In this document: positions 1 through 64,000 of the stretch, piece by piece | How the letters are laid out: the number at the start of each line of letters is the position of its first letter | Numbering within the stretch: position 1 is the first letter of the stretch | Source of the DNA: Sphingobium indicum B90A | GTDB taxonomy: Bacteria > Pseudomonadota > Alphaproteobacteria > Sphingomonadales > Sphingomonadaceae | Length of the DNA: 64,000 nucleotides | NCBI RefSeq assembly: GCF_000264945.2 | Contig: NZ_CP013070.1 | Span: 744,001 to 808,000 of the forward strand | Reading direction: 5' to 3' | Notes under the pieces: generated by a model | The model's database searches: none | What the model saw: only the letters and a program-made list of their open reading frames with translations | What the model was told of the DNA's origin: nothing | Translations under genes and position numbers: made by a program

Positions 1-1135
1 GGCTGGCGATGCCCCATCTGAAATCGAGCCGCGCGTCCCCAGAAGCCCCTGACCAGCGTTCAAGCGGCGCATCGTGAAGGAGCCTTGCCTTCATGCGTTT
101 CAGCCCATGCTCCCGCTGCTTGAGCAGTTCTATAGCGTGGTGATCAGCCTCAACCGGACCAGTGCCATCTCGGGCGATTGTTACCCACCCCCGAATGAAA
201 TCCCGCGATGACTTGGTGAGGTTGTGGCTAGTCCTGCCAATCAGCCCAAAAAGGTCGTCGAGATCCCAGTCGCCCAACGCCAGGTGATCCAGCTCCGACT
301 TCCAAACTTCGATGCGTGAGCGATAGTCCGCCGCCAATGTGTCCGCATCGGCATGTTTCTTGGCGTTTGGCCGGTCTGCAGCACGAAGGGCCAGCAGGAG
401 GTTATAGAGAAGGCTGGCTCCGTACATGACGCCGGAAAATCGTTCGGCATGTCGGAGGATCGCACGATTGGCGTCTGAGATTGTGTCTTCGCTGACCTGC
501 CAAGGCCAATCCTCCGTGAACGTTTTGCCCTTGCGAGCCAGCTCATTGAGCAGACTTGCGCCTGCATGACTTTCGATGCGGTCCCGCAGAAAGGCGGCTT
601 CGCCTTCAGTTAAGGCAAAACAGGTTTCGACCAAGAAATCTGCGGGCGGCTTTGGCAGGTTCGACGACCAAAGTTTGAGATCGTGGTCCTTCAAGCTCTC
701 CGGTCCATAGGACATGAATGTCGAATGGCTTCCCGCCAATGTTCGGATCCCCAAAGTGTTCAGGCCGGCCCAATAGACGCTTGATGCAAGACGCTTGAGG
801 TTTCGACCCGCGTCTCGACCGATCACCCCGATCGTCTCTCCTCCCCGTAGCAGCGCTTCGCTCAACTGGAATTCCAGATCACGAGCGATTACAATACGTT
901 CTGCCTGTGTAGCCTTGCGCCCCTGTGCCTCCAGATAGATCCACGGGATGAAAAGCATGTAGCGCAACCGCGTCTGGATTGTGCTGGTACCGGGAAAGAG
1001 CAGATCGGCCAGTCCGTCACGAACCGTGCCGAGGCCGAGTTCGTCGCGCGCCTCAGGCTGTTTGAACAGGTCGATCAGGGTTTGAGCGCGGCGACGCTCT
1101 TCGGGGTCAAAATCAATCCAGGCGAGATAAGACAT
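1..1135 (-). CDS. DUF6361-like protein, 3' end outside window
   Basis: An open frame starts at an ATG at 1135 and runs off the left edge, giving at least 378 residues. The N-terminus reads MSYLAWIDFDPEERRRAQ, and further on come DELGLGTVRD and FPGTSTIQTRLRYMLF. I recognise this as the pattern of the DUF6361 family, whose function is unknown to me. No catalytic motif or membrane segment is evident. It lies 60 bp downstream of the AddA-like gene on the same strand, so it is probably the third gene of that operon. The family call rests on remembered sequence pattern; the link to DNA processing or defence is inferred from the neighbours. Confidence 0.75.
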   Translation of the reverse strand, partial: MSYLAWIDFDPEERRRAQTLIDLFKQPEARDELGLGTVRDGLADLLFPGTSTIQTRLRYMLFIPWIYLEAQGRKATQAERIVIARDLEFQLSEALLRGGETIGVIGRDAGRNLKRLASSVYWAGLNTLGIRTLAGSHSTFMSYGPESLKDHDLKLWSSNLPKPPADFLVETCFALTEGEAAFLRDRIESHAGASLLNELARKGKTFTEDWPWQVSEDTISDANRAILRHAERFSGVMYGASLLYNLLLALRAADRPNAKKHADADTLAADYRSRIEVWKSELDHLALGDWDLDDLFGLIGRTSHNLTKSSRDFIRGWVTIARDGTGPVEADHHAIELLKQREHGLKRMKARLLHDAPLERWSGASGDARLDFRWGIAS

Positions 1136-1195
1136 GAATGCTTCTTCGGGAGGTGCTTGGTAGGGCGGGGCAGAGAGGTCAGATCCTCCACCTGT

Positions 1196-4100
1196 TCACG
1201 GCGACGCTCCGACGCTGGATGGTGAGACCTCGATGATCTCCCCCTTGGTCATCAGGACGATCATGCCCCGTTCGGCACCAGTCATGTCGAGATAGGCCTG
1301 TACCTGACCTTTGTAGTGCTCGAGCGACGCGGCATCGGGCGCTACATCGCTCTTCCAATCCACAATCGTACCCGGCTTGCCCTCGGGCGTCAGGGTGAGG
1401 GCGTCAGCAATTCCGGACGTCGCATATTCATGCCCGTCCGTGGTGTGACTCGCAAACACCGGGAATTCGGCTATCAGCTCGCCGCGTACTGCCGCAATCG
1501 GATCAAGTTTGAGTGTCTTGTCGATGCAACTCGCCAGCTCCTCGGCGGATAGGCCCGTCGCAGCATCGCTAACCGCAGTTCGGCCGAACTGAACGATCAA
1601 CTCCTCCGCTCGCTCGGTCAGCGAGCCAAGGTTGTCGAAAGTCTCACCCGTCAGAACCTCTTCCATCAGCTTGTGGAGGATCAGGCCCCGCTCGCGGCTT
1701 CCTTGAATGGCGAGCTGCGGCGCGAGCTTCTGAGGCTGCTGGTCGTCAGAATCGGTCCAGAGATCTGGTTCCTCCGAGACGATGACGGGGCCGGAAGATT
1801 CTTCGCTGCGGCTTGGGGCGAGCCATGTAAGTTGGACCTGCCGTTGCAGGATTTCTTCAGCTTCCGCCGCAAATATCTCTCGCGTCTGAGCATTGCCCGC
1901 TTCCCCTGCTGGCGATGGCACGCGCTCTGGCAGTTCGCCAGGATCGATGGCTGGAAGCTCGGCCAGCGAAAGGTCGAGCAAGCTTATCCATGCCGACTTC
2001 GATGGCGAGACATTGAGGCGAGGAAGAATCAGCAATTGGCGCGCCCGCGTTGCCGCCACGTACCACAGACGTATCCGTTCCCGATCCAGCTCGAGCTTTT
2101 CCGCCTCGATTGCCGCTTCGTGGCCCTCGGGCGGCACGCCGAAGATTGGGCAATAGAATGTGTTCGACTGGCGATCTGTCACCGCGCTGTCGGGACCCAT
2201 GACCCCGGTCATGGTGTTGATCGGAATGACGACAGGCCATTCCAGGCCCTTCGCCGCGTGCATCGTGAAGAGCGAGATGGCTTCCTCTTGCGAGTCGGGA
2301 CGACCTTCGACTGCTCGGGCCTCATCCTCCCACGCCCTCGTCATCGCCTCGGAAAATGACCGCAGGCCGCGCACCGCATAGGCGGTCGCAAGATTGAGGT
2401 AGAGGTCAACATTGGCGAGCGCGCGCTCCGCCTGACCGCGATGACGCTCGACCAGAATGGGCCTGATGCGCAAGACATCAATCGCCTGCGACAGAAGTTC
2501 ATGCGGCGTGGTGCTGTTTGCGCGCCGCGCAAGAGCCTGAAGTTTGACCAGCACCGCCCGAGCCAGATCGTGTGTGATGGCGTCAGCATCGACTGACAGG
2601 CTCAGGCGCGGGATACGGTCGGGCTCGCTCTCATTGCGCGGGAGCGCCCACACAATATCGAGCAATTCTTCATCTGTAAGGCCGACCAACGGCCCCCGAA
2701 GCAGGGCGCCCAGCGCCAATGTGTCGCGACGATCAGCAAGGACACGCGTGACCGCGATCAAATCCTGGATTTCCTGACGGCGGAAGAGTCCTTTGCCGGC
2801 TTGGGTCGCAACCGGGATGCCGCGCCGTTCCAAAGCTTCTTCGTATCGCCATAGTTCGGAGCCTGTCGGCGCGAGCAACGCGATGTCGCCCGGTTGGCAG
2901 AGGCGCGGAGTGCCGGACCGGCGATCGGCAATTTCGTGCCCGCCGATCAGCCGAGCGCAGAGGTCGGCAACAGCTTCGGCCTCACCGTCCCGTTGCTGCT
3001 CCACTTTCGCTTTGCCATCCTCGCCGGCAACTGCGACGTCGAGGGCGGCTACACACACGCCTTCGGCGGGATCGGAGTGGAAGGCATCGAGGGCTGTGAA
3101 GCCCGGCTGACCATCGGCAGAGAGTACGGCTTCGAAGCGCTCGTTGACGAAGGTCAGAATCGAGGCGCACGACCGGAAGTTGGTCGAGATGGAGAGCAAG
3201 CTTTCCTGACTGTGCGCGATGAACGCGTTGCGAGCCTGTACATAAGCGCCGACGTCGGCGCCGCGAAAGCGGTAGATCGCTTGCTTCGGATCACCCACGA
3301 GAAACAGCGCGCCGGGGCGGATTCGGAAATCCGCCCAATCGTCGCCTTCTTGCTGCGGATCACCGCATAACCGCCAGAAGATCTCGGTCTGGAGCGGATC
3401 GGTGTCCTGGAACTCATCGACGAGGACGTGGGCAAAACGCTTGCCAAGCGCCTGGCGTACGGCCTCATGCCTGCGCAACAGGTCGCGCGCGGCATAGATC
3501 AGATCGTCGAAATCGAGCTGTGCGCTGGAACGCTTGTAGTCGCGGTAACGCTCGAGGATTGGAGCGGCTTCGGAGACAAGCGCAGCCAGAACGTGGCCGG
3601 CAATCGCCTGCTGCATCGCAGCCCACGTCGCGCAGCATTTCACGTAGAGATCGTCGGCGGCGACGTTGAGCTGCTCACCATCGGCTTTGGATAAACCGGC
3701 CTGCTTCGCCGCTTCGACCCACTTGCCCTTCTTGCGATAGGCGGCAAATCCACCGGTCTTGGTGCATACGTCCGGATGGGCGCGCGCAACGAGCAACTGG
3801 ACAAGGCCCGCGGGTGATTGGGGTTCGGCGACTGCAGCTACTGCCTCTGCCATCTGTGCGAAGCCTGCCGCATAGCTGGCTGTCTCGGATTCGTGGGCCG
3901 AAGCATTGTCGATGAAGTCGCCCAAAGCCGTGGCCGCCTGTTGGAAATCCGCCATGCGCTGAGCGAACGGGGAGGGTGAAGGCGCCTTGAGCGTTCGCCT
4001 GCTGCGCAAATTGGCCGCGATTTTGTGGAGCAGCTCGACCGTAGCCTTAGGATTGTAGAGCACCATTTCGGCAATGATGCCGCCGTGTTCGCCGGATAGC

Positions 4101-4594
4101 CGCTCTCGCAGCCAGCCATCGACGATTTCGAGAAAGGCAAGATCAGCCAGGTTCCGATCCATGACCGTCGCGCCAGGATCGATATCTGCCTCAGCCGGGT
4201 AGGGCTTGATGAGGCGCTGGCAGAAGCCGTGAATCGTCGAGCAGGTGACTTCGTCGATCGCCGCGCTCGCGGTGACGAGATTGCTGCGCTGGGTATCGCT
4301 GAGGCCATCGGGAAGCGCGACTTTCAGCTCTGGCGCGATCCGGCCTTCGCTCAACTCGGCGACAAACTCCCTGACCCGCGACACCAATTCGCTTGCCGCC
4401 AGTTCGGTAAATGTCACCGCAGCGATGGCGCGCGGAGAGGTTCCCTCCGCGAGCATTACGGCGATACGCCCCGCCATTACCGCGGTTTTTCCCGAGCCAG
4501 CGCCGGCCTCGACAAGGATCGAGCGGGTATGCCGACCAATTGCATCGAAGCGGGCACCGTCGTCCTTCAGTTGCGCAGACATGGTCGTCATCAT
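1196..4594 (-). CDS. AddA-like UvrD-family helicase with C-terminal PD-(D/E)XK nuclease
   Basis: This is a superfamily 1 helicase fused to a nuclease, likely an ATP-driven DNA unwinding and end-degrading enzyme. Walker A is AGAGSGKT near residue 30. Walker B is VLVDEFQDTD near 390. Later helicase motifs are GDPKQAIYRFRG, STNFRS, MHAAKGLEW and YVAATRAR. The C-terminal nuclease shows a histidine in RGLILHKLMEE, GIADAL, the DxK core in IVDWKSD and QVQAYL. The frame opens at a GTG at 4606, but the ATG at 4594 overlaps the AddB stop as ATGA and has GGAGG just upstream, so I chose it. At 1132 residues it is a full-length AddA-type protein. It lies in an accessory island with DUF6361, so it is probably not the housekeeping addA. 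Confidence 0.88.
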   Translation of the reverse strand: MMTTMSAQLKDDGARFDAIGRHTRSILVEAGAGSGKTAVMAGRIAVMLAEGTSPRAIAAVTFTELAASELVSRVREFVAELSEGRIAPELKVALPDGLSDTQRSNLVTASAAIDEVTCSTIHGFCQRLIKPYPAEADIDPGATVMDRNLADLAFLEIVDGWLRERLSGEHGGIIAEMVLYNPKATVELLHKIAANLRSRRTLKAPSPSPFAQRMADFQQAATALGDFIDNASAHESETASYAAGFAQMAEAVAAVAEPQSPAGLVQLLVARAHPDVCTKTGGFAAYRKKGKWVEAAKQAGLSKADGEQLNVAADDLYVKCCATWAAMQQAIAGHVLAALVSEAAPILERYRDYKRSSAQLDFDDLIYAARDLLRRHEAVRQALGKRFAHVLVDEFQDTDPLQTEIFWRLCGDPQQEGDDWADFRIRPGALFLVGDPKQAIYRFRGADVGAYVQARNAFIAHSQESLLSISTNFRSCASILTFVNERFEAVLSADGQPGFTALDAFHSDPAEGVCVAALDVAVAGEDGKAKVEQQRDGEAEAVADLCARLIGGHEIADRRSGTPRLCQPGDIALLAPTGSELWRYEEALERRGIPVATQAGKGLFRRQEIQDLIAVTRVLADRRDTLALGALLRGPLVGLTDEELLDIVWALPRNESEPDRIPRLSLSVDADAITHDLARAVLVKLQALARRANSTTPHELLSQAIDVLRIRPILVERHRGQAERALANVDLYLNLATAYAVRGLRSFSEAMTRAWEDEARAVEGRPDSQEEAISLFTMHAAKGLEWPVVIPINTMTGVMGPDSAVTDRQSNTFYCPIFGVPPEGHEAAIEAEKLELDRERIRLWYVAATRARQLLILPRLNVSPSKSAWISLLDLSLAELPAIDPGELPERVPSPAGEAGNAQTREIFAAEAEEILQRQVQLTWLAPSRSEESSGPVIVSEEPDLWTDSDDQQPQKLAPQLAIQGSRERGLILHKLMEEVLTGETFDNLGSLTERAEELIVQFGRTAVSDAATGLSAEELASCIDKTLKLDPIAAVRGELIAEFPVFASHTTDGHEYATSGIADALTLTPEGKPGTIVDWKSDVAPDAASLEHYKGQVQAYLDMTGAERGMIVLMTKGEIIEVSPSSVGASP

Positions 4595-7248
4595 TCCGCC
4601 TCCCACACCTGAGCCGCATCGCCGAGCATTGCTGCCGCGATTGGACGCTTGCGTTTGCAGTAGGTTGGGCCGGCGTTTGCGGGCAACGCGAAGGCGAGAT
4701 CGTCGTAATCATCGCCGGTATCGGGGCCGGGGATCGCCAGCCCGGATTGCAGGTTCGACCGGGCAGCAACGAGGTAGCCGGTGACCTCGGACAGGACGGC
4801 GTCGGGATCGTCGAGCTGGAGGTCCAGGTTCTCCCGAGGATACAACAGCGACGCGGTTATGCTCACATCCTCGCCGAGCAAGGATTTCACTGCGAAGCCA
4901 TAGAGACAGCGTTGAAGCTCCTTGCCCCCGTTGAGGCGAATGGCCGACCGTGGAGCGCGTCCGGTCTTATAGTCTCGCACAATGGCGCGCTTGCCATCGT
5001 CAAGAATGTCGAGGCGGTCGATGTACCCCTTGATAGCAAAGCCTGCGCCGGGAATTTCGACCCTGGTGCTCGGATCCCAGGGAATGGCCCCGTCCGATTT
5101 GGCAGTAGAACCACCGAACGGCACCTCGGCAAAACTTTGCGCTCCCACCAGTTCCTGATTGCCATAGGTCAGGGCATTGCTTGCCGTCATTCGAGCGTCT
5201 GAGAGCGTGCGCGTCCAGATGATCGCCGGCGGCACCGGACGTTCACTTTCCCAATCGGCCGCCACTCGGGCTGCGGCATTTTCGACCAATTCGTCGACAA
5301 CTTGCGCCGTTGCGCTGCCGAGCCCGCCGGCGGCCTCGATGCTCTGGAGGGCGATGTCGAGCACCATGTGGACAAGGTCGCCCATTTCCAGCGGATCGAG
5401 CACCAACGGTTCGGCCCCGGCGTCAGGGGCGCTCCAGTGGAGTCCATAAACCCAGACAAAGCCGAGAGGGTTGCGGAGCAGGCGTCGCAGCGAACTGGCT
5501 GACTGCGTGCGATCGAGAACGGCCTGGATCAGGGGATGGTCTGGCCTCACCTTGCCATCGTGAGCGGTAATCTCCTCCCGCTTCCAATCCCGCCAGCAGG
5601 CCAAGGCGCTGACCGCTTGGGGATAGCCGCGAAACTCTTCCGTTCTGGCCATCAACCGATCGGTTTCGCTGAAAGCATGAAGCGGAACCGCATTGCGACG
5701 AAGATACATCTCGGTGCCAAGTCCGGAGAGCAGCGGACTACGTCCGAGGAGCCGGCCGTCGCTGTCGCGGCGGGCACGAGAAAGTACGAGCTGGCCAGAT
5801 GTCGTCGCCATAATAGTCTCGAAATCGCGCCTATCCGCCTGGTTGATCGGAAGTGGATCGAGCACATGGGTTGGGATGATGTGATCGGGGATCAAGCGGT
5901 CTTCAGAAATGCCACGCGGCCAACGCGAGGAATTCAGGCCAATCAGCCGGACAAACCGGCGCGGTGAGGCGGCAAGGGCACTTGCTGGCATCCACGTAAC
6001 CGAGACGCAGGAGTCGAGGCCGTCATCCTGCTTCAGGTTTTCCAGCGAAGTGTCGATCGATGCGGCCGGGCCGGCCATGAGTGCCTTGCGCCAAATCGCG
6101 AGCGCGCGGCCTGAAAGAAAGGCCGGGCCGATTTCATCGGCAGCGTCGGGTCCTTTCGCGAGCAGTTCGATCGCGAACTTCAGAGCGGGTGAATGGTCGC
6201 TTCCATCCGGCCAATCTTCGGCTTCGAGACCCGACAACAGCCGGTTCCACGCAGCTGACGTCGCCATCGGTGCATCGGTTGGCAAGACGCGCAGCCACCC
6301 TTCCGGCAGGACTGAAAGTGCGGGGCCATCCGAGCAGAGTGCGGCGAGGCGGCGGATACGGGTCTGCGACAGGCCGCGAACGAGAATGTCGGCCAATGCC
6401 GCAGCGGCCTGACCATCGCGGGTCGTGACTGTCCGAACGCCATGGACAAAGTGCAGGTCGATGTTCGCATCGGACCGCAGCGCCAGGAAATGATCGTCAT
6501 ATTCGGCAGTCGACGCCGCTGCGATTGCGATTTCGTGCGGGGCGACATCGCCGGATGCCAGAAGGGATCGTACCCAGCGCAACGCCTCGATAGCCTCGTG
6601 GAGACCCGAGGCGGCGCTTGCGACGCTGACCTCGGGATGCTGGGCCGCAGCTTCGACTACCTTTATCGCGGATCCCACCAACCAGGCCGGAATCCGGCGC
6701 GGCCCGGCACTCCACGTCACCGGAATCTCGGTCGCGAGCTCGATCAGCAATGGGCGCCAGCACGGCGATAGCTCGGTCAATCCCTCAACGGTCAGGGCGC
6801 CGAGCACCTTCTGAGAATGATGAATCCGGCTCCGCGCGCAGGCGACGATATCCATCGGCCTGAGCATTCCCGCGGGAAGTTCGGCCAGAACAGCAGCTTC
6901 GAGGTGGGCCAGCGCCTCTAGCCTGGGATGGCCTCCTGCGCCTGCGGAGAGGTCGATCCCAGCCCGCCAAACCTTGTGAAGAGTGTCGGCCGCAGCGTTG
7001 ACCATACCGGGGAGTGATTTGATGTTTTCCAACTCACCGAGCGGCGTATTGGGAAGCACTGACTGCAACGTCGAACGAAGCGTTTCGTCGTCAATCGGCT
7101 TGATGAAGCCTCCGGCCAACCGCACCGCTGCCTGCTCGAAGGACATGATCTGGGTGCCATGATGCCGATAGCGTGCAGCATGCAGCCGCTCGCAGCGCAT
7201 GGCATGTCTTCCGTGGCACACAATAGTTGAGCGACAAGCAGCATTCAC
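4591..7248 (-). CDS. AddB-like PD-(D/E)XK nuclease subunit
   Basis: This 885-residue protein is the likely partner of the AddA-like helicase. I see no Walker A motif. The middle part resembles the inactivated helicase half of AddB (SRWPRGISEDRLIPDHIIP, ETIMATTSGQLVLSRARRDSDG without a full ATPase set). The last third is a RecB-type nuclease: GDLVHMVLD with its histidine, GYIDRLDIL, the DxK core in IVRDYKTGR, and a QRCLYGF motif. The four-cysteine iron-sulfur signature of many AddB proteins is not evident. The start is a GTG at 7248 preceded by AAGGAAA at a 6-nt spacing. The stop overlaps the AddA start by 4 bp, implying translational coupling. It is divergent from the operon starting at 7506. 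Confidence 0.82.
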   Translation of the reverse strand: MNAACRSTIVCHGRHAMRCERLHAARYRHHGTQIMSFEQAAVRLAGGFIKPIDDETLRSTLQSVLPNTPLGELENIKSLPGMVNAAADTLHKVWRAGIDLSAGAGGHPRLEALAHLEAAVLAELPAGMLRPMDIVACARSRIHHSQKVLGALTVEGLTELSPCWRPLLIELATEIPVTWSAGPRRIPAWLVGSAIKVVEAAAQHPEVSVASAASGLHEAIEALRWVRSLLASGDVAPHEIAIAAASTAEYDDHFLALRSDANIDLHFVHGVRTVTTRDGQAAAALADILVRGLSQTRIRRLAALCSDGPALSVLPEGWLRVLPTDAPMATSAAWNRLLSGLEAEDWPDGSDHSPALKFAIELLAKGPDAADEIGPAFLSGRALAIWRKALMAGPAASIDTSLENLKQDDGLDSCVSVTWMPASALAASPRRFVRLIGLNSSRWPRGISEDRLIPDHIIPTHVLDPLPINQADRRDFETIMATTSGQLVLSRARRDSDGRLLGRSPLLSGLGTEMYLRRNAVPLHAFSETDRLMARTEEFRGYPQAVSALACWRDWKREEITAHDGKVRPDHPLIQAVLDRTQSASSLRRLLRNPLGFVWVYGLHWSAPDAGAEPLVLDPLEMGDLVHMVLDIALQSIEAAGGLGSATAQVVDELVENAAARVAADWESERPVPPAIIWTRTLSDARMTASNALTYGNQELVGAQSFAEVPFGGSTAKSDGAIPWDPSTRVEIPGAGFAIKGYIDRLDILDDGKRAIVRDYKTGRAPRSAIRLNGGKELQRCLYGFAVKSLLGEDVSITASLLYPRENLDLQLDDPDAVLSEVTGYLVAARSNLQSGLAIPGPDTGDDYDDLAFALPANAGPTYCKRKRPIAAAMLGDAAQVWEAE

Positions 7249-7443
7249 AATCGATTTCCTTCTGACAAGCAGTCAGCAAACTAAATGATCTTGCTACGCC
7301 GACTTGGCGCGCAGAATCGTGAATCTTGTGATTATTGGCAGCCCCCTACGAGTACCGCTCATACAAGCCTTTTGATGATCGGATGCAAGGTGCCCGAACG
7401 GCATTTTGATCAGATTCAAGCTTGCTGCGACCGGTTCTGTCGT

Positions 7444-7456
7444 GGAGACTGTCTCC
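7444..7456. promoter_or_regulatory. Short palindrome in the divergent intergenic region, possible operator
   Basis: The 257-bp gap between the two divergent operons (7249-7505) must hold both promoters. The clearest element is GGAGAC-T-GTCTCC, a 6-bp inverted repeat ending 50 bp before the ATG at 7506. It could be an operator for the WYL regulator encoded downstream, but a repeat this short can arise by chance. I could not assign convincing -35/-10 boxes. Confidence 0.25.
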
Positions 7457-7505
7457 AAGGTCCGACCGGAAGTCCGGATTCGGCCGAGGGGCGGCGGGGG
7501 TATTC

Positions 7506-8189
7506 ATGGGATTGTTCAACCGGATCTTTGCCGGACAAAAGATCGACGAATGGGCGTCCGATTACACCCTCGTCGCTGCGAGAACGCTCAATCAGGTTGC
7601 GGCGGATCTGATCGTGTCTGCCGAAGATGAGATCGCCAAGGTCGGCCTGAAAGACGGGTTGTTCAGCCAGGCCACCTTCATCCAAGAGCGTATCGCGCCA
7701 ATGGTGCGATCCGTGGCGGAACCCGTCGCCATCGAGATCCTCGACGAGGCAAACGCGGCTCTCCTTGAACTGGTTGAGGAGCAGGCCGTTTGGGTGCGGG
7801 GGCCAGAGCATGCGGAGGAACCGGAAGGTGTCTTCGAGGGGGCAAGGGATGTCGCCGCAGCCGCGGTTCCGTTGGCCGCGGGGGCGGCTACCGCTGCTGC
7901 CCTTCCATTCGCAGCGGTGACGACCACGACGGCCTGGCTCGGGCTGGTGACCACCACAGCTATAAGTTGGCCGGTGGTGCTGGGTGGCGGTGCCCTTGCC
8001 GGATTGGGTCTTGCTACCGGCGTGTTCAACACAGCTAAGATACGCGATCGCACGTTGGTCCGTCTGCGAAAACGGGTGCGAGGTTTCATCGTCGCCTCGC
8101 TGATCGACGGAAGCGAACAGTCTCCTGCAATCCTGCAGCAACTCGCGACCGAATTTAACCGAGCCGCCAAGCGGGCGAAGTCCCTATGA
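7506..8189 (+). CDS. Membrane-hairpin protein of unknown family
   Basis: I do not recognise this 227-residue protein. The N-terminal half (about 1-110) is soluble and mostly helical. A long Ala/Thr/Gly-rich hydrophobic stretch follows at about 114-175, probably two transmembrane helices in a hairpin. A basic segment (RTLVRLRKRVRGF) and a soluble tail complete it. A soluble helical domain with a late hydrophobic hairpin is a layout shared by some membrane-inserting effectors, but that is speculation. The frame opens earlier at 7422; the ATG at 7506 has a G-rich upstream stretch and begins the conserved-looking MGLFNRIFAG. It is the first gene of the plus-strand operon and overlaps the next gene by 4 bp. 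Confidence 0.72.
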   Translation: MGLFNRIFAGQKIDEWASDYTLVAARTLNQVAADLIVSAEDEIAKVGLKDGLFSQATFIQERIAPMVRSVAEPVAIEILDEANAALLELVEEQAVWVRGPEHAEEPEGVFEGARDVAAAAVPLAAGAATAAALPFAAVTTTTAWLGLVTTTAISWPVVLGGGALAGLGLATGVFNTAKIRDRTLVRLRKRVRGFIVASLIDGSEQSPAILQQLATEFNRAAKRAKSL

Positions 8190-9202
8190 TTGGCTCGCTT
8201 GCGAACACGCTGCTGCGCGAGATTCCCGGTCACCTTCTGACCGGCGTTGCCTCGGGCGAATACCGCGTCTCGGGCTCCATCATCCAGTCCGTCACCTCGG
8301 GAAGGATCGTCGGGCATTTGCAAGAGACCTCGGCGCTCTCTTCGTTGCTGAGTTCCGGCCCCCTGGGGTTGCCCCAGTTGGCGCTCGAGGCCGTGAGCGT
8401 CGTCCAGAACGAACAGATCAAAGCCGCGGTCGCGGTGGTCCAGTCGCTCCAGGTAGCCAACCTCGCATTGAGCGGCATATCGATTGGGGTGTCGATTGCG
8501 GGAACCGCCCTGCTTGCCCGCCGGATCGCGCGCGTTGAGCAGAAGGTCGATGCCATCCTTCCCGGACTAGCAGCGATTGCACGAGGGATTGAGGGTTTGC
8601 GAACCGAGCGAATTGCGGAAGATTTTACACGCCTTCGCACTCTGGCCGACCAGGTCGAGGAAGCATGGCTTCCATCCGCCACCCACACCGAATGGACGGC
8701 TATTGCCCGCGATTCCCATTTCCTCGCAGACAGCTTCGAACGCCGTGCCCGTGACCTTGACGATGCCAGTGATCGTCTTTGTGGCGAACCCTTCGTGGAT
8801 GCCTATGCATTGGCTTCGGGACTGCGCATTACCGCGAGGTTGGCCGCAGGCCAGGATGACATGGCGCGTCAGGCCGCTACGGCTCGTACCCACACGCTTC
8901 TGGCGCTTGGCGAGCCCGTGCGCCTTGGCCGGTTGGTTCTCGCAGCTTCGCCAGACAATGACCTGGCGGCAACGCCGCAGTGGCAAGAGCGAATGGATCA
9001 GCGAACCGAAGACTTTCGCACCATCGTTAAATCAGCGCGCGAACGCGAACTCGCCGCGGCCGCCAGCGCGGAGACGCTGGAAGAATTGGCAAGGCAGGAG
9101 ATCTCCGGACGCGACTGGCTGGAAGCCTCGCGATCCGAGGACAGCAGCCCTCTGCTATTCCTGCCGGTTGGGCCCTTCGAACTGCAAGGGGAAACGCCGT
9201 GA
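8186..9202 (+). CDS. Membrane-anchored helical protein of unknown family
   Basis: I do not recognise the family of this 338-residue protein. The first 85 residues are mixed and include SGRIVGHLQET. One glycine-rich hydrophobic segment at about 92-112 could be a transmembrane helix, followed by a basic end (ARRIARVEQK) and a long, charged, helical region that looks cytoplasmic. The last 60 residues are rich in Glu, Arg and Ala and may form a coiled coil. Its ATG overlaps the previous stop, and its stop overlaps the start of the WYL gene, so the three are translationally coupled. Together with the preceding gene it may form a membrane complex; that is inference from the overlap and shared membrane character. 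Confidence 0.72.
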   Translation: MIGSLANTLLREIPGHLLTGVASGEYRVSGSIIQSVTSGRIVGHLQETSALSSLLSSGPLGLPQLALEAVSVVQNEQIKAAVAVVQSLQVANLALSGISIGVSIAGTALLARRIARVEQKVDAILPGLAAIARGIEGLRTERIAEDFTRLRTLADQVEEAWLPSATHTEWTAIARDSHFLADSFERRARDLDDASDRLCGEPFVDAYALASGLRITARLAAGQDDMARQAATARTHTLLALGEPVRLGRLVLAASPDNDLAATPQWQERMDQRTEDFRTIVKSARERELAAAASAETLEELARQEISGRDWLEASRSEDSSPLLFLPVGPFELQGETP

Positions 9203-10215
9203 CCCAGAGGATGGCCAAGCTCGATCGCACGCTGAAGCTCGTTCATATGCTGTGCGACAGCGGCGAAGGCCTGACCCTGGACGAGATGGCTGCCGGGCTC
9301 GGGGTTACCAGGCGAACCGCCGAGCGCCTGCGCGACGTCATCGCTCTTCATTTCGATGTCGTTGAGGACAGCGATGGACGAACCAAACGGTTTCGCATTC
9401 AAGACGCGCTGCGGCGGGTGTACACGCGTCCCACGGCTGCCGAGATCGCGGCACTCCAGGCTGAAGCCGACGCTCGCAATCGCGAGATGGCACCTCAGGC
9501 AGCGCTGCTTTCCAGCCTGCTCGATAAGACAAAAGCTGCATTGGATGATCGCGAAAAGCGAAGGGTCGATCCGGATCTGGAAGCCTTGGTCCGCCTTCAG
9601 CGCAGCAGGGTTCCCGCCGGGCCGGCCGTCGTCGCCGACCCTGAAAATCTGGCCGCTATCCAGGGCGCTATCATGGCAGGGCAATGTGTGGAATTCGATT
9701 ATCGCGCTGACGGGGCTGATATCTCACGATGGCGCCGCGTGATACCCTTTGGCCTTGTGCATGGTCCAATCACGTACTTGATCGGCAAAATGCCCGATCG
9801 AGATGCCGACCCTGTGCCCTTCCGTCTGGATCGGATGAAAAACGTGCGTGCGGCCAACACGTCGGGACTGCCTCCGGAAAACTGGGACCTCGACCGGTGG
9901 CTGTCACAAAGCTTTGGCATCTGGCGGGAGGAAGATCACGCAGTCGTGTTGCGCGTGCTCCCATCCTCCGTCGAACGCGCACGGCAATGGCGCTTCCATC
10001 CCGCTCAGGAGCTGGAAGAAACGGCTGAGGGCCTAACCGTAAGGTTCAGGGCTGGCGGCCTCCGAGAAATTGCCGAGCATCTTTTTACATGGGGCGGGGA
10101 GGTTGTGATCGAAGGCCCCGACGCGCTCCAAGCGGTTATGCGGGAGCGACTGGAGGCGGCCAGCGCATGCCTGCGACCGTTTTTGACGCAGCACGACGTT
10201 AGGGCAGGGACATGA
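9199..10215 (+). CDS. WYL-domain helix-turn-helix regulator
   Basis: The N-terminal 65 residues form a winged helix-turn-helix (LTLDEMAAGLGVTRRTAERLR). A linker of about 80 residues follows, and then a WYL domain at about 150-235 with FDYRADG, RRVIPFGLVHGP and ITYLIGK. A C-terminal WCX-like part ends the 338-residue protein (REIAEHLFTWGGEVVIEGP). WYL proteins bind DNA and commonly sense nucleic-acid or nucleotide ligands, and many regulate defence islands. The gene sits third in its operon, overlapping both neighbours by 4 bp, so it could be an autoregulator or an integral part of the system. Confidence 0.85.
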   Translation: MTQRMAKLDRTLKLVHMLCDSGEGLTLDEMAAGLGVTRRTAERLRDVIALHFDVVEDSDGRTKRFRIQDALRRVYTRPTAAEIAALQAEADARNREMAPQAALLSSLLDKTKAALDDREKRRVDPDLEALVRLQRSRVPAGPAVVADPENLAAIQGAIMAGQCVEFDYRADGADISRWRRVIPFGLVHGPITYLIGKMPDRDADPVPFRLDRMKNVRAANTSGLPPENWDLDRWLSQSFGIWREEDHAVVLRVLPSSVERARQWRFHPAQELEETAEGLTVRFRAGGLREIAEHLFTWGGEVVIEGPDALQAVMRERLEAASACLRPFLTQHDVRAGT

Positions 10216-10859
10216 GAAAACCCGATTCTGTTTCTGCGCTCGCTGATTTTGGCCGCGTTCGGTTGTCGAAGTCGTTCTTCATGCGTGATTTCCTGTTCTC
10301 CGACATTGCAGCGGTACATGGCCTGAGCAACGTGCCCGACGACCCTGATCTGGCGATCACCGCGGGAAGCAGGCTTTGCGAGGAACTGCTCGAGCCGTTG
10401 CAGGATAGGTTTGGCCGCATCGCCATACGTTCCGCGTTTCGCTCGTGCGAAGTGAACGGGTTGGGCAACGAGATGCAGGCGGCAGGGAAGAGCGGGTACA
10501 ATTGTGCTTCCAACGAAGCCAATTTTGCCGGGCACATTTGGGATCGACGCGATGCCAAAGGCCGGATGGGCGCCACGGCGTGCGTCGTCGTTCCAGCTTT
10601 TTGGGACGCATTCCAGGCAGAGGGGGATTGGCGCAAACTTGCTTGGTGGATCCACGATCACCTGCCCTATTCGAGCCTCTATTTCTTCCCGAAGTTTTGG
10701 GCCGTGAACATTGCCTGGTGCGAGGAGCCGGAGCGACGGATCGACAGCTATACCTATCCTAAGGGCTGTTTGACCAAGGTGGGCATGCCGAACAATTCCG
10801 GATCACACGAGCAGGATTGGGCTGGTATCGAGGCAGCAATGGTCCGCGGATTTGCGTGA
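10212..10859 (+). CDS. Peptidase M15-like fold protein, metal site apparently lost
   Basis: This 215-residue protein shows the frame of an M15-type (D-Ala-D-Ala carboxypeptidase-like) domain: AIRSAFRSCEVNGLG resembles the usual SGYRSPEVN segment, and GHIWD is followed by GATACVVVP. In active M15 enzymes the latter carries a metal-binding Asp (G-x-A-x-D) and a later His lies in a W-H motif. Here Cys replaces the Asp and FWAVNIAWCEE lacks the His, so zinc-dependent catalysis is doubtful. No signal peptide is visible, so a cytoplasmic role is more likely than cell-wall work. It overlaps the WYL gene by 4 bp. The fold assignment is pattern-based. Confidence 0.6.
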   Translation: MRKPDSVSALADFGRVRLSKSFFMRDFLFSDIAAVHGLSNVPDDPDLAITAGSRLCEELLEPLQDRFGRIAIRSAFRSCEVNGLGNEMQAAGKSGYNCASNEANFAGHIWDRRDAKGRMGATACVVVPAFWDAFQAEGDWRKLAWWIHDHLPYSSLYFFPKFWAVNIAWCEEPERRIDSYTYPKGCLTKVGMPNNSGSHEQDWAGIEAAMVRGFA

Positions 10860-10872
10860 AGGGGCACCGGGC

Positions 10873-11562
10873 ATGACGATTCCAGGCCAGCTGATCACCG
10901 CCGTCGATATGGCCATCGCGAGCGGAATCGATCCCAAGCGCTTTCGCGCAGCTCTTAGAGCTGCGGGCCTCGGCTGGCATCCGCACAACGGGCGTTGGGA
11001 GGTCGAGAGAGGAAGCGATCAGCACCATGACATGGAAAGGGTCATGGCTCGGCTGGGCGGAGGAGGCGCCCCCCTCCGGTCGATGCCAAAGGCGGCGCAA
11101 GACGTTTCTCGGACAGCAATCCGCGACGAGCATTATGTGCTCGATCTCTGCGATGCAGTTCTCGGACTGAAGGCCGTCCGCCAGCATTGCTTTCCGTTTC
11201 TCACCGGAGATCCTGATCGGCGTGGTTACCGGAAGCCTTTGCCTGTCGACGGCTTTTACCCGGCTCTCAGCCTCGTCGTGGAATATCATGAGCGCCAGCA
11301 CCGCGAGCGCGTGGGATTTTTCGACGACAAGCCGACGGTTTCCGGCGTGCCTCGAGGCGAGCAGCGCCGACGATATGATGAACGTCGGGCCGATTTGCTG
11401 CCGAAGCATGGCTATAGGCTAGTCGTTCTTGAGGTGGATGAATTTCCCCATGATAGCGCCAAGCGCCTGCTCAGGCATACCAACGACAAAGAGATCGTAA
11501 GCAGACGCCTCCAGGACTTCAGGACACAGGCCGGCTCAGGTTCAGTTTTATCTGCTGATTAA
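10873..11562 (+). CDS. PD-(D/E)XK / Vsr-like nuclease with N-terminal helical domain
   Basis: The first 60 residues (ASGIDPKRFRAALRAAGLGWH, then WEVERGS) look like a small helical, possibly nucleic-acid-binding, domain. The C-terminal 120 residues resemble Vsr/DUF559-type endonucleases: DGFYPALSLVVEYHERQH gives the Asp, Glu and His pattern, and RRRYDERRADLLPKHGYRL followed by VVLEVDEF matches the usual helix-strand end. The frame opens at a TTG at 10852, but the ATG at 10873 has GAAGGGG at 10858-10864 and is preferred, giving 229 residues. It begins 13 bp after the previous stop, so it belongs to the same operon and could be the DNA-cleaving effector. Confidence 0.68.
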   Translation: MTIPGQLITAVDMAIASGIDPKRFRAALRAAGLGWHPHNGRWEVERGSDQHHDMERVMARLGGGGAPLRSMPKAAQDVSRTAIRDEHYVLDLCDAVLGLKAVRQHCFPFLTGDPDRRGYRKPLPVDGFYPALSLVVEYHERQHRERVGFFDDKPTVSGVPRGEQRRRYDERRADLLPKHGYRLVVLEVDEFPHDSAKRLLRHTNDKEIVSRRLQDFRTQAGSGSVLSAD

Positions 11563-11586
11563 TGCAAAATGAGGCATGGTGCGTAA

Positions 11587-12363
11587 ATGGCTACTGAACC
11601 ACGTGCCCCCAGACTTGCCGTGTTGATTGATGCGGATAACGCCTCTTCGCGAATCGCACCCCGTCTCTTTGAAGAGATTGCGAAAATCGGCGAAGCGAGC
11701 GTACGGCGCATTTACGGCGACTTTTCCGGAACCAGGCTGAAATCCTGGGCCGACGTTCTCGCGCCACATGCCATCAAGGCGCACCAGAACTTTGCGTACA
11801 CCAGCGGCAAAAATGCCTCGGACATAGCCTTGGTCATTGACGCGATGGATCTGCTGCACACCGGCAGGTTCGATGGCTTTTGTCTCGTTTCTTCCGACAG
11901 CGACTTCACCGGTCTGGCATCGCGCATTCGCGAGCAAGGCGTTGATGTCTATGGATTCGGGGAACAGAAGACCCCGGAAAGTTTTCGCCAAGCGTGCCAC
12001 AGGTTCATCTATTCCGAAAACCTGTTGCCGGAGGCACCAACGCCGGACGAGCCAGAACGGCCTGATACGCGCCCCGCGAATGTCAAAAGGCCGCCGACTT
12101 CTGCAGCACCATTGATTCGGACCGCAATCTCGCAGTTGGACGATGAGGCAGGTTGGGTTCCCCTCGGACGGGTTGGCCAGCGCTTGGCTGCGCTCGCGTC
12201 TGATTTCGACCCAAGAACGTATGGCCAAAGCAAACTCAGCGATCTGGTTGAAAAGGCCGGGGGGTTTGAGTCGCGCAGGACCGACGCCGGCCACCTCCAG
12301 ATTCGCGTGCTCCCGAATGCCAAGGCGAAGCCGGCCAAGGCAAAGCAGTCTAAACCTGCATGA
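11587..12363 (+). CDS. NYN-domain (LabA/PIN-like) ribonuclease with OST-HTH/LOTUS domain
   Basis: The 258-residue protein begins with a NYN/LabA-type PIN-like domain (about 9-145): LAVLIDADNAS, the second acidic motif in KNASDIALVIDAMD, and CLVSSDSDF. These supply the clustered aspartates of a metal-dependent RNase. The C-terminal part (about 175-240) fits the OST-HTH/LOTUS domain (LDDEAGWVPLGRVGQRLA then FDPRTYGQSKLSDLVEKAGG), an RNA-binding winged helix, and a Lys/Ala-rich tail follows. It starts 24 bp after the previous gene and overlaps the GIY-YIG gene by 4 bp. Confidence 0.88.
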   Translation: MATEPRAPRLAVLIDADNASSRIAPRLFEEIAKIGEASVRRIYGDFSGTRLKSWADVLAPHAIKAHQNFAYTSGKNASDIALVIDAMDLLHTGRFDGFCLVSSDSDFTGLASRIREQGVDVYGFGEQKTPESFRQACHRFIYSENLLPEAPTPDEPERPDTRPANVKRPPTSAAPLIRTAISQLDDEAGWVPLGRVGQRLAALASDFDPRTYGQSKLSDLVEKAGGFESRRTDAGHLQIRVLPNAKAKPAKAKQSKPA

Positions 12364-13121
12364 CTGAAGAGCTACCCGACCTCTTCCTTTCCACGATCGC
12401 TGATGGCGGCTTCGTCCACGCTGGTAGGTGGGACTTGAACGCCGATGGGATGCTGATTTTCGCGGGCAATGCGCCGAAGCATCCCGGCGTCTACATTTTC
12501 GTGCAGGCCGGAAGAGCGCGGTATGTCGGCGTCGCGTCAAGAAGCCTCGCGCAGCGGCTTTATATGTACAGCCGCCCTGGCATTAGCCAGCGAACCAATA
12601 TTCGCCTGAACGCGGCTCTCCGCGACGAGCTCGCAGTCGGCAGCATCGTCGATGTCTATGTGGCGAACCCACCCGACCTCGAATGGAATGGGTGGAAAGT
12701 GTCCGGCGCCGAGGGTCTCGAAGCAGCGATCATTCGCAGCTTCCGATTGCCCTGGAATCGGCGAGGGACGATTCCAACGCAGATGTCTTCGGCATTGACG
12801 GGACGCCCACCGACCAGTTCGGCCGAAAGTGCCTGCCCCTCAGGATCCGCAGTTCCCAACCAAAGAACGACAACCGCCGACCGCATTCGCGAATATGCCG
12901 AGAGCCGGTTCTTCGATCCGGCCCGGGATGCAGGTCGGTCCATTGTCGAAATCTCAGCACGGGAAATTCACGATGCACTAGGGCTGCGCAACGCGTTTCC
13001 ATCGGTTTGCCAAGCACTCAGCGGGAGAAAGATCGCTGAACTTTGTCGGGTGAACCTCACTCGGCGAATTGGCCCCAGCAACAGCTCGACGACTGTCTAT
13101 GTTTACGAAATGCTCGAATAA
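12360..13121 (+). CDS. GIY-YIG nuclease-family protein
   Basis: A GIY-YIG domain occupies about residues 38-130: PGVYIF and ARYVGVAS are the two signature strands, followed by a catalytic-type Arg in SLAQRLYMY and a Glu in GAEGLEAAIIRSF. The last 80 residues form a separate helical domain (ISAREIHDALGLRNAFPSVC) that looks like a winged helix and may select the target. The ATG overlaps the NYN stop, so the two nuclease-fold proteins are translationally coupled. GIY-YIG enzymes cut DNA in restriction, repair and mobile elements; the substrate here is unknown. Confidence 0.8.
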   Translation: MTEELPDLFLSTIADGGFVHAGRWDLNADGMLIFAGNAPKHPGVYIFVQAGRARYVGVASRSLAQRLYMYSRPGISQRTNIRLNAALRDELAVGSIVDVYVANPPDLEWNGWKVSGAEGLEAAIIRSFRLPWNRRGTIPTQMSSALTGRPPTSSAESACPSGSAVPNQRTTTADRIREYAESRFFDPARDAGRSIVEISAREIHDALGLRNAFPSVCQALSGRKIAELCRVNLTRRIGPSNSSTTVYVYEMLE

Positions 13122-13172
13122 GATGCCTTGTGCCGCTCTTGCATGCGCTCGCTGATTTCGCCGGGGGCTTAG

Positions 13173-14246
13173 ATGGCACTGCGATCTATCGACACTCATT
13201 CGGGCGAGAGCATTCATGCGTTCGAATTTGCGCCACAGGACTGGCAATCGCTTGCCGCCCAAAATGCGCGCGAACGGCATCTCCGCGCACCTTGCTGTCA
13301 GGCCGAGATAATACTCCGGCGTTCCAAGCTCGGCACCCAGCATTTCGTCCATAGGTTTCGCGGCGCCTGCACGAGCGCGCCGGAAAGCGAAGACCATCGC
13401 CAAGTGAAACGTGTGATTGTCGAGGCGGCGAGAGCCAATGGTTGGTGTGCAGAGGCAGAATTCGACGGGCTGAGCAGCGAGAATGAGCCATGGAGGGCCG
13501 ACGTGCTGCTCACCAAGGGGGCTGTTCGCATCGCGATCGAGGTGCAATGGTCGAAGCAGAGCCAAGAGGAGACGGCTCGCCGACAGTCCCGCTACGCCTC
13601 GTCCGGCGTCCGCGGTCTTTGGCTTTTCAGGCAGGCGCGTTTCGACGCATCTAAGGACATTCCTGCTGTACGGATCAGCGGCAACCCAATCGATGGTTAC
13701 GATGTCTTCGTTCCGACCGGCGCCGGCGAGCAGGTTCTGCCACTCTCGTCGTTCATTTCTGCTGCCTTGAGCCGGCAGTATCAATTTGGCCTGCCGCTCG
13801 GCGCCCCGGCAGACGTTGAGGTTCGGTGCGGCAATTTGGATTGCTGGAAGTGCGGGGCTGAGACGCTGATCATCACCGGACTCGATATCAGCATTGGTCC
13901 GCATAAGGTTTCGGCGAGCATCTCCGATCTCGGCAGTTATCCTGATCTCGTGCGGCGGACCTTGCAGGCGATCCCTGCACAAGCATCGCTTGGCCGGATC
14001 ATGCACCGCAACAGCCGGGAGGCTGGATCTCGTTACCTGAGCAACGGATGCGCCCACTGTGGCGCTCTAATCGGCGCTCATTACGAATATCAGGCCTGGA
14101 ACGACCAGGATGTCGTGGCGAGGTTCCGCACCGTTGTCGATGAAGCGATGCGGCAATTGGCGATCGACCTCGGTGACGAGCCGGGGTGGGGCGTGCATGT
14201 GGAGAGGATTGCCAACCGGGATATATCCCCCTTCGATCGCGTGTGA
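13173..14246 (+). CDS. CoiA-like nuclease with zinc-binding cysteines
   Basis: This 357-residue protein resembles the competence protein CoiA family. An N-terminal treble-clef-like part has APCCQAEI and FVHRFRG. The nuclease core is HRQVKRVIVEAARANGW, then WRADVLL and IAIEVQWSKQS, followed by RQSRYASSGVRGLWLF. The Asp and the E-x-Q pair are the expected PD-(D/E)XK-type active residues. The C-terminal half carries two more cysteine pairs (CGNLDCWKCG and CAHCG), probably zinc ribbons. The ATG at 13173 lies 51 bp after the GIY-YIG gene. CoiA acts in DNA uptake in some Gram-positives; in an island like this it is more likely a DNA-processing or defence nuclease. Confidence 0.75.
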   Translation: MALRSIDTHSGESIHAFEFAPQDWQSLAAQNARERHLRAPCCQAEIILRRSKLGTQHFVHRFRGACTSAPESEDHRQVKRVIVEAARANGWCAEAEFDGLSSENEPWRADVLLTKGAVRIAIEVQWSKQSQEETARRQSRYASSGVRGLWLFRQARFDASKDIPAVRISGNPIDGYDVFVPTGAGEQVLPLSSFISAALSRQYQFGLPLGAPADVEVRCGNLDCWKCGAETLIITGLDISIGPHKVSASISDLGSYPDLVRRTLQAIPAQASLGRIMHRNSREAGSRYLSNGCAHCGALIGAHYEYQAWNDQDVVARFRTVVDEAMRQLAIDLGDEPGWGVHVERIANRDISPFDRV

Positions 14247-14307
14247 ATACCATTTGTAGATCTAAGCTACGACCGCTTCTGGCGTATGGCCGATACATGA
14301 GGCGATG

Positions 14308-15048
14308 ATGAGTGAACTGTTTCTCCCAGGCGTGCCAGCTGATCTGGTCCGCCTGTCATTGGATAGGGCGGGTGGTAACGAACTGGCCTCCGGTAAATTC
14401 GCAAGTCCCGAAAGCAGTGCCGCCTTGGCGGCTAATGGATTTGGCTGGTTCATCGAGAGACCAAACCTGCTTCCGGCTTTCCCCGGCCTTGATGACATCG
14501 AATGGCCACCTGCCTCGGTGGAAATTGAACGGAAGATGCGCTTTCCCTGGCAGGGCGGTCGTCACCCCTGGCTTGATGCCGCCGTTGTGACCGAAACTCA
14601 TCTCATCGGGGTGGAGTCCAAACGATACGAGCCATTCCGCGATAGGAAGCAGGCGGTGCTTGCCCAGGCCTATGATCGAGATGTTTGGGGTGAGGCAATG
14701 GAGCCTTGGCTGGCCATTCGGGATTCTCTGCGTGGAAATCCGCGCTCCTATCGCTACCTTGATGCAGCGCAGCTCGTGAAGCACGCATTTGGGCTTTCGA
14801 CCGAAGCCAAACGGGTTAGCCGATCACCGATCTTGCTGTATCTCTACGCCGAGCCTGAACGTGTGCCTGCCTCTGCTTGTTCAGAGCATCGCGCGGAAAT
14901 CGATCGCTTCTCAGCCGCGGTGCGCGGCGCGCGTGTTCGATTTGCTGCGACGAGCTGGGCGGAGTGGCTGGCGCGTTTCGTGGGGCCAGAGGCTACACCT
15001 GCGGTAAGCGCTCATGCGCAGGCCCTGCGCTTGAAGTTTCAGCCATAG
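14308..15048 (+). CDS. PD-(D/E)XK endonuclease-like protein (PGN_0703 type)
   Basis: This 246-residue protein shows IERKMRFPWQGGRHPWLDA, then HLIGVESKRYEPFRDRK. I recognise this pattern from proteins annotated as PGN_0703-type putative restriction endonucleases: an acidic residue in WLDA and the E-x-K pair in ESKRYEPF give a PD-(D/E)XK core. The N-terminal part is short and no methyltransferase is nearby. Two adjacent ATG codons at 14305 and 14308 are possible; GAGG at 14299-14302 is better spaced for 14308. It lies 61 bp after the CoiA-like gene on the same strand. Confidence 0.65.
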   Translation: MSELFLPGVPADLVRLSLDRAGGNELASGKFASPESSAALAANGFGWFIERPNLLPAFPGLDDIEWPPASVEIERKMRFPWQGGRHPWLDAAVVTETHLIGVESKRYEPFRDRKQAVLAQAYDRDVWGEAMEPWLAIRDSLRGNPRSYRYLDAAQLVKHAFGLSTEAKRVSRSPILLYLYAEPERVPASACSEHRAEIDRFSAAVRGARVRFAATSWAEWLARFVGPEATPAVSAHAQALRLKFQP

Positions 15049-15281
15049 ATCGGCGAACTGAGTCGCCCCCTTGTGCCAAGATCTTGGTTCGACCTGATGC
15101 TGCTCATCATGCGACTGTACGACCTGTTTGTCCGCGTGGTGCCGTGGCGTACAGGATGATGATCTATCAGGTGGCGAAGAACGAGCCATCGTAGTCCGTT
15201 CGATGGTATGTGGCATTATCTGAATTTCGCCGGCGAGAAGCTGATCGATATCGTGCTGACACCGTTCACGGAGGCGTGCCA
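15049..15281. other. Gap with a fragmentary frame before the antitoxin remnant
   Basis: No intact gene is visible in these 233 bases. A short frame from an ATG at 15208 (25 codons, starting MWHYLNFAGEK) ends by overlapping the antitoxin start at 15282 as ATGA. In TA operons of this kind the toxin precedes the antitoxin with such an overlap, so this could be the 3' stub of a lost toxin. A stop codon at 15160 closes the frame upstream. I cannot identify the toxin family. Confidence 0.3.
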
Positions 15282-15568
15282 ATGACCGAGAGCCGTATTC
15301 ACCCCGAAACCGGGAAGCGGTTGACGCGCGGCGTGCGCGAGCAGGCTGTGACATTCGGCTCGCTCGTCCAGACGGTCCAGGTCCCGGGTTGGTATCCCGA
15401 CGACGAAAGCGATTCGATCCACTCGGGAGCTGATCTCAAGGCGCTCAACGCAGCCTATGCCGAGCTATGCGCGGCTTATGCTGCAAGATCAAATCTGTAA
15501 GGTTGAAGTTGCGATTGACGCATGAGGAGGCGAGGTTCGGTCGCGGCTTGACAGACACATTCCGCTAA
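15282..15568 (+). pseudogene. Decayed MqsA-type antitoxin
   Basis: The ATG at 15282 has GGAGG upstream and opens a 72-codon frame (RIHPETGKRLTRGV, VPGWYPDDE, IHSGADLKALN) that matches the N-terminal part of MqsA-type antitoxins, including the PGWYP segment. It stops at 15500 just where the helix-turn-helix should begin. In another frame from 15503 the sequence reads LKLRLTHEEARFG, which looks like the start of that HTH, and then stops at 15568. This indicates a frameshift plus truncation, so the DNA-binding half is missing. No intact toxin partner is visible upstream. Confidence 0.5.
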
Positions 15569-15627
15569 TGGATCAGCCACCCACCGTCAGATATTGCGTC
15601 GCCAGCGCATTCCAGTAGCGTCTGGGT

Positions 15628-16170
15628 ATGTCCCTGCCTGAAGACTTTAGCGGCTTACTTGAACAGGCTGCAGCCGCCTTTGCGGCATATGAAGCCGAAG
15701 CGGGTTACTCACCGGTGATTGTAGGCGGCGGGGCTATTGCCATCCAGACGCTCGGCGCCTTCATGTCGGGGGATCTTGATCTCTACGCGCCAAACGACGT
15801 TTTGTTGGAAAAATGCCTTGTTGGTGCCGGCTTCAAGCGAGAAGATCGCAAGGGTCGGCTGCGCGGTGGGTATTATCACCCTGACTACCCGGCCTATGGG
15901 ATAGAAGCGATCTCGGGCCAGCTCTTTGATGGGCGGTCCGACCATGATCGGCTACTTCGGATCACCCTTGATGGCGACGAGGCGATCACCACGCCGTCAT
16001 TTGAAGACATGATTGCGGACCGTCTGGGGCAGCACGCGGTGGACCGATCGCCGGACAGTCCGCTCCTGCAGCAGGCGCGATTGCTGTTTAGGGTGGCGGT
16101 TGCACTCGATTTGGAATATTTGAAACGGCGTGTCGCCGAAGAGGGCGGCAGCTTTGAACTGCTAAACTGA
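15628..16170 (+). CDS. Nucleotidyltransferase-like protein (DUF6036/AbiEii type)
   Basis: The 180-residue protein has a nucleotidyltransferase signature: VIVGGGAIAIQ (the GG-x(A/I) turn) followed by SGDLDLYAPN with the D-x-D metal pair. After this come FKREDRKGRLRGGYY and SFEDMIADRLGQH, the latter like the AbiEii/DUF6036 pattern in which a conserved helix follows the active site. Such proteins are often toxins of two-gene toxin-antitoxin or abortive-infection modules that modify tRNA or protein. The small gene at 16197 follows after 26 bp and is the probable partner. Which of the two is toxic cannot be told from sequence. Confidence 0.68.
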   Translation: MSLPEDFSGLLEQAAAAFAAYEAEAGYSPVIVGGGAIAIQTLGAFMSGDLDLYAPNDVLLEKCLVGAGFKREDRKGRLRGGYYHPDYPAYGIEAISGQLFDGRSDHDRLLRITLDGDEAITTPSFEDMIADRLGQHAVDRSPDSPLLQQARLLFRVAVALDLEYLKRRVAEEGGSFELLN

Positions 16171-16196
16171 ACCTCGAATTGGAAGGGAGGCTCGCG

Positions 16197-16397
16197 ATGA
16201 CCACGATCAGCATGGCCAAGCTTCGTGACCATGTAGAGGCCAAGAAGCGCGAAATCGGATGGGTCGACGACGAAGCGTCGACCGATGCGCTCCGCAACAA
16301 GGGCGGCAACCGCAGCCCAGAAAAGCGAGCCTTACTGGCTCGTGTTGATGCGCGCGCCATTGCCGCAGGCAAGAAGCCCACGCGCTCCTATTACTAG
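16197..16397 (+). CDS. Small basic protein, probable partner of the nucleotidyltransferase
   Basis: This 66-residue, charged, helical protein starts with MTTISMAKLRDHVEAKKREI and ends with GKKPTRSYY. I do not recognise a family. The ATG at 16197 has a strong GGAAGGGAGG ribosome-binding site, and the gene lies 26 bp after the nucleotidyltransferase, so the two are very probably co-expressed. Size, charge and position fit the small member of a toxin-antitoxin pair, but this is inference. Confidence 0.6.
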   Translation: MTTISMAKLRDHVEAKKREIGWVDDEASTDALRNKGGNRSPEKRALLARVDARAIAAGKKPTRSYY

Positions 16398-16474
16398 CGG
16401 GTCCTTCCATCCCCACCTTCTGCGGCGGCGACTGTCGTGTTGGCGCTGTCTGCCAGCGCTGCTATCATCCCCAC

Positions 16475-16672
16475 ATGCCCCGCTACTTCCTCGATCCTCC
16501 CGACGGCCACGCATATGGGTTCCCCAAGCCGTTCGAGGGGGACATTGACGCTCTCGATTTCGATTCCTGGCTGCGCGAGAACGGTTACCCCGACGAGTTG
16601 ATCCAGATGTTCCCCAACGGCAGGGGCTGCCGTATTCTCACTCGTCCCGATGCAGATAACGCAGATAGCTAG
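16475..16672 (+). CDS. Small hypothetical protein
   Basis: A 65-residue frame with a plausible acidic composition (MPRYFLDPPDGHAYGFP, then DIDALDFDSWLRENGYP). The ATG at 16475 has no clear ribosome-binding site. I recognise no domain. It may be a real small gene between the TA-like pair and the convergent gene at 16699, or a chance frame. Confidence 0.35.
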   Translation: MPRYFLDPPDGHAYGFPKPFEGDIDALDFDSWLRENGYPDELIQMFPNGRGCRILTRPDADNADS

Positions 16673-16698
16673 GCAGACCTCGCTTCACCGCATGTCTG

Positions 16699-17922
16699 TC
16701 ACCAGTACGATTCTGGGTAAAACCCGCGATCATCGTCAGCTCCAAAAATATGGTGCTCCTGAAACAACTCGTTCAATCCAGTTGCACTTAACCTCTGATC
16801 GGCCGCAGCCAACTTTGTCCGGGCCCAGGTCAAGAATTCGGCCACTCGAGTGGCCTGTTCGCCCGCTAGTTCCTCCTCCAGTCTTGTAACAAAAGCTGCC
16901 AGGCGATCTCTGCGTTCAAGACGGGCAAGCACATCCTCGAGGACCTTGTCCCTGCGCTCGGCAATGTAGGCCAGCCGCTGTGCTTCGATACGACGTCGTT
17001 TCGCCTCCTCCTCTCGTTGCCGGGCCTCTTCTGCTTTCTGGTCGTCTTCTGCCTTTGCGGCAGCCAGAACGGCGAGCCCAACAGCAATGTCTGGCGCCAA
17101 ATTCTCAAGTCGTTGGAGCTTGGCATCCTTGAATGCTCTGCGAACCTGTGACGCATACCGTAGGTAGATATCAAACTCGAATGCCAGCTGACCGGTGGGC
17201 ACATAGTCCCATTCCGGTCGTCCAAAACTGAAGCTGTGAGGCGTCCAATCGCTGCGGCTCCAATCCCGCGATCGCCGTCGCTGACGACGCTCGTCTTCGG
17301 CGATCTCCTCGGCTGTCAGAACATGCTTGATGCGCTTGTAGCCTTCCTTGATGGCGAACGGGATAGCGACGGAGCCATTGGTGAAGGCAGCCTTGCTTGC
17401 CTTCGCAGACAGCTCAAATCCTTGCGCCTTGGCGGCAGCTACGATCTGAAGGAGACAGCGCTCTGCCCGGTCTATCGAACCCGGAGCAATTTCGAGCTGC
17501 ACATGTCCGTCCGATGATAGGCTGACGAGACCGGTGTTGCCGGGCTTAGCCTTCCGCAGCTTGTCGAAGCTCTTTTGCACCAAGGGATGCGAGAGCGCCG
17601 CTCCCGACAGATCGAGTTCCGACGCCTTTACGCGTGCTTGTTCTCGTGCCGACACTAAGGTGTCGTGTTCTTGCCGGACCTCACCGCTCGCTATGATTAC
17701 GGTGAGGGCGACCCCAGCTTTGGCCTTCGGAAGTGGAATTCGCGTCACTTTTTGGCCGGCGGCATGCTTGGCCCACCAGCCGAGGGGCGGGTTGGGGATA
17801 TCATGCTTCTTGCAGATCTTGTGAAGCGCCACGTCTGACAGTCTGAAGTCCTTGGCTAGGTGCGTCATCGGCTTCGACCAGACCAGTTCATAGAACTCTT
17901 CGCGGGTGAACCTTTGGCTCAT
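16699..17922 (-). CDS. Hypothetical protein with N-terminal HTH-like domain and coiled coil
   Basis: The 407-residue protein begins with FTREEFYELVWSKPMTHLAK, then LSDVALHKICKKHDIPNPP and GWWAK. This looks like a small helix-turn-helix module and recurs in uncharacterised proteins of mobile regions. The middle is mixed alpha/beta. Residues of about 300-360 are a charged coiled coil (KAEEARQREEEAKRRRIEAQ). The C-terminus ends in GFYPESYW. The frame opens at 17946, but the ATG at 17922 is nine bases after GGAGG and is preferred. It is the last gene before the presumed island boundary. A DNA-binding role is plausible but unproven; it shows no integrase motifs. Confidence 0.7.
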   Translation of the reverse strand: MSQRFTREEFYELVWSKPMTHLAKDFRLSDVALHKICKKHDIPNPPLGWWAKHAAGQKVTRIPLPKAKAGVALTVIIASGEVRQEHDTLVSAREQARVKASELDLSGAALSHPLVQKSFDKLRKAKPGNTGLVSLSSDGHVQLEIAPGSIDRAERCLLQIVAAAKAQGFELSAKASKAAFTNGSVAIPFAIKEGYKRIKHVLTAEEIAEDERRQRRRSRDWSRSDWTPHSFSFGRPEWDYVPTGQLAFEFDIYLRYASQVRRAFKDAKLQRLENLAPDIAVGLAVLAAAKAEDDQKAEEARQREEEAKRRRIEAQRLAYIAERRDKVLEDVLARLERRDRLAAFVTRLEEELAGEQATRVAEFLTWARTKLAAADQRLSATGLNELFQEHHIFGADDDRGFYPESYW

Positions 17923-18097
17923 CTCGGCAGGCCTCCAGACTTCCATTCAGAATTGTGCGGCATAAAGCAGGATGGCGTCTTGCCGCGAGGCTTGGTCCTA
18001 CGTCACCTGATGTTGAAAAGCCCGCAGATTGCAGAATCGACCAAACAAAATGGTCCTGTCGCACCGCTAGGGCGGCCCGCCGCAAAGGTCCCTTTTT

Positions 18098-18193
18098 GGG
18101 GGTACCATTGGGGGTATTCTGCGCCGTGATGGCCGGGAAATCGATGAGAATTAGCTAGTTAAGGGGTTCCTAAAGATCCCTCCTCCGCTACCA
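18098..18193 (+). other. Putative island attachment site: GGGGGTA repeats plus tRNA-3'-end-like sequence
   Basis: The 385-bp gap 17923-18307 contains no gene. GGGGGTA occurs twice, at 18098-18104 and 18110-18116, 12 bp apart. At 18177-18193 the sequence TCCCTCCTCCGCTACCA looks like the 3' end of a tRNA (T-arm end, acceptor strand, CCA) with no tRNA body upstream. A tRNA 3' end at the right border of an accessory region, followed at once by core genes, is typical of the far att site of an integrated island; the G-rich repeats could be integrase arm sites. The intact tRNA and the integrase would lie left of the window. Confidence 0.45.
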
Positions 18194-18307
18194 TCCTTTC
18201 CGGCATGTTAGGCATAGGCGGATTTTCCGCTTGCATTCGTTCCTTCCTGTTGCACTAATGTTGCAATGCACAACTAGCCGAATGCCGGCTGAGGGAGGAT
18301 CGACACT

Positions 18308-19717
18308 TTGCCCTTCCACGAAATGTTTGAGCCGGACGGTTCGATACGCCCCTGTTACGCGGAAGTGCAGAACTGGGTGGAGCGGACGGGCATTGCCGGG
18401 CTCAATCGTCGGATGGATGAGGCGGAGGCGATCTTCCGGCGCATCGGCATCACCTTCGCCGTCTATGGCGAGGGCGGCGATCCGGAACGGCTGATCCCCT
18501 TCGACCTGCTGCCGCGCATCTTCACCGGCCAGGAATGGCGCGTGCTGGACAAGGGCATCCGCCAGCGGGCGCGCGCGCTCAACGCCTTCCTGCACGACGT
18601 CTATCATCGCGGCGAAATCGTGAAGGCGGGGATCATGCCCGCCGACATCATCTACCGGAACAGCGCCTATCTGGCCGAAATGGCCGACTTCACCCCGCCG
18701 GGGAAGGTCTACAGCCATATCGTCGGCATCGACATCGTCCGCACCGGCCCGACCCGGTTCGAGGTGCTGGAGGATAATTGCCGCACCCCTTCCGGCGTCT
18801 CCTACATGCTCGAAAATCGCGAGATCATGACCCGCATGTTCCCGGAACTGTTCGCGCAGGGGGTGGTCGCGCCGGTCGACGATTATCCGGCGGAATTGCT
18901 GAAAAGCCTGAAGGAAGTCGCGCCCCCGGCCTGCAAGGGCGATCCGGTGGTGGTGGTGCTGACGCCCGGCTCGCTCAACAGCGCCTATTACGAGCACAGC
19001 TTTCTCGCCGACCTGATGGGCGTGGAGCTTGTGGAACCGGCGGACCTGTTCGTCGATGACGACCGGGTGTGGATGAAGACCACGCTGGGGCCGAAGGCGG
19101 TCGACGTCATCTACCGGCGCATCGACGATGAATATATCGATCCGCTGGTGTTCCGGCCGGACAGCCTGCTGGGGGTGCCCGGCATCTTCAACGTCTATCG
19201 CAATGGCGGGGTGACGCTTGCGTCCGCGCCGGGATCGGGCATCGCGGACGACAAGGCAGTTTATATCTATGTGCCGGAGATGATCCGCTTCTACCTCGGC
19301 GAGCAGCCGATCCTGGACAATATCCAGACCTGGCAATGCGGCAAGCCGGACGAATGCGCCTATGTGCTGGAAAATCTGCACGAACTGGTGGCGAAGGAAG
19401 TCCATGGGTCGGGCGGCTATGGCATGCTGATCGGGCCGAAATCGACCAAGGACGAGATCGCCGCCTATGCCGACCGCATCCGGGCCAATCCCGGTGAATT
19501 CATCGCCCAGCCGACCTTGGACCTGTCGACCGTCCCCACGCTCGGCCCGGCTGCGGTGGTCGGGCGCCACGCGGATTTCCGCCCCTATTGCCTGGTGGGC
19601 AAGCAGATCAGGCTGGTGCCCGGCGGCCTCACCCGCGTGGCGCTGACCGAAGGATCGCTCGTCGTGAACTCCAGCCAGGGCGGCGGGGTGAAGGACACCT
19701 GGGTTTTGCAGGATTGA
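18308..19717 (+). CDS. Circularly permuted ATP-grasp protein
   Basis: This 469-residue protein belongs to the circularly permuted ATP-grasp type 2 group, thought to form peptide-like bonds in an uncharacterised pathway. Recognisable parts are FTGQEWRVLDKGIRQRARAL near residue 75, RFEVLEDNCRTPSGVSYM, VVVLTPGSLNSAYYEH, VDVIYRRIDDEYIDPL, and at the end KEVHGSGGYGMLIGP and LTRVALTEGSLVVNSSQGGG, typical of the ATP-binding half. The start is a TTG at 18308 with GGGAGGA eight bases upstream. The alpha-E, transglutaminase and Anbu genes follow on the same strand, the known conserved neighbourhood. Confidence 0.9.
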   Translation: MPFHEMFEPDGSIRPCYAEVQNWVERTGIAGLNRRMDEAEAIFRRIGITFAVYGEGGDPERLIPFDLLPRIFTGQEWRVLDKGIRQRARALNAFLHDVYHRGEIVKAGIMPADIIYRNSAYLAEMADFTPPGKVYSHIVGIDIVRTGPTRFEVLEDNCRTPSGVSYMLENREIMTRMFPELFAQGVVAPVDDYPAELLKSLKEVAPPACKGDPVVVVLTPGSLNSAYYEHSFLADLMGVELVEPADLFVDDDRVWMKTTLGPKAVDVIYRRIDDEYIDPLVFRPDSLLGVPGIFNVYRNGGVTLASAPGSGIADDKAVYIYVPEMIRFYLGEQPILDNIQTWQCGKPDECAYVLENLHELVAKEVHGSGGYGMLIGPKSTKDEIAAYADRIRANPGEFIAQPTLDLSTVPTLGPAAVVGRHADFRPYCLVGKQIRLVPGGLTRVALTEGSLVVNSSQGGGVKDTWVLQD

Positions 19718-19748
19718 TGATCGTGGACCTGTCCCTTTTCCTTATTCA

Positions 19749-19827
19749 TCATCCCAGCGAAAGCTGGGATCTCGTGCGGCTATGCTGTGCCTTCTCGCCT
19801 GAGATCCCAGCTTTTGCCGGGATGACG
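19749..19827. repeat. Palindromic intergenic repeat, family A copy 1
   Basis: The unit begins and ends with mini-hairpins (CCCAGCGAAAGCTGGG at the left, CCCAGCTTTTGCCGGG at the right) around a 35-bp middle containing GCTATGCTGTGCC. The whole unit is an imperfect palindrome. A second copy in opposite orientation lies at 22440-22520. The right end adjoins the GACGGAGG that serves as ribosome-binding site of the next gene. Confidence 0.8.
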
Positions 19828-19838
19828 GAGGCACCCCC

Positions 19839-20771
19839 ATGCTGAGCCGCACCGCCGAAAATCTCTTCTGGATGGCGCGCTACATGGAGCGGGCGGAGGC
19901 CACGGCCCGCCTGCTGACCATGGGCCAGCGCATGGCGATCCTGCCCGGCGCGCATCATCGCGATGAATGGCGATCGGTGGTGCGGGCCACCGGAGCGCTC
20001 AACCATTTCCCCGAAGGCGCCCAGGTGACGGAGAGCGACGCCATCGCTTTCCTGATGCTCGACCTCGACAATCCCTCCTCCATCCGTTCCAGCCTGCTGA
20101 AGGCCCGCGCCAACGCCAAGTCGGCCCGCACCATGCTGACGCAGGACATGTGGGAGGCGCTGAACGAGGGCTGGCGCAAGCTCGACAGCTACGACGTGGC
20201 CGAAGCGCGGCAGCAGCTTCCCGCGCTGATCGACTGGGTGAAGACGCGGGTGATGACCTTCCGCGGCGCGGCCCATTCCGGCCAGCTCCGCAATGAGGGG
20301 CATGATTTCCTGCGCGCCGGATCGGCGCTGGAGCGGGCGCAGATGACGCTGCGCCTGTTGGACATCAAATATTATGTGCTGCTGCCGGAGACCGAGGTGG
20401 TGGGCGGCAATCGCGACCATTATCAATGGACGTCGGTACTGTACGCTCTGTCGGGCGCGCGGGCGTTCCATCATGTCTATGGCGGCACCTACACGCCCTG
20501 GCAGATCACGGATTTCCTGATGCTGAACCGCCTGTTCCCGCGCAGCGTCGCCTATTGCTACGACCAGCTTGCCTATCGGTTGAACCGCCTTGCGGGGTGG
20601 CACGATGCGCGGGCCGCCTGCCACGATACCGTGCGCGAAATGGTGGCCGACCTGGAGAAGCTGGACAGCGGCGAAATCTTCCGCGCGGGGTTGCACGAAA
20701 CGGTCCAGAGCGGCCTGATGAGCACCAACCGGCTGGGCGTGGAGATCGCCCAGGCCTATCATTTCGGATGA
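19839..20771 (+). CDS. Alpha-E domain protein (DUF403)
   Basis: The 310-residue protein starts MLSRTAENLFWMARYMERAE, the hallmark of the all-helical alpha-E family. It continues with ARANAKSARTMLTQDMWEALNE and later FLMLNRLFPRSVAYCYDQL. The family occurs together with circularly permuted ATP-grasp and transglutaminase proteins in a proposed peptide-modification system; its biochemical role is not established. It follows the ATP-grasp gene with only a palindromic repeat between, and precedes the transglutaminase gene by 15 bp. The ATG at 19839 has GGAGG 7 nt upstream. Confidence 0.9.
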   Translation: MLSRTAENLFWMARYMERAEATARLLTMGQRMAILPGAHHRDEWRSVVRATGALNHFPEGAQVTESDAIAFLMLDLDNPSSIRSSLLKARANAKSARTMLTQDMWEALNEGWRKLDSYDVAEARQQLPALIDWVKTRVMTFRGAAHSGQLRNEGHDFLRAGSALERAQMTLRLLDIKYYVLLPETEVVGGNRDHYQWTSVLYALSGARAFHHVYGGTYTPWQITDFLMLNRLFPRSVAYCYDQLAYRLNRLAGWHDARAACHDTVREMVADLEKLDSGEIFRAGLHETVQSGLMSTNRLGVEIAQAYHFG

Positions 20772-20786
20772 GGGGGAGGGGACGCG

Positions 20787-21656
20787 GTGAAACTGCTCGT
20801 CCGTCACCAGACCATCTATCGTTATGAGGCCGCCGCCGGGCGGGTGGCGATGCGGCTGAAGCTGATGCCGGTCGACACGCCCAGCCAGAAGGTGTTGGAC
20901 TGGCAGGTCAGCGTCAACGGCGAGCCGCTGACCGGCTTCCGTCCCAACAGCTATGGCGAGATGGAGGCGATCTGGGTCCGGCACGACCGCACCGACAATG
21001 CCGTGATCGTCGCCGAAGGACTGGTCGAGACGCAGGAGAGCCATGGCGTGCTCGGCTGGCTGGGCTGCCCGGTGAACCCGCGCTATTTCCTGCGGGATAC
21101 GCGGCTGACCCAGGCGTCGCCGGAAATCCGGGCGATGGCGTTGGCCCTTCCCGACGAAGACGGGCCGCTGGCCCGGCTGCACGCCCTGTCGACCGCCGTC
21201 AGCGATGCTGTGGCCTATCGCGCGGGCGTGACGAGCGCTGATACCACGGCGGCGGAGGCCTTCGCGCTGGGCGCCGGGGTCTGCCAGGACCATGCGCAGG
21301 TGTTCATCGCCGGGGCGCGGGCCATGGGCATTCCGGCGCGCTACGTGTCCGGCTATCTGCTGGCCGACGAGGGCGACGTGCTGCACGAAACCCATGGCTG
21401 GGCGGAGGCGTTGGTGCCCGAACTGGGATGGGTGGGTTTCGACCCCTCCAACCGCGTCTGCGTGACGGAGCGCTACCTGCGCCTCGCTTGCGGGCTGGAT
21501 GCGGATGAGGCCGCGCCGATACGCGGTTCCGTGACCGTGGCGGGCGATATCTGGATTGACGCGGACGTCCGGATCGCGCAGGCGGAGGACGGGGTGGAGG
21601 AGCGGCAGCTCCAGCGGCAGCAGCAACAAGGCGCGCAGACCACCACGCAGGGTTGA
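20787..21656 (+). CDS. Transglutaminase-like cysteine protease family protein
   Basis: This 289-residue protein has an N-terminal beta domain (VRHQTIYRYEAAAGRVAMRL, typical of bacterial transglutaminase-like N-domains). The catalytic core follows, with Cys in GAGVCQDHAQVFIAGARAMG, His in HGWAEALVPELGW and Asp in FDPSN. The tail (about 255-289) is Gln-rich and low complexity. The start is a GTG at 20787. It lies 15 bp after the alpha-E gene and 24 bp before the Anbu gene. It probably acts as a peptidase or amidase in the same pathway. Confidence 0.9.
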   Translation: MKLLVRHQTIYRYEAAAGRVAMRLKLMPVDTPSQKVLDWQVSVNGEPLTGFRPNSYGEMEAIWVRHDRTDNAVIVAEGLVETQESHGVLGWLGCPVNPRYFLRDTRLTQASPEIRAMALALPDEDGPLARLHALSTAVSDAVAYRAGVTSADTTAAEAFALGAGVCQDHAQVFIAGARAMGIPARYVSGYLLADEGDVLHETHGWAEALVPELGWVGFDPSNRVCVTERYLRLACGLDADEAAPIRGSVTVAGDIWIDADVRIAQAEDGVEERQLQRQQQQGAQTTTQG

Positions 21657-21680
21657 ACGACGATAGGAGCCCTTGGGGCC

Positions 21681-22418
21681 ATGACTTATTGTGTGGCGGT
21701 GCGCGTGGACCAGGGGCTGGTCATGCTGTCCGACACCCGCACCAATGCGGGGATGGATAATATCGCCCGCTTCCGCAAGAGCTTCACCTACAGCGTGCCG
21801 GGCGAGCGGGCGATCACCATGATGTGCTCGGGCAATCTGTCGATCACCCAGGGGGTGAAGGCGATGCTGGGCCGGGCGATCAAGGATTCGGCGCTCGACC
21901 TGGATGTGGAGACGATCCTCAACTGTCCCACCATGCACCGCGTCGCGCAGATCGTGGGAGAGGCGATGTGCACCATGCAGGGCCGCTATCGCAGCACCAT
22001 AGAAATGCAGGGGGCGGCGGCGGACGCCTCCATCCTGATCGCCGGCCAGCGCAGGGGTGGCAAGCCGCGCCTCTACCTCATCTATTCGGCCGGCAATTTC
22101 ATCGAGGCGACGGAGGACACGCCCTTCTTCCAGATCGGCGAGCATAAATATGGCAAGCCCATCCTCGATCGCATCATCAAGCGCGAAACCAGCCTGGAGG
22201 ATGCGACCAAGGCGGTGCTGGTGTCGATGGATTCGACGCTTCGCTCCAACCTGTCGGTGGGGATGCCGCTGGACCTGACGGTGATCGAGCGGGACGCCTT
22301 CGATTTCCGCGTGCGGACCCGGATAGAGGCCGACAATGAGGAGTTCCAGCTTCTCTCCCACAGTTGGTCGGCCGCGCTGCGCAAGGGTTTCGAGGATTTG
22401 CCCAACGTCCTCGATTAA
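21681..22418 (+). CDS. Proteasome-type peptidase (Anbu)
   Basis: The 245-residue protein starts MTYCVAVRVDQGLVMLSDTR, giving an N-terminal Thr after Met removal and the usual beta-subunit opening. SYSVPGERAITMMCSGNLS and KHEYGKPILD-like segments (here EHKYGKPILDR) match the Anbu group, a self-assembling relative of HslV and proteasome beta subunits. It is coded directly after the transglutaminase, the usual context for Anbu. The substrate is unknown. A palindromic repeat follows at 22440. Confidence 0.92.
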   Translation: MTYCVAVRVDQGLVMLSDTRTNAGMDNIARFRKSFTYSVPGERAITMMCSGNLSITQGVKAMLGRAIKDSALDLDVETILNCPTMHRVAQIVGEAMCTMQGRYRSTIEMQGAAADASILIAGQRRGGKPRLYLIYSAGNFIEATEDTPFFQIGEHKYGKPILDRIIKRETSLEDATKAVLVSMDSTLRSNLSVGMPLDLTVIERDAFDFRVRTRIEADNEEFQLLSHSWSAALRKGFEDLPNVLD

Positions 22419-22439
22419 ATAGCCCCACCAGCCCCTTTC

Positions 22440-22520
22440 CGTCATCCCAGCGAAAGCTGGGATCTCAGGCCATAGGGCACAGCACAGCCCCACAAGATCC
22501 CAGCCTATGCTGGGATGACG
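22440..22520. repeat. Palindromic intergenic repeat, family A copy 2 (inverted)
   Basis: It has the same architecture as 19749-19827: CCCAGCGAAAGCTGGG at the left, CCCAGCCTATGCTGGG at the right, and a middle (GGGCACAGCACAGCC) that matches copy 1 on the opposite strand. It therefore lies inverted relative to copy 1, with the alpha-E, transglutaminase and Anbu genes between them. Confidence 0.8.
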
Positions 22521-22643
22521 ACAGCGGGGGGAGGGGAGACGAAGAGGCTCAGCTTCCAGCCCTTCAAGCAAATCCATCGCTTGCGCGCCAGCCTGCTTGG
22601 CCTATCTCATCCCGACAGACGAATCGCAGCCGGAAAGACCTTC

Positions 22644-23606
22644 ATGACCGCCACTCATTCGACCCGCATGCTGATCCTCGGTTCCGGCCCGGCGGGCCTG
22701 TCCGCCGCCATCTACGGCGCGCGCGCGGGCCTGGCGCCTATCGTGGTGCAGGGCATGCAGCCGGGCGGGCAGTTGACCATCACCACCGATGTCGAAAATT
22801 ATCCCGGCTTCCGCGACGTCATCCAGGGGCCCTGGCTGATGGAGCAGATGCAGGCGCAGGCCGAACATGTCGGCGCGCAGATGATGTACGACCAGATCGT
22901 CGACGTGGACCTTAGCGAACGCCCCTTCCGCCTGAAGGGCGACAGCGGCACGCTCTACTATGCCGACAGCCTGGTGATCGCGACGGGCGCGCAGGCCAAA
23001 TGGCTGGGCGCGGAGGGCGAGCAGTTGTTGCAGGGCAAGGGCGTTTCGGCCTGCGCGACCTGCGACGGCTTCTTCTATCGCGGCAAGAAGGTGGTCGTGA
23101 TCGGCGGGGGCAATACCGCGGTCGAGGAAGCGCTCTACCTCACCAACCACAGCCATGACGTCACGCTGATCCACCGCCGCGATTCGCTGCGGGCGGAGAA
23201 GATCCTGCAACAGCGCCTGTTCGCGCATCCGAACATCAGGGTGCTGTGGAACCAGGCGGTGGAGCGCTTCGTCGGCGGCGGCAATCCGGAAGGGCTGGTG
23301 GGCGTCGACCTGGTCGACACGGTGACGGGCCACAAGTCGCATATCGCGACGGACGGCGCTTTCGTCGCCATCGGCCACCAGCCCGCGACGGAACTGTTCG
23401 TCGACAAGCTGCCGATGGACGAAGGCTATCTGCTGGTGGAAAAGGGCACGACGAAGACCGCCATTCCCGGCGTGTTCGCGGCAGGCGACGTCAGCGACAA
23501 GGTCTATCGCCAGGCCGTGACCGCCGCCGGCATGGGCTGCATGGCTGCGCTGGACGTGGAAAAGTTCCTGGCCGAAGCCGATTTTGAGGCTGTCGCGGCC
23601 GAATAA
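22644..23606 (+). CDS. trxB: Thioredoxin-disulfide reductase
   Basis: This 320-residue flavoprotein reduces thioredoxin with NADPH in the cytoplasm. The FAD site is MLILGSGPAGLSAAIYGARAG near the N-terminus, the redox motif is CATCDG near residue 136, the NADPH site is VIGGGNTAVEEALYL, and the C-terminal FAD motif is GVFAAGDVSDKVYRQ. The length is normal for TrxB. The ATG at 22644 is preceded by GGAAAG; a longer frame from 22515 overlaps repeat DNA and is unlikely. Confidence 0.95.
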   Translation: MTATHSTRMLILGSGPAGLSAAIYGARAGLAPIVVQGMQPGGQLTITTDVENYPGFRDVIQGPWLMEQMQAQAEHVGAQMMYDQIVDVDLSERPFRLKGDSGTLYYADSLVIATGAQAKWLGAEGEQLLQGKGVSACATCDGFFYRGKKVVVIGGGNTAVEEALYLTNHSHDVTLIHRRDSLRAEKILQQRLFAHPNIRVLWNQAVERFVGGGNPEGLVGVDLVDTVTGHKSHIATDGAFVAIGHQPATELFVDKLPMDEGYLLVEKGTTKTAIPGVFAAGDVSDKVYRQAVTAAGMGCMAALDVEKFLAEADFEAVAAE

Positions 23607-23619
23607 CGGGGCTGGACGG

Positions 23620-23639
23620 GGGATGGCGGCCCATCCCCA
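23620..23639. terminator. Hairpin between convergent genes
   Basis: GGGGATGG and CCATCCCC form an 8-bp stem with a 4-nt loop between the stop of trxB and the convergent stop of the sensor kinase gene. There is no long T-tract, so termination strength is uncertain. Confidence 0.4.
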
Positions 23640-23651
23640 AGCGCCAAGAGC

Positions 23652-25265
23652 CTATTCCAGCACCGTGATCACGATCGCATAATCCCCTGTCTCCGGATCA
23701 TGGTCCAGCGGGGCGCGTAATTGGCGCGACAGGCCGGTCAGGACTCGCCCGTAGCGTTCCTCCAGCCGCGCGGTCATGTCCGGCGATCCGCGCAGCGCCG
23801 GCGAAAGGATGTGGAGCACCGCCCGGTCGGTGCGTCCCGGTTCCAATTGCACGGATATGCGCATCGCCGTGCGGGGATTGGACAGCATGGCGAGTTCCAC
23901 CAGCTCGGTCAGCAGGAAGGCGACCGGCACCGCGACATCCTGGCTGATGTGCAGGTTGTCGCTGTCGATCTGGATGCCGAAGCGTCGCGCCTCGGCCGGG
24001 GCGGTGCCGCGCAGGCTGGCCGACAATTCGCTGATCAGCGACCGCACCCCGACGCCGCGATGCTCCTCCAGCTCGGCATAATGGTTGCGATGGACGACCG
24101 ACAGCGCGTCGACCCGCCGCTGGATCGTCGCATAGGCCTCGACCGCTTCGGCGTCATGGGCGGATCGCGCATGCAGGTTGATCAGGCTGGCGATGATCTG
24201 GAGGTTGTTCTTGACCCGGTGATGCACCTCCCGCGTCAGCTTGCGCTGGGTTTCCAGGCTCTCCGCCATCTCCGCCTCATGAGTGGCGACATCCTCGCTG
24301 ATTTCGCGGAAGGTGTTGCCCAGCGCCACGATCTCCTGCGCCGGTGTGCGGATGCGCCGCATCGGTTCCAGCACCTCGCCGGGCTGATAGGCCGCCACCG
24401 TGCGGCGCAGCAGCACCAGAGGCCGTATCAGCAGGCGGTTGACGACGAACCAGCCGATGGCCGCCGCAGCGAACCACATCACCAGCGGCAGGAACAGCGA
24501 CAACATGCGCGCGATGGTGACCGGCGGATCGCGCACCGTCATGGTAAGGACGATGTCGGGCGGGTCGAGCCGCGCGGAAAGCGTCGTGCTGTGCCCGCCC
24601 GCAAAGCTGGCCGGGCGGGTGATGAGCAGGCTGCGCCGCCCCTGGTGCAGGCTGATCTGCCGGTTCTGCGAGCTGCCCGCCGGGTTGGTCATCGCCTCCA
24701 GATAGCCGCGAGAATAATAAGCGATGGCGACCACCGCGCCATTGGCGCTCCTTGCCCGGCTGACGAGATAGGGCGAGTCCGGCAGCAGTTGCGCGGCGGC
24801 ATCGTCGAAACGGTCCGACAGGGAAAGGCCCGCCGGCTCGGGCAGGGGTGATCCGCACAGCCGCCGGCCTGATCGGTCGTGGATATAATAACGGCCCCCG
24901 CCGCGATCATGAGAGGCCAGGAATACCGAAAGGCGCGCGCACATTGCCGGATCGGCGCCCGACGTCGCGAAGGCATTGGCCGTCAGCATCAGCGCCGTTC
25001 GGTCGGACGCGAGATCGGCGGACAATTTCCGCGCGCTTTGCGTCACCGCGACGCGCAGCAGCGCTTCCTTTTCCAGATCGGTGGTGCGGATCGCCTGGAG
25101 CGAGGCGGCCAGGGCGATCAGGCCGAGCGGCAGCAGCGCCAGCGTCAGGATGAGGAACATCTTGACGCCGGTGGAATGCGAAACCGCGTTCAATTTCCGA
25201 AGCAGGGAAGCGGTCACCGAGGGAGGCATGTCCGCGGCGGGCGGCGGTGGAGAACTTCTGTCCAT
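23652..25265 (-). CDS. HisKA_2-type sensor histidine kinase of the general stress locus
   Basis: This 537-residue membrane kinase has a transmembrane helix near 35-56, a periplasmic sensing part of about 190 residues, a second helix (LPLVMWFAAAAIGWFVV) and a HAMP-like linker. The kinase core has its phospho-accepting His in EVHHRVKNNLQIIASLINLH, the hallmark of HWE/HisKA_2 kinases. The ATPase domain is divergent and has no clear G1/G2 boxes. It is coded next to nepR on the same strand. Kinases of this class phosphorylate PhyR in alphaproteobacteria, so it is a good candidate for a PhyR kinase. The signal sensed is unknown. Confidence 0.85.
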   Translation of the reverse strand: MDRSSPPPPAADMPPSVTASLLRKLNAVSHSTGVKMFLILTLALLPLGLIALAASLQAIRTTDLEKEALLRVAVTQSARKLSADLASDRTALMLTANAFATSGADPAMCARLSVFLASHDRGGGRYYIHDRSGRRLCGSPLPEPAGLSLSDRFDDAAAQLLPDSPYLVSRARSANGAVVAIAYYSRGYLEAMTNPAGSSQNRQISLHQGRRSLLITRPASFAGGHSTTLSARLDPPDIVLTMTVRDPPVTIARMLSLFLPLVMWFAAAAIGWFVVNRLLIRPLVLLRRTVAAYQPGEVLEPMRRIRTPAQEIVALGNTFREISEDVATHEAEMAESLETQRKLTREVHHRVKNNLQIIASLINLHARSAHDAEAVEAYATIQRRVDALSVVHRNHYAELEEHRGVGVRSLISELSASLRGTAPAEARRFGIQIDSDNLHISQDVAVPVAFLLTELVELAMLSNPRTAMRISVQLEPGRTDRAVLHILSPALRGSPDMTARLEERYGRVLTGLSRQLRAPLDHDPETGDYAIVITVLE

Positions 25266-25393
25266 CTAGCTGACGCTGAACATCGAACGCCGATCTGTGG
25301 GGGAGGGCGTCGCTTGCCGGCCGGAATTTACCAGATGCGCCATGTCCCCTCCGCTTGTTTCCGGCTCCCCCCGGTCCGGCCGATCAGGGAGAG

Positions 25394-25648
25394 TCAGTCG
25401 AGCTTGCTGAGAAGGTCGAGCATTTCCGCGGGAATATCCTCATCGACCGCGCGCTGGTAGACGGATCGCAACGCATTGGCGACCTGCCCGTCATCTTTCG
25501 CGGCCGCCGCGCGTTTCTTGCGGGCGGCGCCGCCCTTCACGCCAGAATCCGGAGTGCTGGTGCCGACATCTTTCCTGTGCCCTCCCGTCACGTCCCGTTC
25601 CGTCGTTGAAGCAACCAAAACACGTCCCTCTGCAGCCATCAATGTCAT
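25394..25648 (-). CDS. nepR: NepR anti-sigma factor
   Basis: This 84-residue protein has a charged, disordered N-terminal half and a C-terminal NepR motif: ALRSVYQRAVDEDIPAEMLD, then LLSKLD. NepR holds the sigma factor EcfG inactive until phosphorylated PhyR captures NepR. It is divergent from phyR, and an EcfG-type promoter lies about 100 bp upstream, which implies feedback. The ATG at 25648 and another at 25639 are both possible starts. Confidence 0.88.
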   Translation of the reverse strand: MTLMAAEGRVLVASTTERDVTGGHRKDVGTSTPDSGVKGGAARKKRAAAAKDDGQVANALRSVYQRAVDEDIPAEMLDLLSKLD

Positions 25649-25750
25649 GCCAGCCTGCTCTTTTGCGGCTTTCCCCTGGTGACGTCAATTCAGCGTCTGG
25701 GAAATCAAAACACAAAATTCCAAAGATTCTCGAAAAAACCGAACGGCAGT

Positions 25751-25777
25751 GAAACAAATCGTTGGGTTGTTGGTTCC
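25751..25777 (-). promoter_or_regulatory. EcfG-type promoter of nepR
   Basis: Read on the minus strand the sequence is GGAAC, then 17 bases, then GTTTC. This matches the general stress sigma factor consensus GGAAC-N16-17-GTT. It lies about 100 bp upstream of the nepR start and points toward it. Confidence 0.7.
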
Positions 25778-25940
25778 CATGCCGAAGCATTTTTTGCCCG
25801 CCGCGCACGTTCGGTGGTTAGGATGGAGGCGATGCGGGCGCTGATGCCGGACGCATTTCCATTCCGACAGGGGGTCAAGGGGGCTTGCCACATCGGCATC
25901 GTCCATCCATCCTCCTGTCCGGCGAATGTTTCGAAATTTT

Positions 25941-25959
25941 GTTAAGGCGCGGCCTTAAC
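25941..25959. promoter_or_regulatory. Perfect inverted repeat upstream of phyR
   Basis: GTTAAGGC-GCG-GCCTTAAC is an 8-bp perfect inverted repeat ending 40 bp before the phyR ATG. It could be an operator or overlap the phyR promoter. No GGAAC-type site is visible for phyR itself. Confidence 0.3.
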
Positions 25960-25999
25960 TCAGGACAAGGCGCCCGATGGGCTGGGAGAAGTTTTACAG

Positions 26000-26794
26000 A
26001 TGTCGCTTGGTCAGCAACTGCACCCCCACCTTCCTTTCTTGCGGCGTTATGCGCGCGCGTTGACGGGCAGCCAGGCGCATGGCGACGCTTATGTGCGCGC
26101 CACGCTGGAGGCGATCGTGGCGGCGCCCGACGAATTTCCCTCGGACGTCGATCCCCGCCTCGGCCTCTACAAGACCTTCCATGCCATCTGGTCCTCCTCC
26201 CACCTGGAGGACGTGCCGGTGCTGACCGGCGCCGACGGGCAGGAGGCGATCGCCCAGGCGCGACTCGCCCGCCTGACGCCGCTGCCGCGCCAGGCGCTGC
26301 TGCTGACCGCGCTGGAGGGATTCACGGTCGACGATGTCGGTTACCTGATCGGCCTGGACAGCGACGATGTCGAGGCGCTGGTCAAGGAAGCGCTGACCGA
26401 GATCGAGGCGCAGACCCGCGCCAAGGTGCTGATCATAGAGGATGAGCCGATCATCGCGATGGACATAGAGACCATCGTCCGCGACCTGGGCCATGAAGTG
26501 ACCGCCATCGCCGTCACGCGGGAGGATGCGGTGCGCGAAGCCATGGCGGAACGGCCCGGCCTGGTGCTGGCCGACATCCAGCTTGCCGACGATTCCAGCG
26601 GCATCGACGCGGTGAAGGACATACTTGCCGAATTCTCCGTGCCGGTGATCTTCATCACCGCCTTCCCCGAACGCCTGCTGACGGGCGAGCGGCCGGAGCC
26701 GACCTTCCTCATCACCAAGCCCTTCCAGCGTTCGACCGTCAAGGCCGCGATCTCGCAGGCGCTGTTCTTCGACGAAGCGACCGCCCCGGCCTGA
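26000..26794 (+). CDS. phyR: PhyR anti-anti-sigma response regulator
   Basis: The 264-residue protein has an N-terminal sigma-factor-like domain (about 1-125; LPFLRRYARALTGSQAHGDA and LPRQALLLTALEGFTVDDVGYL) that mimics EcfG and binds NepR. A C-terminal receiver domain follows with the phosphorylated Asp in LVLADIQLADDSSG, the conserved Thr/Ala region in VIFITAFPE and the Lys in LITKPF. On phosphorylation it sequesters NepR and frees EcfG. It is divergent from nepR. Confidence 0.95.
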   Translation: MSLGQQLHPHLPFLRRYARALTGSQAHGDAYVRATLEAIVAAPDEFPSDVDPRLGLYKTFHAIWSSSHLEDVPVLTGADGQEAIAQARLARLTPLPRQALLLTALEGFTVDDVGYLIGLDSDDVEALVKEALTEIEAQTRAKVLIIEDEPIIAMDIETIVRDLGHEVTAIAVTREDAVREAMAERPGLVLADIQLADDSSGIDAVKDILAEFSVPVIFITAFPERLLTGERPEPTFLITKPFQRSTVKAAISQALFFDEATAPA

Positions 26795-26833
26795 CCGCCG
26801 ATCCCGGCGTTCGAAAATTAGGCTGGAAAAGGG

Positions 26834-26858
26834 GGAACCCCGGTCCGCGACTCGCGTT
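26834..26858 (+). promoter_or_regulatory. EcfG-type promoter of the small ORF/ecfG unit
   Basis: GGAAC at 26834-26838 and GTT at 26856-26858 are separated by 17 bases, an exact match to the EcfG consensus. It lies 28 bp upstream of the 44-codon gene and implies autoregulation of ecfG. Confidence 0.75.
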
Positions 26859-26886
26859 ATTGATGCGTAACGATCGGGAGAGACCC

Positions 26887-27021
26887 ATGGTCGAACGGGA
26901 ACGGCATATTGCGACGGAAGAAGCCCGGGCAGGCTCCACGCCGCATGTCGTGCGTTACGTGCTCGGCGTTTCACTGACGCTCGCGATCATCGTGATGATT
27001 GTGATATTATGGGGCTATTGA
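26887..27021 (+). CDS. 44-residue single-pass membrane peptide in the stress locus
   Basis: The frame reads MVERERHIATEEARAGSTPH and then one hydrophobic helix (VLGVSLTLAIIVMIVIL) ending WGY. It has a GGGAGAG ribosome-binding site 4 nt upstream of the ATG and an EcfG-type promoter just before it. Short single-helix proteins between phyR and ecfG are common in sphingomonads in my recollection, but their function is unknown. The short length means gene finders may skip it. Confidence 0.65.
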   Translation: MVERERHIATEEARAGSTPHVVRYVLGVSLTLAIIVMIVILWGY

Positions 27022-27134
27022 ATGCTGCGGCAATTGGTCCTTGAGAAGAAAAAGATTGGGATGCGGACGCACATATGGCTTTGACGACTTCCGTTCATGC
27101 AGCGAGGGCGACAGCCGGTGAAGGGGTTGTTACC

Positions 27135-27791
27135 ATGAGCGACGGCGTGGGCCAGGATGTTGAACGCGAAACGCTGTCCGACGCGGATTTCAAGCGGGAA
27201 CTGGCTGCGGTCATTCCCCATCTCCGCGCTTTCGGCCGGTCCCTGTCGGGCAATCGCGACGTCGCGGACGACCTGGTGCAGGAAACGCTGCTGAAGGCCT
27301 GGGCGGCGCGCAGCCGTTTCCAGGCGGGCACCAACATGCGCGCCTGGACCTTCATCATCCTGCGCAATCATTATCTCTCGCAGATGCGCCGATCCCGCTT
27401 TCGCGGCGATTGGGACGATCTGGCGGCCGATCGCCTGCTCGCGGCGCCCGCCGGGCAGGACAAGCATGTCGAGCTGTCGGACATGCAGCGCGCATTACTG
27501 CAATTGCCCCAGCCCCAGCGGGAGGCGTTGATCCTGGTCGGCGCGGGCGGCTTCGCCTATGAGGAAGCGGCCGAAATCTGCGGCGTCGCCGTCGGCACCA
27601 TCAAGAGCCGCGTCGCCAGGGGCCGCGCCGCGCTGGAGCAGATATTGGAAAATGGCGACCTGCCGTCCCGGCGCAGCCAGGAAAGCAGCGACGCGGCGGT
27701 GCTGGACGAGATCATGGACGATGTCGACCGGCTGAGCCGCGGCCGGGAGGCCAGGGAAGCAGGCGAAGATACCGACTCCGACCCGGACTGA
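27135..27791 (+). CDS. ecfG: General stress ECF sigma factor EcfG
   Basis: The 218-residue sigma factor has region 2 (HLRAFGRSLSGNRDVADDLV, then QETLLKAWAARSRFQAG and RAWTFIILRNHYLSQMRR) and region 4 (LPQPQREALILVGAGGFAYE, then EAAEICGVAVGTIKSR), with an acidic tail. This is the ECF15/EcfG group. The frame opens at 27075, but the ATG at 27135 is preceded by GAAGGGG and gives a normal N-terminus. It directs transcription from GGAAC-N17-GTT sites such as the four listed here. Confidence 0.93.
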   Translation: MSDGVGQDVERETLSDADFKRELAAVIPHLRAFGRSLSGNRDVADDLVQETLLKAWAARSRFQAGTNMRAWTFIILRNHYLSQMRRSRFRGDWDDLAADRLLAAPAGQDKHVELSDMQRALLQLPQPQREALILVGAGGFAYEEAAEICGVAVGTIKSRVARGRAALEQILENGDLPSRRSQESSDAAVLDEIMDDVDRLSRGREAREAGEDTDSDPD

Positions 27792-27839
27792 TCTGTGCTA
27801 TGCTCTCCGCCTCGGGATACGAGGATCGGGAGAAGGAGA

Positions 27840-28091
27840 ATGGACGAAGGTCGTAAGGACGAACCCTTCGAGCCGGCTCCCCTGCCGGGTCGGTCGCGGG
27901 GCAGCCTGATCATATTCCTGCTGGTGGCCATGGCGCTGCTGCTGGCGATCGGCTTTTTCTACATGACCAAGGATCGCGACGATCGCCGCGCCGACGCCCT
28001 GACGCAGGCGGCCGGTTCCCTCGACAGCGCCGCCCATGTAGTGGGCAACGCCGCCAGGAGCGCGGCGGACACGCTTCGCAACCATGATTGA
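27840..28091 (+). CDS. Small single-pass membrane protein
   Basis: This 83-residue protein has a short acidic N-terminus, one transmembrane helix at about 22-42 (SLIIFLLVAMALLLAIGFF) and an Ala/Asp-rich tail. GAGAAGGAGA upstream of the ATG at 27840 is a good ribosome-binding site. It follows ecfG by 48 bp and may be co-transcribed. I recognise no family. Confidence 0.7.
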   Translation: MDEGRKDEPFEPAPLPGRSRGSLIIFLLVAMALLLAIGFFYMTKDRDDRRADALTQAAGSLDSAAHVVGNAARSAADTLRNHD

Positions 28092-28268
28092 CCGCCTTTG
28101 CCGGTCCGCTCCGCCTGCATGCCGACGGAGCGCGGCGGGCCCGCGATCCTGTTCAGAAAATCTTTGCGATTGTCGTGCAATCTGCCGCCAGTGTCGGATT
28201 TCCTTACAGCGCCTGTAAGCTGATCCGGCCATAACCTGCCCGCCGGGCGCAGCGGGAACGCGCGACAA

Positions 28269-29657
28269 ATGATAAGATTGTTCAAACATTATGTGCCCTA
28301 TGCGGTCCTGCTGCTCGGCCTGCTAGACTTCATGCTGCTGCTGGCGGCGGCCGAGGGCGGGTGGCTCCTGCGCGCCCGACAGATCGGCATGGAGGTCGAC
28401 CATATCGCGACCCGCATCGCGCCGCTGGTCAGTTTCGGCATCGCGATCCAGACGGCCATGATCGCGGTCGGCGTCTACGGCCCGGAATCGCTGCAATCCA
28501 TCCGCCATGCGCTGGCGCGGCTGCTGGTCGCCATCTCGCTGGGCGTGCTGTTCCTGTCGGTCATGCATTTCCTGCTGCCCGACATCACGCTCTGGCGGTC
28601 CAATTCGCTCTACGCCATGGGCTTGGCCATCGCCCTGCTGCTGGCGATCCGACTCCTCCTGGGGTCGATGCTGGGCGGCGAGGCGTTCAAGCGGCGGCTG
28701 GTCGTGCTGGGCGCGGGCAATCGCGCCGACCGCATCCGGGAGATCGAGCAGCGCAAGGGCTCCGGCTTCCTCGTCGTCGGCTATATCGCGATGAACGACG
28801 GCGCGCAGGTGATCCCGGAAGCGATCAACCGCAACGCCATCTACAACCTCGCCGATTTCGTGGTCCGCCTGGCCGCCAGCGAGGTGGTGCTGGCGCTGGA
28901 GGAGCGGCGCAACGCCCTGCCGCTGGGCGACCTGCTGCGCATCAAGACCACCGGCGTCCATGTGAACGAAATCTCCACCTTCCTGGAGCGCGAGACCGGC
29001 CGCGTCGACCTGGACAGCGTGAATCCGAGCTGGCTGATCTTCTCCGACGGCTTTTCGGCGGGCCGCCGCCTGTCCAGCATCGCCAAGCGGCTGTTCGACA
29101 TCGTCGCCAGTTCGATCCTGCTGCTGCTGACCGGCCCCGTCATCCTGCTGGCGGCGATCCTGGTGAAGCTCGACAGCAAGGGCCCCGCCTTCTACCGCCA
29201 GCAGCGCGTCGGCCTTTACGGCGAGGAATTCTGGATCGTGAAGCTGCGCACCATGCGGCAGGACGCGGAACTGACCGGTCAGGCGGTATGGGCGGAAAAG
29301 GACGATCCGCGCATCACCCGCCTGGGCTATTGGCTGCGCAAGCTGCGCATCGACGAACTGCCGCAGACCTGGACGGTGCTGAAGGGGGAGATGAGCTTCG
29401 TCGGCCCGCGCCCCGAACGCCGCCAGTTCGTCGAGGATCTGGAACAGCATCTGCGCTATTATGCGGAGCGCCACATGGTGAAGCCCGGCATCACCGGCTG
29501 GGCGCAGATCAACTATCCCTATGGCGCGTCGATAGAGGATGCCCGCAACAAGCTGGAATATGACCTTTATTACGCCAAGAACTACACGCCCTTCCTGGAC
29601 CTGCTGATCCTCATCCAGACGCTGCGCGTCATCCTTTGGCCGGAGGGGGCGCGGTGA
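28269..29657 (+). CDS. Polyprenyl sugar-phosphate transferase (TIGR03013/EpsB-like)
   Basis: This 462-residue membrane protein starts exopolysaccharide repeat synthesis by moving a sugar-phosphate to undecaprenyl phosphate. Four N-terminal transmembrane helices lie at about 10-140, a CoA-binding-like domain follows (VVLGAGNRADRIREIEQ), and another helix near 285 precedes the bacterial sugar transferase domain (FYRQQRVGLYGEEFWIVKLR, then TMRQDAE, LRIDELPQTW, GEMSFVGPRPERRQF and KPGITGWAQINYPYGAS). It overlaps prsK by 4 bp. This trio is typical of PEP-CTERM/exosortase organisms. Confidence 0.9.
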   Translation: MIRLFKHYVPYAVLLLGLLDFMLLLAAAEGGWLLRARQIGMEVDHIATRIAPLVSFGIAIQTAMIAVGVYGPESLQSIRHALARLLVAISLGVLFLSVMHFLLPDITLWRSNSLYAMGLAIALLLAIRLLLGSMLGGEAFKRRLVVLGAGNRADRIREIEQRKGSGFLVVGYIAMNDGAQVIPEAINRNAIYNLADFVVRLAASEVVLALEERRNALPLGDLLRIKTTGVHVNEISTFLERETGRVDLDSVNPSWLIFSDGFSAGRRLSSIAKRLFDIVASSILLLLTGPVILLAAILVKLDSKGPAFYRQQRVGLYGEEFWIVKLRTMRQDAELTGQAVWAEKDDPRITRLGYWLRKLRIDELPQTWTVLKGEMSFVGPRPERRQFVEDLEQHLRYYAERHMVKPGITGWAQINYPYGASIEDARNKLEYDLYYAKNYTPFLDLLILIQTLRVILWPEGAR

Positions 29658-31723
29658 GCGGCCTGCTGCAATTCGTCGGCGACTGGGGCCATGCGCTGGC
29701 CGCCGTGCTGTTCGCGGCGCTCGGCATCTTCGCCCTGCGCCGCCGGGAGGAAGGCGCCGAACAGCGCCTGCTGGCCGTCGCGCTGCTGCTCACCTCCTGC
29801 TGGTCGCTCTACGTCTCCTTCGGCGGGGTCGACAAGCCGCTGACCGGCATCGGGGAGAATATCCGCAACGCCGCCTGGCTGCTGCTGCTGTTCGCGCTGC
29901 TGCGGCGGAACGGCGCTGCGCGAGGGGAATCGCTGCTGGCGATCGGATCGGTCTACGCCGCCGTGGCGGGGATCATCCTGCTCCAGACCTTCACGGACCT
30001 CATCTGGCGGCAATTGCCGACATCGAGCGACCTGCATCGCGCGCTTCTTCATGCCTCGCTGGTGCTGCACCTGATGACCGCCATCGGCAGCCTGATGCTG
30101 GTCCATCACCTCTACGTCAGTTGGCCGGTGCGCGAACGGCAGCGGGTGGCGCTGCTGCTGGGCGCGCTGGCGGCGATGTGGACATATGACCTCAATCTTT
30201 ACGCCATCGCCGCCTTCGCCGTCGACCGGGCGAGCGACCTCTACGCGCTGAGGGGGCCGATGATGGCGCTGCTGGCGCCGGTGATCGGGGCGGGCATGCG
30301 CGCCGACATGGCGGGACGGCTGCAATTGTCGCGCGCCCTGACCTTCCAGTCGCTTTCCCTTGCCGCCATCGCGCTCTACGTCGCGGTGCTGGCGGCGACG
30401 GCGGTGCTGGTGGAACTGGTCGCCGGTCCCTATGCCCGGCTGGTCGAGATCGGCTGCGTCTTCTTCCTGGCGGTGAGCGCGCTGGTTCTGCTGCCCTCCC
30501 GCCGGCTGCGCGCCCTCTGGAAGGTGCAGGTGGCCAAGCATTTCTTCCAGCACCGCTATGATTACCGCACCGAATGGATGCGATTCGGCGATACGATAGG
30601 CCGCCCCGGCGACAACGCCCTGCCGCTGGGAGAGCGCGTGGCGAAGGCGGTGGCCGACATCACCGATTCCCCCGCCGCCCTCCTGATGCTGCGGGCGGAG
30701 GATGGCGCGCTGGCGTTCGAGACGCATTGGAACTGGCAGGGCGACAGGCCCGACGGGGCGGTCGTCCCTGCGCCGCTGGCCGCGCTCATCGAACAGAGCG
30801 GCTGGATCATCGACATCGACCGGCCGCCCAATGGCGCGGGGGAAATCAGCGCCCCCGGCTGGATGAGCCTCGATCGCCGCGCCTGGGCGCTGGTGCCGCT
30901 GATCCATTTCGGCCGGCTGATCGGCGCAATCCTGCTGGCTCGCCCGCCCATCAACCGGCGGCTGGACTGGGAGGATTTCGACATGCTGCGCGCCGCCGGA
31001 CGGCAGGCGGCCAGCTATCTGAGCGAGGCGCAGGGGCAGCAGGCGCTGGACGACGCCCAGCGTTTCGAGGAATTCAACCGCCGTTTCGCGTTCATCATCC
31101 ATGACGTCAAGAATCTGGTGAGCCAGCTTTCGCTGCTGGCCCGCAATGCGGAGCGGCATGCCGACAATCCGGACTTTCGCGCCGACATGGTGCTGACGCT
31201 GAAAGAGTCGGTGGGCAAGATGAACGACATGCTCGCCCGCCTGTCGCAGCATAACAAGGGCCGGGCGGAGGAACCCCGCCCGATGGCGCTGCGCGATGTG
31301 GCGGAGCAGGTGACGCGAACCCGCTCGCGCCAGCACGCAATAGGCGTCACGGGCGACGCGCCGCCGGTGCTGGCCGATCCGGCGCGGGTGGAGCAGATCG
31401 TCACCCATCTGCTCCAGAACGCCATCGACGCCAGCAATCCGGACAGCCCGGTGGAATTGCGCCTGTCCGCCGAGGGGACCGACGCTCTGCTGGAGGTGAT
31501 CGACCGGGGCCGGGGCATGACCGCCGAATTCATCCGCCGCGAATTGTTCAAGCCCTTTTCGTCCAGCAAGGCGGGGGGCTTCGGCATCGGCGCCTACGAG
31601 GCGCGGGCGCTGGCCCAGGCGATGGGCGGGCGGATCGATGTGGAAAGCAAGCCCGGCGTGGGGAGCCGGTTCACATTGCGCCTGCCTTTGGCGCTAGGGG
31701 ATTTTAGGGGGAAGGCCGCCTGA
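29654..31723 (+). CDS. prsK: PEP-CTERM system histidine kinase PrsK
   Basis: The 689-residue kinase has about seven to eight N-terminal transmembrane helices, a GAF-like domain at about 310-455, a phospho-accepting His in FAFIIHDVKNLVSQLSLLAR, and an ATPase domain with LLQNAIDAS, DRGRGMTAEF and GGFGIGAYEARALAQAMGG. The start is a GTG at 29654 overlapping the upstream stop (GTGA) after GGAGGGGG. It is coupled to prsR through an overlapping stop and start. It probably phosphorylates PrsR to control exopolysaccharide and PEP-CTERM protein genes. Confidence 0.9.
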   Translation: MSGLLQFVGDWGHALAAVLFAALGIFALRRREEGAEQRLLAVALLLTSCWSLYVSFGGVDKPLTGIGENIRNAAWLLLLFALLRRNGAARGESLLAIGSVYAAVAGIILLQTFTDLIWRQLPTSSDLHRALLHASLVLHLMTAIGSLMLVHHLYVSWPVRERQRVALLLGALAAMWTYDLNLYAIAAFAVDRASDLYALRGPMMALLAPVIGAGMRADMAGRLQLSRALTFQSLSLAAIALYVAVLAATAVLVELVAGPYARLVEIGCVFFLAVSALVLLPSRRLRALWKVQVAKHFFQHRYDYRTEWMRFGDTIGRPGDNALPLGERVAKAVADITDSPAALLMLRAEDGALAFETHWNWQGDRPDGAVVPAPLAALIEQSGWIIDIDRPPNGAGEISAPGWMSLDRRAWALVPLIHFGRLIGAILLARPPINRRLDWEDFDMLRAAGRQAASYLSEAQGQQALDDAQRFEEFNRRFAFIIHDVKNLVSQLSLLARNAERHADNPDFRADMVLTLKESVGKMNDMLARLSQHNKGRAEEPRPMALRDVAEQVTRTRSRQHAIGVTGDAPPVLADPARVEQIVTHLLQNAIDASNPDSPVELRLSAEGTDALLEVIDRGRGMTAEFIRRELFKPFSSSKAGGFGIGAYEARALAQAMGGRIDVESKPGVGSRFTLRLPLALGDFRGKAA

Positions 31724-33087
31724 TGAGCGACATGCGACCGAAATTGCTGATCGTGGAGGACGATCCGGGCCTGCAACGGCAGTTGCGCTGGGCCTATGAG
31801 GAATATCAGCTTTTCATCGCGGGCGACCGCGAGGAGGCGGTAGAGATGCTGCGCGAGCACGCGCCCGACGTGGTGACGCTGGACCTGGGCCTCCCGCCCG
31901 ATCCCGACGGCACCAGCGAGGGTTTCGCCACGCTGGAGGAAATCCTGCGCATCAAGCCGGACACGAAGGTCATCGTCGCATCCGGCCATGGGGCCCGGGA
32001 AAGCGCGCTCCACGCCATTTCTGGCGGGGCCTATGATTTCTACCAGAAGCCGGTCGACATCGACGAACTGGGGCTGATCGTCCGCCGCGCCTTCCATGTC
32101 CATGCGCTGGAGCGGGAAAATGCCCGTCTTGCCGAAACCGCGCCGGAAGGAGGGCGCGTGCTGGGCCGGCTGATCACCGCCGCGCCGGAGATGATGAAGG
32201 TCGCCCGCACCATAGAGCGGGTGGCGGCGGCGGACGTATCCGTCCTGCTGCTGGGGGCGAGCGGCACCGGCAAGGAATTGCTCGCGCAGGGCCTGCACGA
32301 CGCCAGCCCAAGGCGGCAAGGGGCCTTCGTCGCGATCAACTGCGCGGCGATCCCGGAAACGCTGCTGGAGGCGGAACTGTTCGGGCATGAGAAGGGCGCG
32401 TTCACCGGCGCGGTCAAGACCACGCCCGGCAAGATCGAACTGGCGCAGGGCGGCACATTGTTCCTCGACGAAGTGGGCGACATCCCGTTGGCCCTGCAGG
32501 TGAAGCTGTTGCGTTTCCTGCAGGATCGGGTGATCGAACGGATCGGCGGGCGCCAGCCCATAGCGGTCGACACGCGGATAGTCTGCGCCACCCACCAGAA
32601 TCTGGAGGAGATGATCGTGGCGGGCACGTTCCGGGAGGATCTCTATTATCGCCTGGCGGAGATCGTGGTGCGCATTCCCGCGCTCCGGGAACGGCCCGGC
32701 GATCCGGCGCTGCTGGCGCGGCATTTCCTGAACCGCTTCGCCAAGGACATGAACCCGCAGGTGAAGGGACTCGCGCCGGACGCGCTGGCGGCGCTCGACG
32801 CCTGGGGCTGGCCGGGCAATGTGCGCGAGTTGGAAAACCGCATGAAGCGCGCCGTCATCATGGCGGATGGGAAGCATGTGACCGCCGCCGACCTCGACCT
32901 GGACGGGGACCGCGCCGAGGGGGGCGATGTCGTGAACCTGAAGGCGGCGCGGGAAATGGCCGACCGCCGCGCCATCCGCCGGGCGATAGCGCGGACGGAC
33001 GGCAATATCTCAGGCGCGGCGAAGATGCTGGGGATCAGCCGTCCGACGCTCTACGACCTGCTGAAGCAATATCGGATGCAGAATTAG
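31723..33087 (+). CDS. prsR: PEP-CTERM-box sigma-54 response regulator PrsR
   Basis: The 454-residue protein has a receiver domain (VVTLDLGLPPDPDG holding the phosphorylated Asp), an AAA+ sigma-54 activation domain with Walker A LGASGTGKELLAQGL, the sigma-54 contact loop EKGAFTGAVKTTPGK and Walker B GGTLFLDEVGD, and a C-terminal Fis-type HTH (ISGAAKMLGISRPTLYDLLK). It activates sigma-54 promoters, known for PEP-CTERM genes in related systems. Its ATG overlaps the prsK stop. Confidence 0.93.
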   Translation: MSDMRPKLLIVEDDPGLQRQLRWAYEEYQLFIAGDREEAVEMLREHAPDVVTLDLGLPPDPDGTSEGFATLEEILRIKPDTKVIVASGHGARESALHAISGGAYDFYQKPVDIDELGLIVRRAFHVHALERENARLAETAPEGGRVLGRLITAAPEMMKVARTIERVAAADVSVLLLGASGTGKELLAQGLHDASPRRQGAFVAINCAAIPETLLEAELFGHEKGAFTGAVKTTPGKIELAQGGTLFLDEVGDIPLALQVKLLRFLQDRVIERIGGRQPIAVDTRIVCATHQNLEEMIVAGTFREDLYYRLAEIVVRIPALRERPGDPALLARHFLNRFAKDMNPQVKGLAPDALAALDAWGWPGNVRELENRMKRAVIMADGKHVTAADLDLDGDRAEGGDVVNLKAAREMADRRAIRRAIARTDGNISGAAKMLGISRPTLYDLLKQYRMQN

Positions 33088-33099
33088 CCTGCCAGCAAA

Positions 33100-33230
33100 T
33101 CCTCCCTGCGCGCAGCGTGGGGAGGGGGACCGCCGCCGAAGGCGGTGGTGGAGGGGAAATGGCGTGACCTGCGCATTTTCCCCTCCGTCAGCGCTTCGCG
33201 CTGCCACCTCCCCATCTATCGATGGGGAGG
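33100..33230. repeat. Palindromic intergenic repeat, family B copy 1
   Basis: A unit bounded by CCTCCC/GGGGAGG hairpins with inner arms GGGGGACCGCCGCCGAAGGC and TTCCCCTCCGTCAGCGC, a long imperfect palindrome. The same family is seen at 50613-50744. It fills most of the 173-bp gap after prsR; I see nothing else there. Confidence 0.75.
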
Positions 33231-33260
33231 AATAGGTAACCCGACCAAATCGGCCTACCT

Positions 33261-33605
33261 CTATACCCTCTCGACTCCCAGATCCGCCGCGCTGATCCCC
33301 AGCCGCCTGATCTGCTCCGCCACCGGCGGCCAGACCGTATCCATGAACCGCGCCCGCTCCATGTCCCGCAACCGGCGCGTCGCGCCGTCAGCGACGAACA
33401 TGCCGACGCCGCGCCTGACGACGATCAGCCCATCGTCCTGAAAGCATTGATAGGCCTTTGCCACCGTCAGCGGATTGGCGCCCTGCTGCGCGGCCAGGGC
33501 GCGCACAGAGGGCAACATGTCCCCGTCGCGAAATTCCCCGTCCAGTATCGAAGCGGCAATGATCTCCCGAAGGCGGAGATAGACGGGTTTCGAATCGTCG
33601 GCCAT
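33261..33605 (-). CDS. GntR-family transcriptional regulator (YtrA-like)
   Basis: The 114-residue protein contains a GntR winged helix: VYLRLREIIAASILDGEFRD, then GDMLPSVRALAAQQGANPLT and VAKAYQCFQDDGLIVVRRG. Only about 45 residues follow, so there is no large effector domain, as in the YtrA subfamily. The target is unknown; the flanking genes are a nitroreductase on the same strand and prsR. Confidence 0.88.
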   Translation of the reverse strand: MADDSKPVYLRLREIIAASILDGEFRDGDMLPSVRALAAQQGANPLTVAKAYQCFQDDGLIVVRRGVGMFVADGATRRLRDMERARFMDTVWPPVAEQIRRLGISAADLGVERV

Positions 33606-33677
33606 GGTGCATCAGTGCCATAATACAGCGTGTCAGGTCAAGCGACGCCCTTGCGCAATATCGGGTCAACCATGCAA

Positions 33678-34256
33678 CTATCTGTCCCAGATGGAAACTA
33701 TATTGTCATATTCTGGCCGAGGACGCTCCTCCTGCTCCCGTCCCGGCGTGCCGATGAAGACGAAGCCGGCGATCCGTTCCCCGGCTTTGGCGAAGGCGGC
33801 GCGCACATCCTCGTTATAGCTGGGCCAGCCCGTCAGCCATCCGCCCGCAAAGCCCAGCGCATGAGCCGCATGGAGCAGGTTCATGATCGCCGCGCCAGCC
33901 GACAGTTCCTGTTCCCAAAGCGGGATCTTGCTGCCCTCGACCGGCGCGGAAAGCGCGACGACCAGTGTCGGCGCCTGATGCGCGAACTGGTGCATCGCCT
34001 CTATCTCCAGCCGTCCGGCATCGGGCTTTTCGGCGCGATAGGCATTTTCCAGCAATGCGGCGAGAGCGTCTCGCTTTTCCAACGGCACGATCACGAAGCG
34101 CCAGGGCGCCAGCTTGCCATGATCGGGCGTGCGCTGCGCCACTTCCAGGATCGTGCGAAGCTGGCCTTCGTCCGGTCCCGGCGCGATCAGGTCGCGGGGC
34201 TTGCCGGATCGGCGGGTCTGGAGGAGCGAGAGGGGCGAAGTGCGATCATTGAACAT
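33678..34256 (-). CDS. Nitroreductase family protein
   Basis: This 192-residue flavoprotein has LLQTRRSGKPRDLIAPGP at the N-terminus, APWRFVIVPLEKRDAL in the FMN-binding region, and the middle segment LSAGAAIMNLLHAAHALGFA, then GWLTGWPS. The C-terminus has IAGFVFIGTPGREQEERPRP, all typical of NfnB/YdjA-type nitroreductases that use NAD(P)H and FMN. The frame opens earlier at 34292, but the ATG at 34256 gives the usual N-terminus. Confidence 0.88.
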   Translation of the reverse strand: MFNDRTSPLSLLQTRRSGKPRDLIAPGPDEGQLRTILEVAQRTPDHGKLAPWRFVIVPLEKRDALAALLENAYRAEKPDAGRLEIEAMHQFAHQAPTLVVALSAPVEGSKIPLWEQELSAGAAIMNLLHAAHALGFAGGWLTGWPSYNEDVRAAFAKAGERIAGFVFIGTPGREQEERPRPEYDNIVSIWDR

Positions 34257-34395
34257 GGCCGCCCAGATGGCCCGGCAACGCGCATGGCGCAAGGGGCGTG
34301 GCCGCTCTTTGACAGATGAATAGTTTGGGCTCTAGGCTGGCCTGGACAAGGGATGCGTTCCGCAGGCCCCGCAACAAGATAGGATCGGGAGCCGG

Positions 34396-35916
34396 ATGGC
34401 GACCTCAGTTTCAACCGCGGCCGGCGCGGGGATGGGCAAGACCTGGCTTGGCCATCCGCGCGGGCTGTTCCTGCTGTTCTTCGTGGAGATGTGGGAACGC
34501 TTCTCCTTCTACGGCATGCGCGCGCTGCTGATCTTCTACCTGACGCAGCATTTCCTCTTTTCCGACCGCGACGCCAGCTACGCCTATGGCGCCTATATGT
34601 CGCTGATCTACATCTCGCCGCTGATGGGCGGCTATCTGGCGGACCGCTATCTGGGCCAGCGCAAGGCGGTGCTGTTCGGCGGCGTCGTGATCGCCATCGG
34701 CCATATCGTCCTGGGCATGGAAAGCGACGATGCGGGCGCGATGGGCCTTGGCCTCTTCTGGCTCGGCCTGGCGACCGTGATCACGGGCACGGGCTTCCTC
34801 AAATCCAGCGTTTCGGCGCTGGTGGGCCAGCTTTATCCGCGGGACGACATGCGGCGCGACCCGGCCTATACGATCTTCTACATGGGCATCAATGTGGGCG
34901 CGACCATGGGCCCCATCATCTGCGGCTATCTGGGCCAGACATGGGGCTGGCACTGGGGCTTCGGCGCCGCGTCGGTGGGCATGATCGCGGGGGTGATCGG
35001 CTTCATGCTGTGCAAGCCGCTGTTGCAGGGTCGGGGCGAACCCCGCGATCCCGAACGGCTGAAGGAACGGGTCGGCGGCGTCGTCAGCCGCGAATGGCTC
35101 GTCTATCTCTCCAGCCTGGCGTCGATCGGGCTGTGCTGGTTCCTGATCCAGAACCATGTGATCGTCGGCTGGATGCTGGCGGCGGCGAGCGCGGCCGTCG
35201 TGCTCTACATCCTCTGGGAAGCCTTCGGCCGGATGGAGCGGATCGGGCGGGACAGGATGCTGGCGGCGCTGTTCCTGCTCGTCGTCAACCCGATCTTCTG
35301 GGGCCTCTACGAACAGACCGGATCGTCGCTCAGCCTGTTCACGGATCGCTATACGGACCGCACCATATGGGGCTTCAACGTCCCCGCCTCGATGTTCCAG
35401 TCGGTCAACGCCGCCTATATATTGATGTTCGGCCCGGTCCTGGCGGGCCTGTGGATCTGGCTGGCGAAGCGGGGATGGGAACCGTCCACCCCGGCCAAGT
35501 TCGGCATCGCGCTGGCGCTGGTGGGCGCGGGATTCCTGATCCTGGTGGCGGGAACCGGAGCGCCCGGCACGCTGACGCCGGTGCTGTTCATCTTCCTGCT
35601 CTACCTCTGCCACACGCTGGGCGAACTCTGCCTGTCGCCGGTCGGCCTGTCCGCCATGTCGAAACTGGCGCCGTCGCGGATGATCGGCCTGATGATGGGC
35701 ATCTGGTTCCTGGCCATGGCGCTGGGCGAATATGCCGCCGGTCTGATCGCCGCGGCCACGGGCGGGGAGGGGGGAGCCGCCTCCCGCGGCGACGTGCTGG
35801 CGGTTTACGGCACGATCGGCTGGTGGTCCGTCGGCGCGGGACTGGCCGTCATGGCGCTGGCGCCGCTGGTGAAGCGGCTGATGCACGCCGACCGCTTCGC
35901 GGAGGAGGGCGAGTAG
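34396..35916 (+). CDS. Proton-dependent oligopeptide transporter (POT family)
   Basis: This 506-residue inner-membrane carrier has about 14 helices. Family signatures are FFVEMWERFSFYGMRALLIF at the N-terminus, YLADRYLGQRKAVLFGG, YTIFYMGINVGATMGPIICG and FWGLYEQTGSSLSLF. It imports di- and tripeptides with protons. The ATG at 34396 has GGGAG upstream. It is flanked by genes on the opposite strand. Confidence 0.93.
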   Translation: MATSVSTAAGAGMGKTWLGHPRGLFLLFFVEMWERFSFYGMRALLIFYLTQHFLFSDRDASYAYGAYMSLIYISPLMGGYLADRYLGQRKAVLFGGVVIAIGHIVLGMESDDAGAMGLGLFWLGLATVITGTGFLKSSVSALVGQLYPRDDMRRDPAYTIFYMGINVGATMGPIICGYLGQTWGWHWGFGAASVGMIAGVIGFMLCKPLLQGRGEPRDPERLKERVGGVVSREWLVYLSSLASIGLCWFLIQNHVIVGWMLAAASAAVVLYILWEAFGRMERIGRDRMLAALFLLVVNPIFWGLYEQTGSSLSLFTDRYTDRTIWGFNVPASMFQSVNAAYILMFGPVLAGLWIWLAKRGWEPSTPAKFGIALALVGAGFLILVAGTGAPGTLTPVLFIFLLYLCHTLGELCLSPVGLSAMSKLAPSRMIGLMMGIWFLAMALGEYAAGLIAAATGGEGGAASRGDVLAVYGTIGWWSVGAGLAVMALAPLVKRLMHADRFAEEGE

Positions 35917-35923
35917 GGCGGCG

Positions 35924-36394
35924 CTACCGCGTCGCGCCCCAAATGTCGCTGGCGCGGACAAAGCCCTTCTGCCCGCCGACGTCGAAGGCGCACCAGCCCT
36001 TGCCGCAGGAGGAAAGCCGTCCCACCACGCCCTTCTGAGCGCGGAACAGGGCGCGGCCGTCTTCACTGGGGGAATCGCGCATCGGCGCGATGTCGGCGGT
36101 GACGATGGCGGTCGGCGTGTCGCTCAGCAGGCGCACATGCATCCAGCCCTGCGTACCGCTCGAATCCTCCACCTTACGCCACAGGCCCAGCACCTGCACC
36201 ACCTTCACCGGCAGGTCGCGGCGGCGATAGACCCAGTTGGACGGGTAATCCAGGCTGGGGCCGACGCGCATGCGCGCCTCCTCCTGCGTCAGCGAAGCCC
36301 AATAGGGCACCGGCTTCGCAGGCGCGGCCCATGCCCCGCCCGTCCAGCACAGCGCCGCCACCATGCCCGCGCCCAGATAGCCCTTCATGCCCAT
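35924..36394 (-). CDS. Exported SH3-domain protein
   Basis: The 156-residue protein has a signal peptide (about 1-23, ending GGAWA) and two bacterial SH3-like repeats: MRVGPSLDYPSNWVYRRRDL, then VKVVQVLGLWRKVEDSSGTQGWM, and later MRDSPSEDGRALFRAQKGVVG and CAFDVGGQKGFVRASDIWG. It probably acts in the periplasm at the cell wall. ATGs at 36394 and 36388 are both possible. Confidence 0.85.
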   Translation of the reverse strand: MGMKGYLGAGMVAALCWTGGAWAAPAKPVPYWASLTQEEARMRVGPSLDYPSNWVYRRRDLPVKVVQVLGLWRKVEDSSGTQGWMHVRLLSDTPTAIVTADIAPMRDSPSEDGRALFRAQKGVVGRLSSCGKGWCAFDVGGQKGFVRASDIWGATR

Positions 36395-36512
36395 ATCGTC
36401 CCCATCGTCTGACCGTCAGACCATAGCCGTTAGCGGCCGTCAGCGACAACCGCTCTCTTGCGGATATGGATAAGCGCTTGACCATCGTGCTCCCGGGGAA
36501 TAGCGGCCGGAT

Positions 36513-37511
36513 ATGGCCAAGAAACCGCGCCCCGCCACGCCGCGCGTCATCGTCACGCGCCGCCTGCCTCCCAATGTCGAGGCGCGCATGGCCGAACTGT
36601 TCGACACCGTCTTCAACATCGGCGACGTGCCGATGGACCGGGCCGCGCTGACCCGCGCCATGGCGCAGTGCGACGTGCTGGTGCCCTCCGTCACCGACCA
36701 TCTCGACGCCGCGCTGATCGAGGCCGCGCCGGAGAGGTTGCAACTCATCGCCAGCTTCGGCAGCGGCGTCGACCATATCGACCTCCATGCCACGCGGCAG
36801 AAGGGGATCATCGTCACCAACACGCCCGGCGTGCTGACGGAGGATACCGCCGACATGACCATGGCGCTGATCCTGTCGGTGCCGCGCCGCCTGGCGGAGG
36901 GGGAGAAGCTGGTGCGATCCGGCGCGTGGACGGGCTGGAGCCCGTCGGGCATGCTGGGCCACCGGATCGGCGGGAAGAGGCTGGGCATCATCGGCATGGG
37001 CCGCATTGGTCGCGCGGTGGCCCGCCGCGCCGCCGCCTTCGGCCTGTCCATCGCCTATCACAACCGCCATCGCCTGCCCTTCGAGGTGGAGCAGGAATTG
37101 CAGGCGCATTGGCACGGCGACCTCGATTCCCTGCTGGCGGGAAGCGATATCGTGTCGATCCACTGTCCGCTCAACGCCGACAGCCGCGGGATGATTGACG
37201 CCCGGCGGATCGCGCTGATGCGGTCCGACGCCTATCTTATCAACACCTCGCGGGCAGAGATCACGGACGAACCGGCGCTGATCGCGGCGCTGGCCGAAGG
37301 GCGGATCGCCGGGGCGGGGCTGGACGTCTATACCCATGAACCGGCGGTCGATCCCCGGCTGCTGGACCTTTCCAACGTCGTGCTGCTGCCGCATATGGGG
37401 TCCGCGACGATCGAGGGGCGCGACGCGACCGGGGCGCGGGTGATCGCCAATATCAGAAGCTGGGTGGACGGACACCGGCCGCCCAACCAGGTGCTGGAAG
37501 GCTGGGTCTGA
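36513..37511 (+). CDS. D-2-hydroxyacid dehydrogenase (glyoxylate reductase-like)
   Basis: The 332-residue enzyme has the NAD-binding turn GIIGMGRIGRAVARRAAAFG and family segments IASFGSGVDHIDL, NTPGVLTEDTADMTMALIL and LPHMGSATIEGRDA with the catalytic His. The active-site Arg lies in LINTSRAEITDE and the Glu in VYTHEPAVDP. It likely reduces glyoxylate or hydroxypyruvate or oxidises D-2-hydroxyacids; the exact substrate cannot be read from sequence. Confidence 0.9.
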   Translation: MAKKPRPATPRVIVTRRLPPNVEARMAELFDTVFNIGDVPMDRAALTRAMAQCDVLVPSVTDHLDAALIEAAPERLQLIASFGSGVDHIDLHATRQKGIIVTNTPGVLTEDTADMTMALILSVPRRLAEGEKLVRSGAWTGWSPSGMLGHRIGGKRLGIIGMGRIGRAVARRAAAFGLSIAYHNRHRLPFEVEQELQAHWHGDLDSLLAGSDIVSIHCPLNADSRGMIDARRIALMRSDAYLINTSRAEITDEPALIAALAEGRIAGAGLDVYTHEPAVDPRLLDLSNVVLLPHMGSATIEGRDATGARVIANIRSWVDGHRPPNQVLEGWV

Positions 37512-37554
37512 GCAGGCCGGCCATAGCGGAACAACCTAGATTTCAGAGTCCTGC

Positions 37555-39258
37555 ATGACCCTTTCCGATGTCGATCGCCGCAGCCTTTTCCGCAGCCTTT
37601 GCGGGTTGGGAGGCGCGCTGGCCCTCAGCCGGATTTTTCCCGCCTGGGCGCAGAGCGGAACGGCGGGCCTGTCCCTGGCTCCCGGAGCGCTGAGCGGCGA
37701 GACTATCGCGCTGACCGTGGCGGAGGGGCATTTTTCGACCGGCGGGCGTTCGGGCCACGCGGTGATGATCAACGGCACGCTGCCCGCGCCGCTCATCCGC
37801 TTGAGGGAAGGGCAGAATGTCCGGCTGTCCGTCACCAATCGCCTGCGGGAGGACACGTCGATCCACTGGCACGGCCTGATCGTGCCGTTCCAGATGGACG
37901 GGGTGCCGGGGATCAGCTTTCCCGGCATCCGCCCCGGCGAGACCTTCACCTATGAATTTCCGGTCCGCCAGTCGGGCACCTACTGGTATCACAGCCATTC
38001 TGGAATGCAGGAGGCGGTGGGCCATTATGGGCCGATCGTGATCGACCCCGCCGGGCCGGACCCCGTGCAGGCGGAGCGCGAGCATGTCGTCATCCTGTCG
38101 GACTGGAGTCCGGTTCACCCGCATGTCCTGCTGCGGCGGCTGAAGCAGATGGGCGGCTATTTCAACATGCAGAAGCAGACCCTGTCGGGGCTGCTCGCGG
38201 GCAAGGACCAGAACGCGAAGGAGCGCCTTCAATGGGGCGCCATGCGCATGGACCCGACCGACATATCCGACGTCACCGGCTCGACCTACAGCTTCCTGGC
38301 GAACGGCCATGGCACGGCGGAGAACTGGACGGGACTCTTCACGCCTGGCGAGCGGGTGCGGCTGCGCATCGTCAATGCGGCCGCCATGACCAATTTCAAC
38401 CTGCGCCTGCCGGGACTGCCGATGACGGTGGTGCAGTGCGACGGCCAGCATGTCCAGCCGGTGGAGACCGACGAGATCCAGATCGGCATCGCGGAGACCT
38501 ATGATGTGGTGGTGCGGCCCACCGAAGCGAAGCCCTATGCCTTGATCGCGGAGGCGATAGACCGCTCCGGACTGGTGCGGGCGACCCTTGCGCCCCGGAT
38601 CGGCATGGCGGCGGACGTGCCCGCGCTGCGCGAAAGGCCGCTGCTGGGCATGAAGGACATGGGCATGGACATGTCCGGCATGGGGGATATGCCCGGACAT
38701 TCCATGAAGATGCGCGACCCGTCCGTCGCGCCGCAGGTGAAGATGGGACCGGGCGTCGCGACCCTTTCCCCCATGCCGGTGGACCGGACCGCAGACCGGC
38801 CCACGGGGCTGGAGAGCGTCGAGCATCGGGTGCTGACCTATGCCGACCTGAAATCGCTTGAGCCGAACCGCGACAGGCGCGCGCCGACCCGCACGCTGGA
38901 CATCCACCTGACCGCGAACATGGAGCGCTACATGTGGTCCTTCGACGGGGTGAAGCTGTCCGACGGGGCCGAACCCATCGCCTTCCGCCATATGGAGCGG
39001 GTGCGGGTGAACCTGATCAACGACACGATGATGCCGCACCCGATCCATCTGCACGGCCATTTCTTCGAGCTTGTGACTGGCGCCGGCGACCATAATCCGC
39101 TCAAGCACACGGTGAACGTGCTGCCTGGAGGGAAAGTGAGCTTCGACCTTACGGCAGACGCGCTGGGCGATTGGGCCTTTCACTGCCATATGCTGATGCA
39201 CATGCATGCAGGGATGATGCGCGTCGTGACCGTTCGGCATGCGGCGGACGCGGCATGA
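37555..39258 (+). CDS. copA: Copper-resistance multicopper oxidase CopA
   Basis: This 567-residue periplasmic oxidase has a Tat signal with RRSLFRSLCG followed by a hydrophobic stretch and AWAQ. The copper ligands lie in HWHGLIVPFQMDG, YWYHSHSGMQE, HPIHLHGHFFEL and WAFHCHMLMHMHAGM. A Met-rich insert (MKDMGMDMSGMGDMPG) binds Cu(I). It oxidises Cu(I) and sequesters copper. The stop overlaps the copB start by 4 bp. Confidence 0.95.
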   Translation: MTLSDVDRRSLFRSLCGLGGALALSRIFPAWAQSGTAGLSLAPGALSGETIALTVAEGHFSTGGRSGHAVMINGTLPAPLIRLREGQNVRLSVTNRLREDTSIHWHGLIVPFQMDGVPGISFPGIRPGETFTYEFPVRQSGTYWYHSHSGMQEAVGHYGPIVIDPAGPDPVQAEREHVVILSDWSPVHPHVLLRRLKQMGGYFNMQKQTLSGLLAGKDQNAKERLQWGAMRMDPTDISDVTGSTYSFLANGHGTAENWTGLFTPGERVRLRIVNAAAMTNFNLRLPGLPMTVVQCDGQHVQPVETDEIQIGIAETYDVVVRPTEAKPYALIAEAIDRSGLVRATLAPRIGMAADVPALRERPLLGMKDMGMDMSGMGDMPGHSMKMRDPSVAPQVKMGPGVATLSPMPVDRTADRPTGLESVEHRVLTYADLKSLEPNRDRRAPTRTLDIHLTANMERYMWSFDGVKLSDGAEPIAFRHMERVRVNLINDTMMPHPIHLHGHFFELVTGAGDHNPLKHTVNVLPGGKVSFDLTADALGDWAFHCHMLMHMHAGMMRVVTVRHAADAA

Positions 39259-40229
39259 AGGCGCTGGCGTTCGCAGCGCTGCTGTCGCTCGCTGCCGCAG
39301 CCTTTCCGGCCGGAGCGCAGGAACATGCCGGTCATGGCCAGACGGATCACGGCCAGATGGATCACGGCCAGATGGATCATGGCCGGATGAATCATGACGG
39401 CATGGATCGGCCGCAGGACCATGGCGACCATCAGCCCGCTGCCGGAAACCCCCATGCCGGCCACGGCCTGCCCGCACCCGATGCGGGCGTGCCGGCAGGC
39501 GTCGCGCCTCCCGCGCCGACCGATCATGCCGCCGAAGCCTTTTACGACCCCGCGGAAATGGCGCGCGCCCGCGCTGCCATGCTCAGGGAAAGCGGCGGCA
39601 TGACCTTCTCCCGCCTCATGCTCGACCGGCTGGAATATCGCATGGGCAGGGGCGCCGACGCCTATCATTGGGAAGGGGAAGGCTGGGTCGGCGGCGACCT
39701 CAACCGCTTCGCCTTCAAGACGGAGGGGGAGGGAGATTTCGGCGGCCCGCTGGAAAGGGCGGAAGTGCAGGCGCTTTACAGCCGGGCGATCGATCCCTGG
39801 TTCAACCTGGAGGCCGGCGTCCGCCACGACATTCGCCCCGGCCCGCAACGGACCTATGCGGTGGTGGGCATCGACGGCCTTGCCCCCTATTGGTTCGAGG
39901 TCGGCGCGCAGGCCTTTCTCTCCGACAAGGGCGACGCGCATCTGCGGCTGGAGGGCAGCTATGACCAGCGCATCACCCAGCGCCTGATCCTGCAACCGGC
40001 GGCGGAAATCGACATCGCGGCGCAGGACGTGCCTGAACTCGGCATCGGTTCGGGCCTGTCGGACGTCGAACTGGGATTGCGGCTGCGCTATGAATTCGCG
40101 CGGGAGTTCGCGCCCTATGTCGGCGTGAATTGGGAGAGAAAACTGGGCGAAACCGCCCGCTTCGCCCGCGCCCAAGGGGCGCGGGCGTCCGCGACCAGCC
40201 TGGTGATGGGCGTGCGCTTCTGGTTCTGA
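39255..40229 (+). CDS. copB: Outer-membrane copper-resistance protein CopB
   Basis: The 324-residue protein has a signal peptide (ending FPAGAQ), a His/Met/Asp-rich linker of 15-bp tandem repeats (DHGQMDHGQMDHGRMNHDGM) that can bind copper, and a beta-barrel domain from about residue 110 (FSRLMLDRLEYRMGRGADAY, then GEGWVGGDLNRF) ending in the outer-membrane-type VRFWF. The ATG at 39255 overlaps the copA stop. It forms the copper operon with copA; no cop regulator is visible beside it. Confidence 0.93.
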   Translation: MKALAFAALLSLAAAAFPAGAQEHAGHGQTDHGQMDHGQMDHGRMNHDGMDRPQDHGDHQPAAGNPHAGHGLPAPDAGVPAGVAPPAPTDHAAEAFYDPAEMARARAAMLRESGGMTFSRLMLDRLEYRMGRGADAYHWEGEGWVGGDLNRFAFKTEGEGDFGGPLERAEVQALYSRAIDPWFNLEAGVRHDIRPGPQRTYAVVGIDGLAPYWFEVGAQAFLSDKGDAHLRLEGSYDQRITQRLILQPAAEIDIAAQDVPELGIGSGLSDVELGLRLRYEFAREFAPYVGVNWERKLGETARFARAQGARASATSLVMGVRFWF

Positions 40230-40246
40230 CCTCTCGACCGGGCACA

Positions 40247-40271
40247 GGAACCGCCGGTCCCCCCATCCGTT
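40247..40271 (+). promoter_or_regulatory. EcfG-type promoter of the DUF1328/DUF5818 pair
   Basis: GGAAC at 40247-40251 and GTT at 40269-40271 with a 17-base spacer match the general stress sigma consensus. It sits 35 bp before the ATG at 40307. Confidence 0.68.
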
Positions 40272-40306
40272 GGGAAATGCAGGTCTTTCAACGGAAGGAG
40301 TGTCGG

Positions 40307-40495
40307 ATGATCCGTCTGGCCATCATTTCGCTCGTGATCGCCGCCGTGCTGGCCATATTGGGCTTCGGCGGCGCGGCGGGCACCTTCGTGGGCATCGCGA
40401 AGTTCCTGTTCGTGCTGGCGATCGCATTGTTCGTCATCTTCCTCGTGCTTGGCCTGATGGCTGGCAAGGGGATCAAGAACGCGATAGATCGCTGA
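40307..40495 (+). CDS. DUF1328 small membrane protein
   Basis: This 62-residue protein has two hydrophobic helices (LAIISLVIAAVLAILGFGG and GIAKFLFVLAIALFVIF), matching DUF1328 membrane proteins, which are often stress induced. GGAAGGAG precedes the ATG. An EcfG-type promoter lies just upstream, which supports membership of the stress regulon. Confidence 0.85.
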   Translation: MIRLAIISLVIAAVLAILGFGGAAGTFVGIAKFLFVLAIALFVIFLVLGLMAGKGIKNAIDR

Positions 40496-40498
40496 CTC

Positions 40499-40699
40499 AT
40501 GATGATCGGTGCTGGAGTGGATGAGACCGGGCGGCTGGTCCGCGACCAGGCGGGCTTCCTGCTCCAGCGCGATCTGGGCGGCAGTTTCCGCCTGGTGCTG
40601 CTGCGCGTGCCCGTCGACCATGTGGAAAAGCGGGTGCGGGTGCAGGGCTATTATGCCGGGGACGGCATAGTGGAGGTGGAGGGAGTGGCCGCGGCCTGA
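40499..40699 (+). CDS. DUF5818-like small protein
   Basis: A 66-residue protein (MIGAGVDETGRLVRDQAGFL, then KRVRVQGYYAGDGIVEVEG) resembling DUF5818, probably a small beta-barrel. It begins 3 bp after the DUF1328 stop, so it is probably co-transcribed from the same stress promoter. The function is unknown. Confidence 0.75.
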   Translation: MMIGAGVDETGRLVRDQAGFLLQRDLGGSFRLVLLRVPVDHVEKRVRVQGYYAGDGIVEVEGVAAA

Positions 40700-40718
40700 C
40701 GGCACGCGGCCTTCCCGA

Positions 40719-40982
40719 TCAGGGATAGGTCGATTCGCGGGGATCGCCCGACGCCATGACGTCATGCGTGCTGACGAAGCGCGCGCAGGCGCCCACGCCC
40801 CGGTTATTCTCCAGCGGCAGGGCCGTTTCGCAATAGGCGCATTCCGCCATCAGCCGCCCGACCATCCACTGGCTGCGGCCGCAACTGGGGCAGTGATTGG
40901 CTTCCCCAGGATGATAATGGATGATGTAACCCCTTAAGGCCGGGTCGAAAGACCTGCCGGTCGCGAGCGAATCTGGGCGCAT
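40719..40982 (-). CDS. Small zinc-ribbon protein
   Basis: The 87-residue protein has a CPSCGR...CAYCE zinc-binding pair in its middle, and two more cysteine/histidine positions nearby. The frame runs upstream to 41297, but GAGGAGG just before the ATG at 40982 supports this start. I recognise no named family; a nucleic-acid- or protein-binding role is possible. Confidence 0.7.
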   Translation of the reverse strand: MRPDSLATGRSFDPALRGYIIHYHPGEANHCPSCGRSQWMVGRLMAECAYCETALPLENNRGVGACARFVSTHDVMASGDPRESTYP

Positions 40983-41215
40983 CGTCTCTTCCTCCTCAGA
41001 CATATATCTCGGCATCGACGCAAAATTCGGAAATGTCCCCCCGAGCTTCACATCAGCATGGATGCAACGACGAACGTCAGAGCGAGCGACCCTTATCATC
41101 TCTGCAAAGCGCGCTCCTTGCACCAGAACGCGGCTGCAACCCAATGTATCCCGCCCCGGACGATGCCGTCTACAAGAAAGATTCGCGGGAACCGCGCCAT
41201 TTCGCGGCTTCGCAT

Positions 41216-41243
41216 TTGACTTGAGGCGCGCAGGCGCTATGGC
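41216..41243 (+). promoter_or_regulatory. Possible vegetative promoter in the gap before acnA
   Basis: The 414-bp gap 40983-41396 has no gene. TTGACT at 41216 and TATGGC at 41238 with a 16-base spacer could be the sigma-70 promoter of acnA, leaving a leader of about 150 nt. I found no riboswitch-like structure in the leader. Confidence 0.35.
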
Positions 41244-41396
41244 GGCGCGCATCGGGACATATCCGCTTCGGCCGTGAGTTGGGGCGCATCCCGCCACCTT
41301 GCCGTCCGGTCTTTTCTCGCCGTCCGGCGAGCCCCTGGTGGAATAGCGTCATCCTGCCTGCTCCTGGCCGGGCATCTGCGAGGAGACGCACGACTC

Positions 41397-44066
<2,670 letters not shown>

Positions 44067-44093
44067 ACGGCCGACGCATGCTGACGGGAAAGG

Positions 44094-44125
44094 GGGCTCT
44101 CTCCATGAGGAGGGAGCCCTTTTTC
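44094..44125 (+). terminator. Rho-independent terminator of acnA
   Basis: GGGCTCTCTCC and GGAGGGAGCCC form an 11-base stem (one mismatch) with loop ATGA, followed by a run of five T. Confidence 0.85.
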
Positions 44126-44186
44126 TTCGGAGAAAAGCAGCGAAATCGCAAAGTCGCGGATGTTCCGGCCATTGCTGACATCCCCC

Positions 44187-44279
44187 CGTCACCCCGGGCT
44201 TGACCCGGGGTTCCGTTTTCTTTCTGAATACGCGCCTCGTCCAAGGCAGCGGGACCCCGGGTCAAGCCCGGGGTGACGA
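44187..44279. repeat. Palindromic intergenic repeat, family C copy 1
   Basis: The ends are CGTCACCCCGGGCTTGACCC and its near-perfect inverse, ending GTCAAGCCCGGGGTGACG. A middle of about 35 bp includes TTTCTTTCTGA. A second copy lies at 62055-62146 in the opposite orientation, and a half copy at 47663. Confidence 0.85.
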
Positions 44280-44366
44280 AAGGAGGAGTGGCGGGAATCC
44301 ACCCAAATCCACAATCAAGCCCCGCCCCAACCAGGCCCAATCATCATTTTGCCTTCGGAGGATGGA

Positions 44367-44606
44367 TTGCCGATCCTTGTCGAAATCGCCGGCTGGCTGG
44401 GCGCGCTCTTGATATTGGGCGCCTATCTGCTCGTGTCGAGCGGGCATGTCTCCGGCAAGTCGGCCCTGTTTCAATGGATGAACGCCCTCGGCTCGGCGCT
44501 GTTCATCCTCAACACATGGTGGCACGGCGCCATCCCGTCGATGGTGCTCAACATCATCTGGCTCGGCATAGGCACCGCCGCATTGATGCGCATCGCCCGC
44601 CAATAG
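44367..44606 (+). CDS. Small membrane protein (CBU_0592-like)
   Basis: This 79-residue protein has three hydrophobic helices (VEIAGWLGALLILGAYLLV, NALGSALFILNTWWHG and VLNIIWLGIGTAALM). The start is probably the TTG at 44367, with GGAGGA six bases before it; another TTG lies at 44349. It resembles small integral membrane proteins annotated after CBU_0592. The function is unknown. Confidence 0.7.
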   Translation: MPILVEIAGWLGALLILGAYLLVSSGHVSGKSALFQWMNALGSALFILNTWWHGAIPSMVLNIIWLGIGTAALMRIARQ

Positions 44607-44677
44607 CCCCCATTTCATCAGCCCAAGAAAGGCTGGGGTGGCAGGTCGCGCTCCCTTTGGCTACCAGGATGGTAGAG

Positions 44678-45379
44678 ATGAAGACAGCGCTGATCGTCCG
44701 ACATGTGCCGCGGGAGGGTGCGGCAGGCTATCTCCAGCCGATCGAAGCCGCCGGCTACGCGATCGAGCGGATCGACGTCGCCAGCCCCGACTTCGCCGAT
44801 GTCGACCTCTGCACCCCCGACCTGCTGATCATGATGGGCGGCCCGATGGGCGTCTATGAACAGGACATTCATCCCTGGATTCCGCTCCAGATCGAAAAGC
44901 TCGCCGCGCGGCTGGAACAGGATCTGCCGACCCTGGGCGTCTGCCTTGGCAGCCAGATGATCGCCGCGGCGCTCGGCGCGCCGGTCTATCCCGGCGGGCG
45001 GATGGAGCTGGGCTTCGCGCCGGTCATGCTGAACGGGGCAGGGGCCGGATCGCCGTTGCGCCATCTGGACGGCATTCCCGTTCTCCATTGGCACAGCGAC
45101 ACCTTCGACCTGCCTTCGGGGGTCGAACTGCTTGCCTCGACCGAAAGCTATGCCCATCAGGCCTTTCGCCGCGGCTCCAACCTGTTGGCGCTGCAATTCC
45201 ACGCGGAAATGGGCGAAGACCCTCGTTTCGAGGATTGGCTCACCCATTTCTGGGCCGACCTCGACATAGCGAAGCAATGCGGCATTGCCCTGCGGCAGGA
45301 CCATGCCGATCATGGCCCCGCAGCCGTGGCCGCAGGACGCGCGATGATCGGCGAATGGTTGAGCGGAATCGAGAATTAG
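44678..45379 (+). CDS. Class I glutamine amidotransferase-like protein
   Basis: The 233-residue protein has the class I amidotransferase core: MMGGPMGVYEQDIHPWI, the nucleophile elbow GVCLGSQMIAAALGA with Cys, and later LALQFHAEMGE with the catalytic His-x-Glu. It stands alone, so it probably acts as a GMP synthase-like amidotransferase domain or glutamine-amide hydrolase such as gamma-glutamyl hydrolases. ATGs at 44669 and 44678 are both possible. Confidence 0.87.
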   Translation: MKTALIVRHVPREGAAGYLQPIEAAGYAIERIDVASPDFADVDLCTPDLLIMMGGPMGVYEQDIHPWIPLQIEKLAARLEQDLPTLGVCLGSQMIAAALGAPVYPGGRMELGFAPVMLNGAGAGSPLRHLDGIPVLHWHSDTFDLPSGVELLASTESYAHQAFRRGSNLLALQFHAEMGEDPRFEDWLTHFWADLDIAKQCGIALRQDHADHGPAAVAAGRAMIGEWLSGIEN

Positions 45380-45427
45380 GGCGATCGGAACCGATCGCTG
45401 GTTAAGAAATCGCGGAAAACGAAGACT

Positions 45428-45468
45428 CTAAAGCGGTCGATCTGCTTCCGTCAGATCAGCCGCTTTAG
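45428..45468. terminator. Long hairpin between convergent genes
   Basis: CTAAAGCGGTCGATCTG at 45428-45444 pairs with CAGATCAGCCGCTTTAG at 45452-45468 across a 7-base loop (17-base arms, two mismatches). It overlaps the glutathione transferase stop codon and can serve both convergent genes. Confidence 0.6.
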
Positions 45469-46121
45469 AACTCGACTTCCAGTTCCTCGACCTCGTCCTC
45501 TTCCCGGCGAGCGGCGTCGATCCACTCGCGCATCAGATCCCAGTCGTTGCTCCAGTTGCAATAGGCGGCCGACGGCGCCGACAGCGCCACCGCATAACTC
45601 AGGAAACGTTGCGCCACCGGGGCGAACATGGCGTCGGCCACCGTCTGCTTTTCCCCGAACAGCCATGGCCCGCCATAGGCGCTCAGGCATTCGGTCCAGA
45701 TTTCCTCGATGCGCTCTATATCCTGCCTGGCCCCGGAAAAGACGGGGAACTTCTCGTGCCGGACCTTCAGGTTCATGGGCAGGGCGGAGCGCAGGTTGAT
45801 GAAGCCGGAGTGGATTTCGCCCGAAACCGAACGGCAATGCGCCCGCGCGATCCGCTCCTCGGGATAAAGGCCGGCATGCGGATAAAGTTCATGCAGATAT
45901 TCAGCAATGGCGAGCGTGTCCCATACGCTCGCCCCCTCATGGGTCAGGCGGGGCACCAGCACGGAAGGCGACAACAGCAGCAATTCCGCCCGGTTTTCAG
46001 GATCATCGAGAGCAATCGTCTTTTCCACGACTTTCGGGCCCGCCATGCGGCACAACAGCCATCCGCGCAGGGACCAGGACGAATAAGTCTTGCTGGAAAT
46101 GGTCAGTTCGGCTTCGGCCAT
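45465..46121 (-). CDS. Glutathione S-transferase family protein
   Basis: This 218-residue protein has a thioredoxin-like N-domain (TISSKTYSSWSLRGWLLCRM, where Ser is the likely glutathione-contact residue, then SVLVPRLTHEGASVWDTLA and IAEYLHELYP) and a helical C-domain (YGGPWLFGEKQTVADAMFAP). The ATG is preceded by GGAGGAACG. The tail is Glu-rich. The substrate is unknown. Confidence 0.88.
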   Translation of the reverse strand: MAEAELTISSKTYSSWSLRGWLLCRMAGPKVVEKTIALDDPENRAELLLLSPSVLVPRLTHEGASVWDTLAIAEYLHELYPHAGLYPEERIARAHCRSVSGEIHSGFINLRSALPMNLKVRHEKFPVFSGARQDIERIEEIWTECLSAYGGPWLFGEKQTVADAMFAPVAQRFLSYAVALSAPSAAYCNWSNDWDLMREWIDAARREEDEVEELEVEF

Positions 46122-46246
46122 GGCGTTCCTCCCGCTTCATCCCTATGTTTCATCATTCATGATGCGGTGCAATATGGAAAACCTGTATAACGCCCGCGCA
46201 TGGGGCCGAATCGGTGTCAAAAGAGCTTAGGACGCGTTTGAGCAAG

Positions 46247-47470
46247 ATGATGATGCTTTACAGTGGCTATCAGGCCTGGAACGACATGATGGCCCCTGCG
46301 CGCTTCGGTGCTCAGATCGCTCTTTCCTTCAAGGACAGGATGGGTCCGGCGGCGGATTGGGCCATGCCCCGCCGCATGTTCGCCCTGATGGACGTGTTCC
46401 AGGGCGCGAAGCTGACGCATCGCCGGCCGGCCTATGGCATAACGGAGGTGCGCAGCGGCAATGCGGTGGTCGCCGTGCGGGAAGAGGTGGCGCTCGACCT
46501 GCCCTTCGGCAACCTGCTGCATTTCGTGAAGGACGAGGTGGAGGCGCCTCAGCCGCGGGTTCTGGTGGTCGCCCCCATGTCCGGCCATTTCGCGACATTG
46601 TTGCGCAACACCGTCCAGACGCTGCTGCGCGACCATGACGTGTACATTACCGACTGGAAGAATGCCCGCGACGTGCCGCTGAGCGCCGGGCGCTTCGGTT
46701 TCGACGATTATGTCGATTACGTCATGACCTTCATGCAGGAAATCGGGCCGGGATCGCACCTGGTTTCGGTGTGCCAGCCCTGCGTGCCCGCCATGGTGGC
46801 GGTCGCCATCATGTCGGAGGACAAGGATCCGGCGACGCCGCGCTCCATGACGCTGATGGGCGGGCCGATCGACACCCGCGCCGCGCCCACGGTCGTCAAC
46901 GAACTGGCCAATGACCAGTCGATCGAATGGTTCGAGGAAAATCTGATCAGCCTGGTGCCGATGCGTTATGCCGGGCGCGGCCGGCGGGTCTATCCCGGCT
47001 TCCTCCAGCTTTCCGCCTTCATGTCGATGAACATGGACCGGCACGGCGCCGCGCATCGCGAGTTGTACCAGTTGCTGGCCGACGGGAAGCAGGTGGAGGC
47101 GAACAAGATCAAGACCTTCTACGAGGAGTATTTCGCCGTGCTCGACATGACGGCGGAATTCTACCTGGAGACGGTGGACAGGGTGTTCCAGCGGACGCTG
47201 CTGGCCAAGGGCGAACTCACCTATCGCGGGCGGAAGGTCAATCCGGGCGCGATCCGCAAGACCGCGCTGCTGACGGTCGAAGGGGAAAAGGACGATGTCT
47301 GCGCCGTGGGCCAGACCGCGGCCGCCCACGCGCTCTGCACGGGCCTTCGTCCCCATTTGAAGCGCCATCACCTTCAGCCGGGCGTCGGCCATTATGGCGT
47401 CTTTTCCGGCAGCAAATGGGAAAAGCAGGTCTATCCGCAGGTTCGGAACATGATCCTGGCGATGAACTAG
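46247..47470 (+). CDS. phaZ: Intracellular polyhydroxyalkanoate depolymerase
   Basis: The 407-residue enzyme degrades stored PHA. It has LVVAPMSGHFATLLRNTVQT, then HDVYITDWKNARDVPLSAGR, and the nucleophile region VSVCQPCVPAMVAVAIM, where Cys rather than Ser is the usual nucleophile of this family. The C-terminal region GEKDDVCAVGQTAAAHALC supplies an Asp and HHLQPGVGHYGVFSGSKWE the His. A GTG at 46214 is a possible earlier start; the ATG at 46247 gives the usual MMLYSGYQAW N-terminus. Its stop codon TAG is part of the palindrome at 47467-47614. Confidence 0.88.
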   Translation: MMMLYSGYQAWNDMMAPARFGAQIALSFKDRMGPAADWAMPRRMFALMDVFQGAKLTHRRPAYGITEVRSGNAVVAVREEVALDLPFGNLLHFVKDEVEAPQPRVLVVAPMSGHFATLLRNTVQTLLRDHDVYITDWKNARDVPLSAGRFGFDDYVDYVMTFMQEIGPGSHLVSVCQPCVPAMVAVAIMSEDKDPATPRSMTLMGGPIDTRAAPTVVNELANDQSIEWFEENLISLVPMRYAGRGRRVYPGFLQLSAFMSMNMDRHGAAHRELYQLLADGKQVEANKIKTFYEEYFAVLDMTAEFYLETVDRVFQRTLLAKGELTYRGRKVNPGAIRKTALLTVEGEKDDVCAVGQTAAAHALCTGLRPHLKRHHLQPGVGHYGVFSGSKWEKQVYPQVRNMILAMN

Positions 47471-47614
47471 GGTGTATCGGCATTCAGCGCTGACGGCCTG
47501 CAAATGGCGGCTTTCCGCGCTTCCGGTGCTCACGTACCTTTAGTACGCTGTGCTCCGGGTCGCGAAAAACCACCATTTTCGGCTCGCCAGCATCTGAATG
47601 TCGATACACCCTAG
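47467..47614. repeat. 148-bp palindromic element with 13-bp terminal inverted repeats
   Basis: CTAGGGTGTATCG at the left and CGATACACCCTAG at the right are perfect inverted repeats. The arms stay similar to each other all the way to a centre at about 47541 (ACGTACCTTTAGTACGC), with roughly 68-base arms. No ORF is inside. The first bases overlap the stop codon of the PHA depolymerase gene. It resembles a small non-autonomous (MITE-like) element. Confidence 0.7.
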
Positions 47615-47662
47615 GGAACGCGGATCAGCCGGCACGGGTGGATTTCCGCCACTCCTTCCTTC

Positions 47663-47696
47663 GTCACTCCGGGCTTGATCCGGGGTTCCGCTGCCC
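47663..47696. repeat. Half copy of palindromic repeat family C
   Basis: CGTCACTCCGGGCTTGATCC, then GGGGTTCCGCTGCC, matches one arm of the family C repeat at 62055 and 44187. The other arm is missing, so it is a truncated copy. Confidence 0.6.
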
Positions 47697-47716
47697 CGAT
47701 CCGTCCCGCCTTCCAT

Positions 47717-48067
47717 TCACTCCGGCCGCGTCCATATCCAGGTTCCGCCGATCAGCGCGGCGGCTACCGGGATCAGGCACCAGGGAAAGGGCGACAGGAA
47801 CAACGCCAGCACCCCGCTGAACGCAAAGGCCGCCAGCGCCGCCTTCTTCCCCCGCCGGCTGATCGCGCCTCTTTCCCGCCAGCGCCGGATATGCGGCCCG
47901 AAATGGCGATGCTCCAGCAACCGCGCCTCCAGCGCCGGGCTGGACCGCGCGAAGCAGAAGGCGGCCAGGATCATGAACGGCACGGTCGGCAACAGCGGCA
48001 GGAAGGCGCCGATCGCCCCCAGCCCCAATGACAGGAAGCCGCAGGCAAGATAGAAATGCCGCCGCAT
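47717..48067 (-). CDS. YbaN-like DUF454 membrane protein
   Basis: A 116-residue protein with GFLSLGLGAIGAFLPLLPTV, PFMILAAFCFARSSPALE and a helix at LAAFAFSGVLALFLS, matching DUF454 (YbaN), whose function is unknown. Its ATG overlaps the stop of the sensor kinase gene by one base, so it is the last gene of the two-component operon. Confidence 0.88.
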   Translation of the reverse strand: MRRHFYLACGFLSLGLGAIGAFLPLLPTVPFMILAAFCFARSSPALEARLLEHRHFGPHIRRWRERGAISRRGKKAALAAFAFSGVLALFLSPFPWCLIPVAAALIGGTWIWTRPE

Positions 48068-49428
48068 CAGGCCGCGGGCAGCCGCAACCGGACCAGCGCG
48101 CCGCCCAGATCCTCGCTTTCCTCCAGCGTCACCGATCCGCCATAGATTTCCGCGACGTCCCGCACGATGGCCAGGCCAAGCCCGGTCCCCGGCTTCCCCG
48201 AATCCAGCCTGACGCCCCGGTCGAAAATCCGCATCCGGTCCGCCTCCGGAATGCCCATGCCGTCATCCTCGACCATGATCTCGACCATCGTTTCCTTGCG
48301 CCCCACGGTCGCGAATACGCTGCCCCCGCCATATTTGGCGGCGTTTTCGACCAGATTGCCCAGCATCTCGTCCAGGTCCTGCCGTTCCACCCGCACGGCG
48401 GCTTCCTTGTCGCCGTCCATGTCGATGCGCACTTCGGGATAGAGCCGCTGGACGGCGCGCTCCACCGCCTCCAGGCTGGCCCAAACTTCCGCCCGGCTGT
48501 GCGCCGCGCCGCGCCGCCCGACGGCTCGCGCCCGCGCCAGATGATGGTCGACCTGCCGCCGCATCGTCGTCGCCTCCCGGATCACCGTGTCGCCCAGGTC
48601 CGGCGACTGGGCGGTCGCGGCGTTCATGATCACGGTCAGCGGCGTCTTGAGCGCATGGGCCAGATTGCCCGCATGGGTCCGCGCCTCCTCCGCCTGTCGC
48701 TCATTATGGGCCAGCAGGGCGTTCAATTCCTCCACCATGGGCAGCACTTCGGCGGGCATCGGCTCGGTCACGCGGTTCTTCTCGCCCCCGCGCATGCGCA
48801 CGATCTCCTGCCGCACCTTGCGCAGCGGGCGCAGGCCGTAAATGGTCTGCAAGGTGGCCAGCACGATCAGCCCCAGCGCCAACAGGGCAAAGCTCTCGAA
48901 CAGGGTCGATCGCAGCGTCTTGATCTGCGCGTCCAGCCCTTCGCGCGCCTGCGCCACCATGAACATCCATCGCGTGCGCGATCCGGGCAGGATGATGCTG
49001 CGTTCCATCACGCGCAGGTCTTCGCCGGGGAACTGGTCACTGTCATAGATGTGCGGGGCGTCGTCCTGATGCTCCGGATTGACCTTCAGCGCCCGGTCCC
49101 ACAGCGACCGCGACCGCCAATCCTCATGCCCCTTGCCGCTGATCTGGTAATAGATGCCGCTATTGGGCTCCAGGAAACGCTGGTCGGCGGGTTCGCGGTT
49201 GAACAGCACCTCGCCGTCCGGGCCGATCTCCGCCGATGCGATCATGGCGGTCAGCACATAGTTCATCCCGTCGTCGAAATTGCGCGTGATCGCGTCGGAC
49301 AGCACCCGGTCCAGCGCCAGCCCGCCGCCCAGCAGTAGCAGGCTGATCCACAGCGCCGCGATGCCGATCATCCGGCGGCTGAGCGATCCGGTGGAACGGA
49401 CCTGCGAAGGGGAGGGGAGATCGGTCAA
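48067..49428 (-). CDS. PhoQ-like sensor histidine kinase
   Basis: The 453-residue kinase has a transmembrane helix near 20-45, a periplasmic part of about 140 residues (GLSDAIT-like, here DRVLSDAITRNFDDGMNY), a second helix near 175, HAMP, the phosphorylated His in GNLAHALKTPLTVIMNA, and ATPase motifs NLVENAAKYGG, DDGMGIPE and GTGLGLAIVRDVAEIYGG. The start is uncertain: TTG at 49428 or ATG at 49371. A repeat lies between it and the upstream response regulator gene. Confidence 0.87.
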   Translation of the reverse strand: MTDLPSPSQVRSTGSLSRRMIGIAALWISLLLLGGGLALDRVLSDAITRNFDDGMNYVLTAMIASAEIGPDGEVLFNREPADQRFLEPNSGIYYQISGKGHEDWRSRSLWDRALKVNPEHQDDAPHIYDSDQFPGEDLRVMERSIILPGSRTRWMFMVAQAREGLDAQIKTLRSTLFESFALLALGLIVLATLQTIYGLRPLRKVRQEIVRMRGGEKNRVTEPMPAEVLPMVEELNALLAHNERQAEEARTHAGNLAHALKTPLTVIMNAATAQSPDLGDTVIREATTMRRQVDHHLARARAVGRRGAAHSRAEVWASLEAVERAVQRLYPEVRIDMDGDKEAAVRVERQDLDEMLGNLVENAAKYGGGSVFATVGRKETMVEIMVEDDGMGIPEADRMRIFDRGVRLDSGKPGTGLGLAIVRDVAEIYGGSVTLEESEDLGGALVRLRLPAA

Positions 49429-49447
49429 AAGACGATCAAGCCTGTAT

Positions 49448-49527
49448 CTCCGTTCGCCCTGAGCTTGTCGAAGGGCCGCACTTTCTTTGAGAAGAACAAG
49501 GCTTCGACAAGCTCAGCCCGAACGGAG
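49448..49527. repeat. Inverted repeat (family E) inside the two-component operon
   Basis: CTCCGTTCGCCCTGAGCTTG, then TCGAAG, at 49448-49473, and its inverse CTTCGACAAGCTCAGCCCG, then AACGGAG, at 49502-49527, form 26-base arms with two mismatches. It lies between the response regulator and the kinase gene. Confidence 0.85.
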
Positions 49528-49534
49528 GTTGGCG

Positions 49535-50200
49535 TTACCGCCCCGGTTCATCCAGGCTATAGCCCAGGCCCCGGATCGTCGTGATGACGTCCGCGCCCAG
49601 CTTCTTGCGGATGCGGGTCACGAACACCTCGATGGTGTTGGAATCGCGGTCGAAATCCTGATCATAGATATGCTCGATCAGCTCGGTGCGGCTCACCACC
49701 TTGCCCTTGTGGTGGAGGAGGTAGGACAGCAGCTTATATTCCTGCGCGGTCAGCTTCACCGGCTCGCCCTTCAGCGTCACCTTGCCCGAACGCGTGTCCA
49801 GCCGCACGTCGCCCGCCGTCAGTTCGCTCGACGCATTGCCCGAAGCGCGGCGGATCAGGGCGCGCAGCCGGGCGATCAGTTCCTCGCTCTGGAACGGCTT
49901 GGCCAGATAATCGTCCGCGCCCGCGTCCAGCCCGGCCACCTTGTCCGACCAGCTATCCCGCGCCGTCAGCACCAGCACGGGAAAGCCCCGGCCTTCCTTG
50001 CGCCAGCGGTCCAGCACGGTCAGCCCGTCGATGGTCGGCAGGCCCAGGTCCAGCACCACCGCGTCATAGCTTTCGGTCGCGCCCAGGAAATGCCCGTCCT
50101 CGCCATCATCGGCCAGGTCCACGGCATAGCCCGCGCCCTCCAGCGTGTTGCGGAGCTGTTGCCCAAGGCTCGGTTCATCTTCGACGATCAGCAGACGCAT
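49535..50200 (-). CDS. OmpR/PhoP-family response regulator
   Basis: The 221-residue regulator has a receiver domain with Asp-Asp pocket VEDEPSLG, the phosphorylated Asp in AVVLDLGLPTIDG and the Lys in YLAKPFQSEEL. The C-terminal winged helix has LTAQEYKLLSYLLHHKGKVV and TIRGLGYSL. It is transcribed before the sensor kinase gene. The stimulus is unknown. Confidence 0.93.
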   Translation of the reverse strand: MRLLIVEDEPSLGQQLRNTLEGAGYAVDLADDGEDGHFLGATESYDAVVLDLGLPTIDGLTVLDRWRKEGRGFPVLVLTARDSWSDKVAGLDAGADDYLAKPFQSEELIARLRALIRRASGNASSELTAGDVRLDTRSGKVTLKGEPVKLTAQEYKLLSYLLHHKGKVVSRTELIEHIYDQDFDRDSNTIEVFVTRIRKKLGADVITTIRGLGYSLDEPGR

Positions 50201-50235
50201 ATGGCCCCGTTTCCGTTATTATGCTGTCAGCGCGA

Positions 50236-50550
50236 CTAATGCGCCCAGCCGATTATATCGCCCGTGCGACCGTCCGCATCAACCCATAGCACCTTGCCGT
50301 CCTTCACATATTTCAGGCGATAACGGTTGGTGGAGGGATTGAATTCGCTGCCCAGATAGGTCGCCCCGCCCATGGCGGCGTCGACCCGGCGCTTGATGAC
50401 GGAAAAGGGCATGACCTGCCCGTCCAGCATGGCGCGGCGCGCGGCATCCTGCTCGTCGCGCTGGCTGCCAGCATAAGCGGAAGGATTCGCGGCGAAAAGC
50501 GCCGCCATGGCTCCCAAGCCTGCTATCAGTCTGAACCGCATCATTTTCAT
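50236..50550 (-). CDS. Exported PepSY-domain small protein
   Basis: The 104-residue protein has a signal peptide (about 1-28, ending SAYAG) and a PepSY-like domain: MPFSVIKRRVDAAMGGATY and YRLKYVKDGKVLWVDADGRT. PepSY proteins often regulate proteases or sit with two-component systems. It lies just upstream of the response regulator gene on the same strand and could be co-regulated. The frame runs to 50736 through repeat DNA, so the ATG at 50550 is preferred. Confidence 0.8.
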   Translation of the reverse strand: MKMMRFRLIAGLGAMAALFAANPSAYAGSQRDEQDAARRAMLDGQVMPFSVIKRRVDAAMGGATYLGSEFNPSTNRYRLKYVKDGKVLWVDADGRTGDIIGWAH

Positions 50551-50612
50551 GACCTTGGCATAGCCGCGAACCATTGAACAGGTGGTGAATGGGGAGGGAG
50601 CCAACCTTCTTA

Positions 50613-50744
50613 ATCCTCCCCATCGAGAGATGGGGAGGGGGACCGCGCGAAGCGTGGTGGAGGGGAATGGGGTACGACCTCCGAATTTCCCCTCCACCAC
50701 CGCTTTCAGCGGCGGTCCCCCTCCCCATGCAAGCATGGGGAGGA
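50613..50744. repeat. Palindromic intergenic repeat, family B copy 2
   Basis: Units CCTCCCCATCGAGAGATGGG, then GAGGGGGACCGC, and the inverse near the right end (GCGGTCCCCCTCCCCATGC) form a long palindrome with a GGAGGGGAATGG/TTCCCCTCCACCACC core. The family matches 33100-33230. It fills most of the 220-bp gap. Confidence 0.8.
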
Positions 50745-50770
50745 TTTAATGTCGGCTATTGGCCACAATC

Positions 50771-51499
50771 CTATTTCTCCAGCGCATACTGCACCGTCAG
50801 CGTCACAGAAGACCCGACCTGTCCCGGCTCCACCGGCGTCGCTGGCGCCGCGTCCGCCTTGAACCGCGCCGTCACCATCATCGGCATGGGCGGCTGGCCG
50901 CCGCTGTTGCTCTCCGCCAGCGAAACCAGCCGCGCCGCGCGATAACCCGCCGCCTGCGCATAGAAATCCGCCTGCGCCTTCGCGGTCTTCAACGCCGCCG
51001 CCCGCGCCTGCGCCAGCATCGGCGTCGGATCGCTGATCGAGAAGCTCGGCCCATTCACATTGGTCGCCCCGGCCTCCACCATCGTATCCAGCAGCGTCCC
51101 GACCTTCTTGATGTCGCGCAGCTTCACCGAAAGCTGGTTCGACGCCTCATAGCCGATGAAGCGCGGTCCGCTCGGCTGCCCGTCGCGATTGCTGTAATCA
51201 TATTGCGCGCTCAGATTGATGCCGCTGGTCTGGATGTCCTTCTTGGGGATTCCCGCCTTCACCAGCGCGGCGATCAGCTTGTCCATCTGCACCGCATTGT
51301 CGCGCATCGCCTGCGCGGCAGTCTGGGCGCGGGTCTGGACCCCGGTGCCGACCGTCGCCATATCCGGCGCCGCTTCCACGGTTTCGGTAACGTTCAGCGT
51401 CACGACCGGCGCGGTTTCGGCGATGGTGACGCTGGTCTGAGCGACCGCCGCGACGGGCAGGGCGGCGCCAAGGGCGGCCAGGACGAACATGGATTTCAC
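50771..51499 (-). CDS. SIMPL-domain (DUF541) periplasmic protein
   Basis: A 242-residue exported protein with signal peptide ending AVAQ and the SIMPL pattern: VTLNVTETVEAAPDMATVGT, then MDKLIAALVKAGIPKKDIQT and a SLRVKLRD-like segment, here NQLSVKLRDIKKVG, and PMLAQARAAALKTAKAQADF. Function is poorly known; members affect oxidative stress and phage-related signalling in other bacteria. The start is a GTG after GAGGAG. Confidence 0.9.
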   Translation of the reverse strand: MKSMFVLAALGAALPVAAVAQTSVTIAETAPVVTLNVTETVEAAPDMATVGTGVQTRAQTAAQAMRDNAVQMDKLIAALVKAGIPKKDIQTSGINLSAQYDYSNRDGQPSGPRFIGYEASNQLSVKLRDIKKVGTLLDTMVEAGATNVNGPSFSISDPTPMLAQARAAALKTAKAQADFYAQAAGYRAARLVSLAESNSGGQPPMPMMVTARFKADAAPATPVEPGQVGSSVTLTVQYALEK

Positions 51500-51637
51500 A
51501 GGGCTTTCTCCTCAGGAAGCAATGCAGCCTCATTGTAACGGCTGCGATGAACGGACGCTGACATGCGTTGAAAGCCGTCAGACAGCTTCGGGTTCCCCCT
51601 CTTGCCCTCGACCCCCGGAAAGCCTAGCTGCACCGCC

Positions 51638-53497
51638 ATGGCGGCTCCCATCCTTTCCTTTGAAAATCTCGGCCTGTCGCAGGGCACCCACTGGCTTTTC
51701 CGCAATCTCGACATTTTCGTCGGGGAGCGGGATCGGCTGGCGCTGATCGGGCGCAACGGCGCGGGCAAGACCACGCTGCTGAAGCTCATCGCCGCGCAGA
51801 TCGAACCGGACGAGGGCACCCGTTCGGTTCGTCCCGGCGCCCGCGTCATCATGCTGGAGCAGGATCCCGACGTCAGCGGCTTCGCCACGCTGCGCGATTT
51901 CGCGCTGGCGGGCCGGTTCGCGCCGCCCGCCCATGAGGTGGACGCCATCGCCAGCCAGCTCGGCACCGACCTCAACCGCGAAGCCGCCACCGCGTCGGGG
52001 GGCGAGCGCCGCCGGGCCGCCATCGCCCGCGCACTGGCCAGCGAGCCTGACCTGCTGCTGCTGGACGAACCCACCAACCATCTCGACATCGACGCCATCG
52101 ACTGGCTGGAGGGCTGGCTCGGCCGCTATAATGACGCCTTCGTCGTCATCAGCCACGACCGCGCCTTTCTGACCCGGCTGACGCGCCAGACGCTGTGGTT
52201 GGACCGGGGTGGCATCCGCCGCAACGAAATCGGCTTCGGCGGTTTCGAGGAATGGATGGAGGCCGTCTATGCCGAGGAAGCCCGCGCCGCCGAGAAACTG
52301 GACGCGAAGCTCAAGATAGAGGCCCATTGGCTGGAGCGCGGCGTCACCGCCCGGCGCAAGCGCAACCAGGGCCGCCTCGCCAAACTCTGGGAAATGCGCG
52401 CCCAGCGCGCCGCCATGGTCGGGCCGCAGGGCGTCGCGAAGATCGCCGTCGCTAGCGACGACAACAAGACGAAGAGTGTCATCACCGCCGAACATGTGAC
52501 CAAATCCTTCTCTCCGTTCGCTTCGAGCGAAGTCGAGAAGCGGCAGTCCGATGGCGTCTCGACTTCGCTCGACACGAACGGGGCTGGACTGCCGGGGCGC
52601 ACGGTCATCAAGGATTTCTCCCTGCGCATCCAGCGCGGCGACCGCATCGGCATCGTCGGCGGCAACGGCGCGGGCAAGACCACGCTGCTGAAACTGCTGA
52701 CCGGCGAACTCAAGCCCGATAGCGGCGAGGTCAGGCAGGCCAAGTCGCTCGACATGATCTTCATCGACCAGCAGCGCAGCCTGATGCAGCCCGACAAGCG
52801 GGTTCGCGACGTGCTGGCCGAAGGCGGCGACTGGATCGACGTGCGCGGCGTGCGCAAGCATGTCCACGGCTATCTGAAGGAATTTCTCTTCGATCCTTCG
52901 CTGGCAGAGGCGAAGGTGGGCACGCTGTCGGGCGGCGAGCGTTCGCGGCTCCTCTTCGCCCGCGAATTCGCCCGCGAATCGAACCTGCTGGTCCTCGACG
53001 AGCCGACCAACGATCTCGATCTGGAAACGCTCGACCTGCTCCAGGAAGTGATAGCCGACTATGAAGGCACTGTCCTGATCGTCAGCCACGACCGCGATTT
53101 CCTCGACCGCACCGTCACCGTCACGCTGGGTCTCGACGGTTCCGGCACCGTCGACGTGATCGTCGGCGGCTATGCCGACTGGGTCGCCAAGCGCCAGCCG
53201 AAGAATGCGCCAAGGCAGGAGAAGAAGGCGGCCGCGCCTCCGCCGCAGAAAAGCGCCGCGACCAAGCTCAGCTACAAGGACCAGCGCGATTTCGACCTGA
53301 TCCCCCAGCGCATCGAGGAGATGGAGGCCGCCATCGCCCGCGACGAGGAAGCGCTGGCCGACCCCAATCTCTACAGCCGCGATCCGGCGAGGTTCGACGC
53401 CCTCACCAAGGCCATCGAAAAGGCCCGCGCCGAAAAGGACGCGGCGGAGGAACGCTGGCTGGAACTGGCGGAAAAGGCCGAGGGGCTGGGCGGCTAG
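51638..53497 (+). CDS. ABC-F family ATPase with in-frame repeat insertion
   Basis: The 619-residue cytoplasmic protein has two ATPase domains: Walker A LIGRNGAGKTTLLKLIAAQI and IVGGNGAGKTTLLKLLTGEL, signature SGGERRRAAIARAL and LSGGERSRLLFAREF, and Walker B LLLLDEPTNHLDI and LLVLDEPTNDLDLE. There are no transmembrane helices, and the C-terminus has the coiled coil of Uup-type proteins, which act at the ribosome or on DNA branches. Codons 293-315 of the second domain come from the repeat at 52514-52581. The ATG at 51638 is preferred. Confidence 0.93.
   Translation: MAAPILSFENLGLSQGTHWLFRNLDIFVGERDRLALIGRNGAGKTTLLKLIAAQIEPDEGTRSVRPGARVIMLEQDPDVSGFATLRDFALAGRFAPPAHEVDAIASQLGTDLNREAATASGGERRRAAIARALASEPDLLLLDEPTNHLDIDAIDWLEGWLGRYNDAFVVISHDRAFLTRLTRQTLWLDRGGIRRNEIGFGGFEEWMEAVYAEEARAAEKLDAKLKIEAHWLERGVTARRKRNQGRLAKLWEMRAQRAAMVGPQGVAKIAVASDDNKTKSVITAEHVTKSFSPFASSEVEKRQSDGVSTSLDTNGAGLPGRTVIKDFSLRIQRGDRIGIVGGNGAGKTTLLKLLTGELKPDSGEVRQAKSLDMIFIDQQRSLMQPDKRVRDVLAEGGDWIDVRGVRKHVHGYLKEFLFDPSLAEAKVGTLSGGERSRLLFAREFARESNLLVLDEPTNDLDLETLDLLQEVIADYEGTVLIVSHDRDFLDRTVTVTLGLDGSGTVDVIVGGYADWVAKRQPKNAPRQEKKAAAPPPQKSAATKLSYKDQRDFDLIPQRIEEMEAAIARDEEALADPNLYSRDPARFDALTKAIEKARAEKDAAEERWLELAEKAEGLGG
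52514..52581. repeat. Inverted repeat inserted in frame in the ABC-F gene
   Basis: CCGTTCGCTTCGAGCGAAGT, then CGAGA, at 52514-52538, and TCTCGACTTCGCTCGACACG, then AACGG, at 52557-52581, are 25-base inverted repeats with two mismatches. The frame stays open and adds about 25-30 residues (SPFASSEVEKRQSDGVSTSL then DTNGAGLPG) between KSF and RTVIKDFSLRI of the second ATPase domain. Confidence 0.85.
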
Positions 53498-53556
53498 AAG
53501 GCCTTGCGCCAATCCCCTCATCTGTTAGCCAGAACAGCCAGCCAGGGGAAATATGC

Positions 53557-54282
53557 ATGGAACAATCCGCGACGATGCAGGATAACGACATGATCGACGG
53601 CCATCACGCTGTCCATTATGTCAACCGCGTCGGCTGGCTGCGCGCCGCCGTGCTGGGCGCCAATGACGGCATCGTTTCCACCGCCAGCCTGCTGACCGGC
53701 ATCGCCGCCTCCGGCGCGGCGCGGGAGACGATCCTGCTGTCCGGCATAGCCGCTCTGGTCGCGGGCGCCATGTCGATGGCGGCGGGCGAATATGTCTCCG
53801 TCAGCGCTCAGTCCGACACCGAACGCGCCGACCTGGCCAAGGAGAAGAAGGCGCTGGCCCAGCAACCCCATGTGGAATGGGAGGAGTTGCGCGACATCTA
53901 TGTCGACCGCGGGCTGACGGCGGACCTTGCGGGCCAGGTGGCGACGCAGTTGATGAATGCCGACGCGCTGGCCGCCCATGCGCGGGACGAACTGGGCATT
54001 TCCGAAGTCAGCACCGCCCGCCCGATCCAGGCGGCGCTGACCTCCGCCGCGACCTTCTCCGCCGGCGCCGTCGCCCCCGTGCTGGCCGCCGTCGCCAGCC
54101 CGTCGAACGCCATCGCCGCTGTCGCCGTCACCTCGCTGTTGTGCCTGGCGATGCTTGGCTATGTCGGCGCTCGGCTCGGCGGGGGCGGGGCGGCGCGGGC
54201 AGTGGCTCGCGTCGTCTTCTGGGGCGTTTTCGCGATGCTTGCGACCTCCGGGGTAGGCAAGCTCTTTGGCACCGCCATATGA
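53557..54282 (+). CDS. VIT1/CCC1-type transporter
   Basis: The 241-residue membrane protein resembles iron/manganese carriers of the CCC1/VIT1 family: AAVLGANDGIVSTASLLTGI, GAMSMAAGEYVSVSAQSDTE with ERADLAKEKK in a cytoplasmic domain, then further helices (AALTSAATFSAGAVAPVLAA and SLLCLAMLGYVGARLGG). It likely moves Fe2+ or Mn2+ out of the cytoplasm. Starts at 53557 (MEQSATMQDND). Confidence 0.9.
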   Translation: MEQSATMQDNDMIDGHHAVHYVNRVGWLRAAVLGANDGIVSTASLLTGIAASGAARETILLSGIAALVAGAMSMAAGEYVSVSAQSDTERADLAKEKKALAQQPHVEWEELRDIYVDRGLTADLAGQVATQLMNADALAAHARDELGISEVSTARPIQAALTSAATFSAGAVAPVLAAVASPSNAIAAVAVTSLLCLAMLGYVGARLGGGGAARAVARVVFWGVFAMLATSGVGKLFGTAI

Positions 54283-54316
54283 TGGGGGGAACCGTCCATC
54301 CCAAGGAGAGCTTGCC

Positions 54317-54856
54317 ATGATCCAGCAGATTCCGCTCAAGACCATCAAGGGCGCCGACGCCAGCCTGGCCGACTATGCGGGCAAGGTGGTGCTGGTGGTC
54401 AACGTCGCCTCCCAATGCGGCCTGACCCCGCAATATGAGGGGCTGGAAAAGCTCTATCGCGACTATAGGGACAAGGGGCTGGTCGTCGCCGGCTTCCCCG
54501 CCAATGATTTCGGCGCGCAGGAGCCGGGCAGCAATGAGGAGATCGCGACCTTCTGCACCACCCATTTCGGCGTCGACTTCCCGATGTTTGAGAAGATCGT
54601 CGTTGCCGGGCCTGAAAAGCATCCGCTCTACGCCGCGCTGATCGGCGCGCAGCCAAATGCGCGGGGGGAGGGCGCCCAGTTCCGCGAAAAGCTGGTCGGC
54701 TATGGCATCACGCCCAATCCGGAGCCCGAAGTGCTCTGGAATTTCGAAAAGTTCCTGATCGCGAAGGACGGCAGCGTCGCCGCCCGCTTTGCACCCTCGA
54801 CCGCGCCCGACGATGCCGGCCTGGTGGCGGCGATAGAGGCGGAACTGGCGAAATAG
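54317..54856 (+). CDS. Glutathione peroxidase family protein
   Basis: A 179-residue thioredoxin-fold peroxidase with NVASQCGLTPQYEGLE (catalytic Cys), GFPANDFGAQEPGSNEEI (Gln) and VLWNFEKFLI (Trp). Reduces hydroperoxides with glutathione or thioredoxin. The ATG at 54317 follows AAGGAGAG. It precedes the TRIC-type gene by 16 bp. Confidence 0.92.
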   Translation: MIQQIPLKTIKGADASLADYAGKVVLVVNVASQCGLTPQYEGLEKLYRDYRDKGLVVAGFPANDFGAQEPGSNEEIATFCTTHFGVDFPMFEKIVVAGPEKHPLYAALIGAQPNARGEGAQFREKLVGYGITPNPEPEVLWNFEKFLIAKDGSVAARFAPSTAPDDAGLVAAIEAELAK

Positions 54857-54872
54857 CGCCCGGCGCCGCGCC

Positions 54873-55505
54873 ATGAACCAGACGCTGCTGCCGCAGATCG
54901 GCCCGGTGCTCGAGACGCTCGGCATCGTCGGCACATTCGTTTTCGCCGCGTCCGGGGCGCTGGCGGCAGCGCGCCTGCGCCAGACGCTCGTCACCTTCGC
55001 CTTCTTCGCGCTGGTGACGGGGGTGGGGGGCGGGACTGTCCGCGACCTGCTGATCGGCGCGCCCGTTTTCTGGGTTCGCGACGCGGTGCCCGCCATTGCC
55101 TGCATGATGGCGGCGCTGCTTGTCTGGTTCACCCCGCGCCGCTTGTGGAGCGACAGCGCTCTCGACTGGCTGGACGCGGTGGGACTCGCCGCCTTCGCCG
55201 TCTATGGCGCGGCCAAGGCGATGAGCTATGGCGTGCCTCCGCTGGTCGCGGCGATGATGGGCGTCGTCACCGGCTGCGTGGGAGGCATCATGCGCGACCT
55301 GCTGGCGGGCGAGCCGTCCATATTGCTGCGGCCGGAACTGTACGTGACGGCGGCGGCGCTGGCTTCGGGCCTGTTCGTCTTCCTGCGCTGGATGGGGCTG
55401 GACGTTCCCGTCGCCGGCCTTATCGCCGCGTTGGTCGGTTTCGTGCTGCGGGCCGTCGCGATCCGCAAGGGACTTTCGCTGCCGCATTATCGGCCGGAAG
55501 ACTGA
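54873..55505 (+). CDS. TRIC-type/UPF0126 membrane channel protein
   Basis: The 210-residue protein has seven hydrophobic segments arranged as two similar halves: GTFVFAASGALAAARLRQTL, then TGVGGGTVRDLLIGAPVFWV, and in the second half AFAVYGAAKAMSYGVPPLV with TGCVGGIMRDLLAGEPSIL. This matches trimeric intracellular cation channel-like (YicG/UPF0126) proteins. It starts at 54873. Confidence 0.9.
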   Translation: MNQTLLPQIGPVLETLGIVGTFVFAASGALAAARLRQTLVTFAFFALVTGVGGGTVRDLLIGAPVFWVRDAVPAIACMMAALLVWFTPRRLWSDSALDWLDAVGLAAFAVYGAAKAMSYGVPPLVAAMMGVVTGCVGGIMRDLLAGEPSILLRPELYVTAAALASGLFVFLRWMGLDVPVAGLIAALVGFVLRAVAIRKGLSLPHYRPED

Positions 55506-55534
55506 GCCAAAAAATCGGTGGATGGTCTCCGCCG

Positions 55535-55840
55535 TCAACCCTGCGCCTTTTTCCGCCGGGTTTCCCAGCCCTTCCTGGCGGCGGCGGAACGATCCGCGGC
55601 CGGCCGACGGGCCGATGCCGCGCCGCCCTTCTTCCCGCCCTTGCGCGAGGAGGCATGGCTGTCCGGCTTGCCCCGGCCGGAACCGGACTTGTTGCCGCCG
55701 CCCGATTCCTTGTTGACGGTCGCCCAGGCGCGCCGTTCCGCTTCCCGGCGGGATACGCCGCGATCCTCATAACCCTGCTCGATATGCTCCGCCTTGCGCT
55801 TCTGCTTGTCGGTGTAGCTGCTCTTGTCGCCCTGGGGCAT
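55535..55840 (-). CDS. Small basic protein of the 'plasmid stabilization' type
   Basis: This 101-residue protein has SYTDKQKRKAEHIEQGYEDR, then GVSRREAERRAWATVNKESG, and a Lys/Gly/Arg-rich tail with KGWETRRKK. The pattern is common in small proteins annotated as plasmid stabilization proteins, though the function is not proven. AGAAGGAG precedes the ATG at 55840. Confidence 0.78.
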   Translation of the reverse strand: MPQGDKSSYTDKQKRKAEHIEQGYEDRGVSRREAERRAWATVNKESGGGNKSGSGRGKPDSHASSRKGGKKGGAASARRPAADRSAAARKGWETRRKKAQG

Positions 55841-56009
55841 GACCGTCTCCTTCTGCTTGCATGCGGCTTCAACGATCGATGCGTCGGGCCGTTCACATCG
55901 CTGCACAAGCGTCACGAATTAGGGGGGAACGAGTCACGAGCCTCGTTTCGAGTTTCTCGAATTCCACCATTTTCGTCTCCCCTTGAACTGAATCCCCACA
56001 CGCCCAAGG

Positions 56010-56034
56010 GGAACAGGGCGGTCCGGCCTGCGTT
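56010..56034 (+). promoter_or_regulatory. EcfG-type promoter of the small hypothetical pair
   Basis: GGAAC at 56010-56014 and GTT at 56032-56034 with a 17-base spacer match the general stress consensus. The next ATG is at 56044, only nine bases after the GTT, so transcription may start at or next to it. Confidence 0.6.
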
Positions 56035-56043
56035 CACCAGCGC

Positions 56044-56385
56044 ATGGAGCAGCGCACTCTTCTCGAACGTCTGGCGCGTCATCTGGCGTCGGGCCATCCC
56101 GATCCGCATCCGGAACGCTGGCAGGAACAGGTGGAGGCCGCCGCCGGGCTGCTCGCCATCATCAAGGATCCCGACGATGTCATGCGGCAGGCGGGCGACG
56201 ACCGCATCTGGCGGGCGATGATCGATGCGGCGCTGCGCCAGCGCTGGTCCATCGCCTCCGCGCCCTCCGTGGAACCGCCCGGCGGCGCCGATGAGGAAGG
56301 CGACATCCCGCTGACGCCCGATACCGTCAGCGGCAACCGGGCCGAATGGGTCCATCTGCACGAAACACAGGAGAAGCCGAAATGA
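56044..56385 (+). CDS. Hypothetical protein, probable stress regulon member
   Basis: A 113-residue acidic helical protein (LARHLASGHPDPHPERWQ, then EAAAGLLAIIKDPDDVMRQA and DDRIWRAMIDAALRQRW). No family recognised. There is no ribosome-binding site before the ATG and the EcfG-type promoter ends nine bases upstream, so the mRNA could be leaderless. It overlaps the next gene by 4 bp. Confidence 0.7.
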   Translation: MEQRTLLERLARHLASGHPDPHPERWQEQVEAAAGLLAIIKDPDDVMRQAGDDRIWRAMIDAALRQRWSIASAPSVEPPGGADEEGDIPLTPDTVSGNRAEWVHLHETQEKPK

Positions 56386-56630
56386 AGGGGTTGTTGAAAC
56401 TCGCATTCGTCACCGGGCTGGGCGCCGTCGTCTGGCGGGGATGGAAGGAACGGCAGGCGGGGCGCGACGCGGGCGCCCATCGCGGGACAGGCTTCTCGTC
56501 CGGCCCCGTGCGCGACGCGGGGCCGGACGAACAGCATATCGACGCGCGCGACTGGGACATGGTGGACGAGCAGATCGATGAAAGTTTCCCCGCCAGCGAC
56601 CCGCCCGGCAATTATCGCGGCCTGCATTGA
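56382..56630 (+). CDS. Small hypothetical protein with DESFPASDPP motif
   Basis: This 82-residue protein has an N-terminal hydrophobic segment (LLKLAFVTGLGAVVWRGW) and a C-terminal DMVDEQIDESFPASDPPGNY, a motif seen in many small stress-linked proteins of alphaproteobacteria. Its ATG overlaps the previous stop. Probably membrane-attached. Confidence 0.72.
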   Translation: MKGLLKLAFVTGLGAVVWRGWKERQAGRDAGAHRGTGFSSGPVRDAGPDEQHIDARDWDMVDEQIDESFPASDPPGNYRGLH

Positions 56631-56744
56631 GGCGCCGGGCCGCCTTATCGATCAGATCGCTTCCCAATCCATTGCGCCGTTTATGCCCCGCCTCTATTGA
56701 GGCGGCTGCCGGCCCCATGCCGGGCCAACAGGGGAATAACATCA

Positions 56745-57674
56745 ATGCCTTCGGGTCTGATCGCGCTGCTCGACGACGTAGCGGGGATTGCCAAGCTCAC
56801 AGCCAGTTCGCTGGACGATGTCGCCGCCGCCGCTGGCAAGGCGGGGTCCAAGGCGGCAGGCGTCGTGATCGACGACACTGCCGTCACGCCGCGCTATGTC
56901 ATGGGCCTGACGCCGGACCGCGAACTGCCCATCATCTGGAAGATCGCCAAGGGTTCGCTGCGCAACAAGCTGCTGTTCCTGCTTCCCGCTGCGCTGGTGC
57001 TGAGCGCCGTCGCGCCCTGGCTGTTGCCTCCCCTGCTGATGCTGGGCGGGGCGTTCCTCTGTTTCGAAGCGGCGGAAAAGCTGCTCGAAGCGGTGCAGGG
57101 CGGCCATGATCTGGCCGAAGAGGCGCTGGAAACGCACAGTTCCGTGGAATTGGAGGACCAGAAGGTCTCCGGCGCGATCCGCACCGACTTCATCCTGTCG
57201 GGCGAGATCATGGCGATCGCGCTCGGCACCGTGGCGACGGAGCCGATCTGGGAGCAGGCGATCATCCTGGTCGTCGTCGCCTTCCTGATCACCGCGGGCG
57301 TCTATGGCGTCGTCGGCTTCATCGTGAAGATGGACGATATCGGCCTGCATCTGGCGGAACGGCGCTCGGCCGGCGCGCGCATGCTGGGCCGGGCGATGGT
57401 GAAGGCCATGCCGGTGCTGATGGGGATATTGAGCGTGGTCGGCACGGCGGCGATGCTCTGGGTCGGCGGCGGGCTGATCGTCCACGGGCTGCATGAATTC
57501 CACTGGGATCTGATCCCCGGCGCCATCCATCATGTGGCGGCGGACGCTGCCCATGGCCTGCCCGCCATCGCTCCGGCGGTGGAATGGGTCGTGAACGCGG
57601 TGGGCGCGGGCATTGTCGGCTTGATCGTCGGCGGCATCGTCGTGGCGGCGCTGCACCTTTTCAAAAAGCATTGA
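56745..57674 (+). CDS. DUF808 membrane protein
   Basis: A 309-residue protein beginning GLIALLDDVAGIAKLTASSL, then DDVAAAAGKAGSKAAGVVID and DTAVTPRYVMG, which is the DUF808 (YedI-like) pattern. It has several transmembrane segments, among them LLFLLPAALVLSAVAPWLL and IILVVVAFLITAGVYGVVG. Function unknown. Its stop shares a base with the MATE gene start. Confidence 0.9.
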   Translation: MPSGLIALLDDVAGIAKLTASSLDDVAAAAGKAGSKAAGVVIDDTAVTPRYVMGLTPDRELPIIWKIAKGSLRNKLLFLLPAALVLSAVAPWLLPPLLMLGGAFLCFEAAEKLLEAVQGGHDLAEEALETHSSVELEDQKVSGAIRTDFILSGEIMAIALGTVATEPIWEQAIILVVVAFLITAGVYGVVGFIVKMDDIGLHLAERRSAGARMLGRAMVKAMPVLMGILSVVGTAAMLWVGGGLIVHGLHEFHWDLIPGAIHHVAADAAHGLPAIAPAVEWVVNAVGAGIVGLIVGGIVVAALHLFKKH

Positions 57675-59050
57675 TGCGTTCACCCTGGCGCCTGGAGGCC
57701 GGGGCGCTGACGGCGCTCGCGCTGCCGATGATCGCGGGCAATATCGCCTGGGCCGGCATCGCGGCGACGGACCTGCTGCTGCTCGGCCGGCTGGGCGCGG
57801 GCGCGGTGGCGTCGGGCGCGCTGGCCATCAACCTGTTCAACGCGCTGCTGATCTTCGGCATGGGCCTGGTCACCGCCGCCGCGCCGCTGATCGCCACGGA
57901 GCGGGGACGGCGGCTGCATTCGGTGCGCGACGTCCGACGGACCGTGCACCAGACGCTGCGCGCGGCGACGCTGTTCGTGCTGCCCGCCTGGGCGCTGCTG
58001 TGGGAAAGCGAATCCATCCTGCTGCTGATGGGGCAGGAGGCCGACCTGGCGGCGCAGGCGGGCGAACTGATGCGCGGGCTGCAATGGGCGCTGCTGCCCT
58101 TTCTGGGCTTCACCACGCTGCGCAACTTCATCGCCGCGCTGGAACGGCCGGTCTGGGGGCTGGTCATCATGGTCTGCGCCATCCCGTTCAACCTGCTGGC
58201 GGGATGGGCCCTGATCTTCGGGCATTTCGGTTTCCCCGCGCTGGGGATTTTCGGCGCGGGCATCGCCAGCAGCCTGTCCTCATCCTTCCTGTTCCTGGGT
58301 CTGCTGTCGGTCATCCTGATCGACCGGCGGTTCCGCCGCTATCGTCTGCTGGGGCGATTCTGGACCCGCGACCGGGAACGGCACCGCACCGTCTGGGCGC
58401 TGGGCCTGCCCATCGCCATCACCCTGGGGCTGGAGACGACGGTGTTCAACGCCTCCGCCTTCCTGATGGGATTGATCGACCGCGATTCGCTGGCGGCGCA
58501 TGCCGTCGCGATCCAGATCGCCGCGCTCGTCTTCATGGTCCCGATGGGCATCGGCCAGGCGGCGACCGTGCGCGTGGGCCTCGCCTATGGAAAGGGCGAC
58601 CTGGCGGCGGTCGGGCGAGCCGGCTGGCTGGCGCTGGCGATCGGCACCGGATTCGCGCTGATGGCGGCGGCGATGCTCATCGCCTTTCCGCGCATGCTGA
58701 TCTCCGCCTTCCTGGACCTTTCCGATCCCGCCAATGGACGGACGGCGACGCTGGCGGTCGGTTTCCTGGGGGTCGCCGCGCTGTTCCAGTTGGTGGACGC
58801 CGCGCAGGCGGTTGGCGCGGGCGTGCTGAGGGGCATTCAGGACACGCGCGTGCCGATGATCTTCGCCCTGATCGGCTATTGGGTGATCGGCATCGGGGTC
58901 GGCGTCATCCTGGCCTTTCCCCTGGGATTGCAGGGCCTGGGCATCTGGCTGGGCCTTGCAAGCGGGCTGGGCGCGGTCGCGCTGCTGCTGGTGGCGCGCT
59001 GGACCCTGCGCGAGAAGCTACATCTTCTGCCGCACAAGGGAAAGGCTTGA
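57674..59050 (+). CDS. MATE-family efflux transporter
   Basis: The 458-residue protein has 12 hydrophobic helices in two repeats. It begins with LTALALPMIAGNIAWAGIA and has the MATE segments LLLGRLGAGAVASGALAINL and GLPIAITLGLETTVFNASAF. It exports drugs or metabolites with a cation gradient. Translationally coupled to DUF808 (TGATG). Confidence 0.9.
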   Translation: MRSPWRLEAGALTALALPMIAGNIAWAGIAATDLLLLGRLGAGAVASGALAINLFNALLIFGMGLVTAAAPLIATERGRRLHSVRDVRRTVHQTLRAATLFVLPAWALLWESESILLLMGQEADLAAQAGELMRGLQWALLPFLGFTTLRNFIAALERPVWGLVIMVCAIPFNLLAGWALIFGHFGFPALGIFGAGIASSLSSSFLFLGLLSVILIDRRFRRYRLLGRFWTRDRERHRTVWALGLPIAITLGLETTVFNASAFLMGLIDRDSLAAHAVAIQIAALVFMVPMGIGQAATVRVGLAYGKGDLAAVGRAGWLALAIGTGFALMAAAMLIAFPRMLISAFLDLSDPANGRTATLAVGFLGVAALFQLVDAAQAVGAGVLRGIQDTRVPMIFALIGYWVIGIGVGVILAFPLGLQGLGIWLGLASGLGAVALLLVARWTLREKLHLLPHKGKA

Positions 59051-59150
59051 TTCGCTCGTCTGGCGAATGCGCCGGATTGCGTCGGCAGGTGATGGTGCGA
59101 CGCACAAAGCAATTGAACCGGCGCGTCAAATCGGTAATGGAAAACGCATT

Positions 59151-59471
59151 ATGACCGCTCCTACCATGTTCTTCGAGGCGATTGCGCTTCAGAAATGTCT
59201 GATGGCGACCTATAACAAGATGGTCGTGAAGCTCGCCCCGCACATCCTGTACACGCGCCATGACGAAATGTTCATCGACGCGGTGACGATAGAGCGCGAC
59301 GGCCGCCCGCCGCGGGAGCTGAAGCTGGGCACGTTCAAGCTGGCGGGACTGAACGACGTCAGCCTGATCGAGGAGAAGTTCGAGGCGATGCACGGCCTCT
59401 ACGATCAGGCCGACAGCAAGTATAAGGGCGTGACCCTGTTCGCGGTGGAGCCGGAGAGCGCGGCGGCCTGA
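59151..59471 (+). CDS. Hypothetical protein (106 residues)
   Basis: A 106-residue protein (FFEAIALQKCLMATYNKMVV, KLAPHILYTRHDEMFIDAVT and KLGTFKLAGLNDVSLIEEKF). It resembles conserved sphingomonad proteins of unknown function; no signal peptide or membrane helix. The ATG is at 59151. A terminator follows. Confidence 0.78.
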   Translation: MTAPTMFFEAIALQKCLMATYNKMVVKLAPHILYTRHDEMFIDAVTIERDGRPPRELKLGTFKLAGLNDVSLIEEKFEAMHGLYDQADSKYKGVTLFAVEPESAAA

Positions 59472-59494
59472 GATTTCATTGCGGGTTCGGCGTT

Positions 59495-59528
59495 GGAAAA
59501 GGGCGGTCCCGCGGGGCCGCCCTTTTCC
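59495..59528. terminator. Bidirectional hairpin terminator
   Basis: GGAAAAGGGCGG and CCGCCCTTTTCC form a 12-base stem with a small G/C loop and an internal TTTT run. It lies between the convergent 59151 gene and rnr and can serve both. Confidence 0.75.
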
Positions 59529-59574
59529 GTTGGGGTTTGTTCGGTTCAAGTGGTGTCTGGAGGCACGCGGCTCC

Positions 59575-61938
59575 TTACCGCCGATGCTTGCCCCTTTTCG
59601 ATCCGATGTGCCGGACATTGCCGGGCCGCCCGCGCCGGGCGCTGCCGGGGCGCACCCGGTCCTTCTTGAAGCTCGGCCGCTGGGGCGGGGCGTCGGGCAG
59701 TTCGAAGCGCAGCGATCCGTTGATCGGATCCGCCTCCGCCAGCCGCAATGCCAGCCGCTGCCCGACCGTATAGCGATCCCCGCTCTCCACGCCCTCCAGC
59801 GCCCGCCCGGCTTCGTCGAAGAAGAAACGCTCGTCGCCCAGCGTCGACACCGGCACCAGCCCGTCGCCGCCCAGTCCCTCCACCGTGGCGAAGAAGCCGA
59901 AGCTCTGCACGCCGGTGATCCGCGCCTCCACCAGATCGCCGACATGCGCCGCCAGGAAGGCCGCGACATAGCGGTCGGTGGTCTCCCGCTCCGCCTCCAT
60001 GGCGCGGCGCTCATGCTGGCTGATCATTTCGCCCACGCGGCCCATATTCTCCATATCCTCGCCGCTCAGCGAAGACCGGTCGGGAATGTCCCCCTTGGGC
60101 GCGGGCAGTTCCAGCCCATAGGCGCCCACCAGCGCCCGGTGCACCAGCAGGTCGGCATAGCGCCGGATCGGCGAGGTGAAATGGGCATAGGAACCCAAGG
60201 CCAGCCCGAAATGGCCCAGATTGGACGGCGCATAATAGGCCTGGGTCTGGCTGCGCAGGATCTGCTCCATGATCTGGGGCTTTTCCTCCGCTTCCCCGAC
60301 CCGTTCGATCAGCCGGTTGAAGGTCGCAGGCCTCACCACCTGCCCCAGGGCGAATTCGATGCCGAAGGTCGCCAGATAGTCCTTCAACGCGACCAGCTTG
60401 TCCCGGCTCGGCGGTTCATGGACGCGGTACATGACCGGCGCCTTCTTGGCCTCCAGCGCCTTGGCCGCCGCGACATTGGCGGCGATCATATAATCCTCGA
60501 TCAGCATATGCGCGTCGAGCCGCTCGCGCACCGCGACGCTGACGATCTTGCCATAGTCGTCCAGCACCACCCGCCGCTCCGGCAAGTCCAGCGCCAGCGG
60601 CTCCCGCTTGTCCCGCGCCTTGCGCAGCAACGCCCAACAGGCCCAAAGCGGCCTCAGCGCCGTCTCCAGCAACTCCCCCGCCCGCAGGCGGGAGGGGGTC
60701 GGGGGGTGGGCTGGCGCGTCATCCGCCCCCATATCCAACGTCCCATCAATCGCCGCCTGCGCATCCTCATAGGCCAGCACCGCCACCACCCGGATCACCG
60801 CGCGGGAGAAGCGCCAGCTCTTCACCTTGCCCGAAGCGTCAAGGACAAGGTGACAGGCCATCGCCGCCCGATCCTCGCCCGCCCGCAACGAACACATGTC
60901 GGACGAAAGCTGGTGCGGCAGCATCGGCACCACGAGATCGGGAAAATAGACGCTGTTCCCGCGCTTCCTCGCTTCCCGGTCCAGCGCGCTGCCCGGCCGC
61001 ACATAATAGCTGACGTCCGCGATCGCGACGATCGCCTTGTAGCCGCCTGAATTGGCCGGATCGTCGTCCGGCGCGGCCCAGACCGCATCGTCATGGTCCC
61101 GCGCATCGACCGGATCGATGGCGACGATGGGCAAATGCCGCAAATCCTCCCGCTTTTCCTCATGCAGGGCCAGGCTGGAAGCTGCCACTGCCTCTTCCTC
61201 GACCCGCTCGGAAAAGACATGGGGAATGCCATGCTTGTGGATGGCGATCAGGCTGAAGCTGCGTGGCGCGAAGGGATCACCCAATATGTCCGTGACCCGC
61301 GCCGTGATCCGGGGCGGGCGCCCCACCGGCTCGGCCAGCACCAGGTCGCCCTTCTTCGCCGCGCCGGCGTCCGAAATCGGCGTGTCCCGGCGGATGCGCT
61401 TGTCGACGGGGCGCAGCCACAGCTTGCCGCCGTCGCCTTCCTCCACCACGCCCAGCAATTCCTCGCTGGCCTTGGCGAGTTTCTTCATCGGATGCGCGAC
61501 CCAGCCGCGCCCGGCTTCCTCCGTCCGCGCCAGGATGCGGTCGCCTATGGTCAGCGCGCCGCGCTTTCCCCGCTCCACGATGCGCAGCCGGGGTGCGGGC
61601 TGTCCCTCCGCCTCCCAGCGTTCGGGCGTGGCGATCAGGGTGGTGTCGTCGACATCGACGATCCGCAGCACCGTGACCTTGGGCACGCCGCCCATCTTGT
61701 GGAAGGCCCGCGCCGGGCCGATGTCGATCAGCCCTTCGTCCGCCATGTCCTTGAGCAGCGCCTTGAGCGCGATCTTCTCCTGCCCCTTGAGGCCGAAGGC
61801 CTTTGCGATCTCCCGCTTTCCGGCCGGCTGGTCGGACGTGGCGATGAAATCCATCACCTGCTCGCGCGTCGGAAAGCCCGCGGGCCGAACCTTGGTCCGT
61901 GCGGAGTCGGTTTTCTTCTTCTTTTCGGTGGATGCCAT
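59575..61938 (-). CDS. rnr: Ribonuclease R with in-frame repeat insertion
   Basis: The 787-residue 3'-5' exoribonuclease has an N-terminal winged helix and cold-shock-like domains, the RNB catalytic domain (PIVAIDPVDARDHDDAVWAA with the metal Asp residues; SSDMCSLRAGEDRAAM and HFTSPIRRYADLLVHRAL) and a C-terminal S1 domain (VEARITGVQSFGFFATVEG). A Lys/Arg-rich tail (KKDRVRPGSARRGRPG) follows. It digests structured RNA. Residues near 409-427 (ADDAPAHPPTPSRLRAGE) come from a repeat. Confidence 0.94.
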   Translation of the reverse strand: MASTEKKKKTDSARTKVRPAGFPTREQVMDFIATSDQPAGKREIAKAFGLKGQEKIALKALLKDMADEGLIDIGPARAFHKMGGVPKVTVLRIVDVDDTTLIATPERWEAEGQPAPRLRIVERGKRGALTIGDRILARTEEAGRGWVAHPMKKLAKASEELLGVVEEGDGGKLWLRPVDKRIRRDTPISDAGAAKKGDLVLAEPVGRPPRITARVTDILGDPFAPRSFSLIAIHKHGIPHVFSERVEEEAVAASSLALHEEKREDLRHLPIVAIDPVDARDHDDAVWAAPDDDPANSGGYKAIVAIADVSYYVRPGSALDREARKRGNSVYFPDLVVPMLPHQLSSDMCSLRAGEDRAAMACHLVLDASGKVKSWRFSRAVIRVVAVLAYEDAQAAIDGTLDMGADDAPAHPPTPSRLRAGELLETALRPLWACWALLRKARDKREPLALDLPERRVVLDDYGKIVSVAVRERLDAHMLIEDYMIAANVAAAKALEAKKAPVMYRVHEPPSRDKLVALKDYLATFGIEFALGQVVRPATFNRLIERVGEAEEKPQIMEQILRSQTQAYYAPSNLGHFGLALGSYAHFTSPIRRYADLLVHRALVGAYGLELPAPKGDIPDRSSLSGEDMENMGRVGEMISQHERRAMEAERETTDRYVAAFLAAHVGDLVEARITGVQSFGFFATVEGLGGDGLVPVSTLGDERFFFDEAGRALEGVESGDRYTVGQRLALRLAEADPINGSLRFELPDAPPQRPSFKKDRVRPGSARRGRPGNVRHIGSKRGKHRR
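60674..60700. repeat. Short G/C palindrome inserted in rnr
   Basis: CCCCCGCCCGCAGGCGGGAG, then GGGG, is a palindrome in the middle of rnr, followed by GGGGGGTGGGCTGG. The encoded stretch ADDAPAHPPTPSRLRAGE is Pro-rich and breaks an otherwise normal RNB domain alignment. The frame is preserved. Confidence 0.65.
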
Positions 61939-62054
61939 GGACCAGCTATAGGGAGAGGGGCACCGACATGCCAGTGCCGCATGGGATAGGCATCATGCGA
62001 ATCGCGCCGACCGAGCCATAATCCCGTGGGGTGGTTTCCCGCCATTCCCTACTT

Positions 62055-62146
62055 CGTCACCCCGGGCTTGACCCGGGGTCTCGCTGCCTTGGGCTGGGCG
62101 CGGACTCAGAAAGAAAGCGGGACCCCGGATCAAGTCCGGGGTGACG
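62055..62146. repeat. Palindromic intergenic repeat, family C copy 2 (inverted)
   Basis: The ends are CGTCACCCCGGGCTTGACCC and GTCCGGGGTGACG with a middle containing CTCAGAAAGAAAGCGG. This middle matches copy 1 (44187-44279) on the opposite strand. It fills the gap between rnr and sppA; I see nothing else there. Confidence 0.85.
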
Positions 62147-62211
62147 GAAAATTGATGTCAGCTCCTGACCAAAACCGGCCATCAGCTTCCATCACCAGCA
62201 AGCAACACCCA

Positions 62212-64000
62212 TCACCGCCAAAGCCCCAGCAACAGCGCCGCCAATCCCCGCTCATCCGTTTTCGCCACTCGCGGCGCGCCATAGCCCCGGCATTCCAGGC
62301 AATCGGCGCGCACGCCCGCGCCGCTCACCAGCGCGCGCACGTCGGCAACGGCCTGCAACGCCCAGTTCCGCTGCACGATCGCCTGCCGCCCGAGCAGGTC
62401 GCGCCCCACCATGGCCTCCGGCGCACCGGCATCGTCCTCATCCTCCCGATCCATGATAGACTGGACGAACTCGGCGAACTTGTCGGGTTCCCTGGCAATG
62501 CGATAGGGCCTGGCCTTGGCCGGATCGATCTTCGCCAGCTTCGCCGCCTCGGCAACCGCCTCTTCCAGCCCGCCGAAGCGATCGACCAGCCCGATCTGTC
62601 GCGCCGTGCCGCCGTCCCAGACGCGCCCTTGCGCAATGGCGTCGATCTGCTGGGGCGTCTTGCGGCGCGATTGCGCGACCAGTCCGACGAAGCGGCCGTA
62701 AATATCCTCGACCCCCATCTGCATGATCCGGTCGAATTCCGGCGTGGTGCCGCCGGCGATGTCCGGCTGGCCCGACAGCGGCGTCGTCTTCACGCCGTCG
62801 GTGGTGACGCCGATCTTCGCCAAGGTGCCCTCGAAACTGGGCAATATGCCGAACACGCCGATGGAGCCGGTGATCGTATCCGGCTCCGCGAAGATCACAT
62901 CGGCGGGCGTCGACACCCAATAGCCGCCGCTGGCCGCCACATTGCCCATGGACGCCACAATGGGCAGGCCTTCGGACTTTGCTTCCATGATGGCGCTGCG
63001 GATCTTCTCCGACGCCATCACCGATCCGCCCGGCGAATCCACCCGGACCACCAGCGCCTTCAAGTCCTTCTCCGCCAGCGCCTTGCGCAGCAGCGCCGCA
63101 ATCGTGTCTCCCGCCGCCGTGCCCGGTCCGGCCTCGCCATCGACGATGTCGCCTGCAATCGTCAGCACGCCGATCTCGCCGCCATTGGCGGGCTTGTGGG
63201 CCTTCATGTAGTTTTTGAGGTCGATGGCGGCGAAATCCCCGGCCTTGTCGTCCGGCGCATCGCCCGCAACCTCTGCCACCCGCGCGCCGAAGGCCGCTTC
63301 GTCGCCCATCCGGTCGACCAGTCCCGCGCTAACGGCCGCCTTCGCCAGATTGCCGCCAGCCGCCTCAGCGAGGCCCGCCGGATCGCGCACATAGGCCGCC
63401 AGCCGCGCCCTGGGCCGCGCCTTGGCCACTTCCTGTCGCCAATCCTCCCACAGGGCGTCGGCCAGGGCCTGATTGGCCTGACGGGCTTCGGGCGACTGCT
63501 CGGTCCGCGTGAAAGGCTCGACGAAGCTCTTGTAGGTGCCGACGCGATAGACATGGGTGTTGACGCCCAGCTTGTCGATCAGTCTCTTGTAATAAAGCCC
63601 CGATCCGCCGCGCCCGGTGATCGCCACGCCGCCCAGCGGGTTCACCCAGCTCTCGCTCGCATGGGCGGCCAGTTGGTAGCTGTCGTCGCTGTAGATGGTC
63701 GCATAGGCGAAGACCGGCTTCTTCGCCGCGCGCACCGCGTCCAGCGCCTTGCCCACCCGCGCCAGCGCCACCTGACCGCCGCCCATGAAACCATCCAGGT
63801 TCAGCACGACGGCCTTCACCTTCCTGTCGTCCCTGGCGGCATCCAGTGCGGCAACGATGTCGGCCAGCCCATATTCCTTCGCCCGGTCGCTCCCGCCCGA
63901 CAGCAGCGCCATCGGATCGATTTCCGACGGCTGTTCGACGATGGTCCCGTCCAGTTTCAGCAGCAGCGCGCCGCTGCCGACGCTCTGCGCTGGCTTGGGC
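62212..64000 (-). CDS. sppA: Signal peptide peptidase SppA (67 kDa type), 5' end outside window
   Basis: An open frame of at least 596 residues runs off the right edge. It has two S49 repeats, as in E. coli-type SppA. The catalytic Lys lies in ITGRGGSGLYYKRLIDKLGV of the first half and the Ser in PIVASMGNVAASGGYWVSTP of the second half. The second half also has VDSPGGSVMASEKIRSAIME and AEPDTITGSIGVFG. It degrades cleaved signal peptides at the inner membrane. Confidence 0.94.
   Translation of the reverse strand, partial: PKPAQSVGSGALLLKLDGTIVEQPSEIDPMALLSGGSDRAKEYGLADIVAALDAARDDRKVKAVVLNLDGFMGGGQVALARVGKALDAVRAAKKPVFAYATIYSDDSYQLAAHASESWVNPLGGVAITGRGGSGLYYKRLIDKLGVNTHVYRVGTYKSFVEPFTRTEQSPEARQANQALADALWEDWRQEVAKARPRARLAAYVRDPAGLAEAAGGNLAKAAVSAGLVDRMGDEAAFGARVAEVAGDAPDDKAGDFAAIDLKNYMKAHKPANGGEIGVLTIAGDIVDGEAGPGTAAGDTIAALLRKALAEKDLKALVVRVDSPGGSVMASEKIRSAIMEAKSEGLPIVASMGNVAASGGYWVSTPADVIFAEPDTITGSIGVFGILPSFEGTLAKIGVTTDGVKTTPLSGQPDIAGGTTPEFDRIMQMGVEDIYGRFVGLVAQSRRKTPQQIDAIAQGRVWDGGTARQIGLVDRFGGLEEAVAEAAKLAKIDPAKARPYRIAREPDKFAEFVQSIMDREDEDDAGAPEAMVGRDLLGRQAIVQRNWALQAVADVRALVSGAGVRADCLECRGYGAPRVAKTDERGLAALLLGLWR

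Follow-up and report, generated by a model that had tools for sequence, protein, structure and literature searches.

The genome of Sphingobium indicum B90A carries a compact run of five genes, here called A to E (Table 1), which raises the question of whether they constitute one dedicated immune system or contain a smaller unit that recurs on its own. We analyzed them within the window, the whole 64,000-nucleotide stretch of contig NZ_CP013070.1 from position 744,001 to 808,000. The initial annotation had singled out the run as its main candidate for an undescribed system, with two membrane proteins, a WYL regulator, an M15-like protein and a PD-(D/E)XK nuclease. As described below, the idea of a membrane-acting immune module survives, by homology, for the first two genes, whereas the undescribed five-gene system does not.

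Table 1. Positions in the window of the five genes and of segments of A and B.
Feature	Position	Strand	Description
Gene A	7506-8189	+	227 aa; partner protein, not JukA by sequence
Gene B	8186-9202	+	338 aa; JukB-family protein, presumed membrane-active effector (PADLOC JukB, hhalign)
Gene C	9199-10215	+	338 aa, GTG start; HTH-WYL-WCX regulator, separable accessory
Gene D	10212-10859	+	215 aa; derived M15-like protein, separable accessory
Gene E	10873-11562	+	229 aa; putative nuclease, often located after A-B
Hydrophobic hairpin-like stretch of A	7851-8027	+	residues 116-138 and 156-174, hydropathy
JukB-homologous N-terminal half of B	8207-8629	+	residues 8-148
Hydrophobic segment of B	8459-8518	+	residues 92-111, hydropathy

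Organization and sequence constraint of the five genes

The ORF coordinates reproduced the arrangement reported in the initial annotation, with successive 4-bp overlaps at A/B, B/C and C/D and a 13-bp gap between D and E; an alternative start for E is the TTG at 10852. All five ORFs scored as coding, and their dN/dS ratios of 0.05-0.16 against Sphingobium cyanobacteriorum (locus L004) indicate that they are constrained. The amino acid identities between the two species were 95% for A, 95% for B, 97% for C, 96% for D and 81% for E. The three overlap junctions joining A to D are also present in S. cyanobacteriorum, in which a 424-aa SHOCT-domain gene lies between D and E, and E begins 2.9 kb past B. 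The synonymous divergence between the two loci is unequal, amounting to 0.10 for C, 0.21-0.22 for A and B, 0.30 for D and 0.91 for E, pointing to probably separate histories of the genes.

Gene B is related to JukB

JukB is the membrane-attacking component of Juk, the jumbo phage killer system. The PADLOC JukB model PDLC04114 matched B with an E-value of 7.7e-13 over residues 8-148, and an hhalign comparison of the B profile with two PADLOC-defined JukB proteins gave 99.1% over 146 columns. The same model was matched, at E-values of 0.01 or lower, by all 37 members of the B alignment, P0077 and P0078 among them. In hydropathy analysis, the hydrophobic segment of B occupied the same place as that of P0078 (residues 92-114). 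The top Foldseek row for B was the solved JukB structure 9jht, at an E-value of 0.032 that is below significance. These profile comparisons show B to be homologous, at the sequence level, to PADLOC-defined JukB proteins, with the homology restricted to its N-terminal half. The initial annotation had matched the gene set to no defence system; B, however, belongs with a catalogued defence family.

Both Juk families are thinly distributed in the genome samples searched. PDLC04114 was found in one of 398 genomes sampled from the phylum, the one being the source genome itself, and in one of 274 genomes sampled from another class; the JukA models PDLC04113 and PDLC04112 were found in 4 of 299 and 4 of 258 genomes, respectively.

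Gene A is without detectable sequence relationship to JukA

The product of gene A is helical, with long N-terminal helices followed by a hydrophobic stretch and then C-terminal helices. The two hydrophobic segments lie within a low-confidence part of the structure model. Together with the segment in B, they bear out the earlier description of A and B as membrane proteins, as judged by hydropathy.

The PADLOC JukA models did not match gene A at an E-value of 1 or lower, and with the cut-offs applied none of the other models in PADLOC 2.0.0 did so, which is why the pair escapes PADLOC as a Juk system. PDLC04113 was not found anywhere in the source genome. By hhalign, A scored 0.2-1.3% against JukA over 9-40 columns, and 0.8-1.0% when the JukA profile of nine members was used. 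As positive controls, the JukA of Pseudomonas luteola scored 98.6% against the other eight JukA proteins, and the A-type gene of locus L049 scored 98.7% against the A core. Among the 28 genes tested upstream of B relatives (see below), the best JukA score was 10.6% (L023), all others being at or below 2.3%. Thus, gene A is, in these comparisons, without detectable sequence relationship to JukA.

The P. luteola plasmid (L052) provides a canonical pair for comparison. It encodes JukA (PDLC04112, 2.4e-28) followed by JukB (PDLC04114, 4.4e-142) with a 4-bp overlap, beside restriction-modification genes. Its JukA has a hydrophobic stretch near the C terminus (residues 169-199); no such stretch was detected by hydropathy in E. 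coli YaaW. The identical gene order and overlap, together with the hydrophobic stretch and short C-terminal tail that A and the P. luteola JukA have alike, could be taken to mean that A-B is a normal Juk system with a JukA too diverged for sequence recognition. We consider this quite improbable, given that A and the upstream genes scored so low against JukA in comparisons where both controls scored above 98%. As a canonical JukA-JukB pair exists in P. luteola and B stands with a partner that is not JukA, JukB-type proteins therefore appear to have unrelated partners, and A and JukA may play similar parts without a detectable sequence relationship.

A and B recur together as a pair

A scan of genome contigs with a B-clade profile yielded 30 loci, mainly alphaproteobacterial; the use of this profile biases the sample towards A-type partners. 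With gene A alone as the phmmer query, a relative was found beside B in 18 of the 30 loci. When the upstream genes were compared by hhalign with an A profile built from only 24 database sequences (A and 23 homologues), the gene upstream of B was of the A type in 24 of the 30, at a cut of 87%. The upstream genes of L030 (83%), L013 (46%), L021 (3%) and L028 (0.3%) fell below the cut, and the 28 genes tested exclude L032, at a contig edge, and L033, which offered no candidate. Ten of the Rhodobacterales matches span only 34-92 columns, probably the hydrophobic part; the profiles of the two A groups, Rhodobacterales included, nevertheless match each other at 98.1% over 180 columns.

Within the source genome and 60 relatives, A and B co-occur in the same 3 of 61 genomes. 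Sphingomonas changnyeongensis and Sphingomonas sp. NBWT7 also carry the pair, on plasmids (L045, L048); a B relative was present in four plasmid records, these two and two from Croceicoccus. A further instance of the pair lies in a genome from another class (L049). These results, taken together, show by sequence comparison that A and B travel together as a recurring two-gene unit.

Hydropathy analysis detected no hydrophobic stretch in the partner genes upstream of the B relatives in L013, L014 and L028. The L014 partner still scored as A-type at 96.7%; therefore, the hairpin of A looks dispensable or exchangeable. Weak PADLOC LeoBC matches were obtained for two upstream genes, namely the A-type partner on the conjugative-type Sphingomonas plasmid (L048, 3025-3741; 4.5e-4) and that of L051 (6e-4).

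C, D and E are separable neighbours

The assignment of C as a WYL regulator was confirmed by Pfam, which detected WYL and WCX domains. Homologues of C occur in 14 of the 61 genomes and are strong (at least 57% identity) in eight, five of which have no A or B and two of which have an internal stop in C. D has homologues in 12 of the 61, comprising seven strong ones (at least 64%, E-value below 1e-80) and five weak N-terminal matches; four of the seven strong-D genomes are without A or B. E has homologues in two.

Among the 30 loci, C and D follow B only in S. cyanobacteriorum, where E is displaced, so the five genes are not kept together in the way that the initial annotation had supposed. In four loci (L006-L009), E follows A-B without C or D, accompanied by an NYN/LOTUS gene. 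That A to E form one dedicated five-gene system would accord with the tight overlaps seen here and, for A to D, in S. cyanobacteriorum. It is very improbable, and already largely refuted, in view of the single locus with adjacent A-B-C-D, the four with A-B-E, the wider occurrence of strong C (8/61) and strong D (7/61) than of A and B (3/61), and the unequal synonymous divergence described above. Judged by these distributions, C, D and E are separable neighbours of A-B in a defence island.

D is weakly similar to M15/endolysin proteins (phrog_894, 5.4e-5), and Peptidase_M15_3 was matched only through a Nostoc homologue and below the curated cut-off. Residues H108, D111, D114, H148 and N166 are invariant in seven homologues, with no classical site assigned. 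Of 11 plasmid records with a D relative, five were inspected, from Rhizobium, Sinorhizobium, Nostoc, Acinetobacter and Pseudomonas; their gene tables, which are incomplete, list no annotated WYL gene beside it. On the Nostoc plasmid (L042, 4001-4666), the D relative is annotated as a peptidase M15 and is divergent to a NACHT-domain gene. Elsewhere in the source genome (L081, 8124-10679; C1, 2976-2979 kb), a second paralogue of C (62%) is divergent to a D-like frame (64%, one internal TGA counted). There may be a loose association between C and D independent of the other genes.

For E, the PD-(D/E)XK assignment could not be confirmed, as E matched no Pfam, PADLOC or NCBIfam model; a weak match to an HNH endonuclease family (phrog_559, 0.021) was obtained. 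The pattern D...E-x-x-E-x-Q-H, invariant in seven aligned homologues (D126, E137, E140, Q142 and H143), is compatible with a PD-(D/E)XK nuclease. Relatives of E on actinobacterial plasmids cover 31-63% of the protein, from about residue 70 onward.

The region around the pair is a defence island

The region around A to E is a defence island. Upstream of A, on the minus strand (2-7248), lies a DUF6361/ZacA gene (PADLOC ZacA, 1.4e-113). Next to it, in place of ZacB and ZacC, are genes for a UvrD-type helicase and an AddB-like PD-(D/E)XK protein; this set is possibly a Zac variant. Past E (11587-15048) are genes for an NYN and OST-HTH/LOTUS protein, a 253-aa protein, a CoiA-like nuclease and a REase-ARP protein. 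The GC content is 0.585-0.627 across the first 20 kb of the window and 0.622-0.682 beyond; the lower value is consistent with a foreign origin but is not proof of it.

The neighbours of other loci were scanned as a sample only. In L006-L009, the pair is flanked on its A side by ZacA, ZacB and ZacC (the scan covered ZacA in L008 and the other two in L006, with the remaining copies assigned by clustering), and an ADP-ribosylglycohydrolase-phosphatase fusion follows E and NYN in L007-L009 (L007 scanned, the others by clustering). Further defence-like neighbours were GmrSD (L013), an MkoA-like gene (L024) and methyltransferases (L010 and L019); other neighbours do not look defensive, such as the oxidoreductase that follows B in L015.

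A proposed mode of action and its relation to Juk

We propose, with a probability of roughly 0.6, that A-B is an anti-phage module of two genes with a JukB-family protein as its effector, in which the non-JukA partner A recruits B. A, a helical protein that in most cases has a membrane hairpin, would recognize or dock on an infection-specific membrane or an early phage protein and then recruit B, which would insert its hydrophobic helix and oligomerize. B would thereby destabilize either the infection-specific membrane, as JukB is described as doing to the vesicle formed early in phage infection, or the host cell membrane. A would thus fill the place of JukA; C may regulate the operon locally, and D and E would be add-on genes of the island. 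By homology, the pair most likely works through A recruiting a membrane-active B; that it acts in defence, that A senses infection and that B forms pores are inferences, as is the phage target.

Alternatively, A-B might hit the host's own membrane as an abortive-infection or toxin-partner pair, with B as the pore-former and A as an activator, a second pore subunit or a restraining partner. We regard this as unlikely. JukB is not known to attack the cell itself. By sequence, JukB is the closest family of B, and a review describes it as acting on the phage vesicle (PMC13282480). The review presents JukA as sensing early phage proteins at the infection vesicle and recruiting JukB, which forms tetrameric pores there (PMC13282480).

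The module that we propose, with A recruiting B, resembles Juk in being made of two genes, the partner first and adjacent with a 4-bp overlap, in having as its second gene a JukB-family member with its hydrophobic segment placed as in P0078, and in having defence genes near it in the loci sampled. It differs in that A is unlike JukA (YaaW family, PF13099/PF03981) in every sequence test and that B resembles JukB in its N-terminal half only. It also differs in its mainly alphaproteobacterial range. Chimallin is the shell protein of nucleus-forming phages. A single-query search, of limited reach, matched it in 95 of 50,697 phage records, several labelled nuclear shell protein; the genera in the 95 record names are Pseudomonas, Erwinia, Serratia, Klebsiella, Escherichia, Xanthomonas and Burkholderia, with no alphaproteobacterial genus among them.

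No description of the A-B pair was found among the literature matches listed, and an A-B pair without JukA, as defined by sequence, remains new. Published Juk work, according to the review, presents one sensor, JukA, with many effectors (PMC13282480); the present loci seem to show the opposite, a single effector family whose partners differ. Should A be a sensor, it would provide a second, unrelated route for directing effectors of the JukB type, and a means of learning what phages of Alphaproteobacteria present at early membranes. More tentatively, JukB-type attackers of vesicles or membranes might be an effector common to several unrelated sensors, and A-B a separate immune system in Alphaproteobacteria, responding to another early event at the membrane or to an as yet undiscovered group of vesicle- or nucleus-forming phages.

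Plasmid genes of Nostoc and Chlorohelix resemble B in matching the JukB model in their N-terminal part (1.1e-13 and 7.6e-23) and differ in their neighbours. One of them lies downstream of two genes, one of the dynamin family and one for a 282-aa protein that is neither A-type nor JukA, and the other is flanked by helicases.
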